A stretch of 37,890 nucleotides of DNA from a virus: IMG/VR virus record IMGVR_UViG_3300023104_000014, positions 1-37,890 of that record; one strand, written 5' to 3'. A model generated the notes under the pieces. That model searched no databases and was not told the origin of the DNA. It saw nothing but the letters and a program-made list of their open reading frames with translations. The stretch's first letter is position 1. Each line of letters opens with the position of its first letter. The translations under genes were made by a program, and so were the position numbers. Below, in pieces: positions 1 to 37,890 of this stretch.

Positions 1-1054
1 GGTTTAGGTTTTCATTGTATGTGCCGTTGCCACCGATAGTGTCAGCGGCGGCGCCCAAACGGTTGACTAGCCCGAGTGAACCAGCATTTGCCGCACCACG
101 CACGATAGCGCCTGCCGTACCATCGCCGGGATTTACTGCCTTGGCCTCGATGCCCGAATAGTCCACGCCGACTTCAGTGCCGCCCTTGGCGAAATACTCG
201 GCAAGCTGCGCGGCGTTTTCGGGCGACAGTTCGCCAGCGCCGTAGATCGCGTAACGTTCGCGCAACGCATCTGCCGACGGCTTTGTGAGTGCGAATGCCT
301 TCAGATCCGCTTCCTGTGCGGGGCTTAGGCGGTTTAGGCCGGCCTGCGTGGGTGCGAGTTGGTCGTTGAAGGTTAGGGCGCCGGGATCACGGCTTGCGGC
401 TGGCTGTGGGCCGCGCAATGCGTCAACCTCATCAGCGCCTCGACCAGCGCCAATCTTGAAGCTTTCAATGATACGCTGGCGCGCACGTCGTTTCTGTTCG
501 ATAACTTCCGGCCCTTCATTGGGCTGCGGAAAGAAGGTCTTTTCCTGCTTATCAAACTCCTGCGGGGAAATGGCCGCGCCCGATTCATAGCGAAGGCTGG
601 CGGCGATGAAGTCGCGCTTCGCTTGTTCCGCCTTTTGACGCTCCGAGCTTGAGAATGCGTTGGTCACACCATCCGGTAGGATGTCCACTGCCGTCTGAGC
701 AAGATATCCACGAGGCTCAGTCGCAACTCCACTAGACTCAAAATCACGGTTGGCACCAAGGGCTCGATTGTAAAAAGCCGTGGTCTTGCCTTCGTTTTCG
801 GTGAGACGAGTTTCATTAGTGATTTTGCGGCTATCTAGCGCGGCCTGCCGTTCGGCAGCAGCAGCGGCCCTAGCAGCAGCGGCATCTTGCCTTTCAGCAG
901 AGCGGTCCGCCCGAGCATCGGAGTTAACCGACAACTGGAACCGCGCCGCCTCCATCGGATCAACGGGCTTGGGCCCGCCATAAATACGTGCGGGCGGCTG
1001 TCCAGACTGCGGCTGTGCTGGGATGAGGTCTGCGAACGGGTTGTCTTGCGCCAT
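1..1054 (-). CDS. Large DNA-ejection (internal virion) protein, N-terminal part, cut by window edge
   Basis: An open frame begins with ATG at 1054 (TAATG overlap with the stop of the upstream M15-like gene) and runs off the left edge without a stop, giving 351 residues. The N-terminus is polar (starts [12 protein letters not shown]), followed by an Ala/Arg-rich helical stretch around residues 45-75 that may form a coiled coil, then a region rich in charged residues. The last visible part (GAIVRGAANAG) begins the Gly/Ala-rich segment typical of ejection proteins that insert in the host envelope. The position, last in the ejection gene block, fits a P22 gp16/gp20-type role. It is probably the front half of the protein whose C-terminal part lies at 36420-37890. 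The function is inferred from context and composition, not from a catalytic motif. Confidence 0.8.
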   Translation of the reverse strand, partial: MAQDNPFADLIPAQPQSGQPPARIYGGPKPVDPMEAARFQLSVNSDARADRSAERQDAAAARAAAAAERQAALDSRKITNETRLTENEGKTTAFYNRALGANRDFESSGVATEPRGYLAQTAVDILPDGVTNAFSSSERQKAEQAKRDFIAASLRYESGAAISPQEFDKQEKTFFPQPNEGPEVIEQKRRARQRIIESFKIGAGRGADEVDALRGPQPAASRDPGALTFNDQLAPTQAGLNRLSPAQEADLKAFALTKPSADALRERYAIYGAGELSPENAAQLAEYFAKGGTEVGVDYSGIEAKAVNPGDGTAGAIVRGAANAGSLGLVNRLGAAADTIGGNGTYNENLN

Positions 1055-1317
1055 TATTTACTGCCCCTGCGCCCGAAATACGGGACTTTCCCATAACCCG
1101 GCAACGTCACGTGTACGTGATCACCTTCGTCTAAATAGCGTGCTTTGTCACCAAAGTATCCACGCAGCGCACCTACAGAAGTACCGGCGTAATCCACACC
1201 ATCGCCGGTTAGATGATGACTGGTCGGAACCCCGCCGACGGCACGATTTCCTGCGATTGTTCGGCGCCCGCTGGTCAACGTGCCTGGAGCCTTGAGGGGA
1301 TCAGGGAAACGTAGCAC
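1054..1317 (-). CDS. M15-type peptidase domain (virion peptidoglycan hydrolase)
   Basis: This small protein (87 residues from GTG at 1317) has the metal-site pattern of M15A D-Ala-D-Ala peptidases: TSGRRT, then [10 protein letters not shown] (His35 and Asp42), then GDHVHV (His67/His69). It ends with the [12 protein letters not shown] tail. Such domains cut peptide cross-links in peptidoglycan, and between ejection proteins it probably helps DNA cross the cell wall. The start is uncertain. The frame is open further upstream (ATG at 1362), but that part overlaps the 3' end of the previous gene out of frame and has an unlikely Arg/His-rich composition. A GGAGG lies about 17 bases before the GTG, longer than usual. 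The domain is shorter than most M15 enzymes. Confidence 0.6.
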
Positions 1318-2011
1318 CCCCTTGCGAGGGCGCACCTCCCTGCATCTGGCGAAGACGTGCATACACCGCTGAAGGATCCGCACCAGCCGCAATTGCTTGT
1401 GCCGCCTGAGCCTCCAGATTGCCAGCAGACTGCGGCGCTGCCGGTGCCTGCTGTTGTGGCGGCGCAGTCTGCGCACCACCTAGCGGGGCACCGCGAGAGT
1501 CGAAGCCTTGAAGGTATCCACCGGGCGGAATGACCTTGTACTCAACCTGCTGTTGCTTCAGATATTCGCTGGCTTTGCCGGCCTGAGCGATGATCGAAGC
1601 GCGCGATTCCGGCGAGAACTGTCCAATGAACTTAGCCGCCTCAGGGTGGCCCTGCTGCACATACTGCTGTGCATAAGCGTCCCATTTTTCGGGCGTGTCG
1701 GCAAGCAACGCGATCTGTCCCAGATCCTCGATCTGCTGGAGCGCCTCTTTATGGCCGACCTCCGCGGCCTTGGTGGCAAACCCGGCATAGTCGAAATCGC
1801 CGCCGGCAGCAGCGGTTTGAGCCGCGCCCTGATAGTTGCCCTGCTGTAGCTGCTGTGACGCGGCCTGACGTGCTGCTAGAACCTGTTGCTGTTCCTGAGC
1901 CTTCATCGCCAACTGCTGACGCTGCAAACCCTGCTGCTGCGCCTGTCCGAACGCCTGCAACGACTCCAGCGCGTTGAAGCCCGGTCCCTGCAATCCCCAT
2001 TGTACGGCCAT
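1301..2011 (-). CDS. Gln/Ala-rich internal virion (ejection) protein
   Basis: 236 residues. The first 60 are strongly helical and Gln-rich ([21 protein letters not shown]), likely a coiled coil. The middle is a helical repeat-like region with alternating Ala, Gln and charged residues. The C-terminus is low complexity (Pro/Gln/Ala/Gly). I see no catalytic motif. It overlaps the preceding gene by a TAATG junction and lies between a gp7-like ejection protein and an M15 peptidase, so a role as an internal virion protein released into the host with the DNA is the best inference. The helical, polar composition matches P22 gp20-like proteins, but no specific family is recognised. Confidence 0.75.
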
Positions 2012-2757
2012 TAGAAGCCCCTGAAGTTAAGAAGGCCATTCGGCAGGCGCCCACCAATCGGACCGGCGTAGCCCGGTGTCTGGTAGCCCGTTGGCTGTTG
2101 TGGCAACATCGACTGTCCGTAGCTCGACGCCATCCCGCCGCCGGCAAACGCGCCGCCGATGTTCGCCAGATTCTGCAACGCACCCGACCATGCCGCACCG
2201 CCGGCAAGTGTAGCATTCGATGAAGCATCCGCCGCGTTCTGCGCCGACTGGTTGATGTTGTTGACGGTGTTGGTAGCCGCCCCCGCAACCTGCCCAATGG
2301 CCTGCTGGCCCTGCGAAGACAGGTTCTGAAGCCCATTGAGCCACGAACCAGAAGACTGATCAGCCAGCGCCTGCCCCTTAGCCTGTAGCGCCTTCAGAGT
2401 GGCACCAGACGCCCCCAAACCGCGTGCGTAGGCGTTGGAGTTGACCGCGCCAAGGCCAGAGTTAAGCAAGTCCTGATAGCCAGTAGATCCGCGGTACGTC
2501 GCCAAGGCCGAAGCTGCGCCGCTATCACCCTGCGTGCCAAGAAAACCGCCGATTAGATTGCCAGCAGCATTGCCGCGGTCAATCGTCGGCTGGTTTAAGC
2601 CCGTGATGTATTGCTGGTTCGCTTGCAAGCGCGCCTGTTCAGATGCCGCCGATGCCGCCTGCGTCTTTGCCGCCTTCTTGGCAGCACTCGACTGGATAGC
2701 GCCACCGATAAGCGAACCGCCGGCTGCTACACCTGCTGCAATGGCAATGGGTGGCAT
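2011..2757 (-). CDS. gp7-like DNA-ejection/pilot protein
   Basis: 248 residues. It begins with a Gly/Ala-rich hydrophobic segment (IAIAAGVAAGGSLIGGAI), then a charged helical part (AAKKAAKTQ). A motif often seen in podoviral ejection proteins follows: STGYQDLLNSG followed by ARGLGASGATLKAL and GQALADQ. Downstream is a Gly/Ala/Asn-rich helical region and a Pro/Gly/Gln-rich tail. The pattern of hydrophobic N-terminus plus the GYQ...ARGL.ASGATLKAL block is what supports the call. It is known from injection proteins, is probably carried inside the virion and is ejected before the genome. The start ATG is one base after the stop of the upstream GNAT-like gene. Confidence 0.75.
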   Translation of the reverse strand: MPPIAIAAGVAAGGSLIGGAIQSSAAKKAAKTQAASAASEQARLQANQQYITGLNQPTIDRGNAAGNLIGGFLGTQGDSGAASALATYRGSTGYQDLLNSGLGAVNSNAYARGLGASGATLKALQAKGQALADQSSGSWLNGLQNLSSQGQQAIGQVAGAATNTVNNINQSAQNAADASSNATLAGGAAWSGALQNLANIGGAFAGGGMASSYGQSMLPQQPTGYQTPGYAGPIGGRLPNGLLNFRGF

Positions 2758-2758
2758 A

Positions 2759-3187
2759 TCAGAGACCTTCCGTTACGAAATACTGCACTTCGCCAGCAAT
2801 TGCATCAGTACCAAAGCCAGCCGGTTTCAAACCCATGCGGCGGATATAACAAATCGCAGCGCGATTGTATATCGAAGGCTGGCCCCATACAGTATGCGCG
2901 CCTTCTGCCTTGACGAATGCAAGCATTTCTCGCCCTATGCGCATACTTTCGGCACCGCGCGCATCTTTTCGTATCATCAGATGGCACTCATAGATACCCG
3001 GTCCACGCCATACGAACATCGCAACGAACCCGCCATCGCGCAGGATGATGTTGCGAGGATCCTCTACCCATGGCGAGAAGTCCAACTGCTCAGGGGGATA
3101 CATTGCCCCAAGAAACATCAGCGCGCGAACGGTCGGATCGTTTCCGATGGCGTTGACTTGTTCGGCGTCGGTTTCACGGATGATCAT
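2759..3187 (-). CDS. GNAT-fold acetyltransferase-like virion-cluster protein (DUF2833-like)
   Basis: 142 residues. The strand-helix pattern resembles GNAT acetyltransferases: a central strand (GIYECHLMI), then the acetyl-CoA loop region RKDARGAESMRIGREML, and a C-terminal strand-helix with YNRAAICYIRRMGLKPAG. This C-terminal piece is typical of GNAT proteins, where an Asn and a Tyr sit near the cofactor. Phages of this type, including T7-like ones (gp13 family, DUF2833), carry such a protein among tail and internal virion genes, where a role in virion assembly is known rather than a clear enzymatic one. It overlaps the upstream tail gene by 4 bases (ATGA). Confidence 0.65.
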   Translation of the reverse strand: MIIRETDAEQVNAIGNDPTVRALMFLGAMYPPEQLDFSPWVEDPRNIILRDGGFVAMFVWRGPGIYECHLMIRKDARGAESMRIGREMLAFVKAEGAHTVWGQPSIYNRAAICYIRRMGLKPAGFGTDAIAGEVQYFVTEGL

Positions 3188-3840
3188 TCTAGCTGGGTCC
3201 TTGGCGATACAGCACCTGGACGGCGCGGGCCTTCGCCACCATCAGCCGTGCCAGTAGCTGGAATCTCTACCGCGCCGACAACGTGCGTGCTTCCGGTCTG
3301 CACCGGTGGCGTAGTCGAAACCTGATAAGTAACAGCACCACCGGCGCGCGTCGGGTCCGAGTAAAAGATGTAATCCACATCATCCGGCGCGGTGGCAGCA
3401 ATTGAACCACCGTTTACCGCGACCGTCGTTGCAGGACCACCAGCAGCGCCGGGATAGATGCGGTTGTGAGGCGCAATTGTGATCGTGGTGGGCGTTGCCG
3501 TCAGCACCGACGAAGGATCGATATAGCTAGCCTGTAGCGATGCCTCACGCGCATTGGCAGCGGTTGCGGCAGCGCTTGCAGCGGCTGCGTCCATACTATC
3601 TGCCGCGGCTTGTGATGCCGCTGCTGCCGCCTCCGTGGCGGCTTGCGTAGCCAAGTCTAGCTGCTCCAGCGCCTCTTGAATAATCGGCAACTGCTGAAGC
3701 TGCCGAATAGCCTCTGCAAGCGTCTTCAAAATGCCATTCAACGTGCGCAGGAAGTAGTTGGTCGGCTTCATCTGCGCGTCAACGATAGGCTCTGCCTGCG
3801 TGAGCGTCGGAATGCGGACTAGGACAGGCTCTACCGCCAT
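3184..3840 (-). CDS. Tail protein with Ala-rich coiled coil
   Basis: 218 residues. Residues 1-35 are a short globular start, residues 36-110 form a long Ala/Gln-rich helix (Ala runs with Glu/Gln/Ser), and the C-terminal 100 residues are rich in Thr, Val, Gly and Ile, likely beta structure. The shape (helical stem plus beta head) suggests a fibre, needle or tail adaptor. It lies directly after the gp10-like tail-hub gene with a 10-base overlap and ends inside the start of the GNAT-like gene, so it belongs to the tail assembly. In P22 this position holds the tail needle gp26, but there is no sequence evidence strong enough to name it. Confidence 0.65.
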   Translation of the reverse strand: MAVEPVLVRIPTLTQAEPIVDAQMKPTNYFLRTLNGILKTLAEAIRQLQQLPIIQEALEQLDLATQAATEAAAAASQAAADSMDAAAASAAATAANAREASLQASYIDPSSVLTATPTTITIAPHNRIYPGAAGGPATTVAVNGGSIAATAPDDVDYIFYSDPTRAGGAVTYQVSTTPPVQTGSTHVVGAVEIPATGTADGGEGPRRPGAVSPRTQLE

Positions 3841-5159
3841 GCCATATTCGCCCCAGCACCCGCCAACCGAACTCGCTCCGGCCCTATGGCAGATATCTCA
3901 ACGGTGCGATAAGGCTGCTCAGGCCGTCCCAAGCGATACAGCGATACAACGTCAAACGGCGCTCGTGCCGTCAACTCTTCGTATTGATCCGGGTAACCGT
4001 CCTGCCCATCCATCCAGCGGATGCGGATCGTTGCTTGGTCTGAACAGCCGACACCAACGGAGATATTGTCGTTACGAGTAGGCTTGCCAAACAGCGCAAC
4101 GGTCCCGGTGATGACTCGCTCTATCAAGAGCCCGTCGTCATCGCCGCGGTTGGGATCTACCTTGAACACGCGCCCATCAATAGATGATCCGCATACCGTC
4201 ACGCCGTTACGCTCATACCCAACGCGGGCGACCCATTCGGTACGTCCGAACGTGGCAAACTCGGACCATGCCTGCGTTGATGCGTCCATTGCGAATGTGC
4301 CTTGTCCCGGTATCGTTAGGACGTAAAACTTGTGGCCGTCTTGACCAAACACCCAGGCGGATAGATCACCTCCCCTCCGGCGTATGCGTTCAGCGATACC
4401 GTTATCACTGACGACTTGCGGTACCGCACCACCGCGGCAAACCTCGCCATCATCTGACACCCACATGACCGAGTTGTCAAATCGCTTTACCGTGTCCCTT
4501 GCGAGGCAACCTCGTTCATAGATACGTCCGGTAACGCGCTGGAACGGTGCATCCACATCACCCGTCGATTGCCACGGCTCGATACTGTCTTCCGAGAAGA
4601 TCCAGAACTCGTCCCCGACACGGCAGATGGCAATGGCTTTATCTGGCGAGCTTTCGGCAGTGGCGAAGTTCAGCGGATCAACCGTAGTAGCGCCCGGTTC
4701 CATCCAGTAGAACTTGCCCGAGCGTGTCAGGATCAACACGTACTGATTAAGCTGCTCTACGTCGATCACTTCGCCTGCGTCGTCGGGCATGACTAGCGGC
4801 GTTAGCGTCGTGCCGTACAAATACAGCGTGGAACCGCCAAGAATGACGTATGCAAACGTCGTGCCGACCATGCTGACTAGGCCAGTGCCGGCGATCGTGC
4901 CTTTACTGGTTCCGCCCGAGAACAACACACCACCCGACACCGCCAGCGCCTCATCCGTTGCCACACGGTAATCCATGCCGCGGATTGGGCCGGTTCCCAA
5001 CGTTACATTGGGGGCCAAGCCGGGGCGCTGAATCCTCAGCGTATCATCTGGTGAAATACCCGACTCGTCCTTTTCCACGTAGAAATTACGCAGCTTGACT
5101 TCCGGCACGAAGCCGTCTGCACGCTGGTAACTCTTCAATCCTAAAGGTACTATCGGCAT
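3831..5159 (-). CDS. gp10-like tail-hub / packaged-DNA stabilisation protein
   Basis: 442 residues, close to P22 gp10 (about 470). It opens with a motif typical of the family (LGLKSYQRADG) and continues as repeated beta strands with aromatic ends (FYWMEPG, EFWIFSEDSIEPW, AWVFGQDGHKFYVLTI, AWSEFATFGRTEWVA), consistent with the beta-propeller of the gp10 hub. In P22, gp10 hexamers sit under gp4, close the portal channel after packaging and hold the tailspikes and needle. The presence of a gp4-like gene upstream and a P22-like portal supports this. The ATG at 5159 has only a weak upstream purine stretch. Confidence 0.75.
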   Translation of the reverse strand: MPIVPLGLKSYQRADGFVPEVKLRNFYVEKDESGISPDDTLRIQRPGLAPNVTLGTGPIRGMDYRVATDEALAVSGGVLFSGGTSKGTIAGTGLVSMVGTTFAYVILGGSTLYLYGTTLTPLVMPDDAGEVIDVEQLNQYVLILTRSGKFYWMEPGATTVDPLNFATAESSPDKAIAICRVGDEFWIFSEDSIEPWQSTGDVDAPFQRVTGRIYERGCLARDTVKRFDNSVMWVSDDGEVCRGGAVPQVVSDNGIAERIRRRGGDLSAWVFGQDGHKFYVLTIPGQGTFAMDASTQAWSEFATFGRTEWVARVGYERNGVTVCGSSIDGRVFKVDPNRGDDDGLLIERVITGTVALFGKPTRNDNISVGVGCSDQATIRIRWMDGQDGYPDQYEELTARAPFDVVSLYRLGRPEQPYRTVEISAIGPERVRLAGAGANMAWR

Positions 5160-5198
5160 ATTTTCCCGCCTGCGATGCGCCTGGGGTGATGGGTGGGG

Positions 5199-6737
5199 TT
5201 AGGTGAGCGATATGCCGAGGTACGCGGCAAACTCGGTCGGCGTGACGATCCGGCACAACCCTGCGTCCTGTCGCGCGGCCAGATCTTTCATAACGGCAAT
5301 GAACGCCGTCTTCTCCGTATCGATCGCCGCGGCAGACCCATCCTTAACCGTGTGGAAAAGCAGCGACAGCGTCTCACCACATGCAAGAGCCGTGTCGATC
5401 CAGCCCGTCATTGTTGCGGTCGTGCGTAACCCGCAGTCGAATGTGTTGACCCCCATCAGGTTGCTAACACCTAGGTTGCTGATCACGTTAGGAGGCCCGC
5501 CATTAAGGCGCGACATCACGACTCCCTTGCCTGCAAGAGTTGCATCGGTTGCGTCGGTGCGAGCTGTATTCGGGTACACGAAGAAGCGTCTGGCCCTTGT
5601 GAAACCTTCCGCGTCTAGCAATGCCCTTCCCTGATCGTACTGCCCGGATAGTAGCGTTGGGTTATCCGAATAATTCGTGTGGTACATACCGCTGTTGACG
5701 ATATCCCACCCTTGCGCATAGCGATCCTGAAGGAAGCCGCGGACGACCGATATCTGATCACCGTCGCCAGCGAAATATCCTCGCAGGCCAAGTTTATCCA
5801 GAAGCGGCTTTACGACGGTTTGATGCGACGTAAGCTCAAACCCATCAAAGCCGAGGATCACTAGCGGTAACGCCTTGCCGTTGATCGCAACCTGATCAAC
5901 CAGCATATATTGCTGATCAGCAGGGACGGCAGCGCTGCAACTACAGAATATCTCAAGATACTCGATCTTGCTTGAGTCCGGTGTGCCAGTTGTACTCCAG
6001 CCAACACCGTCAGGCACGCCGGGACCATAGATCTTGCCATCTCGGTCTATTGACGCAATGCACGTATAAACGCCCGGAACGTACTTACCGGCGTCCAGTG
6101 TAATGCGTTGACGATTTGAAGGCGTGCCACTTGGCGGGTCGGCCGCAGGAGTGTCGGAGCTTTTGGTTATGCCGAAATACATAGTTCCAGCGGTTATCTT
6201 CGGAAGATAGCCCCAGATTTCTAACTTACCGCTGACTACGCGCGGGTATACTTTTATCCGCGCGGAGATCTCCGAGCCGGGCGTCATCGTGATACGGAGC
6301 GCAGGCACGCCGGGGCGGCGAACATTGATTGTCTCGAGCGACAGCACGCCAACAGACGCATTCCACCCGCCAGCAGGGGCGGCACCTGACCCGACGCGGA
6401 TGCCATCAGTACCGCTCGCGATGATGCCCGAACGACGCGTGATCAGCGCATTCGCCCTCGCCACCCCATCAGCAAACACAACCCCAGCGGCAGTGGCGGC
6501 GTTTGCGTTTGCTTGCGTTAGAGCCGGATTAGCCTTGGCATCAGCGGCAGCAGCGCGCGCAACCGTATCACCGCCGGCATTCGTAATGGCCGTAGCCGTC
6601 AGCGTAGGATTAGCCTTAGCATCCACAGCCATCCCAGCCGCAGTAGCAGCCGCCGCAGATGCCGTGGCAGCAGCAGAACGCGCCGCAGGATCCACCACAC
6701 CGCCAAGCGAAGAAACTTCAGAAATCTCAATCGTCAT
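5199..6737 (-). CDS. Tail fibre/receptor-binding protein with polysaccharide-deacetylase (NodB-like) domain
   Basis: 512 residues. Residues 1-100 are Ala-rich with a repeated DAKANP(T/A)LT element, likely a trimeric stem. Residues 115-285 look like a beta-sandwich, possibly carbohydrate binding. Residues 290-510 resemble the NodB deacetylase fold: LVILGFDGF (Asp298) in the place of TFDDG, VNSGMYH (His353) in the place of the H-x3-H motif, FVYPN (386-390), LLFHTV (His462) and a final RIVTPTEF strand. The second Asp of TFDDG and the first His of H-x3-H are not where expected, so metal binding may be altered. The likely role is binding and possibly deacetylating host surface polysaccharide. It overlaps the upstream gene by 4 bases. 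Confidence 0.75.
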   Translation of the reverse strand: MTIEISEVSSLGGVVDPAARSAAATASAAAATAAGMAVDAKANPTLTATAITNAGGDTVARAAAADAKANPALTQANANAATAAGVVFADGVARANALITRRSGIIASGTDGIRVGSGAAPAGGWNASVGVLSLETINVRRPGVPALRITMTPGSEISARIKVYPRVVSGKLEIWGYLPKITAGTMYFGITKSSDTPAADPPSGTPSNRQRITLDAGKYVPGVYTCIASIDRDGKIYGPGVPDGVGWSTTGTPDSSKIEYLEIFCSCSAAVPADQQYMLVDQVAINGKALPLVILGFDGFELTSHQTVVKPLLDKLGLRGYFAGDGDQISVVRGFLQDRYAQGWDIVNSGMYHTNYSDNPTLLSGQYDQGRALLDAEGFTRARRFFVYPNTARTDATDATLAGKGVVMSRLNGGPPNVISNLGVSNLMGVNTFDCGLRTTATMTGWIDTALACGETLSLLFHTVKDGSAAAIDTEKTAFIAVMKDLAARQDAGLCRIVTPTEFAAYLGISLT

Positions 6738-6967
6738 GCCGCTGCTCCGTATGTCACGTACTCACCGTTATAGGTGATAGGCACGCCGTTGTAGGTGATT
6801 GCGTTGGATGGAATGACGGAAAGGACAATTCCTGTATCTTCCACCACCCCATCCGAGTACGTCACAACCAGCAAACCGTCAGCATCCAGCGAAGCCGCAA
6901 CCACGGACCGAGCTTGGTACGTCAGGCGAATGATGTTTCCGCCGCGCTGGATGATGGGATTAGCCAT
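6734..6967 (-). CDS. Small tail/virion-cluster protein
   Basis: 77 residues, beta-rich by composition, ending in a short internal repeat (TYNGVPITYNGEYVTYG). The ATG follows the upstream stop directly (TAAATG), and the 3' end overlaps the deacetylase-like fibre gene by 4 bases. This tight packing in the tail operon says it is translated together with its neighbours. The family is not recognised. A structural or assembly role in the tail is an inference from position only. Confidence 0.7.
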   Translation of the reverse strand: MANPIIQRGGNIIRLTYQARSVVAASLDADGLLVVTYSDGVVEDTGIVLSVIPSNAITYNGVPITYNGEYVTYGAAA

Positions 6968-7135
6968 TTACATCCCCGCGCAAGGATCAGTAGGCCAGCC
7001 AAGCGCTGCGCCGATATCTGGATAAAGCGGCTGGGGGATGTCCAGAATATACACCGGCTGGTTAGGATTGCCGATAGTCACGCGGATAATCTTGGGATCG
7101 AACGTTGCGATGCATTCAACGGAAATGACATTCAT
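6968..7135 (-). CDS. Small hypothetical protein in tail cluster
   Basis: 55 residues from ATG at 7135, which has a good ribosome-binding site (AAGGG 7-8 bases upstream). A longer frame from 7165 would overlap the previous gene and lacks such a site. The sequence is beta-rich (VISVECIATF, IIRVTIG, VYILDI) with two Pro-containing ends. The family is not recognised. Confidence 0.65.
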   Translation of the reverse strand: MNVISVECIATFDPKIIRVTIGNPNQPVYILDIPQPLYPDIGAALGWPTDPCAGM

Positions 7136-7146
7136 GTTCAATACCC

Positions 7147-7674
7147 TTAGCTGTAGCCGAACCATCCGGTAGGGCCGTATTCCAGAAGCTTTGTATTACC
7201 ACCAAGCAGGGTGATATTGCTACCGATAAGACCTGTAATCGTGGTGGTGAACAGGCCTAGCGTGCCTTCCTGAATAACCCGCTGTTGCTGTCCGATAAAA
7301 GCATTGGTCGCAATCGGCGTGACGTTGATGTTGCCCAGCAAATTGCCGGTCAATCGCAGAGTCGGCGCCGTCACCAATGGAATGATGCTCACCGAACCCG
7401 ACGTAGAAGCGGTTACAGCCGTAAAGAACGGGCGCTGTGGAACCCAACGATAGTTCACGCCATCGAACCGGCAACGCATAATGTCGTCTACAGAGCCGTA
7501 CAGGTCCGAAACGCGCGCATACTGGTTGACGTAGTTGGCTGCTGGTGGAAAGTTCGTCATGAGGTCCGCAACCGTCATGGTCGTGGTAGGGCTAGCCACA
7601 TAACCCGCGCCTGCCGACTGTGCGATCATCGCTGCTACCTGAGCGGCGGTGACGCCACCTGCTACTTCAGCCAT
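7147..7674 (-). CDS. Structural protein of tail/head region
   Basis: 175 residues from ATG at 7674, one base after the upstream stop (TAGCATG). A longer open frame exists upstream, but it runs out of phase through the previous gene. The N-terminal part contains a helix (TAAQVAAMIAQSA) and a small folded unit with ARVSDLYGSVDDIMRC and RWVPQRP, a pattern often found in phage fibre-like proteins. The C-terminal 100 residues are Thr/Ile/Gly-rich beta structure. Position between virion genes suggests a structural component such as a short fibre or decoration. The specific family is not recognised. Confidence 0.7.
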   Translation of the reverse strand: MAEVAGGVTAAQVAAMIAQSAGAGYVASPTTTMTVADLMTNFPPAANYVNQYARVSDLYGSVDDIMRCRFDGVNYRWVPQRPFFTAVTASTSGSVSIIPLVTAPTLRLTGNLLGNINVTPIATNAFIGQQQRVIQEGTLGLFTTTITGLIGSNITLLGGNTKLLEYGPTGWFGYS

Positions 7675-7675
7675 G

Positions 7676-8065
7676 CTAGAACTCCGTCGCGGTGTAGGCG
7701 AGTGAGGCAGCAGCCCCGACAACCGAGATAGCACGATTGGTACGGATGCTGATCGATGCGCCCGCTGCAACGGTATAGGTGCCGGCAGTGCCGATAGCAG
7801 CGGTACCGCCAACCTCGTTGATACCGATGTTGCTCGCGCTAATGTTCTGGATATTGAGGCCACGGCGTGCAGGGTTTGCCGGCGCAAGTGTGGTAGCCGT
7901 GCCAGCAGTCGCGCTTGTCGTGCCGCTGCGATCCGTGCCAGCAGTTAGCGCGGGCTGCGATGCAACGGTTTGAATAGGAGATGCAGCGCCACCAAGGGCA
8001 TTGCCGTCATCGTCAACCTGATAGAACGGTATCGCGTTCTGCGAACGACTCCAAAACCCTGGCAT
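7676..8065 (-). CDS. Small beta-rich virion protein
   Basis: 129 residues, rich in Ala, Thr, Gly and Ser. The second half (ARRGLNIQNIS, YTVAAGASISIR, ISVVGAAASLAYTATEF) reads as alternating strands of a small beta-sandwich, as in many phage decoration or fibre domains. It begins at the last base of the gp4-like gene's stop (TAATG-type junction) and ends one base before the next gene. Function is inferred from place only. Confidence 0.65.
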   Translation of the reverse strand: MPGFWSRSQNAIPFYQVDDDGNALGGAASPIQTVASQPALTAGTDRSGTTSATAGTATTLAPANPARRGLNIQNISASNIGINEVGGTAAIGTAGTYTVAAGASISIRTNRAISVVGAAASLAYTATEF

Positions 8066-8751
8066 TACATGTACACTCCCGGTGTGGATTCACGGCGCAT
8101 TCCGAAACGCGCCACCATTGCAGTCTTGTATCGACCAGCGGCGACAATCGTCTGATCCGAGATGTCCGCTCCGAACTGGTCTGAAATTTCTATCGCCAAG
8201 CACGACGCCAGCCCCTGCAAGTCCGCATCCGAACGAGGGGCGTCATCGTCTAGGCCCAAGCCTTCCACCGTCTGCCAGCGCTTGCTATGGCCGTCGTACA
8301 GTGCGGTAAGCGTCTGCCCGCCAACCTGATCCGAAATCACCACCACTGAGGCATCCCGCGGCGGCACTGCGTACCCAATGGGCTGCGATGCTTCCACCAG
8401 CACGGTTGTCACGTCGCCAACGGTGGAAACGGTGATATTCGTGCCGTAATAGCGCGTCGGCTCATGCCCGTAGTCGCTCTGCTGGCACTCTGACACGAGT
8501 TCGGGGAGCGTGACGGTCAATGTCGCGGCGGACTGGCGGAAGATACGCTCTCCACCAGTAGCCGTGTAGTTCGTGCCCGTAGGCACGACATCCCATAGTC
8601 GACCAAAAGCACCCGACGACACCCACGCGGTATACATACCACGCAAAGCGTCGAGGGTGTCAGTCATGTCGGTACCGCGCGCGTCCCTGCCGGAACCCAG
8701 CACACCCAATTTACGCAGGGCAAGGTTGCAGACGGCGCGCGCGGTAGCCAT
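8065..8751 (-). CDS. gp4-like head-to-tail connector (tail accessory factor)
   Basis: 228 residues. The N-terminal helical region has the signature of the P22 gp4-like connector family: CNLALRKLGVLG, then DTLDALRGMYTAWVSSG and GRLWDV. In P22, gp4 (166 residues) attaches under the portal and gives the binding site for gp10. The second half contains beta strands with a GYAVPPRDASVVV segment and a final helical part, so this protein is longer than P22 gp4. Together with the gp10-like gene at 3831-5159 it indicates a P22-type tail hub. The start overlaps the upstream stop by one base. Confidence 0.75.
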   Translation of the reverse strand: MATARAVCNLALRKLGVLGSGRDARGTDMTDTLDALRGMYTAWVSSGAFGRLWDVVPTGTNYTATGGERIFRQSAATLTVTLPELVSECQQSDYGHEPTRYYGTNITVSTVGDVTTVLVEASQPIGYAVPPRDASVVVISDQVGGQTLTALYDGHSKRWQTVEGLGLDDDAPRSDADLQGLASCLAIEISDQFGADISDQTIVAAGRYKTAMVARFGMRRESTPGVYM

Positions 8752-9092
8752 TACTTGGTCGCGTCCGCGAGCTTGCCGCGGAGAGTATCGAGGCTGGGGT
8801 TGCCCTGGATAACGATACCCAGCTTGCGGAGTTCAGTCTTGATAGCAGCCTTCTCCGTCCCCTCCTCAGCACGCTCGCGCTGTTCGTCTTCGCTGGGTTC
8901 GTCTACCTCGACCGTTTCGGCCTTGGCATTGTCCACCGCGAACGTCGGGTTGCCATGAATCGCATCGTACATCGCGTGGCCCTTGGGGACAGTCACCGAC
9001 TGCCCCTTCACGAACACGAGATCGCCCATGCGAACCACCTGCGAGGCAGGATCCTCATCACCCAGCCATACGGCTTTGAACGCGCCGCTCAT
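8751..9092 (-). CDS. Head-region protein with HeH/SAP-like C-terminal helices
   Basis: 113 residues. The N-terminal half is beta-rich (FKAVWLGDEDP, GDLVFVKGQSVTVP), then an acidic linker (VEVDEPSEDEQRERAEEG). The C-terminal unit LRKLGIVIQGNPSLDTLRGKLADA has the helix-extension-helix look of HeH/LEM/SAP-like modules that occur in phage head proteins. It overlaps the upstream gene by 4 bases. Possible roles are head completion or capsid decoration. This is inference from the position between capsid and connector genes. Confidence 0.65.
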   Translation of the reverse strand: MSGAFKAVWLGDEDPASQVVRMGDLVFVKGQSVTVPKGHAMYDAIHGNPTFAVDNAKAETVEVDEPSEDEQRERAEEGTEKAAIKTELRKLGIVIQGNPSLDTLRGKLADATK

Positions 9093-9523
9093 GCTGGATT
9101 CTCGATGACACCGTCGAGCGATGCGATGATCTGCCCGGTAGCGGTGGTGGCAGCGCCAGTGACGGTCAGGATGATGGTGGTGAACGCGGTGTTGTTGAAA
9201 TCGCGTCCCTTCACATCGATCGCCGCGACCTGGCCTGCTGCGGCAGCCGACGTGGCGGGAAAGTACCGCGTAGGATCGCCTGCGTCACCAAGCGAAATCA
9301 GCACGCCCGCACCCAATGCGTCCCACTTCATGAAGCCGGATTTGGTCAGGAAGTTGCGGTGAACGCGGAACATCAGAACCGTGTCGTTGACGGCAAGAGC
9401 GCCCGCCGACTGCACACCGAGGTTGAATACGCCGCGTGCGTTCTGCACCGATCGACCGTCACCCGTCGGACCCGAAACCGGGTACGCAGGTGCAGTCATC
9501 TGTAGGGATCGAAACTGAGCCAT
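9089..9523 (-). CDS. Probable capsid-associated (decoration/minor head) protein
   Basis: 144 residues, beta-rich and Ala/Thr/Gly-rich, with clear strands such as DTVLMFRVH and TTIILTVTG. It follows the major capsid gene by 12 bases with few charged residues, as is usual for small proteins that coat or cement a capsid. No family motif is recognised, so decoration is an inference from the gene order. Confidence 0.6.
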   Translation of the reverse strand: MAQFRSLQMTAPAYPVSGPTGDGRSVQNARGVFNLGVQSAGALAVNDTVLMFRVHRNFLTKSGFMKWDALGAGVLISLGDAGDPTRYFPATSAAAAGQVAAIDVKGRDFNNTAFTTIILTVTGAATTATGQIIASLDGVIENPA

Positions 9524-9535
9524 ATCTGATACTCC

Positions 9536-10696
9536 TTATGCGAGGGCCGGAACGGCGGTTACGCTGGTCACCACGCCGTACTGGACGCCGCCATAGCTGG
9601 TCTTCTTGACGCCGCGGAGTTCTTCGATCGCGACGGCAGGACGGAAGCCATAATCTTCCGTATAGTCGGTACGCGGCTGCGGGGTCTGGCCGATGCCGAC
9701 GGCGATTGCCGACTGACCGCACAGGAAGCCCATTGCGAGATCCGTACCACCAGAACCAGCGGCCGGCAGCAGAAGCTGATCCAGTTCCGGGACTTCGCGG
9801 ATGATGACGCCCTGGTACATGAGATCGCCGTCCTGGAACAGCGGGTTGCTGTCCACGCCACCAGCTTCGCGCGGGCGAGACGAGGTGTTGATGCTGACGA
9901 TGGTGGGATCCAGCGACAGCACACCGAACTCACGGCTACCGACGAAGTACACGAACCACTCGCGGCCCGCCGTCATATCGGCACGGAAGGGGCGGATGTT
10001 CGTGGTCATGCCGGTTGGGCCGACAGGTGCGCCGCCAGCGTTCTTGGCGATGGTCTTCAGCAAGCGCACATGCGCCGCCGACGACTGACCGCTTGCCTGC
10101 GACACGGTGCCGAGCGAGGTTGCCCAGTTACCCGACGTGATGTTGGCGCGAGCGTTGCCGAACACGATACGATCGCTGTTATTGACGAGGTAGGCGTTGC
10201 GCTGTGCCGCCGTCGAGAAGCCGTAGAGAACGGTCTGATCGGTGCCAGGAAGGCCCTGATTGTCGAGCGCGCCGGGGATGACCACCGATGCGAACTCGTT
10301 GATCACGTCATCGCGCAGGCTCTCGGTGCACCAGTCGCGCAACTGCGGCTTGGCCTCCGACAGCAGGTTGATTTCCGTGCGAAGCTGCGTCGACTTCGGA
10401 ACCTTGACGGCGTTACGACGCCAATCGACTGTGACCGCAGTATTGAACAGGCCAAGATCGGTTTCGTTGCCCTTCAGGATTTCCGAACCACGGACGCCGC
10501 GGCCCTTGATGCGGGTGATCATCGGGAAGTTGATCGTATCGCCGCCCTTGTCCTTGAACTCGTTCAGCATACGAATGATGCTGGTGTTCTCGGTGCCCAT
10601 GTAAGGGAACAGGGCATTGGCGCGAATGTATTCGCGAGTGAGATTGTCGCTCCACTTCTGAACCTGGAGCGCAGTGGCTAGTACGACTTCTGCCAT
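9536..10696 (-). CDS. Major capsid protein (DUF4043 / N4-gp56-like, HK97 fold)
   Basis: 386 residues. The N-terminus (QVQKWSDNLTREYIRANALF), the GGDTINFPMITRIKGRGV block, the GNETDL loop, and the FVYFVGSREFGVL and QDGDLMYQGVIIREVPEL segments follow the pattern of DUF4043/N4-gp56-type capsid proteins, which have the HK97 fold. It forms the shell of the head around the scaffold. It sits 6 bases after the scaffold gene, and an internal promoter candidate at 11571-11598 would give extra transcription of scaffold and capsid. Confidence 0.85.
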   Translation of the reverse strand: MAEVVLATALQVQKWSDNLTREYIRANALFPYMGTENTSIIRMLNEFKDKGGDTINFPMITRIKGRGVRGSEILKGNETDLGLFNTAVTVDWRRNAVKVPKSTQLRTEINLLSEAKPQLRDWCTESLRDDVINEFASVVIPGALDNQGLPGTDQTVLYGFSTAAQRNAYLVNNSDRIVFGNARANITSGNWATSLGTVSQASGQSSAAHVRLLKTIAKNAGGAPVGPTGMTTNIRPFRADMTAGREWFVYFVGSREFGVLSLDPTIVSINTSSRPREAGGVDSNPLFQDGDLMYQGVIIREVPELDQLLLPAAGSGGTDLAMGFLCGQSAIAVGIGQTPQPRTDYTEDYGFRPAVAIEELRGVKKTSYGGVQYGVVTSVTAVPALA

Positions 10697-10702
10697 GATA
10701 GG

Positions 10703-11458
10703 CTACCTTTGAAAGATAGCGTCGAAGCTAGCCGGTGCCGCTGGTTCCTTGGTGCTGATCGGACTTGCATCCGCTGCAATGGAACGTGGCGGCATGGCTG
10801 GCTTGGGCGCCGGTTGTAACGTGGCCGCGACAGGCGCGACCGCTGCGGGTGCGGTAAGGCCACGTTTCGCAATTTCCCGCTCAATCAACTCATCCAGTGA
10901 GTTCACGTCTGTGGGCAACTGCGAATAGAGACCTTCTCGCTTGTGCTGCTGGACGATCCATTCGAAAGGCATAGCCTGCATAGGCATTTCAGCTTCAAGC
11001 TTGGCGCGAAAACCTGGATCGGTCTGCGCCTTTTCGAGCGCCCAAGTGCGGGCTGACTCGACACTATCCTTGCCGTGCTTATCGACGGCCCAATAGTGGC
11101 TCAATTCCATCTTCTGCGCTTGCAAGGCCTGCGAAAGATGCTGTTGCTGAAAGGCTAGGTAGCCTTCGGGATCGTCATAGGCGTCAGGGATGGCCTGCGG
11201 AGCGGTCTGCTGAGCCTGCTCAAGACGGGTGGCGCGTTCTTCAGCTGCCTTCCGCTTGTCACGCTCGTCCATCATAGCCGCCAGTGGGACGTATCCCGGC
11301 TTGGGCTCCTCTGGTACTCGCTCAGTCTGGACTTCGGATGTTACCGGCTCGGGCGCTGGTGCCTCTGCTACGGGTTCCGGTGCTGGAGTTGGCGTCTCGA
11401 CTACTTCGGCGTCCTTCGCCTCGTTTTCGGGAAATGCCTGATCCAGAAAGTCCGCCAT
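10703..11458 (-). CDS. Scaffolding protein
   Basis: 251 residues. The N-terminus is Pro/Glu/Ala-rich and probably disordered (residues 1-55), the middle is helical with many charged residues and Gln (RKAAEERATRLEQAQQ, YLAFQQQHLSQALQAQK), and the C-terminus is again Pro/Ala-rich, ending in FDAIFQR. This composition and the place between portal and major capsid are typical of scaffolding proteins, which guide capsid assembly and then leave the head. A ribosome-binding site AGGAG lies 5 bases before ATG. Confidence 0.8.
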   Translation of the reverse strand: MADFLDQAFPENEAKDAEVVETPTPAPEPVAEAPAPEPVTSEVQTERVPEEPKPGYVPLAAMMDERDKRKAAEERATRLEQAQQTAPQAIPDAYDDPEGYLAFQQQHLSQALQAQKMELSHYWAVDKHGKDSVESARTWALEKAQTDPGFRAKLEAEMPMQAMPFEWIVQQHKREGLYSQLPTDVNSLDELIEREIAKRGLTAPAAVAPVAATLQPAPKPAMPPRSIAADASPISTKEPAAPASFDAIFQR

Positions 11459-11466
11459 TATGACTC

Positions 11467-11541
11467 CTACTTGGTCGTCTCGTGACCAACATACGCAGCG
11501 CCCGATGCAGCGGCGGCCTGTGCAGTGTTACGGTCTGCCAA
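11467..11541 (-). CDS. Candidate 24-residue leader peptide before scaffold
   Basis: A short frame starts with TTG at 11541, has AAGGG 7 bases upstream, and ends with TAG at 11467, just before the scaffold ribosome-binding site. The product would be 24 residues (begins ADRNTAQAAAASG after the start). It fills part of the 136-base space between portal and scaffold and lies downstream of a promoter candidate. The good spacing and the stop next to the scaffold start suggest translational coupling, but such a short TTG frame could be chance. Confidence 0.3.
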   Translation of the reverse strand: MADRNTAQAAAASGAAYVGHETTK

Positions 11542-11570
11542 CCTATCGCCCTTAACCCATGGCGGCGGGT

Positions 11571-11598
11571 ATTATGGTACCTGTTCTATCCTTATCAA
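11571..11598 (-). promoter_or_regulatory. Sigma70-like promoter before scaffold-capsid genes
   Basis: On the - strand TTGATA (11598-11593), a 16-base spacer and CATAAT (11576-11571) make a near-consensus promoter at the end of the portal gene. Transcription would begin near 11564 and cover the leader, scaffold and capsid genes, the products needed in largest amount. The match is 5/6 in both boxes. Confidence 0.5.
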
Positions 11599-13559
11599 TC
11601 CTGCAACGCAAGTAGTGGATTGATGCCAACAGATGCCAATGTCTGCACCTCGACGGCATCAGCATCTACCGCGGCCTTATGCGCCGTTGCAGCATCCCTG
11701 AACGCCGAAGCATTGTTCTTTTCGACCGTAGAAGCGCTTACCGCCGCATCCGTAGCCTGCTTGGCCTGCAACGCTTCCTGTAGCTGCTGGACCTGCGCAG
11801 TTAGCTGCTGAACCTGCGACTCCTCGCGCTCCTTCGTGAACTTATCCAACCTCTCGATGATGCGCGTCTTGTCATCCAGCGGGCTAATCTCAAGCATCAG
11901 CTTGAACTCAGGCGTGGAGACAGCCTGTAAGCCACCAGCGTTCGTAACCAGCGAAGTCAGTTCGGCCCAAACTTCCTGCTGAAGGTTGGCGGTATCGGGC
12001 GTGGTGTCGAGGATGATGTCAACCTGCATTTCGGCAAGGCGATTGTTGTAACCGACGATGCCCTCAGCCATCTGGACCATGGGCTGGCCCGTCATCGGAT
12101 CCATAGCCGGTTGCCCAGTGGCGGGATCCATCATCATTTGCGGAACCATGCCCATCTGTGGCTCATTGACCTGCAAGAACGACATGGCTTTGGGATCGTC
12201 CGTGGTACGCACAAACCATGGCTCATTCTTGAACTGGCGCGCGCGGTCCCACATCGCACGGTAGCAATCCAGTTCCCACGAAGTCAGGCGAGCCAAAGGA
12301 CGCGCAAGCTCAGTCAACCCGGCCTGCTGCGACACCAAACGTGCACGGCCCGACTGCGATGCGCCTTCCTGCCTACCCAGCACAGCAGGCGTCGGACCCA
12401 TGCGCTCAATTTCGTTCTTAGCCTCCTGCATCCGCATCAGGTTGGCGTTGGACTGTTCCGCTGTCGAAACGATTGCCCAGCCACCGGGAATAACACCGTC
12501 GGCCTTAGCGGCTTCCATGCGCGCCGTATCAGCATCGACCGGGGGCGCATTGGGATCCGTCTGCTGAACCTGCCGGCTGTTCATCAGATGCAGCGAGCGC
12601 GAACGGGATGCGTTCACCTCGTCCTGGATCGGTATCATGTCCTGAATAGGACCATACCGCCAGTTCTTAGCATCAACGTAGCAGCTTGTGGCCTTGATGG
12701 GGTTATCAGGCCGCTGCTTGTCGTCAAGGTACGGCGATGGTCCATATTCCAGCACACCCGACGCGATGTAGACGATACGCTTCCACTCGCCGTCAATTAC
12801 GCGGTATTCTTCCACCACCAAGACACGACGGCGACGGGTGTTGATCCAGCCCGCGCCCTCATCGCCAGTGTCCTCGAACTTGTCGGCGCCGAACATGCCA
12901 ACGCCGTCAGGACGCAAGGGATCGCCTAGCTCATCAATCCGCGTCCGCCACTTCTCCATGACCTGTTCGGCGTCCATCCACTTCGCCATGCCCATGTAGC
13001 GAGCGTCGGCGAAGTCATTGCGGCGGCTGTAGCGGTCCGCATAGAACTCTTTCCACCGGATCTGCGTGGCAACGATGCGGTCGCCATCCATCTCGATAAT
13101 GACGGCGCCGGTGCCCTCGACCAAGAAGGACTCAGCCACCTCCATCTTCACATCGCCAAAGTCGCAATCGTCCGCGATGTAGCGCAATACCTTGCTGGCA
13201 ACGTCCGCGCTGTCCTGATCGTCAGGGTTTCTTGGGTAGGCTTGAGGATCGCTGCGTGCGGCCTCCAAGACGCCTAGAATGCCGTTAATGGCAGGGCGAA
13301 TGCGGTTTGTATAAATCGCTGGCTGGTTGCGTGTTTTCAGCGTTGCGCGGACCTCGCTCGATAGCTGCCCAGGCCCGTCGAAATAGTCACGCGCCTTCTG
13401 GTTACGCGCTGACATACCGCCATCTTCAGAAGCACGCGCGTCATCGAATCCCTGCCGCAATCGCTCGATGCTCGGCGGCGTGCCCTTGATGTATTCGGGT
13501 AGCGTCTCGGTTGCGCCGGTCAGCGCAATGCCGTCTTTGTTGTCGTCATCAGAGATCAT
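11595..13559 (-). CDS. P22-like portal protein
   Basis: 654 residues from ATG at 13559 (a GTG at 13610 would add 17 residues and overlap the terminase gene). The sequence matches the P22-type portal pattern: an N-terminal helical part with NQKARDYFDGPGQ, the QPAIYTNRIRPAINGILG region, then ADDCDFGDVKMEVAES and IRWKEFYADRYS. A long C-terminal Gln/Ala-rich helix (about residues 575-625) resembles the barrel helix of P22 gp1. The portal is a dodecameric ring at one head vertex through which DNA enters and leaves. GAGG lies 10 bases before the chosen start. Length is near that of P22 gp1 (725). Confidence 0.85.
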   Translation of the reverse strand: MISDDDNKDGIALTGATETLPEYIKGTPPSIERLRQGFDDARASEDGGMSARNQKARDYFDGPGQLSSEVRATLKTRNQPAIYTNRIRPAINGILGVLEAARSDPQAYPRNPDDQDSADVASKVLRYIADDCDFGDVKMEVAESFLVEGTGAVIIEMDGDRIVATQIRWKEFYADRYSRRNDFADARYMGMAKWMDAEQVMEKWRTRIDELGDPLRPDGVGMFGADKFEDTGDEGAGWINTRRRRVLVVEEYRVIDGEWKRIVYIASGVLEYGPSPYLDDKQRPDNPIKATSCYVDAKNWRYGPIQDMIPIQDEVNASRSRSLHLMNSRQVQQTDPNAPPVDADTARMEAAKADGVIPGGWAIVSTAEQSNANLMRMQEAKNEIERMGPTPAVLGRQEGASQSGRARLVSQQAGLTELARPLARLTSWELDCYRAMWDRARQFKNEPWFVRTTDDPKAMSFLQVNEPQMGMVPQMMMDPATGQPAMDPMTGQPMVQMAEGIVGYNNRLAEMQVDIILDTTPDTANLQQEVWAELTSLVTNAGGLQAVSTPEFKLMLEISPLDDKTRIIERLDKFTKEREESQVQQLTAQVQQLQEALQAKQATDAAVSASTVEKNNASAFRDAATAHKAAVDADAVEVQTLASVGINPLLALQD

Positions 13560-13600
13560 GCGCGCAGCCTCAAGGCGTGGTATCTGGATACCTGTACCAC

Positions 13601-15196
13601 CTAACCCCACGCACTGCTAGATGGCTGCGGCGGCTTACGGTAATCCCCCATTGGCGGGTTGGTAGACACAACCTTAACCTTCACAATAGCCGGATGCGCC
13701 ATGTCGATAGCCCGCCCAATGTTAGCCGCGGCGTCCACCTCATCATCCCACTTGCCAGCAGGAAACTTGCGGTACTGATCCAGCACCTCTTCGCCCATAG
13801 GCCCGATAGGGATATGAACCTCGCCCATCGCAGCCTTGGCCTGAAACGGCTGTGCCTTGGTCGCCTTGTCACCGCCAGCGGTCGATAGCGGTTCAATGCG
13901 GCACAGCACCCGATTACGACGCATCGCGGCCCTCACGAACGGTTCAGCCGATTTCCAGTTATTGTCCGCTTCAGGGAACCAACACAACGGCTTCCACTTC
14001 TTGATCAGTGGGAGTGCGCCCGCTTCGGCTAGAGTCTGTTCCCCGGTGCGTTCGTCCAGCTTGACGCCCATAGCAACGTCAATCGTGCCCTGCACACGGT
14101 ATCCGTCGAGCAACCAGATTCCTTGGTGCTCATCAATTCCCCATACCCGGAACACGTTAAAGTCGTTCTTCTCGCCGCCTCCAGGCGCGTGATCGCTGGT
14201 CATGTAGATGTTGAGCGCGCGTGGACGATCGGCGAGCGAGAACCGCTTGAACCAATCCGTCTTGAAGAATGTGCCTTCGTCCGCTGTCGGCTTCTGCTGA
14301 TACAGGCTGGTCCACGTGCGGGTGTTGCGCTGGAACGGCGCCCAATGCTCATGGCTGAACCACTCAGGCCACAGCGTCTCGCCTATGGCGCGCTCCAGAG
14401 GGTCGTCATCGCGGTCTGCGATAGCGGGTAGGCAGATCACCTCCCACCAGCGACCATCGCGCCCGTAGAACGCTCCTGACTGCCCATCCCAGTCCTCAGG
14501 CAAGATGCGGCCAGCGGGATCATCACTGTGCCAGCGGGTGAGAATCATGATCTGCGGCGAACCTGGAATAAGGCGCGAGCAAAAGTCATCCGTGTAGGCA
14601 TCCCACGTCGTGTCGCGGATCACCTGCGACTCCGCCGCCTGCCTGCCCTTGATAGGATCATCCAGCACCCCGAGCGCGCCACGGTTGCCGGTGAGGCCCG
14701 ACAGGATGCCGCCAGCCATGTACTCCGAGCCGTTCTCCAGCGCCCATTCGTCCGCTGCGGACTGATCGGAACGCAGCGCGCACGATGGGAATATTCGGTT
14801 GAAACCCGGCGTCTTGATCAACTGGCGAGCGCGCCGCCCCTGCTTCTTCGCGATGTCGCTGGCGTAGCTCGCAAGGATCACGTTGCGCTTGGGCTTTGCC
14901 GCCATGAACCACGGCACATAGACCACGTCCACATAGGTGGATTTGGCCGAACCTGGAGGCATCAGCACCATCAGGTTAGGGACCGCGGCGGTGCCGAGTA
15001 GCTGAAGCTTCCTCAGCAACAGAGCGTGATGGCTGGCTAGCTTAGGCTGATGAAGTTCGGTGAAGCGCTGTTCGTCTGGATCCTCGCTAACCGGAACAGT
15101 CGGAATGTCCACCGAGCAAGCAAAGTCCGCGACGTAGCGGCGGGCTAGTTCGTCGCGGGCTGCTTGTACGTCAGCTTGCGTAAGTCTAAGCGCCAC
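13601..15196 (-). CDS. terL: Large terminase subunit (ATPase-nuclease)
   Basis: 531 residues from GTG at 15196, which overlaps the small-subunit stop by 11 bases; an ATG at 15238 in frame is an alternative. Walker A is MPPGSAKS (about 79-86), Walker B is ALGVLDD (about 174-180), and a coupling motif may be LTRWH. The C-terminal RNase H-like nuclease shows SDHAPGG (Asp335), FPEADNN and DDEVDAAANIG. The enzyme drives DNA through the portal and cuts the concatemer. It follows the small subunit and precedes the portal, the usual packaging order. Confidence 0.92.
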   Translation of the reverse strand: MALRLTQADVQAARDELARRYVADFACSVDIPTVPVSEDPDEQRFTELHQPKLASHHALLLRKLQLLGTAAVPNLMVLMPPGSAKSTYVDVVYVPWFMAAKPKRNVILASYASDIAKKQGRRARQLIKTPGFNRIFPSCALRSDQSAADEWALENGSEYMAGGILSGLTGNRGALGVLDDPIKGRQAAESQVIRDTTWDAYTDDFCSRLIPGSPQIMILTRWHSDDPAGRILPEDWDGQSGAFYGRDGRWWEVICLPAIADRDDDPLERAIGETLWPEWFSHEHWAPFQRNTRTWTSLYQQKPTADEGTFFKTDWFKRFSLADRPRALNIYMTSDHAPGGGEKNDFNVFRVWGIDEHQGIWLLDGYRVQGTIDVAMGVKLDERTGEQTLAEAGALPLIKKWKPLCWFPEADNNWKSAEPFVRAAMRRNRVLCRIEPLSTAGGDKATKAQPFQAKAAMGEVHIPIGPMGEEVLDQYRKFPAGKWDDEVDAAANIGRAIDMAHPAIVKVKVVSTNPPMGDYRKPPQPSSSAWG

Positions 15197-15545
15197 CCTT
15201 TGCCGCCAGTTCGCGCAGAGTTGCTTCTGACAAGTCATTAACAGGAAGCGACTTCACTTCATGCTGAATAGGCTCACCCTCAGGACCACTAATTTCCTTG
15301 GGCATAAGTGAGGCGATAATCTTGACATAGTCCGCGGGCTTTTCGTCCCGCATATCAATTATCGCCTTGATACCGTTTTCTTTCCAGTCTGCCAGCAACG
15401 CGTCAATGAATGCTTCGCCCAACTTAGTCCGTGCACCCTTTGGCTTACCGGCTGGGTTTCCCGACTGTCCAGGCAAGAACGGCCTGCCGATAACGCGCTT
15501 CTGCTGCACAGGCGCTGTATTTTCAGCTTTCTCCATCCCCCTCAT
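15186..15545 (-). CDS. Probable small terminase subunit (DUF5681 domain)
   Basis: 119 residues. The N-terminal block RPFLPGQSGNPAGKPKGAR followed by a helix (LGEAFIDALLADW) is the DUF5681 signature, found directly before large terminases in many phages. The protein is short and ends in a charged helix. It probably recognises the packaging site and recruits the large subunit. This is based on domain and position, and a DNA-binding helix-turn-helix is not obvious. ATG at 15545 directly follows the previous stop. Confidence 0.7.
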   Translation of the reverse strand: MRGMEKAENTAPVQQKRVIGRPFLPGQSGNPAGKPKGARTKLGEAFIDALLADWKENGIKAIIDMRDEKPADYVKIIASLMPKEISGPEGEPIQHEVKSLPVNDLSEATLRELAAKGGA

Positions 15546-15857
15546 CTAACCCCTATCGCGCGCAGGAGCAAGTGGGTGACGATAGCCATTGATAAGTGCC
15601 CGCAAGATTGCCTTAGCAGCGTCATCACCAGCCATCACATGCGCGTTGAGCAAATAGATATCCGCGTGCATATCGCCGGCCTGGAATGGCACCGGTCCAT
15701 AATCGTCAGTCTTGTAAGACACTGGACCGCTGTCTGTGGTAAAATCAAATGGCACATCCTCTGGCACATGAGTTCGATACATCGGCATACCGACAGGCAC
15801 TCGTCGCGTATCACCGTCTAGAACGCCACCGATAAACAGGCATGTTTCCTCTTTCAT
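15546..15857 (-). CDS. Hypothetical phage protein with N-terminal IGGxLDG motif
   Basis: 103 residues. The start (CLFIGGVLDGDTRRVPV) matches the short 'IGG..DG' module common in small phage proteins of unknown function. The remainder contains a YKTDDYGPVPF segment and a helical C-terminus (AAKAILRALINGYRHP). AAAGG lies before the ATG. Its role is unknown, and it sits between small genes and the terminases. Confidence 0.65.
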   Translation of the reverse strand: MKEETCLFIGGVLDGDTRRVPVGMPMYRTHVPEDVPFDFTTDSGPVSYKTDDYGPVPFQAGDMHADIYLLNAHVMAGDDAAKAILRALINGYRHPLAPARDRG

Positions 15858-15881
15858 TGTCTTAGCCTTTTGGATGAAGCG

Positions 15882-16208
15882 TCATGCGGAGGTGGCCGGG
15901 GTGGCGAGAGCGAGGATTGCGTTGATCACCTCGTCAGCCTGCACATCGCCGTCCTGTGGAGGCCACTCGTGCGCAACCAAGGCATCGCGGGCTGCATCTG
16001 CGCACCGTTGGATCGTCGCGTTCACGATGATGCGGATAGCGGGCTTGCCGTCGATCGGATCGGTCAGCCGCATTGCGATCTCACAGAGGTCGGCCCATAC
16101 CTGACGGTTCGGTTGCCAGTCCGAAATACTCAAGCTGTCGTGGCAAGCCTCGACGTAGCAACGATCGGGATGCTCATACCGCGAGTTGGTGTCATTCTCA
16201 CTCATCAT
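15882..16208 (-). CDS. Hypothetical protein
   Basis: 108 residues (two consecutive ATG codons at 16208 and 16205). It has a helical middle (VWADLCEIAMRL, RIIVNATIQRCADAARDALVAHEW) and an acidic linker, with no recognisable catalytic motif. The start overlaps the Dam-like gene stop by 4 bases. It has returned to the GC-rich codon use of the surrounding genome, unlike the neighbouring methyltransferase. Confidence 0.65.
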   Translation of the reverse strand: MMSENDTNSRYEHPDRCYVEACHDSLSISDWQPNRQVWADLCEIAMRLTDPIDGKPAIRIIVNATIQRCADAARDALVAHEWPPQDGDVQADEVINAILALATPATSA

Positions 16209-16702
16209 CCTTCTCCAATTTGCGATGTGTTGCGGGCGGGGGTGGTGGAGAGGATATCCTTCAAATTAGGTCTAAATATCACATAACATAAAGGCTGAGG
16301 AAGTCCGTGTGTCACGTCTCCAAACTTAGGACGACCCCGCACAAACCTAACTTCACCTTTGCCTAAAGCCAAGTCGTGAAACCAATTTGTATTGGTCCTC
16401 GCTGGTATTAGCATTACTACGGTTGCTCCACTACATGATTCTTTGTATGCTTTTCTTACCCATTCCTGTAAAGATTTATTCTTTCCTCCATAAGGAGGGT
16501 TTAGCCAAACCGTATTATTCCCCCATGACTTAGAAAAGGCGTTATCTTTTTCTGTAAAATACGAATCTAAAACTTTAGTATTTTCGTCTGAAGCCGCTGC
16601 ATCTAATGTAAAGGAGAATTCTTGATCAACTTTCGCAAATAAAGATTGAGGAGTGGCCCAATCTTGCCGCGAGCTGGAAAATCTTCTTGAGAAATCGGCC
16701 AT
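16205..16702 (-). CDS. Phage DNA N6-adenine methyltransferase (Dam-like)
   Basis: 165 residues, the usual length for the phage N6-adenine methyltransferase family. Seen motifs: DWATPQSLFAKVDQEF near the N-terminus, FTLDAAASDENTKV (S-adenosylmethionine region), WLNPPYG (the catalytic NPPY) and VVMLIPARTNTNWFHD, followed by GRPKFG. It would methylate adenine in a short target to protect phage DNA from host restriction. Its ribosome-binding site is GGGAGGT. The gene is much richer in A+T than its neighbours, with many TTA and AAA codons, a sign of recent acquisition. Confidence 0.88.
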   Translation of the reverse strand: MADFSRRFSSSRQDWATPQSLFAKVDQEFSFTLDAAASDENTKVLDSYFTEKDNAFSKSWGNNTVWLNPPYGGKNKSLQEWVRKAYKESCSGATVVMLIPARTNTNWFHDLALGKGEVRFVRGRPKFGDVTHGLPQPLCYVIFRPNLKDILSTTPARNTSQIGEG

Positions 16703-16707
16703 TGTTT

Positions 16708-17079
16708 TTACCTCCCAGTGATCTGTTCACTGTAGAACTCATGCGCTCGCTCTAACTCATGACGAATGTAGTTCTGCCACCATTCGATATTACCCCCACC
16801 ACCATCGCCCAGTAATCCAGTGTCATAAGCTTCCAATATGACTTCACAGCCATGCTGCCGCGTTGCGTCCTGCGCAGCCTTCGCGAGCGGTGATGGGCTG
16901 ACGAGGGAGGCATACAACATGGCCGCGGCAAACCCGTTCAGGTCGAGTGACGCGTTAACTTCGAACAGACCGGAGCCGTCGTCAGCCGTGCCGCACGTTC
17001 CCGCACCGATGCCGCACTGACGGGCAATCTCAGAGCCTATCGCCTGCTGCCAAAACCGTGCGTCCTGCTTGTCACTCAT
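16708..17079 (-). CDS. Hypothetical protein
   Basis: 123 residues. It has a helical N-terminus (WQQAIGSEIARQCGIG), a Gly/Asp-rich centre and a helical C-terminus with IEWWQNYIRHELERAHEFY. No domain is recognised. It overlaps the upstream gene by 4 bases (ATGA) and leads into the Dam-like gene after a 5-base space. Confidence 0.65.
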   Translation of the reverse strand: MSDKQDARFWQQAIGSEIARQCGIGAGTCGTADDGSGLFEVNASLDLNGFAAAMLYASLVSPSPLAKAAQDATRQHGCEVILEAYDTGLLGDGGGGNIEWWQNYIRHELERAHEFYSEQITGR

Positions 17080-17636
17080 CTTCCTGCTCCTTCATTCGTA
17101 ACGGGGGACTCACCCCTTTCCAGAGCGCGCCCGCGTTTGATGGCGGCAGCAATTGGATCCAGATTGAGCGATGGGCTTAGACCGAAACTGTCTGCGATTT
17201 CCCGAGCGATCTGCAAGTCAGGGTCTACCGGCTCCAACTCAGCAAGAATGGCGCGGGCTTCAAAGATAGCGGCTTGCACACCATCACTTTGATGCGAACG
17301 AATATCTTCCGATGCCAGAGACTTCAGGCAATCCTCCATCCTCTGCTCAAGCGCGGTGCGGGTGGGGGTGGCTGGTTTTGTGTAGTGGGAGTGGTTGGCG
17401 TGGAGACGGATGAAACTCACCTCATTCCACCGAAGCATTAACTCGTTCGCCGTCCAGTCGTTAAAAGCGGTCCATTCATCATTTACGCCTTTCCAGCCAA
17501 ATTCCTCATCATCCCCCAACCACTCAGGCCGCTTACCCTGAACCTTAATCTCCGGACCCCACTCGACTTCCTTTGGGGCTACGTTGCCGCAATCTGGATC
17601 GATTGGCCGCTGACGGTCACTCATGCTGCTAAACAT
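17076..17636 (-). CDS. Hypothetical protein
   Basis: 186 residues from ATG at 17636, which has GGAG 9 bases upstream and lies one base after the previous stop. A longer frame to 17774 would run through the preceding gene and is rejected. The N-terminal half is Trp-rich and acidic (VEWGPEIKVQGKRPEWLGDDEEFGW split by short loops, then WTAFNDW), and the C-terminal half is helical with charged residues. The Trp-rich segment may bind ligand or partner proteins. The family is not recognised. Confidence 0.65.
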   Translation of the reverse strand: MFSSMSDRQRPIDPDCGNVAPKEVEWGPEIKVQGKRPEWLGDDEEFGWKGVNDEWTAFNDWTANELMLRWNEVSFIRLHANHSHYTKPATPTRTALEQRMEDCLKSLASEDIRSHQSDGVQAAIFEARAILAELEPVDPDLQIAREIADSFGLSPSLNLDPIAAAIKRGRALERGESPVTNEGAGR

Positions 17637-17637
17637 T

Positions 17638-17796
17638 TCAACGCACTCCAGACTGATAGACAACACGCAGATTTCGACGTTTTGCCTCCTGAAAGGCGGC
17701 CAGATCAAACGTGCCGTATGTGCGGATCGAAGCGATAAGTTCGCCATCCGAAACATCGCGGATTGACGTAACATTCAATTTTCCTTTATCACTCAT
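17638..17796 (-). CDS. Small hypothetical protein
   Basis: 52 residues from ATG at 17796, with an excellent ribosome-binding site (AAGGAGG, 8 bases). The sequence (MSDKGKLNVTSIRD then DGELIASIRTYG and FQEAKRRNLRVVY) looks like a small alpha/beta unit. The frame is open upstream to 17874, but that part has no ribosome-binding site. Confidence 0.65.
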   Translation of the reverse strand: MSDKGKLNVTSIRDVSDGELIASIRTYGTFDLAAFQEAKRRNLRVVYQSGVR

Positions 17797-17863
17797 CTCA
17801 GCGCCCTCCTTAGGCGTATACCACCGGGTTGATCGGAGCTCCACAACGATCCCCGGTGGTTGG

Positions 17864-17893
17864 AACATAATCACGATATAGCGATACGGTCAA
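17864..17893 (-). promoter_or_regulatory. Possible sigma70-like promoter and hairpin before small gene
   Basis: On the - strand TTGACC (17893-17888), an 18-base spacer and TATGTT (17869-17864) resemble a promoter. It is followed in the 93-base gap by an inverted repeat (CCACCGGG at 17821-17828 and CCCGGTGG at 17852-17859, 23-base loop). The spacing is long and the -10 box is 4/6, so this is a weak candidate. Confidence 0.3.
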
Positions 17894-18069
17894 TCAGCCG
17901 TCGCGTATTTGACGACATCGACACTGCCGCTAGGTAATTCCCGCAAATACATGTTCCAGCCTGAGGGCAAGCCGCCCATTATGCGCAACAAACTATGCGC
18001 CGAGTAACGTGCGTCTTGTTCGTTGGAATGGCTGCTAACAATCTCATGACCTTCAGGTAACTCATCCAT
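17890..18069 (-). CDS. Small hypothetical protein (59 residues)
   Basis: 59 residues starting at ATG 18069 with AAGGAG 8 bases before. It begins MDELPEGHEIVSSH and ends SGSVDVVKYATAD, acidic overall, with a likely strand-turn-strand pattern at WNMYLRELPSG. Ribosome-binding site, length and position in the string of small - strand genes support it as real. No family recognised. Confidence 0.6.
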   Translation of the reverse strand: MDELPEGHEIVSSHSNEQDARYSAHSLLRIMGGLPSGWNMYLRELPSGSVDVVKYATAD

Positions 18070-18124
18070 CTCGCCATCTCCTTATGCCCCACAGGGCGTT
18101 TCTACCGGGTCTACAGCGCCAATC

Positions 18125-18334
18125 CTAAGATTTGGCAGGGTCAGTAGGGTTGAGGGCGGCGGAAGCTATCTCTGCGGCCGTAAAAATCCCAGCTTCATAT
18201 CCAACCGCCCACTCTCCTTGCTCATAACATCCCGACAGGTCCGCTATCCGTTCCAAAGCTCCCTCATACCTCGCCATCTTCTCCGCCATGCGCCGACGAT
18301 GGGCTTTCTGCTTTTCTGCGTTGGTTAGGGGCAT
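18125..18334 (-). CDS. Small helical hypothetical protein
   Basis: 69 residues from ATG at 18334, placed one base after the stop of the upstream 43-residue gene. The first third is very basic (AEKQKAHRRRMAEKMARY), a likely nucleic-acid or coiled-coil helix, followed by an acidic part with YEQGEWAVGYEAG. A longer start at 18382 lacks a ribosome-binding site and would overlap the neighbour. The function is unknown. Confidence 0.6.
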   Translation of the reverse strand: MPLTNAEKQKAHRRRMAEKMARYEGALERIADLSGCYEQGEWAVGYEAGIFTAAEIASAALNPTDPAKS

Positions 18335-18335
18335 G

Positions 18336-18467
18336 TCAGTAACCCCGCACGGCATGACGATCAGCCAGAATGCGATCATCATAGCTACGAACCCACATGC
18401 CGTCGCAAATCACATCGTAGCGGACGTTGCTGTTCAGCAGTGCTTTGCGTTCAATGACCTGAAACAT
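18336..18467 (-). CDS. Small hypothetical protein (43 residues)
   Basis: 43 residues (MFQVIERKALLNSNVRYDVIC...). The ATG at 18467 overlaps the preceding stop as TAATG, and the stop lies one base before the next ATG, so all three genes are coupled. Compact alternating hydrophobic and charged residues suggest a small beta unit. No family recognised. Confidence 0.55.
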   Translation of the reverse strand: MFQVIERKALLNSNVRYDVICDGMWVRSYDDRILADRHAVRGY

Positions 18468-18643
18468 TATGCGGTTTCCTCTGTTGCCCAGATCCAGGCG
18501 TCGATTTCTTCAATGATGGCATCACGCGTTTTTGCGGCGACATGCCGATCATCAAGCGGGCCATCGTAATCAGGATGGGAGGCAACATATTCCTCGTTCG
18601 AATCCTGCTCGATAAGCCAACTGCGATAAAAGTCCTGAGCCAC
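18467..18643 (-). CDS. Small acidic hypothetical protein, GTG start
   Basis: 58 residues from GTG at 18643, chosen because AGGAGG lies exactly 7 bases upstream; the longer frame to 18703 has no such site and overlaps the previous gene. The protein is acidic with helical ends (DFYRSWLIEQDSNEEYVASH, then RDAIIEEIDAWIWATEE). It overlaps the next gene by one base at its stop (TAATG). Unknown role. Confidence 0.6.
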   Translation of the reverse strand: MAQDFYRSWLIEQDSNEEYVASHPDYDGPLDDRHVAAKTRDAIIEEIDAWIWATEETA

Positions 18644-18645
18644 CC

Positions 18646-18834
18646 TCAAGCCTCCTGAAACTTGAGGGTAGCCGCCGCTTGGTTCCTGGCGCCGACGGTC
18701 CAATTATGGACACCGCGCTCTGGACCCCAGCTAGTCACTTCCCAGCCACCGCAATCGCGTGGGTCTGAGTAAGTCAGTTCGATCCGCTGGCCGTTGGCGT
18801 TCTTGCGGGTGTCGATGATTTTGCGCTGGTCCAT
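18646..18834 (-). CDS. Small hypothetical protein, first gene after strong promoter
   Basis: 62 residues from ATG at 18834, about 24 bases downstream of the predicted transcription start of the promoter at 18865-18893. The longer frame to 18942 would contain the promoter and is rejected. The sequence has RIELTYSDPRDCGGWEVTSWG, a beta-rich core with Trp and Cys. No family recognised. Confidence 0.6.
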   Translation of the reverse strand: MDQRKIIDTRKNANGQRIELTYSDPRDCGGWEVTSWGPERGVHNWTVGARNQAAATLKFQEA

Positions 18835-18864
18835 GTCGTCTGCCCCATCTCGTCTTGATGCCCT

Positions 18865-18893
18865 CTTATACCCAGCAGTTACGGCACCGTCAA
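18865..18893 (-). promoter_or_regulatory. Strong sigma70-like promoter of leftward small-gene/terminase operon
   Basis: On the - strand TTGACG (18893-18888), a 17-base spacer and TATAAG (18870-18865): 5/6 in both boxes with ideal spacing, so the best leftward promoter candidate I found. An A/T-rich stretch lies upstream and transcription would start near 18858. It would drive the small genes and, without an obvious terminator, continue into terminase, portal and later virion genes. Confidence 0.6.
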
Positions 18894-18949
18894 TACGTAA
18901 CCAAAGATTATTTTCACCCCCACCCCACACACCCTGCTCCAACGCGGGC

Positions 18950-19003
18950 GGTGGGGTTAGTGGCGGTGCAAACGAAGGTAGCCGGCTGCGTGGGTGGGGT
19001 TAG
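18950..19003. repeat. Two copies of a GGTGGGGTTAG motif in the gene-free gap
   Basis: GGTGGGGTTAG occurs at 18950-18960 and GGGTGGGGTTAG at 18992-19003, both within the 165-base gap between 18834 and 19000 or at its edge, where the second copy includes the stop codon of the upstream gene. A third copy lies at 5191-5202 and includes another stop codon. The rest of the gap holds the promoter at 18865-18893. The meaning of the motif is unknown. Confidence 0.4.
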
Positions 19004-19557
19004 CCCGCCGCAAACGGTACATCGCTCAACTCGTCATTGAGCTTGCTGCGAACCGCCTTGGGTGGCCGTACGCTCTCAACCACAGCACCTGGAAACGATT
19101 CCTTTGCCGCGGCGATCAAGGGATGATTGCGGATGACGCTGGCGATCTCGTCTAGTGACCAGATCTGTCCCTGACGCCCACCAAGATCCACACGGCCCGC
19201 ATCGGCAATATCCCTAACGAGGATAATCAATTCCTCATCAACGCCGACGATAAACTCCCAATGCTCAGGCTGTCCGGGTTCGCCGTGTGTCGCCGTCGCC
19301 AGTTCGTCCAGCTTGGCATAGGCTCGCAGCATCGCGTCACCGTGCTTGCGAACGTCTTCAAGATTGAGGTCGAGGGTGGCCGCAGAAAACTTGCGCCGCT
19401 GCACCCTAAACTTCTCCCCCAACTCAGGTGGGACGATCGTGGTTAGCCTGCCGATCCCCCAGCGCTGGTCCATCTCCCGCCCCCGCCGATCCACCGCCCG
19501 TACGATGACATCCATCTGCTCAAGTTCCTGATGAGCCGTCATTGGTGCGCCGATCAT
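19000..19557 (-). CDS. Hypothetical protein downstream of HNH gene
   Basis: 185 residues from ATG at 19557, with AGGGAG 7 bases upstream and a 4-base overlap with the HNH gene stop. The middle is helical with charged residues (EDVRKHGDAMLRAYAKLDEL), followed by a hydrophobic strand pair (HWEFIVGVDEELIILVRDI) and an acidic end with KLNDELSDVPFAAG. No known domain is recognised. The stop codon lies inside the GGGTGGGGTTAG motif. Confidence 0.65.
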   Translation of the reverse strand: MIGAPMTAHQELEQMDVIVRAVDRRGREMDQRWGIGRLTTIVPPELGEKFRVQRRKFSAATLDLNLEDVRKHGDAMLRAYAKLDELATATHGEPGQPEHWEFIVGVDEELIILVRDIADAGRVDLGGRQGQIWSLDEIASVIRNHPLIAAAKESFPGAVVESVRPPKAVRSKLNDELSDVPFAAG

Positions 19558-20132
19558 TTGGAAGCTCCCTTTCCGTAATTGCACGGCGAACACAGCGCCT
19601 GAAGATTGTTGAATACCGTGCGCCCGCCGTTGGCTATCGCGGTTACATGATCGATGTGCAGATGGGCTCCGGTTTCAGGGCTGGCACCGCAGGCTCGGCA
19701 CTGGAAGTTGTCGCGCTTCAAAACCTCGTATCGCAGTTTGGGCGTCAACAGCGCCCTCTCTTCGGTATTGCTGGTTGTCCTAACGGTTAGCTCGGCACCG
19801 ACGCGCTCGAATGCCCCGTAGGGTTTCCAGCCATTGATATGAGCGATCAAGCCGATGAACAGTGACACTCGCTTGGGTGTCATGTGTTCCCACCGCTTTT
19901 TCGAGACGTGATGGATTTTCCACATCACATCCTCAGGCGTGGAAAGATCAGCTAGCGGAATCGAATATTCGTAGCCTCCCCAATATATATCGACGTAGCC
20001 GAGTTCGGCGTCGTGCTTCGCCATTGAAGGGTGTTGTGGATTGCGTGGAGGTAGCTTGTAAAGCTCCAAGCCGGCTTCGTACCGTCGGCTAAGTTCGGCT
20101 AGATCAATGATCTCAATTCCTGTGTCGCCCAT
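19554..20132 (-). CDS. HNH endonuclease
   Basis: 192 residues. The C-terminal 60 residues carry the classic HNH module: YEVLKRDNFQCRACGAS (two Cys), HIDHVTAIANGG (the catalytic His pair) and NNLQALCSPCN (Asn and second Cys pair). The N-terminal 130 residues are not recognised and may give DNA specificity. AAGGAG lies 7 bases before the ATG. Such enzymes cut DNA; in phages they act as homing enzymes or help packaging. It is the first gene after the inverted-repeat block. Confidence 0.85.
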   Translation of the reverse strand: MGDTGIEIIDLAELSRRYEAGLELYKLPPRNPQHPSMAKHDAELGYVDIYWGGYEYSIPLADLSTPEDVMWKIHHVSKKRWEHMTPKRVSLFIGLIAHINGWKPYGAFERVGAELTVRTTSNTEERALLTPKLRYEVLKRDNFQCRACGASPETGAHLHIDHVTAIANGGRTVFNNLQALCSPCNYGKGASK

Positions 20133-20177
20133 CTATTTTCTCCTTGCTGTTTCTCGTCACTCTCTAGGGAGCGCAAA

Positions 20178-20360
20178 CCAATAGCGCCTCTTATAGAGGT
20201 GCGTTGTTGCGTTCGCGCGCACCCCGCAGAAATCCTAGGGTTTTTGACGAGGGTGCGCACGTTTTTGGGCTATACCTTGCGCACCCTCCCGAAAAATGGT
20301 CAAAAATGGCAGTTTTCTGCGGGGTGCGCACTTGCGTACCGGAGCCTGCGTACTTGCGCA
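20178..20360. repeat. Nested inverted repeats, candidate replication origin
   Basis: The 231-base gene-free gap (20133-20363) holds a perfect 16-base inverted repeat (20217-20232 with 20314-20329) that encloses a perfect 11-base one (20249-20259 with 20278-20288). The shared core is GGTGCGCA, and further single copies occur at 20353-20362 and, degenerate, at 20198-20203. A direct repeat AAAAATGG lies twice at 20293-20309. A smaller imperfect hairpin is at 20185-20204. Repeated dyads directly downstream of the primase-helicase gene fit a replication origin or a regulator-binding cluster. Confidence 0.5.
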
Positions 20361-20363
20361 CCG

Positions 20364-22490
20364 TCACCGACTTTCCCACGCTTTCGCGTACTCTTTCTTG
20401 ATCCAATGCGACCCGTTGCCACGCCGTTCATTGGTATAAGAGATCTTCCACGCGCCCAGAATGTGAGGCCGCGAGAGGCTGTCAGTGATGAGTCTTTCGA
20501 CCGTCCGCTTGGAATCCAAGCCCATCTGACGCGCCGTGTCTTCAACAAGGTTTGCGGCAGCACTGAGCGTGATTTCCTCGCCCGGGCTCATACCTTCAGC
20601 CATCGTCTTGACGACGGCCTTCCACGTCTCTCGACGCTTCTCAGACGCCGCTTCCTTGGCATTGGACATATCAGCCCATTCAAGGACACCCATGCTATCA
20701 GCGGGCCTAAAACCCCGGGCGTTGTTGAGTGAGACAGACTGCTTCTTCCACCAGATACCCTCACCGGTTTTCAGCTTCAGGTTGGCTTTACCGTCATCGA
20801 AGCGCACATAAAGATGGCGCTCATCCTCTGGTATGTTGAGCTCCTTTGAATCGTCCTTGGACATGTTGAACAAGGTGGCTGTGAAGCGAGCGACACCGCC
20901 TAGCGCGCTGGCGCCTCGTCCTGCGTCAGCATCCCCGGCAGCAGATACATTGACGCCGTTCGGCGTCTTGCGGGTGTGATGGACCAGCCAGACGGCGCAC
21001 CCGGTCTTCTGCGCGATCTCGCGATACATGCGGGCGACCTGACTGATTTGCCCATTGTCGTTCTCGCTGACACCGTGTGTTTCAATGAACGGATCGATGA
21101 TTAGTAGACCGATATTGTACCGCTTGATATGCGCGATCATCTTATCGACAACCGGCATCCGCATCACGTTTCGGTTCTCGTCCAGCTTCGCCACCAGCAA
21201 GTGACGCTCTTCGCCGGTGTCGACGAACAGGTTGGGCGCTAGCCGCTCTGGCGGGATATCATTGGCTAGTAGGAACGCGGAAATACGACGGTTGAGCTCG
21301 TCTCGCGGATCCTCGTTATTGAACAGCCACACCTTGGCCTGCTCATGGGCCTTGAACGGCCCCAGATCCATCTTGAGCGCCAGCGAGATGGCCACCTCGA
21401 TCGTCAGAATGGATTTACCAACGCCTGGCGGTGCGACCAACACAGATACGAACGACCGTGCGAGGATGTCACCGAACAGCCATTCCCGCGGCGGGATGGT
21501 TGAAGGATCAATGGCAACCCATTGCGTGGGCACGAAGTCCGCGGGGTCGGGCTCCACGTCTTCGGGGAGCTCGCCGTGTACGAGGTAATCGCGCACCGCA
21601 TCTTCGCCGTGTAGGGCAGCCATATCGTTGAAGTCCGAAAGGCCCTCGTGACCTGAAAGCGGCGCGACCATCGAAAGCCCACCCAGGATTGCGGCGGACT
21701 GGTCTGCGCACTCACGCCCGACGTTAGGCAATGGCGGGTCATACGATGGCAGTTCCCAATCGTCGTCGCCGGCAACCACCCACGCCAGATTGCTGTGATG
21801 CTCGTTAAGCCACTTTGCGACCTCGACCATGTTCTTGCCATTGAAGGCGCACACAACAGGCGATGACGTAGCTTTCTGGATAGTGGCACCAGTTGAGAAG
21901 CCCTCGCACAGATATGCGGTGGTCCCCGGGGCCGCGCGGCTTAACCCGGGCCCAAGTGGCAGGAAGGAGCCTTGGACTGGGGCTCCAGCATGAAAGCGCT
22001 TCGACCCCTCAGGGTTGATGCTCTGGACGGTTTGAATAGCTTTGTCGGGCCCGAATGCCGGAATGAGAAGGTTGCCACCCTCCAGGCGCAAAACGGGCGC
22101 TGTGACGTTCTTCGTTTCCAGATAGGGATGCGAATGACCGTTAAGCTTCTCTGCTGAGTTCCAACGAATTTGCGCGGTCAAGGTGCCTGCGCGCTGTTGC
22201 TCGCGGCGCTCCCTGTCGCGCTTCTCCATGAGCTCGCGCAAATCTATCCGCGCTGGCCGACCAATGACACGCTGCGACTTCCAATGGTGCTTTTGCCCAC
22301 CAAGCCGCCAGTCCGATACGACACCCTGAGGGTATTCGTCATCATACAGAATATACCACCCGGGCTTACGCCCGCGCTTGCCATTCTCGATTGGGGAAAA
22401 GCGATGGATCTTACCATCAGCGATGATCTGCTTCGGAGTAAGGCCCAGTGCTGAGCAAAATTCCGAAAACTCCGTGACCGTATCCGTCAC
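20364..22490 (-). CDS. Fused DNA primase-helicase (TOPRIM plus RecA-like ATPase)
   Basis: About 708 residues from GTG at 22490, so the protein begins TDTVTEFSEFCSALG; the frame is open to ATG at 22616, but that leader is of unlikely composition and neither start has a clear ribosome-binding site. A TOPRIM-like core is seen (YLCEG about 193-197, VVAGDDDW about 238-245), then a RecA/RepA-like helicase: Walker A APPGVGKS (353-360), Walker B GLLIIDPF (461-468) and VWLVHHTRKT (500-509). The last 130 residues may be a winged-helix region. The enzyme would lay primers and unwind the fork in phage replication. Next to SSB, exonuclease and origin-like repeats. Confidence 0.88.
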   Translation of the reverse strand: MTDTVTEFSEFCSALGLTPKQIIADGKIHRFSPIENGKRGRKPGWYILYDDEYPQGVVSDWRLGGQKHHWKSQRVIGRPARIDLRELMEKRDRERREQQRAGTLTAQIRWNSAEKLNGHSHPYLETKNVTAPVLRLEGGNLLIPAFGPDKAIQTVQSINPEGSKRFHAGAPVQGSFLPLGPGLSRAAPGTTAYLCEGFSTGATIQKATSSPVVCAFNGKNMVEVAKWLNEHHSNLAWVVAGDDDWELPSYDPPLPNVGRECADQSAAILGGLSMVAPLSGHEGLSDFNDMAALHGEDAVRDYLVHGELPEDVEPDPADFVPTQWVAIDPSTIPPREWLFGDILARSFVSVLVAPPGVGKSILTIEVAISLALKMDLGPFKAHEQAKVWLFNNEDPRDELNRRISAFLLANDIPPERLAPNLFVDTGEERHLLVAKLDENRNVMRMPVVDKMIAHIKRYNIGLLIIDPFIETHGVSENDNGQISQVARMYREIAQKTGCAVWLVHHTRKTPNGVNVSAAGDADAGRGASALGGVARFTATLFNMSKDDSKELNIPEDERHLYVRFDDGKANLKLKTGEGIWWKKQSVSLNNARGFRPADSMGVLEWADMSNAKEAASEKRRETWKAVVKTMAEGMSPGEEITLSAAANLVEDTARQMGLDSKRTVERLITDSLSRPHILGAWKISYTNERRGNGSHWIKKEYAKAWESR

Positions 22491-22628
22491 GACTTGAACC
22501 AAGCACAAGATATGGTAGTTATAAACACGTCGGTTGGCCTCCAAAGCTAGCCACGAAAGTTGTAAGCATGGGCGACCGCCTAGAAGCCCTGCGAACAAGC
22601 CGACAATAGACCACATATCGCCGGAATT

Positions 22629-22652
22629 GAAAAGGCCCGGTTTCCCGGGCCT
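22629..22652 (-). terminator. Intrinsic terminator after SSB gene
   Basis: On the - strand an 8-base stem (AGGCCCGG with CCGGGCCT) closes a GAAA tetraloop and is followed by a T run. It begins 7 bases after the SSB-like stop codon and lies before the primase-helicase start. The very GC-rich stem and the loop fit a factor-independent terminator, so primase-helicase expression would need readthrough or its own promoter (TTTGGA, 16 bases, TATAAC near 22520 is a weak one). Confidence 0.7.
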
Positions 22653-22658
22653 AGTAGT

Positions 22659-23282
22659 TCAAAATTCCACATCATCCGACTTAGCGGCAGGCGGTCCGAC
22701 GTGGGCAGCGGGCCCGCTCGGTGCGGGCGCCGGAGATGGTGCAGGAGCCGGGGAAGCCGCGGGCTTGTCATCACCTGCGAGCTCGGCGGGACGATCTGCC
22801 CAAGCCACGATTTCCCACTTCGGCTTGTAGTTCGTGCCGTGCTTGTTGGTAACGGGCGACACGCCGCTGCACTTGACGACTGGCAGCTTGCCGGTAGCCG
22901 TTTCGGGTGCGGCTTGCCACATGTCGTAGAGCTCGTTGAGGCTGTCGATGACGATGCCGGCAGTGGAAGCAAACTCGCGAACGCCGCCCAGGTTTTTCTC
23001 GCTGAAGATGTCGATCTCGAAACCACGCTTGAACCCGTCCCCGGGCTTTGGTGCCGCTTGCGACAGCGAAGGATCGAACGTCTTGGCTGGTGCCACGCCA
23101 GCCGCGAAGAGAAACCAGCCGGTGCGAATGTTCGGCATGTCGAAGATAGCCGTGAAGTTGGTCACTTCGTACTGCTCGGCGTTCTGCTCGTCGGGTTTGG
23201 TATAGAACCTCCCGGCCTTGGCGTTGAAGGAGGCAAAGATCTTGAAGCTGCCGCCTTCAGTGCCCGAATTCATGAAGCCCAT
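22659..23282 (-). CDS. SSB-like single-stranded DNA-binding protein
   Basis: 207 residues. The first two thirds are a beta-rich body (FKIFASFNAK, YEVTNFTAIFDM, GWFLFAAG, GTNYKPKWEIVAWADRP). The last 40 residues form a Pro/Ala-rich flexible linker and end in the acidic DDVEF, the kind of tip that in bacterial SSBs (DDDIPF-type) recruits replication partners. The gene is beside the exonuclease and the primase-helicase. Protection of single-stranded DNA is the likely role. The OB-fold core is not proven by motif. AGGAAAT lies before the ATG. Confidence 0.6.
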   Translation of the reverse strand: MGFMNSGTEGGSFKIFASFNAKAGRFYTKPDEQNAEQYEVTNFTAIFDMPNIRTGWFLFAAGVAPAKTFDPSLSQAAPKPGDGFKRGFEIDIFSEKNLGGVREFASTAGIVIDSLNELYDMWQAAPETATGKLPVVKCSGVSPVTNKHGTNYKPKWEIVAWADRPAELAGDDKPAASPAPAPSPAPAPSGPAAHVGPPAAKSDDVEF

Positions 23283-23295
23283 AAATATTTCCTAT

Positions 23296-23910
23296 TCACT
23301 CGTTCTCGGACAAGCGGTCCGTGCGCACCAGCTTCTGCTGATTCTTTGCTGACAGTTTCGCGCAGTTTTTACACTGGCGTCCATTGCCATCTGATCTGGT
23401 GTAAACATTATCAGGCGTTAGCGCGTGACCATGTTTGCATATTTCACGAATTCCCCAACGACCCTTGCCCGGTCCGCCAGCGCGCTTATTAAGCTTTGAA
23501 GCCGTGTTGCACGTCCTGCACTGACGTCTGCCATCCTTTAGATAAAGGGTGTTTGAAGCGTCGTAAGGGTGCCCTTTAGGGCAATGGGTTTTTAAGACCC
23601 TAGGGTTGCGACCTTTGCTAATCTGGTCTCGCATATTTTCTGATTGCGTACCCCACCAGAGGTGCTTTGGGTTAACGCAGGCCGGATTGTCGCATTTATG
23701 AAGAGCGAAGAGGTTCGCCCCCGGCCTTGGATATCCAGCGAGCTCCAAAGATACGTGAGTTGCCATCCGTGGCTTTCCGTTCTCCCCTATTACACCGTAA
23801 CCCGCATTGGTTTTCGATCCAGTCCATTCAATGCAGCCATCAGTATCAATGATATCTACAAAGTAGGGGAACCGCTCAATAGCGGGGGTTGGGCCTCGTC
23901 TGCTGCTCAT
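23296..23910 (-). CDS. HNH homing-type endonuclease with two zinc-ribbon repeats
   Basis: 204 residues from ATG at 23910; the frame extends to 23970, but that part overlaps the exonuclease stop and contains a hairpin. The core is HNH_3-like: CIEWTGSKTNAGYGVI, then ALHKCDNPACVNPKHLWWGT and SENMRDQISKG. The C-terminus carries two related Cys-rich units, CPKGHPYD...RRQCRTC and CKHGHALT...RQCKNC, probably zinc-binding DNA contacts. This architecture is usual in free-standing phage homing endonucleases. It splits the exonuclease and SSB genes, and its base composition is lower in GC than theirs. Confidence 0.85.
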   Translation of the reverse strand: MSSRRGPTPAIERFPYFVDIIDTDGCIEWTGSKTNAGYGVIGENGKPRMATHVSLELAGYPRPGANLFALHKCDNPACVNPKHLWWGTQSENMRDQISKGRNPRVLKTHCPKGHPYDASNTLYLKDGRRQCRTCNTASKLNKRAGGPGKGRWGIREICKHGHALTPDNVYTRSDGNGRQCKNCAKLSAKNQQKLVRTDRLSENE

Positions 23911-23911
23911 A

Positions 23912-23936
23912 GCTGTTGTATATGCCGTACAACAGC
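23912..23936 (-). promoter_or_regulatory. Hairpin next to HNH start codon
   Basis: A perfect 9-base inverted repeat (GCTGTTGTA and TACAACAGC) with a 7-base loop ends 2 bases before the HNH start at 23910. There is no T run, so it is not a typical terminator. In messenger RNA it would hide or delay the HNH translation start, which has no clear ribosome-binding site. Late-expression control by such hairpins is known for phage homing endonucleases. Here it is inference. Confidence 0.45.
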
Positions 23937-23953
23937 AGACGACAAGCCCTATT

Positions 23954-24715
23954 TTATCCCCAAATTTCACGCGCTAAAGAATGGCCGCTTTCGCCTGCCC
24001 AGTAGAAGGTTGACATATCAGGGGTAAAGCAACGTGTGATCGCCTCACTATCGTCTGACAGCGACAACAGCCGTTCAATCGCTTTGGCTGTACGCGCCGC
24101 TCGGGCGATTTGCGCAGCCGGATCGGGCAGGACGTACACGGCGATTTTCTTGGCCGAGACATACCCAAAGCGTACTTCGTGATTGCTCTTGGCTGCTGCG
24201 TAGATCCCGCCCTGGAGACAATGTGCGTCAGACATTTCGGACGGTACGCGGGCAGTGGTCTTCAGGTCGAAAATGATCCCGTGTTGTGGCCACACAAAAT
24301 CCAGAAACCCGATAACCGGAATGGGTACGTCAGGCAGACGGATTTCTATCTTATGCTGGCGACCGTCTTCGGGCTTCTCAGGCACGCCATATTGACGGAG
24401 CTCGGCTAATGCCACCTCCACTGACGGCGCGATAGTCTCACGCTCTTTCTCAATACGTCCGTCGCCTGAGAATCGAGTAAGCGTGTGGTATTTTGCCAGC
24501 GCGATCTCCTGCGCCGCCGCTACGGGCATTTCCGGGTCAAACAGCGCGGCTTCCACGCCGCACTCAATGGACGTTCCCCGGTGCGCTGCTGGCCCTACTC
24601 CCGTCCGCTTCTTCATCAAATAAGACGCCGCCCACATTGCTGGGGCGGCGACAAAGAGATTCAGATGGCTGGCGGAAAGGTGGCCAATTGAATGGCGCTC
24701 GAATGCGTTAGACAT
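23954..24715 (-). CDS. PD-(D/E)XK exonuclease (RecB/Cas4-like)
   Basis: 253 residues. The nuclease core is visible as IGFLDF (Asp139), then IIFDLKTTA (Asp150, Lys152), with an upstream HRGTSIE near residue 45 and KIEIRL (Glu124). The pattern Asp...(D)xK is typical of the PD-(D/E)XK fold used by phage recombination exonucleases. The protein is likely to trim DNA ends for recombination and concatemer formation, with RusA and SSB nearby. Ribosome-binding site GAGGA is seen before ATG at 24715. Confidence 0.8.
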   Translation of the reverse strand: MSNAFERHSIGHLSASHLNLFVAAPAMWAASYLMKKRTGVGPAAHRGTSIECGVEAALFDPEMPVAAAQEIALAKYHTLTRFSGDGRIEKERETIAPSVEVALAELRQYGVPEKPEDGRQHKIEIRLPDVPIPVIGFLDFVWPQHGIIFDLKTTARVPSEMSDAHCLQGGIYAAAKSNHEVRFGYVSAKKIAVYVLPDPAAQIARAARTAKAIERLLSLSDDSEAITRCFTPDMSTFYWAGESGHSLAREIWG

Positions 24716-24752
24716 TTCTATTTCCTCGTCGAGCCTTGATGGCCTGTGTATC

Positions 24753-25010
24753 CTATAGCATAGCGTACTGCATACCCAACGCGCTTAAATAAGTCTCCAG
24801 CACGGTCATTTCCTCTTGGACCTTACCCTGCTCCTTCTTCCGAATAGCAATGATGGTCTTCATAGCTTTCGTATCAAAGCCTCTCGCCTTTGCCTCTTTA
24901 AAGACATCACTGATATCCTCGGCAATCCCAGACTTCTCGTCGGCAAGTCTTTCAGCTCGCTCAATCAAAAGGCGAAGCTCATCGGCGGCTACATTGGCTA
25001 CGTTGCTCAT
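24753..25010 (-). CDS. GapR-like DNA-binding protein (DUF2312)
   Basis: 85 residues. The sequence matches the GapR/DUF2312 pattern: LRLLIERAERLADEKSGIAEDI, then DVFKEAKARGFDTKAM and IIAIRKKEQ. In Caulobacter and relatives GapR is a nucleoid protein that clamps overtwisted DNA ahead of replication forks and helps topoisomerases. A phage copy might act on phage DNA during replication or disturb the host one. The ribosome-binding site is AGAGGA. It sits between the exonuclease and RusA genes. Confidence 0.88.
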   Translation of the reverse strand: MSNVANVAADELRLLIERAERLADEKSGIAEDISDVFKEAKARGFDTKAMKTIIAIRKKEQGKVQEEMTVLETYLSALGMQYAML

Positions 25011-25057
25011 TATAATTTCCTCTTTAGGTTAGTAGAAATACGTTTTTGTAAATAGTT

Positions 25058-25225
25058 TTACGGCGTCACACCTGCATCACGCAGCCGCTCTTCCGTGTCC
25101 TGAAGCTTTCCGCCGCATTCATCTAACTCAATCTCCAAAGTTAGAATGGCGCAGGCAATTTCATCAATGGTTAGGTTGCGTAGTTCCGCCACCTTGCTGT
25201 TGATAACCTGTGTGCTGTGTTTCAT
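25058..25225 (-). CDS. Small hypothetical protein (55 residues, helical)
   Basis: 55 residues (MKHSTQVINSKVAELRNL...), mostly helical and acidic, with a short coiled-coil-like part (ILTLEIELDECGGKLQDTEERL). The start overlaps the RusA stop by 4 bases (ATGA), so it belongs to the replication operon. No family recognised. Confidence 0.6.
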   Translation of the reverse strand: MKHSTQVINSKVAELRNLTIDEIACAILTLEIELDECGGKLQDTEERLRDAGVTP

Positions 25226-25608
25226 TGTTTATTATCCTCTATATTGCCGATCCGGATAACCACGCGCCCCGGCTTTTCAGGCTCCATGAACCGGTACGTG
25301 GCACGAAAGCGGCGATCGTTGACGTTTAATCCGTCGGCTATGCCGTCTCGGGCCGACTTGATCGCGCCGACCATGCCGTCATCATCACGATGGCGCCGGT
25401 CTGGCGGATAGAACTCGACATCGAACGGGATCTTGTCGAGACCGGCAAGAATCGCAAAATCAGTCTGGGTAGGTGAACAACGCTCCGCTATGGCCTTAGC
25501 CGTGTCGCGCTGTGATTTGCGCTGTTCGGTAAAGCTGGTCCAGTGATGGCTTTGGCGATAATTGGGAAAGACCTCTTTCACCGGCCAAGGGATTTCGAGT
25601 GTTATCAT
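25222..25608 (-). CDS. rusA: RusA-type Holliday-junction resolvase
   Basis: 128 residues, the usual length. The signature is seen as FYPPDRRHRDDDGMVGAIKSARDGIADGLNVNDRRF-like blocks: PPDRRHRDDDG with several acids, then KSARDGIADGL and a final NDRRF. In the family these acidic residues hold the metal for cutting four-way DNA junctions. It would resolve recombination intermediates before packaging. The frame starts at 25608 and ends 4 bases inside the next small gene. Confidence 0.85.
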   Translation of the reverse strand: MITLEIPWPVKEVFPNYRQSHHWTSFTEQRKSQRDTAKAIAERCSPTQTDFAILAGLDKIPFDVEFYPPDRRHRDDDGMVGAIKSARDGIADGLNVNDRRFRATYRFMEPEKPGRVVIRIGNIEDNKQ

Positions 25609-25688
25609 CGTGTCTCCTATGGCCGAACTCGCTAAGATTCCTCCGCGCGTTCGACCTTGGGTTGAGAGGGAGGTTAGGCGGGTTTGGG

Positions 25689-26018
25689 TTATGAGGCGGG
25701 ATCTTTGATTTCCCGAATCTCGTAGGAAAAGCCCTCAAGGTCATATTTCGTTCTGGCGGCTATCATGCCAGAGGACCAGCCGCGGTCTGCGTAGAACACG
25801 GCGTAATCCGCTACCCGTCGCCACTCTAACCCAGCGGCAATGCCCAGCGCCCGCTCCTCTGGTATGGTGTCATCCAGAATACCCGGCTGCGTATACAGCA
25901 GGTGGCTGGCAATCGGCGCCTCGCCACACTTTAGGCTATCTGCCATACAGGTGCGCGCGTAGGCCACGTTCGCTTCTACATCCCCTGCGTAGGGGCTTTC
26001 TAGGATAACTAGCTTCAT
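25689..26018 (-). CDS. DUF7768 family protein, nucleoside deoxyribosyltransferase-like fold
   Basis: 109 residues. It opens with LVILESPYAGDVEANVAYAR and continues with GEAPIASHLLYTQPGILDDTIPEERALG and FYADRGWSSGM, the conserved blocks of the DUF7768 family. The family is predicted to share the nucleoside 2-deoxyribosyltransferase fold, and its reaction is not established. It overlaps the methyltransferase gene by 4 bases, so the two are translated together. A gap of 80 bases follows to the RusA gene, with nothing clear in it. Confidence 0.8.
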   Translation of the reverse strand: MKLVILESPYAGDVEANVAYARTCMADSLKCGEAPIASHLLYTQPGILDDTIPEERALGIAAGLEWRRVADYAVFYADRGWSSGMIAARTKYDLEGFSYEIREIKDPAS

Positions 26019-26725
26019 GCGAACAGACTCCCTTGGCGTTGGGCGTCTTCGATGCGCTTGCAGGCTATGTCGAAATATTTAGGCTCGCGTTCAATGCCGA
26101 TGAATGCCCGACCCTCAAGGGCACATGCAACGCCAGTTGTGCCTGAGCCCATATATGGATCCATGATAACCTTGGCGTCTTCAGGCAGGTCAGATATGCA
26201 CCATCGCATCAACTCGACGGGCTTCTGCGTGGGGTGGCAGAATGTGCGATTTTCTTCACACCCCTCGCGCTTTCCTCCGTCCCACACCTGTTTGAAGAAA
26301 CGACTTTTACCAAAGTCGCTCCACGCAAGCTCGGTAGTGCTATGGGTTTGACGTTTAGTTATGCCATCCAGCGGACGCTTTACCCATGTCGCCCACCCCT
26401 GTTGAGGCGGCAAAGTGTCTGCAAAATACTGGCCTCCCCAAAACATATGATAGCGGCCAACAGCGAGCCAAGGACGAACGTTGGCTCGTTCCGCGTCCCA
26501 GTCCTGCGGTGTCGGGTGATTAACGCGCGCGCGAATATTGATGCCGTATGGCGGGTCGGTAATGACGGCATCAACGCCCACACGGCAATTGCCACCGCAG
26601 CAGTCACCGCGATCATAAACCTCGGGAAACGGACAGGGAGTGTCACGCCAAACACCGTGATGCAGCCAACGCTCGCAATCGCCTAAAATCAGAGTGGCGT
26701 TGCCGATTATCTCAATGCGGCTCAT
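26015..26725 (-). CDS. DNA methyltransferase (DPPY type)
   Basis: 236 residues. Motif IV DPPY is at 57-60 and motif I DPYMGSGTTG at 189-198, with the order DPPY before the S-adenosylmethionine site (beta-class). The segment between them (MFWGGQYFADTL, LAWSDF, CHPTQKPVELM) is the usual phage N6-adenine/N4-cytosine enzyme, DPPY pointing to adenine. Before DPPY lies an unusual Cys-rich insertion (Cys31, 42, 43, 47) that may bind metal. It probably protects phage DNA from restriction. It overlaps both neighbours by 4 bases. Confidence 0.88.
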   Translation of the reverse strand: MSRIEIIGNATLILGDCERWLHHGVWRDTPCPFPEVYDRGDCCGGNCRVGVDAVITDPPYGINIRARVNHPTPQDWDAERANVRPWLAVGRYHMFWGGQYFADTLPPQQGWATWVKRPLDGITKRQTHSTTELAWSDFGKSRFFKQVWDGGKREGCEENRTFCHPTQKPVELMRWCISDLPEDAKVIMDPYMGSGTTGVACALEGRAFIGIEREPKYFDIACKRIEDAQRQGSLFA

Positions 26726-27474
26726 GCAGCCCTCCCGTACAACCGAAAGTTACGCTCCCGAATCTCACCAGCCTTTGCGACTAGTTCCCGATCCGTCAGC
26801 CCAACAGTACGCCCGCAGATCCACAGCGCTCCATGCTGCTTGGCAACCCCCGCGGCGTCACACCGAACCACCGGACGATACCCCAGCGATTGCAGATAAC
26901 GCTGAGCCTCCCCCGCCGCTGAGTCCTCCTTATACCCGCGATCGACAGGCGCGGTCATGTAGCCGGGTTTGGGGATCTTGGGGGCTACGGAGGCGGGTTG
27001 GCGGGTGAAGTCTACGGCGCGGACGTTGGCACCCTTCTGGACCCGCTTGAGCCCCTTAGACACAACCCAACGGCGGACGGTCTTCGTGCTAACCCCGTAG
27101 TGCTTACACAGCCACGATACAGGGTTGTCCGACCACCTTTGCACAAAGTCATCGGGAACGGGCTTGGCGGGCACTCTACGCGACTGTGGTGTGCCCTTGG
27201 ACAGCCTATAGCGATCGACAGCGTTGCAGACACGCTTGCGGCCCACGTTCATCTGCTTGGCGATGGCGTCGTAGGAATAGCCGTCCTCGACCAGTTCCTT
27301 TAGCGTGTTGAGCATTTCGTCCGTCCAGGCGCGCTGGTGGACCGACACGCCCGACATACGCCGCCAGCGCATGATGGTATGGCGACCAACCGAGTAGCGT
27401 GCCATCTGCTCCGGCACCGTCTTGTGTAGGTGTTCGCGGAAGTCGGCGGGGAGGGGGTTTTTAAGGGGGGTCAT
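26722..27474 (-). CDS. Multi-helix-turn-helix DNA-binding protein
   Basis: 250 residues. At least three HTH-like blocks appear: MARYSVGRHTIMRWRR (about 24-40), DEMLNTLKELVEDGYSYDAIAKQMNVGRKRVCNAVDRYRL-type (50-92; recognition part VGRKRVCNAVDRY), and NPVSWLCKHYGVSTKTVRRWV (about 115-137). The C-terminal part is basic and ends with GLTDRELVAKAGEIRERNF. The middle unit has GcrA/SANT-like spacing. It could be a transcription regulator of the phage programme. No exact family is recognised. Confidence 0.65.
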   Translation of the reverse strand: MTPLKNPLPADFREHLHKTVPEQMARYSVGRHTIMRWRRMSGVSVHQRAWTDEMLNTLKELVEDGYSYDAIAKQMNVGRKRVCNAVDRYRLSKGTPQSRRVPAKPVPDDFVQRWSDNPVSWLCKHYGVSTKTVRRWVVSKGLKRVQKGANVRAVDFTRQPASVAPKIPKPGYMTAPVDRGYKEDSAAGEAQRYLQSLGYRPVVRCDAAGVAKQHGALWICGRTVGLTDRELVAKAGEIRERNFRLYGRAA

Positions 27475-27659
27475 GCTTCGTCCTCTGGATAAGCATCAAT
27501 TGCGGTCACTTGTGGGTCTTCACATTTTGACGCGCATTGATGGCAGAAGCAGACCCACGCTTCTTCTTCAGCCATTTGCTTTGCGGCTTCCGCATCGTCT
27601 GCCTCGTATTCTCCGAGGTAAATTGATCCGGTGACTGTTCCATAAACCAGATACTTCAT
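27471..27659 (-). CDS. Small Cys-containing hypothetical protein
   Basis: 62 residues. The N-terminus KYLVYGTVTGSIYLGEYEADDAEAAKQM is a strand-strand-helix unit found in small phage proteins. A Cys cluster (WVCFCHQCASKC) could bind a metal. It overlaps the neighbours by 4 bases on both sides. Function unknown. Confidence 0.65.
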   Translation of the reverse strand: MKYLVYGTVTGSIYLGEYEADDAEAAKQMAEEEAWVCFCHQCASKCEDPQVTAIDAYPEDEA

Positions 27660-27805
27660 GCTTCATCCTCCCATTCATCAACGCCAGCTCCGGAATGCCA
27701 GCCATCGAGGTCTTGCCAGCCATCCGGCGCCTTGATTACCTCCCAAGCTATCCAGCCAAGCAGAATCACAAAGAACGCGATGAAGGCGTATGCGCCGGGG
27801 GTCAT
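27656..27805 (-). CDS. Small single-pass membrane protein
   Basis: 49 residues. Residues 5-23 (AYAFIAFFVILLGWIAWEVI) form one membrane segment, followed by an acidic, Trp-rich tail ending DEWEDEA. It overlaps the neighbouring genes by 4 bases on both sides, which supports translation. The role is unknown; small early membrane proteins of phages often act on the host envelope. Confidence 0.65.
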   Translation of the reverse strand: MTPGAYAFIAFFVILLGWIAWEVIKAPDGWQDLDGWHSGAGVDEWEDEA

Positions 27806-28089
27806 GATTCACCGCCAAGTGGTGTGGTGACAGTCATCGTGCCTTCAACGCCGTCAGCGCTGACCGTCATGTTGCATTCGCCAAGATTGTCATCGACCCA
27901 CGTTGGCTGCTCAGCACGCATCGCCATCATGCCGTTGAACGCCTCGTTGAAGCCACCCATCATAATCTTAACGCGCTTTACGTCAGCCAGGATAAGTGGA
28001 AGCTCTGCAAGGAAGCGCGGCATAGCTTCGTCGGGAATGTCGGCCATCTCGTAAAGCGTGCCCATTGGATATTCTGCTGCTCCGGTCAT
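27802..28089 (-). CDS. Hypothetical protein
   Basis: 95 residues, Met-rich and acidic. It has a helical middle (DEAMPRFLAELPLILADVKRV, then MMGGFNEAFNGMMAMR) and a beta C-terminus (CNMTVSADGVEGTMTVTT). Both ends overlap their neighbours by 4 bases. It follows the HTH regulator directly. Unknown family. Confidence 0.65.
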   Translation of the reverse strand: MTGAAEYPMGTLYEMADIPDEAMPRFLAELPLILADVKRVKIMMGGFNEAFNGMMAMRAEQPTWVDDNLGECNMTVSADGVEGTMTVTTPLGGES

Positions 28090-28301
28090 GCCTTCTTCTC
28101 CACAGTGTTAAGCGCCTTCTCCAGCTTCCCAATCGTAGCCAACGACGGAACATTGCCCGTCTCGTCGCCACGCAGATGCTTGATCCAGCGAGTGATTGAC
28201 GTGCCAGACACCTTTGCTTCAGCGGCAAGCGCATAAAGGCTGATCCTGGCGGCGAAAGCTCGTTCGCGAACGGCGAGCATGAGGGTGTTTCTTTCATCCA
28301 T
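28086..28301 (-). CDS. Small HTH regulator, Cro-like
   Basis: 71 residues from ATG at 28301. A helix-turn-helix is visible: ISLYALAAEAKVSGTSITRWI (about 20-40), then a loop with DETGNVPSLATIGKLEKAL, as in Cro/C1-type repressors. It is first in the leftward operon and sits beside two operator-like repeats at 28313-28351, so it likely controls its own operon and perhaps the divergent one. Its ribosome-binding site is weak. No lysogeny genes are seen, so it may be a timing switch rather than an immunity repressor. Confidence 0.7.
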   Translation of the reverse strand: MDERNTLMLAVRERAFAARISLYALAAEAKVSGTSITRWIKHLRGDETGNVPSLATIGKLEKALNTVEKKA

Positions 28302-28312
28302 TCGCAATCCGT

Positions 28313-28351
28313 ACACGTATATAAATGTGCGGTCAACGTATATTTGTGTGT
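28313..28351. promoter_or_regulatory. Two operator-like repeats between divergent operons
   Basis: ACGTATATAAATGTG (28315-28329) and ACGTATATTTGTGTG (28336-28350) match at 12 of 15 positions and start 21 bases apart, two helix turns, so a regulator could bind both on one face. The first is close to a palindrome (CAC...GTG with TATA centre). They lie between the HTH gene start and the -35 box of the rightward promoter. Confidence 0.5.
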
Positions 28352-28379
28352 TGACACTTCCACGACACGCGCCCATAAC
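28351..28379 (+). promoter_or_regulatory. Rightward early promoter
   Basis: TTGACA (28351-28356), a 17-base spacer and CATAAC (28374-28379) form a sigma70-type promoter with a perfect -35 box and a 4/6 -10 box. Transcription would start near 28386 and cover the twelve + strand genes. A short stem (CTCCA 28382-28386 with TGGAG 28394-28398) could hide the first ribosome-binding site. Confidence 0.6.
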
Positions 28380-28406
28380 CCCTCCAACAGCAATGGAGCA
28401 AATGAG

Positions 28407-28730
28407 ATGAAAGCGGGAATGATGATCGAGACACACAAGCAGCGGCCTTACATCGAGAACCTGCGCAAAGATCCGCGTACCCGCGCGCTTATGGAGTCCT
28501 GGGTGGTGCAGGCCATGATGGCGTCCGAGAACAGCGGAAAGCCACGCGATGAGCATGAAGCCATGTCGTTTGCACACGCCGTCGCGAAGGATGCAGTGGC
28601 GCTTGCTATGGCGTTCGTGCTGGACAATGACGGTGAATACCAGACGATTTGCCGGGAGCGTGATCGTTATCGTGACGCTCACTTGCAGTTCGCGATGATC
28701 ACCCCGACTTCGTTGGTAATGCCATCATGA
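28407..28730 (+). CDS. Early protein, first gene of rightward operon
   Basis: 107 residues from ATG at 28407, with GGAG 8 bases upstream; the longer frame from 28344 would include the promoter and is rejected. The protein is helical with many charged residues and Met (RTRALMESWVVQAMMASENSGK, then AMSFAHAVAKDAVALAMAFVLD). No domain is recognised. Its place right behind the early promoter suggests an early host-directed or regulatory role. Confidence 0.7.
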   Translation: MKAGMMIETHKQRPYIENLRKDPRTRALMESWVVQAMMASENSGKPRDEHEAMSFAHAVAKDAVALAMAFVLDNDGEYQTICRERDRYRDAHLQFAMITPTSLVMPS

Positions 28731-28942
28731 CCCACGACTACGACGCCATAACCCGCGCCATCAAGGAGTTGCCGCTGGGCAAGCAGTTACGGATCATTCG
28801 TGGGATCGTGCAGGCGAAGGATTTCCAGCCATTCACCTGCGATGCCACCAACGCAATCGACTTCGCCCTGGACGACATGGACGCGCAGGCAATTGAGATG
28901 CTGCGTGAGGAAGATGTTCAGATGTATGGAGAGAAGGCATGA
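28727..28942 (+). CDS. Small early protein
   Basis: 71 residues, acidic, helical (DAITRAIKELPLGKQLRIIRGIV, then DMDAQAIEMLREEDV). The ATG overlaps the previous stop (ATGA), as does its stop with the next start. Unknown family. Confidence 0.65.
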   Translation: MTHDYDAITRAIKELPLGKQLRIIRGIVQAKDFQPFTCDATNAIDFALDDMDAQAIEMLREEDVQMYGEKA

Positions 28943-29091
28943 GGGATCTACTTCCAGAACGCTGCCTCAAGTTCATTGAGGAACAATCGGCAGGTGAATG
29001 GGGCGAAAAGGTAGAGCGCGAGGATGCTGCAAAGTTGCTCGCCTTCGTTCGTGCTGAAATCGCATACGCAAATCAGGAGCCTGACGCATGA
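28939..29091 (+). CDS. Small early protein (50 residues)
   Basis: 50 residues, acidic and helical (DLLPERCLKFIEEQSAGEWGE, AAKLLAFVRAEIAYANQ). It overlaps both neighbours by 4 bases (ATGA), which supports real translation. Unknown family. Confidence 0.55.
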   Translation: MRDLLPERCLKFIEEQSAGEWGEKVEREDAAKLLAFVRAEIAYANQEPDA

Positions 29092-29195
29092 TCACCCCCT
29101 TCATCCCACTAGCCGACCGCGTTGACACCAGGGCCATGCTTGCTGCGCTGAAAGTGCGGTTCCCGCAGTATTTTCCTAAGGAGACGGGGAAGTGA
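29088..29195 (+). CDS. Very small early protein (35 residues)
   Basis: 35 residues (MITPFIPLADRVDTRAML...), with a short helix and a basic end. The start overlaps the preceding stop by 4 bases, and its end carries AAGGAG for the next gene. Very short, but the coupling at both ends makes it plausible. Confidence 0.45.
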   Translation: MITPFIPLADRVDTRAMLAALKVRFPQYFPKETGK

Positions 29196-29356
29196 TCTAC
29201 CAACGCCCATCATCAAACCACACCCGAGACCGCGACATCGCCAACATGCCGCTGGAGCCGGCATATGCCAAGGATGAGCCTTGGTGGGTTTCCTTGGCGC
29301 TGTGGCTCGCAATCATTGGCGCTGTAGGCATGGTCTACATCGCGTTTCATTCGTAG
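29192..29356 (+). CDS. Small membrane protein, GTG start
   Basis: 54 residues from GTG at 29192 with AAGGAG 8 bases upstream and a 4-base overlap with the previous stop. Residues 31-51 (WWVSLALWLAIIGAVGMVYI) are one membrane segment; the N-terminus is polar and basic. Unknown role at the host membrane. Confidence 0.55.
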   Translation: MIYQRPSSNHTRDRDIANMPLEPAYAKDEPWWVSLALWLAIIGAVGMVYIAFHS

Positions 29357-29366
29357 GAATCTGGAT

Positions 29367-29915
29367 ATGACTGATTATACAGAACAGCAAGCGGTGCCGG
29401 TTGCGCGGGAAGACATGACTCTCGCGAAGGCTATCATCGAAGTCGAGTTCGACAATTCGCACGCCGCCTACGAGCATGACGTGGCGACCGTCATCGCCCG
29501 CCACCGCCTCGCCTCCCTTCCTTGCAAGTCGGGCGAAGGTGCGGGGGAGATTGAGAAGTTAGCCCAATTCCTTCACGACGAGGGCGGGTTCGGCGACGCA
29601 ATGACAGGTCGGACTTGGCCCGAGCATGACGGCGACACAGGCCAGCGCGGCGACGGGTGGGTCAAGATCGTGCCGTCGGACGTGGTGGCAAAGTTCCGCG
29701 ATGTCGCCCGCCGTTGGTTGCTTCCTCGCGCCGCCCTCACTCCCGATGACACCCAGACGCGAGAAGCGGAGGGCGAGGCGATTTACCGCGCCCGTCGCAG
29801 CGTCAACGAGGGATATCATCACGACAAGGCCGATCTTACCAACCGCGATCTTCGCCAAGTCCTGCATAGTTTGGACGCCGCCCGCGCCGCCCTCAACGCC
29901 CGGGGTGGGGCATGA
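29367..29915 (+). CDS. Hypothetical early protein
   Basis: 182 residues. Blocks with acidic and aromatic residues (AKAIIEVEFDNSHAAYEHDVATVIARH) are followed by FLHDEGGFGDAM and DGWVKIVPSDVVAKFRDVARRWLLP, and a helical end. No catalytic motif is recognised. It starts 10 bases after the membrane protein gene and overlaps the next by 4 bases. Confidence 0.65.
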   Translation: MTDYTEQQAVPVAREDMTLAKAIIEVEFDNSHAAYEHDVATVIARHRLASLPCKSGEGAGEIEKLAQFLHDEGGFGDAMTGRTWPEHDGDTGQRGDGWVKIVPSDVVAKFRDVARRWLLPRAALTPDDTQTREAEGEAIYRARRSVNEGYHHDKADLTNRDLRQVLHSLDAARAALNARGGA

Positions 29916-30256
29916 GCGGGGGTGTCGCGATCGGGAGGGATCGGTTTTTCGTTACCGTGTCAGGCGGAGCGACCTTCGACGCTTACAACGCGGCACGCGC
30001 GCTGATGACCGATGCGGGCTTCTCACTTGGGCCTAGTCAGCGAGGCGCGCCGGTTGCCTGCATGTTCGGGGACTGGTCCGTCGCCAAGTGGAAGAACCTC
30101 AACCGCATCGAGCGCGGCGAGACGCATGCGGTCATTGAGGGCGACAATCGCGACGGCCCGTTGCGCATCCGGCTACTGCCCGCCGCGCCCGATGATGCCG
30201 TTCGTACCTTCGAAGATCTGCCGCTTCCCCGCGCTCAACAGGAGCCCTCTGCATGA
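29912..30256 (+). CDS. Hypothetical early protein
   Basis: 114 residues, mixed alpha/beta with a conserved-looking core (FFVTVSGGATFDAYNAARALMTDAG, MFGDWSVAKWKNL, EGDNRDGPLRIRLLPA). Small proteins of this build recur in phage early operons. Family not recognised. Overlaps both neighbours by 4 bases. Confidence 0.65.
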   Translation: MSGGVAIGRDRFFVTVSGGATFDAYNAARALMTDAGFSLGPSQRGAPVACMFGDWSVAKWKNLNRIERGETHAVIEGDNRDGPLRIRLLPAAPDDAVRTFEDLPLPRAQQEPSA

Positions 30257-31122
30257 CCTATCCCAACCCGAGCCCCGAGTTGCTGCCGTGTCCGAACCCT
30301 TGGTGCCATTCGCACGAGCGCGATTTCCCGCTGCATCGTCTTGGCATCATCGAATGGCCTATCGTGCATGGACGCATCGGCTTCCGTGTTCGGTGCAGCG
30401 ACTGCGGTATTTGCGGGCCTATCGTCGAAACGAAAGTCGCGGTCTATGCGGCCTGGAACACCCGCGCCCTCTCGCAGACACTGCCAGCGGCGGGGGAGGT
30501 GGAGCATCCTGACGAACGCGCCGTTGACCTGTTTGCAGCCAATATGAAGACAAAACTGGCGAAGGCGCGCGAGAAGGGCCGAGGCGGCTGGGACGATCCG
30601 TCGCAGTGCACGGTCCCGTACCTCCAGCAGCTTTTGCACGAACACATCGTCAAGGGCGATCCCGTCGATGTCGCCAACTTCTGCATGATGCTGAACCATT
30701 ACGGCGCATCGACCGCCATCGCCAAGCAGTGCAACATCTGCGACGGCACTGGTAGGACGGATTATGCCGGGTTCGCCATAGACGATTGCTCGCGCTGCTG
30801 TCCCGCAACGTCGCGATCTGCTCCCCGCGCCAACTGCTTCGGCATCCCCGACGAACACAACGGCTGGACGATCACCCAGGGGCCTGACGATCGTTTCTAT
30901 GCGACCGCCGAGCATAGCGGGGATACATGGGATGAACTTGCAGAGATATTGGCATCCCCCACCCTCGCCACCGTTGCGGCAGCGAATGACGAAGCGTTTG
31001 CTCGTGGGGTCGAGGCTGCTGCGAGGGTGGCTGAGCGTTGGATGAGTCCTAGCGCGAAGTTGACCGCTCCGAACCTTCCCGCCGCCATCCGCCTCTTGTC
31101 GCAGGGAGGGGGGAAGGCATGA
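30253..31122 (+). CDS. Lar-like zinc-finger protein with phage GRGGWDDP module
   Basis: 289 residues. Residues 10-72 look like a Lar-type (restriction alleviation) zinc ribbon: LLPCPNPWC, then VRCSDCGICGPI and AAWNTR. Residues 90-152 contain the recurrent phage module (DLFAANMKTKLAKAREKGRGGWDDP, then VKGDPVDVANFCMML). Residues 160-182 carry a second CxxC...CxxC site (CNIC, CSRC). In E. coli prophage rac, Lar weakens EcoKI restriction; here that activity is a guess from the ribbon. It is the largest gene of the early operon. Confidence 0.65.
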   Translation: MTYPNPSPELLPCPNPWCHSHERDFPLHRLGIIEWPIVHGRIGFRVRCSDCGICGPIVETKVAVYAAWNTRALSQTLPAAGEVEHPDERAVDLFAANMKTKLAKAREKGRGGWDDPSQCTVPYLQQLLHEHIVKGDPVDVANFCMMLNHYGASTAIAKQCNICDGTGRTDYAGFAIDDCSRCCPATSRSAPRANCFGIPDEHNGWTITQGPDDRFYATAEHSGDTWDELAEILASPTLATVAAANDEAFARGVEAAARVAERWMSPSAKLTAPNLPAAIRLLSQGGGKA

Positions 31123-31520
31123 GCGGCTTTCTCATCAAGCGGTGGTGCGTGTCCGTCGATGGCTACGGAACCGCGCGCTACGAGGCACGCTCGCGAGGCA
31201 AGGCAATGTCCGACGCCTGGTCCTGCGATGCCTTCTCCCACGTCACGTTCGGCCAGTTCATGAAGATGGCGCGGTGCGTTCGGGACCATGACCTTCCGGC
31301 GCGCTGGGGCGACCCGATAATCGTTGGAGGCAAGCCCGCGTTCTTCGTCGAGAACAATCGGCAGTACGTCCGCTTCGCCTATCCAGGTGTCGCGCACGTA
31401 TCGAACGCGCACCCGTACGACGTCCTGCCTGTTGAATACCGTCCCGACACGTACCGCGATCGCGACACTGATGCCGCTCTCGCCACCTCACGCTCGCAAC
31501 ACGAAGGGGCTGGGCGATGA
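31119..31520 (+). CDS. Hypothetical early protein
   Basis: 133 residues. The first half is mixed alpha/beta (FLIKRWCVSVDGYGTARYEARSRGKAMSDAWS, with Trp and Cys), the second half has VGGKPAFFVENNRQYVRFAYPG and a Pro-rich stretch ending in an Arg/Asp/His tail. No family recognised. 4-base overlaps with both neighbours. Confidence 0.65.
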   Translation: MSGFLIKRWCVSVDGYGTARYEARSRGKAMSDAWSCDAFSHVTFGQFMKMARCVRDHDLPARWGDPIIVGGKPAFFVENNRQYVRFAYPGVAHVSNAHPYDVLPVEYRPDTYRDRDTDAALATSRSQHEGAGR

Positions 31521-31660
31521 GCGGCTTGTGCATCGTGTGCCGGGGCGCTGGCAACATCGGGTCCTATCCAAATTTCTGGCAGTGCCCGCCATGTGGCGGT
31601 GCGGGTGTTCGCATTCAGCACGGTCCTGCCGTTCTCTTGAAGGGAGGTAAATCCTCATGA
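31517..31660 (+). CDS. Small zinc-ribbon protein (47 residues)
   Basis: 47 residues with two Cys pairs, CIVC near residue 5-8 and CPPC near residues 23-26, a clear zinc-ribbon spacing. The ATG overlaps the previous stop (GCGATGAGC) and the stop overlaps the next ATG. Likely a small DNA- or protein-binding early protein. Confidence 0.55.
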   Translation: MSGLCIVCRGAGNIGSYPNFWQCPPCGGAGVRIQHGPAVLLKGGKSS

Positions 31661-31932
31661 ACCCGACCACCACCCCCAAGGCGGGGGCTGTTGCAGACGT
31701 GGCGGCGATGATCGACAGCAATGTGTACGGCCGGAACTTCTATGGCATTTTGAACAAAGACGGCCAGTTCTGGACTCCGTTGGCATTTGAAAGCGAACGC
31801 AAGGCCCACGAGCATATCGCGGCGTTCTTCACCGACGTTGCCATGCGTGGAACGGCGATGCGGGACTTCACCATCGTCCCCGTCCGCATCCAGTTGACGC
31901 ACCTTGAGCAGGGGGCGACGGCGGATGAGTGA
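31657..31932 (+). CDS. Small hypothetical early protein
   Basis: 91 residues. It includes DVAAMIDSNVYGRNFYGILN and an alpha/beta body (RKAHEHIAAFFTDVAM, DFTIVPVRIQLTHLEQG). No domain is recognised. It is coupled to the previous gene by an ATGA overlap, with AGGGAGG just upstream. Confidence 0.65.
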   Translation: MNPTTTPKAGAVADVAAMIDSNVYGRNFYGILNKDGQFWTPLAFESERKAHEHIAAFFTDVAMRGTAMRDFTIVPVRIQLTHLEQGATADE

Positions 31933-32194
31933 ACCATGCGAACACTGTTGCCACGAACCGACGTTCAAGGCAGTGGAGCGCCAGCAACAGCCTTACAGGG
32001 GGCTTTGGCAGGGTTTCATAGCACGCATATCCTCAGTGCCCTTTAACGCCGCTCCAGATGACCGTGTGACGCGTGAGGATCTGGAGCGTTGGTCGGTAGA
32101 GCTATGGAACGAGCAACCGGATGCTAAGGCGGCTTTTGCCTTGAATACGACGTTGCTGGGTAGGGAGGGGGAGGTTACAAACCCGCCCTCTTAA
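31925..32194 (+). CDS. Small hypothetical protein, last gene of early operon
   Basis: 89 residues from ATG at 31925, which overlaps the previous stop by 8 bases; a longer start at 31904 is less likely. It has a Cys/His cluster at the N-terminus (CEHCCHEPTF), possibly metal-binding, and a helical second half. The final 20 bases overlap the end of a - strand gene. Confidence 0.6.
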   Translation: MSEPCEHCCHEPTFKAVERQQQPYRGLWQGFIARISSVPFNAAPDDRVTREDLERWSVELWNEQPDAKAAFALNTTLLGREGEVTNPPS

Positions 32195-32351
32195 CCACCA
32201 CCCTCAACCCCTCTTCCTTGCCCGCCTCAACCAAAGCATCCTTGGCCGCATCGAGCGTCAGGGGTGCTTTTGGGTTTGCGGCGATCTTGGCGACGGCGGG
32301 GATGAGGAATCGCTTGGCGGCGTAGGTGGCTAGTTTGCCGAAGATGCTCAT
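32175..32351 (-). CDS. Small amphipathic protein at end of lysis cassette
   Basis: 58 residues (MSIFGKLATYAAKRFLIPAVAKIAANPKAP...). It is basic and amphipathic throughout, with VVVKRAGL at the end. The ATG overlaps the upstream membrane gene stop by 4 bases. Its last 20 bases overlap the convergent early gene. It could be a membrane-active or cassette accessory protein; no family recognised. Confidence 0.55.
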   Translation of the reverse strand: MSIFGKLATYAAKRFLIPAVAKIAANPKAPLTLDAAKDALVEAGKEEGLRVVVKRAGL

Positions 32352-32638
32352 GGTTTTTGCTCCGTAACGCTGATTGGATCTGCTGGCGTACCCGTCGGCG
32401 TGGCGGTGGTCTGCTTCACGATGTCGGCGTTGGTCTGTGCCAGATTACGACCACTGGACGTGCTGCCGAACTCCGACTGCACGACAGAGCCACCCCATCC
32501 GAATACGATGCCCAGTGCCAACAGCAGGGCTTCGTTGTTGCCGTCTGGCACCTTGACGAAGAACAGCAGCAGCAAGCCAACGGCGCTTAGGATAATGGCG
32601 GACCAGCCTACGACGGTGCGGAAGGTTCGGTCGTTCAC
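32348..32638 (-). CDS. Small two-pass membrane protein of lysis cassette (holin/antiholin or spanin-like)
   Basis: 96 residues with two predicted membrane segments (8-28: VVGWSAIILSAVGLLLLFFV; 37-52: ALLLALGIVFGWGGSV), then a polar Thr/Gln-rich tail. It follows the endolysin gene with a 4-base overlap. The two-segment shape fits a class II holin or an inner-membrane lysis protein. Confidence 0.65.
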   Translation of the reverse strand: MNDRTFRTVVGWSAIILSAVGLLLLFFVKVPDGNNEALLLALGIVFGWGGSVVQSEFGSTSSGRNLAQTNADIVKQTTATPTGTPADPISVTEQKP

Positions 32639-33171
32639 GACACAATCCGATCCAGCCAGCCAAACATAAAACGCTCCTGCGATGGCGAACCTTCAGCCAA
32701 AGACAGGTAGCGAGCCCCCTGGAGCGCATTTAGGAGCGCCAGAAGCCGACGCTCGCCCTCCTTGCCGCGCTTGGCAATGTAGGCCTTCAGAGCGGCCACG
32801 GTGGCAGGGCCAATCTTGCCGTCAGCTACGATGTCCTTGTAATCAGCGCCCTGCTGGTTCAGCGCGTTCAAGGACCGCTGTAGGAAGCCGCTAGGCACTG
32901 CTGGCCCCATGTTCACGCCCGTATCGACCAACTCGGAAGCGATCAGCGGGGAAACCTCAGCAATGGCCGCAAAGCCCGGTTTTACGACATACTGCGTGCG
33001 GTAGATATCCAACGCCTTATCGCGCGGCATATCCTTCATCGCGCCGCCGTAGCCATTCGTGCGGGCTACGTTGACGGTGATGCCCCAGTTGGTTTCGCCG
33101 CCGCGATCGCTGGGGTCGTTGACGTAGCCGCCTTCGTTGCGAAGTACGGTTTCTAGGATTGCATCTATCAT
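32635..33171 (-). CDS. GH108 endolysin (N-acetylmuramidase) with peptidoglycan-binding domain
   Basis: 178 residues from ATG at 33171 (TGATG overlap); an upstream frame to 33198 is not needed. The GH108 signature is seen at the start: LRNEGGYVNDPSDRGGETNWGIT, catalytic Glu13. The second half resembles PG_binding_3 (FLQRSLNALNQ, VADGKIGPATVAAL). It cuts the glycan strand of peptidoglycan for lysis. No signal peptide, so it needs a holin for release, and membrane genes sit on both sides. Confidence 0.9.
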   Translation of the reverse strand: MIDAILETVLRNEGGYVNDPSDRGGETNWGITVNVARTNGYGGAMKDMPRDKALDIYRTQYVVKPGFAAIAEVSPLIASELVDTGVNMGPAVPSGFLQRSLNALNQQGADYKDIVADGKIGPATVAALKAYIAKRGKEGERRLLALLNALQGARYLSLAEGSPSQERFMFGWLDRIVS

Positions 33172-33494
33172 CACGGCTTCCCCCTCTGCGCCCGCCAAAT
33201 CTCACCCTGCTGGATCATGATCTTGTTGGCGCGCGAATGCTTGTAATCCCGCCAAGTCCTGCCAGCGAGGAACAGAATGACTCCGTACGTCAGTAGAGAC
33301 ACCGCCCAACCTTCAAACGGGTTATCGTTCTTGAACATGATGACGGGGATCGTAAGGAATGAACCAGCGCCCATCATACCAAGTCCGGAACGCTCGCAAA
33401 AGTTGGTCATCTCGCGAAACTGGGTGAGCTTGAACACGACGATGGACGTTACGATCAACCGCCCCGCGACGTTCAGGATGTCAAAGACGGTCAT
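33171..33494 (-). CDS. Three-pass membrane protein of lysis cassette
   Basis: 107 residues from ATG at 33494 (ATGA overlap); a longer frame to 33569 lies within the previous gene and is rejected. Hydrophobic segments at about 5-22, 38-54 and 62-78. The C-terminus is basic (RDYKHSRANKI). The size and place next to the endolysin suggest a holin or holin partner. Confidence 0.6.
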   Translation of the reverse strand: MTVFDILNVAGRLIVTSIVVFKLTQFREMTNFCERSGLGMMGAGSFLTIPVIMFKNDNPFEGWAVSLLTYGVILFLAGRTWRDYKHSRANKIMIQQGEIWRAQRGKP

Positions 33495-33805
33495 GCCGTA
33501 TCCTTCCCGCCGAACAGGGCGACACCAGCTTTGGCCTTTTGAATGGCGAACGGCAGAAGGATGTTCCACCCAGTACCGCCGATGTAAACGATAGCGTTGG
33601 TTGCACGGATGTTCGCCTCTTCAATGCCCATCCATTGAGCAACGGATGGCATGAAGAATACGGCAAACCCGAACCCCGAAAAGAGTGTCAGTGCGATTTG
33701 CACCCACGTCATTTCCTTATAGGTCATTTGTGCCAACGCGGTGACAGCGCCAGCGAGTGCGGACATGAACATCCACACGTGGCGCATATCGCTGTCATTA
33801 ATCAC
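33491..33805 (-). CDS. Probable holin (three-pass)
   Basis: 104 residues with three hydrophobic segments (about 10-26, 33-54, 70-85), a short polar N-terminus and a basic C-terminus (IQKAKAGVALFGGKD). Position just before the endolysin genes and length fit a class I-like holin that makes holes in the inner membrane. The exact holin family is not identified. 4-base overlaps with both neighbours. Confidence 0.65.
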   Translation of the reverse strand: MINDSDMRHVWMFMSALAGAVTALAQMTYKEMTWVQIALTLFSGFGFAVFFMPSVAQWMGIEEANIRATNAIVYIGGTGWNILLPFAIQKAKAGVALFGGKDTA

Positions 33806-34305
33806 GACGCATTTTCAACCACTCGGCGGGAACCACCGCGTACACCACGAAGGCTGCGCCAACCAACAAGCAAACGATCTGCACAGTCACCACCCCCAAC
33901 CACAAAAAGCGTTGCAAGCTGGAGAATCAATGCCGCGTCCAGCACACGGCGATAGTCGAGATATTCCAGCCCGTTAGCCCACGCTACAGCGTGCATGGAG
34001 AGCGTTACCAGATATGCAGACCAAAGGATAGGTGACCACCAGAACCGACGGCACACGATGCCTACAACCATCAAAGAGAGCAGGTCCATAACCGACCATG
34101 TATCCTCATGGGTCATATAAACCCCGAGGTCCGTCATGACGAACGCTGGCGATGCCTCTGGGTGGATCCAGGCCATTGCGAACAGCAGCCAGTTAGCGGA
34201 TATTACCAACGCCGCAGTCAGCACGGCGTTGCGGTCCACCTTCACGCATGCGGACACCGCCACCGCAAGGGCGCACATCAGGCCGAAGGTGTAGGTGGAC
34301 CACAT
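33802..34305 (-). CDS. Multi-pass membrane protein
   Basis: 167 residues with about five hydrophobic segments (5-20, 27-47, 71-86, 90-110, 122-138) and a basic C-terminal tail (GWRSLRGVRGGSRRVV). Acidic and His residues lie in the loops. No enzyme motif is seen. It belongs to the lysis cassette by position and overlap, and could affect lysis timing or superinfection exclusion. The function is unknown. Confidence 0.6.
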   Translation of the reverse strand: MWSTYTFGLMCALAVAVSACVKVDRNAVLTAALVISANWLLFAMAWIHPEASPAFVMTDLGVYMTHEDTWSVMDLLSLMVVGIVCRRFWWSPILWSAYLVTLSMHAVAWANGLEYLDYRRVLDAALILQLATLFVVGGGDCADRLLVGWRSLRGVRGGSRRVVENAS

Positions 34306-34310
34306 GGCTG

Positions 34311-34430
34311 TTAGCCGCCCGTCGGCTTCTTGGGCTGCGTCGGATTGGTATTGCCGCCGCCGCCACTGCGATTTAGCGATACATCAACCGGAACTGGTTT
34401 CGGCTTATTTGGGGTGGTTGGTTTGGTCAT
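34311..34430 (-). CDS. Small Pro/Gly-rich peptide (39 residues)
   Basis: 39 residues from ATG at 34430, chosen since GAGGG lies 10 bases upstream (ATG at 34439 is also in frame). The sequence is low complexity: TKPTTPNKPKPVPV then SGGGGNTNPTQPKK. It fits between the tailspike and membrane genes. Such Pro/Lys-rich peptides occur in lysis cassettes, sometimes as small outer-membrane partners, but no lipobox is seen. Confidence 0.5.
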   Translation of the reverse strand: MTKPTTPNKPKPVPVDVSLNRSGGGGNTNPTQPKKPTGG

Positions 34431-34445
34431 AGTATCCATTCCCTC

Positions 34446-36335
34446 TTACGGATGAGCAATCACATTACCAGCAACCAGGAAGCGGCGCCACGTAAGTTTG
34501 TTGAGATCCATGTTGCCGGCGGGTGTGAGACCCGTATCCGGGAACTTCAGCAGGTCGACGTGGATGTTGGCAAAGTTGTTCGTGCCTTCGCCGTGCAGAG
34601 CCTCGTTGATCGTCTGCGATTTCAGACGCGTTCCGGCGGCCTGCAATCGCTCGTAATAGTGATCGCCGGTCGCGGTCGGCATGAACAAGAACGGGTAGCC
34701 GTCGCAGCCCTCGATCACAATGCTGCCCTGCCCATCCTGCCCGCCGAGCTGCACGCACGCCGCGGCAGTGGATGGGCCGCTTATGTTTTCCAAAGTCAGG
34801 TCGTACTCAGGGCGATAGTTATACTGACTATCTGAACGCAGCCCGTATGAAGCAACAGCCCCGGCACCCACGACACGTCCGCTAACGAAGGGATCGTGCA
34901 CGCCAAGTGACTGCACCGATCCGTCAGACAGCGTGACATTGCCGGTTCGGCCCGAAATGATGATTATTGCCTGCGCCAACATCGGTCGATCGACGCCAGT
35001 TACGCAATATTCCGCGTACAGGTTTTCGACGCGTGCATTGCGACAACCCAGCGTATTAAAGCTGTCTGCGCCTTCGCTGACAATGTATACGGCAGCGGCG
35101 CTAGAGCGAATGATAGTGGAATTCCGGTGGAAGCTGTCGAGGCACCCAAGCACCGACAGCCCGCGCGCCTTTACGTCGATAGCCCGCAGCCCGTTAGTAT
35201 GGATGCGTTTGTTGATCGTGCCCTGATAATCGTATGACACCACCGCGAACCCGTCATCGCCTACACCGATCGACGTGGGGTTTTCGAACGTCAGATCCTC
35301 GCACCCGTCCGAACAATGGTGACCGTCAGCCTTCGAATACAGCGCCTGGCTGTTGCGGATCGTGCCGCGCTTTGCGCCAGCGAAGAAGATGGCAGCGGCA
35401 CCGTGGCCCTTGCCTTCCTCGACGCGGCTCGCGACCACGTTTTCCAAGACAAAATCGGTGGCGGTGCAATAAATTCCGCCATCAGTAGAGTCTGCGCTTG
35501 TCCGTACTGAAGCCGCCCCCAAGGTGATGAAGTTCTTGTAGGTTCGCCCAGCACCAGTCAGCTGCACAGCATTGCTATTGCCCGAACCCAGGAACGTGCA
35601 GCCCTGTCCGTCGAAGTCGAACCCAATCGAAACAGGCGCATCCTTGGCGTACTTAGCGTCGGGATGACCAATCAGCTTCAGCCTGTCTCCGGTCGCGTTG
35701 GCAAAAGCAGAAATAAGAGAACCGGTCTGACTTACCGACGTAAAGGGATCGACACCCATGTACGACAATGTGCGAGGAATAGAGCGATCCAGGGGGAGAA
35801 GAATATTAGTCCTGCCGTCACCGTACAGCGACGTGTTGGCGTCAGGACGAACCAATGCGCCTACCGTTATAGGAACGTCGTTTAGCTGCACAACATCGGG
35901 GCGACCAGTGAAGTTGCCGGAGCGATACGTAAACGGTCCATTGATGTATCCACCATCGGAACCAGACGAAGCGGCAAGATTGTATGTGCGATTGCTGACG
36001 GGGGCAGACTTCATGGCGGCAAGGGTCGCATAGGTGCTGTTTGCGGGCCCGGTAGGTCCAGCTGCCGCCGAAAGCGCGCCAATGAACTTCCAGCGCCCCG
36101 CCTGTAATCCAGTCACATCGTTAGGCTTGATTACCCGCAACCCATCGTCGGCATCAGTGGAACTAGGCTTGAAAATGTAAGCACCGCCACCGCCGTCCCC
36201 GGATGCAGACCCACCCTGCACCAAAACGTTAGTGTCTCCACTAAGCGTGGCAGCAGGAATAGCCCTAAGCAGGGGAAGGGTAGCCACAGCCGGCAAATTA
36301 CCGGGGAACGTGATGTTGTCTTGGTTGCCGATCAT
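34446..36335 (-). CDS. Tailspike with beta-helix (pectate-lyase-like) body
   Basis: 629 residues. The first 110 residues carry the head-binding-like block, with a Gly-rich GSASGDGGGGAYIFKP and DGLRVIKPNDV, typical of tailspikes. From about 150 to 480 the sequence is a long series of strands and turns (GTIRNSQALYSKADGHHC, LTFENPTSIGVGDDGFAVVSYD, ARVENLYAEYC), as expected of a right-handed parallel beta-helix. Asp/His-rich loops (DGHHCSDGC, GVGDDGF) may hold a catalytic or binding site. It probably binds and cuts host surface polysaccharide. GAGG lies 8 bases before ATG. Confidence 0.85.
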   Translation of the reverse strand: MIGNQDNITFPGNLPAVATLPLLRAIPAATLSGDTNVLVQGGSASGDGGGGAYIFKPSSTDADDGLRVIKPNDVTGLQAGRWKFIGALSAAAGPTGPANSTYATLAAMKSAPVSNRTYNLAASSGSDGGYINGPFTYRSGNFTGRPDVVQLNDVPITVGALVRPDANTSLYGDGRTNILLPLDRSIPRTLSYMGVDPFTSVSQTGSLISAFANATGDRLKLIGHPDAKYAKDAPVSIGFDFDGQGCTFLGSGNSNAVQLTGAGRTYKNFITLGAASVRTSADSTDGGIYCTATDFVLENVVASRVEEGKGHGAAAIFFAGAKRGTIRNSQALYSKADGHHCSDGCEDLTFENPTSIGVGDDGFAVVSYDYQGTINKRIHTNGLRAIDVKARGLSVLGCLDSFHRNSTIIRSSAAAVYIVSEGADSFNTLGCRNARVENLYAEYCVTGVDRPMLAQAIIIISGRTGNVTLSDGSVQSLGVHDPFVSGRVVGAGAVASYGLRSDSQYNYRPEYDLTLENISGPSTAAACVQLGGQDGQGSIVIEGCDGYPFLFMPTATGDHYYERLQAAGTRLKSQTINEALHGEGTNNFANIHVDLLKFPDTGLTPAGNMDLNKLTWRRFLVAGNVIAHP

Positions 36336-36359
36336 TTGCTGTTCCTCGGGTATTCTGGT

Positions 36360-36388
36360 ACCATAGCGTACATGCGGGTTATCATCAA
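36360..36388 (-). promoter_or_regulatory. Possible promoter before tailspike-lysis genes
   Basis: On the - strand TTGATG (36388-36383), a 17-base spacer and TATGGT (36365-36360) match sigma70 promoters at 4/6 in each box. It lies in the 84-base gap between the ejection-protein stop and the tailspike start, the only gap in this part of the late operon, and would start near 36353. Confidence 0.4.
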
Positions 36389-36419
36389 ATGGGCCGTGGG
36401 GCTATTCTTGATGTACTGG

Positions 36420-37890
36420 TCACTGCCTGCGATTCTGTTTCTTATCTTCCGCCGCAGCCTGTCGTGGTAGGCTTTCCTGCAAGGCGCGCTGAATAGGCAG
36501 AATGTCATTGGCGATGGCGGGCTCGCGAGTTGCGATCTGGGATAGGCGCGTGATGATTGCCGACTGAGCTTGTGGGGTTCGCGCTCGCCCAGCAGCTGCA
36601 AGAGTGGACAGCAAGCGCTGGCTACCAAGAGCCCTAGCAGTCAGATTGGACACCACCAGACCCGCGCCAATGGCACCAGCGCCAGAACCAGCTCCGACAC
36701 CCGCAGCGGCACCTAAGCCAGCGCCAGCGCCACCGCCCACGACAATGCCCTTGACGGCTTGAAACCAGTTCGAAACTGCACCCGAACGACTGTTATTCAA
36801 CCTTCCGATTACCCCGCCACGCTGCTCTGCAATGCGCGCCAAATCGGCAATATCCGCAGCACCTTGGCGTCCCCAGATTGCGGCACGCGCCTCAGGCGAA
36901 TACTTCTGGATCTGACTGAAAAACAATGCTGGAGAAAAAGCGTTGTCGCCATCGACACCGCGGCGGCCTAGTTCAGCCGCTATGGTGCCTGCAACCTGCT
37001 GCCGCTCCTGAGGCTCAAGCGTGCTAATCATGCGCGTTAGACGCGCATGATCTCCGCCGATAGGGTTCGACATAGTGGCAACCTTGTTGGCGGTCTGCTC
37101 CGCCGACATAGCCTTGGTATCAGTACCCCCAAGGAATCGCTTGGCAATGTCGTCAATGAAGCCGACACGCTCGGCATGAAGACGATCTGCACGGTTGTAC
37201 GCACGCGCCGCGCCACCCGGAAGCTGGGTGCCGATATCAGTGCGAAGTGCATCTAGAACCTGCCCAGCGCGCCGCTGATAATCGGTAGAGCGAAGCGCTT
37301 CCGTTTGTGCCTGCTCTCGAACGTTGGTACGCAAGCGACGAACCGCTGCAACCGATAGCGCGTTTGGATTAGCGCCGTTCGCCATATCAGCGCGTAGCGT
37401 TTCCAGCGCCTGAATAACGGGGGCGCTGGTATTGGCAGTAGCGCCAAGATCGGTTAGCTGCTGGTCGATGTTGGCAACCGCAGCGCGCGGAGTAATAGTG
37501 GCATTGCCTGCTGCCCGCTCCGCTCGGTCATAAGCGCGGCCAACTACGGCACCCATACGAGTATCGCGGTTTTGCAATCCCGTCTGTATCGCATCACCCA
37601 TGCCGGCGCGGCCCACATTCTGATCGCCACCAATTTCAGCGACACGCTGCTCGATCCGGTCAGTACCAGCCTGTAGAGGGCGCCTGATAGCACCGCTGGA
37701 GCCAGGAACCGCTTCTAGGGCCCCGACAGTCCCGCGCAAGCCAGGGTAGGCGTCAGCAGCCGTAATGGGAACGTTCTGCCTGCCAGCCGCCGCAATCAGT
37801 TCCTGCCCCGGTCCAGGCGGCGGCGGCGGTCCACCACGCCCCGCCAGATACTCAGCAGCACGCCCGCCAGCATAACCCAGCGCGCCGCCT
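36420..37890 (-). CDS. Large DNA-ejection protein, C-terminal part, cut by window edge
   Basis: An open frame without start enters at the right edge and ends at 36420 (490 residues). It begins with a Gly/Ala-rich segment (GGALGYAGGRAAEYLAGRGG) followed by Pro run and VPITAADAY. The body is a long helical, charged region, then a second hydrophobic Gly/Ala stretch (VVGGGAGAGLGAAAGVGAG) near residue 390, and a basic tail ending KQNRRQ. Such proteins enter the host envelope with the DNA, as with P22 gp16. It is probably the rest of the protein that starts at 1054; a direct join of the ends would be out of frame. Confidence 0.8.
   Translation of the reverse strand, partial: GGALGYAGGRAAEYLAGRGGPPPPPGPGQELIAAAGRQNVPITAADAYPGLRGTVGALEAVPGSSGAIRRPLQAGTDRIEQRVAEIGGDQNVGRAGMGDAIQTGLQNRDTRMGAVVGRAYDRAERAAGNATITPRAAVANIDQQLTDLGATANTSAPVIQALETLRADMANGANPNALSVAAVRRLRTNVREQAQTEALRSTDYQRRAGQVLDALRTDIGTQLPGGAARAYNRADRLHAERVGFIDDIAKRFLGGTDTKAMSAEQTANKVATMSNPIGGDHARLTRMISTLEPQERQQVAGTIAAELGRRGVDGDNAFSPALFFSQIQKYSPEARAAIWGRQGAADIADLARIAEQRGGVIGRLNNSRSGAVSNWFQAVKGIVVGGGAGAGLGAAAGVGAGSGAGAIGAGLVVSNLTARALGSQRLLSTLAAAGRARTPQAQSAIITRLSQIATREPAIANDILPIQRALQESLPRQAAAEDKKQNRRQ

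Follow-up and report, generated by a model that had tools for sequence, protein, structure and literature searches.

An iteron array interwoven with a long hairpin, very probably a replication origin, directly behind the primase-helicase gene of a tailed phage

Introduction

The alpha protein of phage P4 is an SF3 helicase, the P4 iterons begin with GGTG, and the crr site adjoins the alpha gene. In plasmid RSF1010, priming and iteron binding are the tasks of two further proteins, a primase and RepC. A cognate ori site has been named for the P4 alpha protein, and an iteron array 3' of the initiator helicase has been described as a layout unique to phage satellites (PMC6092414). The helicases of SaPI/PICI and SCCmec elements recognise iterons directly downstream through their C-terminal domain (PMC7581432, PMC6092414). 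The pRN1 origin has a stem-loop of ~100 nt 3' of the replication gene, of which the structure is kept and the sequence is not, and an origin of this type was also proposed for phage BIP-1 (PMC4234260).

Here, we analysed a stretch of 37,890 bases (the window), which is a virus sequence (IMG/VR record IMGVR_UViG_3300023104_000014) with TerL, portal and major head protein genes. In the window, PICI-like iterons and a pRN1-like stem-loop are combined, with a different helicase fold. Judged from sequence and its comparison among relatives, positions 20168-20362 are very probably the replication origin of the phage, and the helicase's own C-terminal domain is predicted to be the likely reader of the iterons. 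In the literature on phage iterons with AAA_25/RepA primase-helicases, of which our coverage was incomplete, no earlier description was found. Since the relatives have the same arrangement in the same place with different letters, we regard the locus as a version of an origin type that is already known, in a phage group for which we found no earlier report.

Results

The repeat block and its hairpin

The repeats occupy the 231-bp gap (20133-20363) from the stop codon of the primase-helicase gene to the start of the HNH gene, and the features of this region are as follows.

19554..20132, minus strand: HNH endonuclease gene (Pfam HNH, E 6.5e-10), the start of which bounds the gap
20168..20175, plus strand: outlying iteron-like site GGAGCGCA, one mismatch, weak
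20214..20332, no strand: long nested hairpin with outer 16-nt, middle 8-nt and inner 11-nt arms
20216..20223, minus strand: iteron variant GGTGCGCG, one mismatch, at the outer 16-nt arm 20217-20232
20252..20259, plus strand: iteron GGTGCGCA, within the inner 11-nt arm 20249-20259
20278..20285, minus strand: iteron GGTGCGCA, within the inner 11-nt arm 20278-20288
20290..20319, no strand: 30-nt segment in which the A+T content of the block peaks (63%); it lies between iterons and contains both AAAAATGG copies
20323..20330, plus strand: iteron GGTGCGCA, overlapping the next site (joint span 20323..20332)
20325..20332, minus strand: iteron AGTGCGCA, overlapping the previous site
20333..20340, minus strand: iteron GGTACGCA, from the GGTNCGCA pattern scan
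20347..20354, minus strand: iteron variant AGTACGCA, one mismatch
20355..20362, minus strand: iteron GGTGCGCA, at offset 2 relative to the stop of the helicase gene
20364..22616, minus strand: primase-helicase gene (750 aa) with TOPRIM_3 (residues 234-338), AAA_25 RecA-fold helicase (356-551) and a predicted C-terminal winged helix (about 651-750)

The 8-nt iteron GGTNCGCA, with one mismatch allowed, is present in about nine copies in both orientations, which are interwoven with the hairpin of ~119 nt. A 185-bp segment at the block holds 9 GGTNCGCA sites, compared with at most 4 elsewhere in the record (mean 0.7), and 4 of the 7 copies of GGTGCGCA in the record are in the block (20252, 20278, 20323 and 20355). 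The sequence-only reading of this DNA had described an exact 16-nt inverted repeat with 81 nt spacing enclosing an exact 11-nt one, with further single copies of the core around the dyads and the whole at the end of the primase-helicase gene, and all of this was confirmed (outer arms 20217-20232 and 20314-20329; inner arms 20249-20259 and 20278-20288, 18 nt apart). The core that it took to be shared by both repeats is present as GGTGCGCA in the inner arms, whereas the left 16-nt arm has a one-mismatch copy, CGCGCACC. The extent that it gave to the unit (20178-20360) was too small, as the iterons continue to 20362, where the first of them lies 2 nt past the primase-helicase stop codon (20364-20366).

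Between the outer and inner arms lies a middle pair, TTTTTGAC (20241-20248) and GTCAAAAA (20299-20306), and because the three pairs are collinear, they make up one nested hairpin of ~119 nt. An inverted pair of 16 nt within 200 nt occurred in none of 100 order-2 Markov genomes, in which the longest pair was 14 nt. The DNA fold of the hairpin has a z of -7.3 on the plus strand and -6.7 on the minus strand, none of 200 shuffles being as stable; the block is also the most stable 180-nt segment of the record, and all non-overlapping segments are weaker by more than 10 kcal/mol. A large cruciform or long hairpin had been suggested before; the folding model predicts a hairpin of ~119 nt with a z of about -7.

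Copies of AAAAATGG at 20292 and 20302 fall in the segment 20290-20319, which is a possible melting site and may take part in unwinding. No strong A+T-rich unwinding element was found in the window (maximum 63% A+T), and the A+T excess averaged over the relatives is a few percent only. The GC skew has no turning point at the block, in a record that is possibly incomplete, and no tRNA or tmRNA was found. A protein-coding role for the gap was considered and rejected, since it contains only short overlapping ORFs and is non-coding in register with the closest relative (L113); the earlier view that coding does not explain the block thus holds.

The primase-helicase and neighbouring genes

The Pfam matches of the primase-helicase are TOPRIM_3 (E 3.8e-8) and AAA_25 (E 4.9e-40), and residues 373-618 match PDB 1g8y, the hexameric RepA helicase of RSF1010 (E 5.3e-16). 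The last 200 residues were modelled with AlphaFold from an alignment with 32 relatives. The model has the order a1-b1-a2-a3-b2-b3, and most of its residues 101-190 have a pLDDT of about 90. Winged helices, for example Cdt1-C (Z 8.6, rmsd 3.3, 93 aligned), are among the best matches of this C-terminal part in structure; because Z values of this size are common in small folds, they support a winged helix and do not thereby show its function. A sequence search of the PDB with the C-terminal part gave nothing useful, and the C-terminal domain of P4 alpha was absent among the structural matches, an absence which excludes nothing. No family A or B DNA polymerase (PolA/PolB) was found in the possibly incomplete record, which fits a phage that supplies initiator, helicase and primase and borrows the polymerase of its host.

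Several neighbouring genes, all on the minus strand, deserve mention in their own right. Just upstream of the primase-helicase, 22659-23282 encodes a 207-aa protein without family match, whose C-terminus (...SDDVEF) resembles the C-terminal tip of single-strand DNA-binding proteins. A GapR-like DNA-binding protein is encoded at 24753-25010 (Pfam GapR_DNA-bd, E 1.5e-28), GapR being a nucleoid protein known from Caulobacter; it had been named earlier as a candidate ligand of the block, and its gene is indeed there, but nothing that we found links GapR to the repeats. Two adjacent genes, 26015-26725 and 26722-27474, encode an N6_N4_Mtase DNA methyltransferase and a protein with a helix-turn-helix and weak GcrA matches. 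This CcrM/GcrA-like pair hints at an alphaproteobacterial host and possibly interferes with host cell-cycle control.

The closest relative and the pairing of protein and site

In the closest relative, L113, the helicase is 58% identical (53% over the C-terminal 138 aa). The gap of L113 aligns end to end with that of the window and contains a homologous hairpin (z -5.4). Its iterons read GGTCCGCA and GGTTCGCA, in place of GGTGCGCA and GGTACGCA in the window. One iteron base, N, changes from a purine in the window (G/A) to a pyrimidine in L113 (C/T), and this is largely the same change in both orientations, as would be expected of binding sites that follow their protein. The consensus RNA fold, made from these two sequences only, is partly unlike the single-sequence folds, and we therefore make no claim of pair-by-pair compensation.

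Over 101 loci, iteron similarity had a partial r of 0.12 with the C-terminal domain (reached in 0 of 2000 permutations) and of 0.003 with the helicase core. Because divergence of the C-terminal domain and of the core are strongly correlated (r 0.90), and a sliding partial correlation along the protein revealed no sharp specificity region, the statistical tie of the iteron letters to the C-terminal domain is weak and only suggestive.

Arrays after the helicase gene in relatives

Nucleotide searches of a phage collection with the region gave no matches, and searches of IMG/VR with the primase-helicase or its neighbour as single proteins gave no relatives, so the relatives were reached through a terminase search (40 related loci) and through a helicase alignment, which contributed loci from IMG/VR and mostly alphaproteobacterial genomes. 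We scored an array where a single 8-mer occurs four times or more within 400 nt past the helicase stop. Of 141 loci whose sequence was long enough, 94 had one, compared with 13 of 2705 control windows taken from these loci. After dereplication, arrays followed the helicase in 75 of 114 cases, compared with 5 of 1179 after other ORFs and none of 106 before the helicase. The arrays have up to 12 sites in both orientations; their letters vary among relatives while the position is constant, and within one subfamily the iteron offsets are kept as well (about 0, 22, 32, 68, 105, 114 and 148). About a third of the loci had no array in the strict 8-mer test, and none was found in a separate check of the cultured Rhizobium phage RHph_X2_26. 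The DNA after the helicase also folds much more stably than shuffled sequence in the relatives (median z -3.8 vs -0.2; z below -3 in 64% vs 1%), although these hairpins, taken by themselves, might also stem from transcription terminators. It had been asked whether the dyads are conserved: their letters are not, but an iteron array and hairpin 3' of the helicase recur in circular phage-plasmids as well as in about 100 loci of diverse kinds.

When 8-mer clusters were sought in an unbiased scan, the top cluster fell directly after the helicase gene in L003, L004, L006, L014, L015, L022 and L023, with letters that mostly differ among these seven loci (GTGGAGCA, GTGTGGCA, CCTCCGCA, ATTGGGGA, GACCACAC). 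In L003, where the terminase is 97% identical, a VapE-type helicase stands in place of AAA_25, and six GACCACAC copies are clustered from the 3' end of the VapE helicase onward. Replication cassettes are thus swapped together with their repeats.

Two loci presented other arrangements. In L012, five AGCGGGAC copies (1858-1978) lie inside a 254-aa ORF without Pfam match (1583-2347), similar to the iterons of lambda, which sit inside gene O. In L019, AGCGTCAC repeats (4828-4990) cluster just after a DnaB-type helicase gene.

The helicase is also present on four circular alphaproteobacterial plasmids. One of them, from Rhodoplanes serenus (L256; NZ_LR026982.1, reverse complement), is a circular phage-plasmid with terminase, portal and capsid genes, in which eight GCGTCACC copies (16287-16500) follow the helicase and flank a stretch very rich in A+T; by eye, such flanking is clear in Rhodoplanes only. 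The Microvirga and Methylobacterium plasmids have weaker repeats, with three or four exact 8-mers. No RepC, RPA or Rep_3 match was found on the Rhodoplanes phage-plasmid or on Microvirga terrae pR24_3. The RepC match of Methylobacterium indicum pVL1_6 is weak and sub-threshold, and Microvirga lotononidis has a true RepC, so that the helicase module need not be the sole replicon in these two.

Discussion

The recurrence of array and hairpin 3' of the helicase in relatives supports the earlier proposal that the block is a candidate origin or a set of initiator binding sites. The explanation that survives best beside it, although we consider it unlikely, is control of the HNH gene, either by an operator array to which a repressor or an autoregulating helicase binds, or by an RNA element, a transcript hairpin that terminates or attenuates transcription. 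The gap does separate two genes of the same strand, and as RNA it folds very stably (-87.3 kcal/mol, z -6.2). However, scans for promoters and terminators found no sigma-70-like promoter or U-tract terminator in the block, and the record has no Rfam match. What is constant is the helicase upstream, whereas the gene after the gap varies (HNH here, another ORF in L113), the sites found in relatives are more than an operator needs, and no cluster precedes the helicase gene in the 106 dereplicated cases.

The variation of the repeats also bears on whether the block could be a packaging site (pac/cos) read by the terminase, as phage packaging sites likewise bear repeated binding sites. We regard this as very improbable, because large terminases that are 94-97% identical occur with quite different repeats (GACCACAC in L003, GTGGAGCA in L004 and L006), the repeats travel with the helicase even into otherwise unrelated elements including plasmids, and the block is about 5 kb from terL. 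Intergenic long inverted repeats are often mobile debris, but MITE-like, REP-like or chance palindromic DNA without function has next to no probability here, since the block is single copy in the record, its own inverted match aside, and the relatives that keep place and arrangement with diverged letters already contradict it.

For the origin, we propose the following order of events. The C-terminal winged helix of the primase-helicase would bind the GGTNCGCA iterons immediately 3' of its gene, and several subunits would gather on these iterons, which face opposite ways. The intervening DNA would then open, and both the A+T-rich segment 20290-20319 and extrusion of the hairpin under supercoiling possibly aid this step; the ring-shaped helicase would load, the TOPRIM domain would prime, and a DNA polymerase of the host would extend the primers. 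The host enzyme is proposed because the search for a family A or B DNA polymerase of the phage gave none. We further speculate, as a tentative extension, that a hybrid origin may be common to a large group of tailed phages, prophages and phage-plasmids of Alphaproteobacteria. In it, PICI-type iterons would lie in a pRN1-like extruding hairpin, and their reader would be a winged helix that forms part of the RecA-fold primase-helicase. A single protein would then act as initiator, helicase loader, helicase and primase, and it would load at the extruded hairpin.

The locus is useful in several respects. The 200-400 nt after an AAA_25 primase-helicase offer a handle on the origin of many uncultured phages and circular phage-plasmids. 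As protein and site diverge together in one small cassette, dozens of natural helicase-iteron pairs are available for specificity tests, and the Rhodoplanes serenus phage-plasmid is a good experimental model.

Compared with the known systems, the helicase domain in the window is homologous to RepA of RSF1010, which is a matter of family membership alone and does not imply a hexamer; unlike in RSF1010, the primase and a predicted C-terminal winged helix are fused to it. The single primase-helicase protein is like that of P4, which also recognises repeats, and the initial GGTG of the P4 iterons may be a further resemblance, but the window has an AAA_25 RecA fold and not an SF3 alpha, and P4 is a satellite. 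The stem-loop (119 nt here, ~100 nt in pRN1 and BIP-1) lies 3' of the replication gene and keeps its structure while its sequence changes, as in those systems; the pRN1 protein, however, joins an archaeo-eukaryotic primase to an SF3 helicase where the window has TOPRIM and AAA_25, and the feature recognised there is without an iteron array. The closest likeness in layout is to SaPI/PICI origins. Shared are an array of short iterons right at the 3' end of the initiator helicase gene, iteron letters that are specific to the element, a C-terminal DNA-binding domain that is expected to read them, and, in the Rhodoplanes phage-plasmid, iteron sets flanking an A+T-rich stretch. In the window, the A+T-rich segment between the iterons is weak, and unlike in those origins a long hairpin is interwoven with the array. 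Where they have a D5/DUF927-type Rep and an AEP-type primase, the window has a RecA-fold AAA_25 helicase to which a TOPRIM primase is fused, and its element is not a satellite but a tailed phage, with terminase, portal and capsid genes of its own. The satellite-type origin layout would thereby extend to complete tailed phages whose helicase has an unrelated fold, and because helicase class and nature of the element do not match, we describe the locus as one that would work like a PICI origin without classing it as one.
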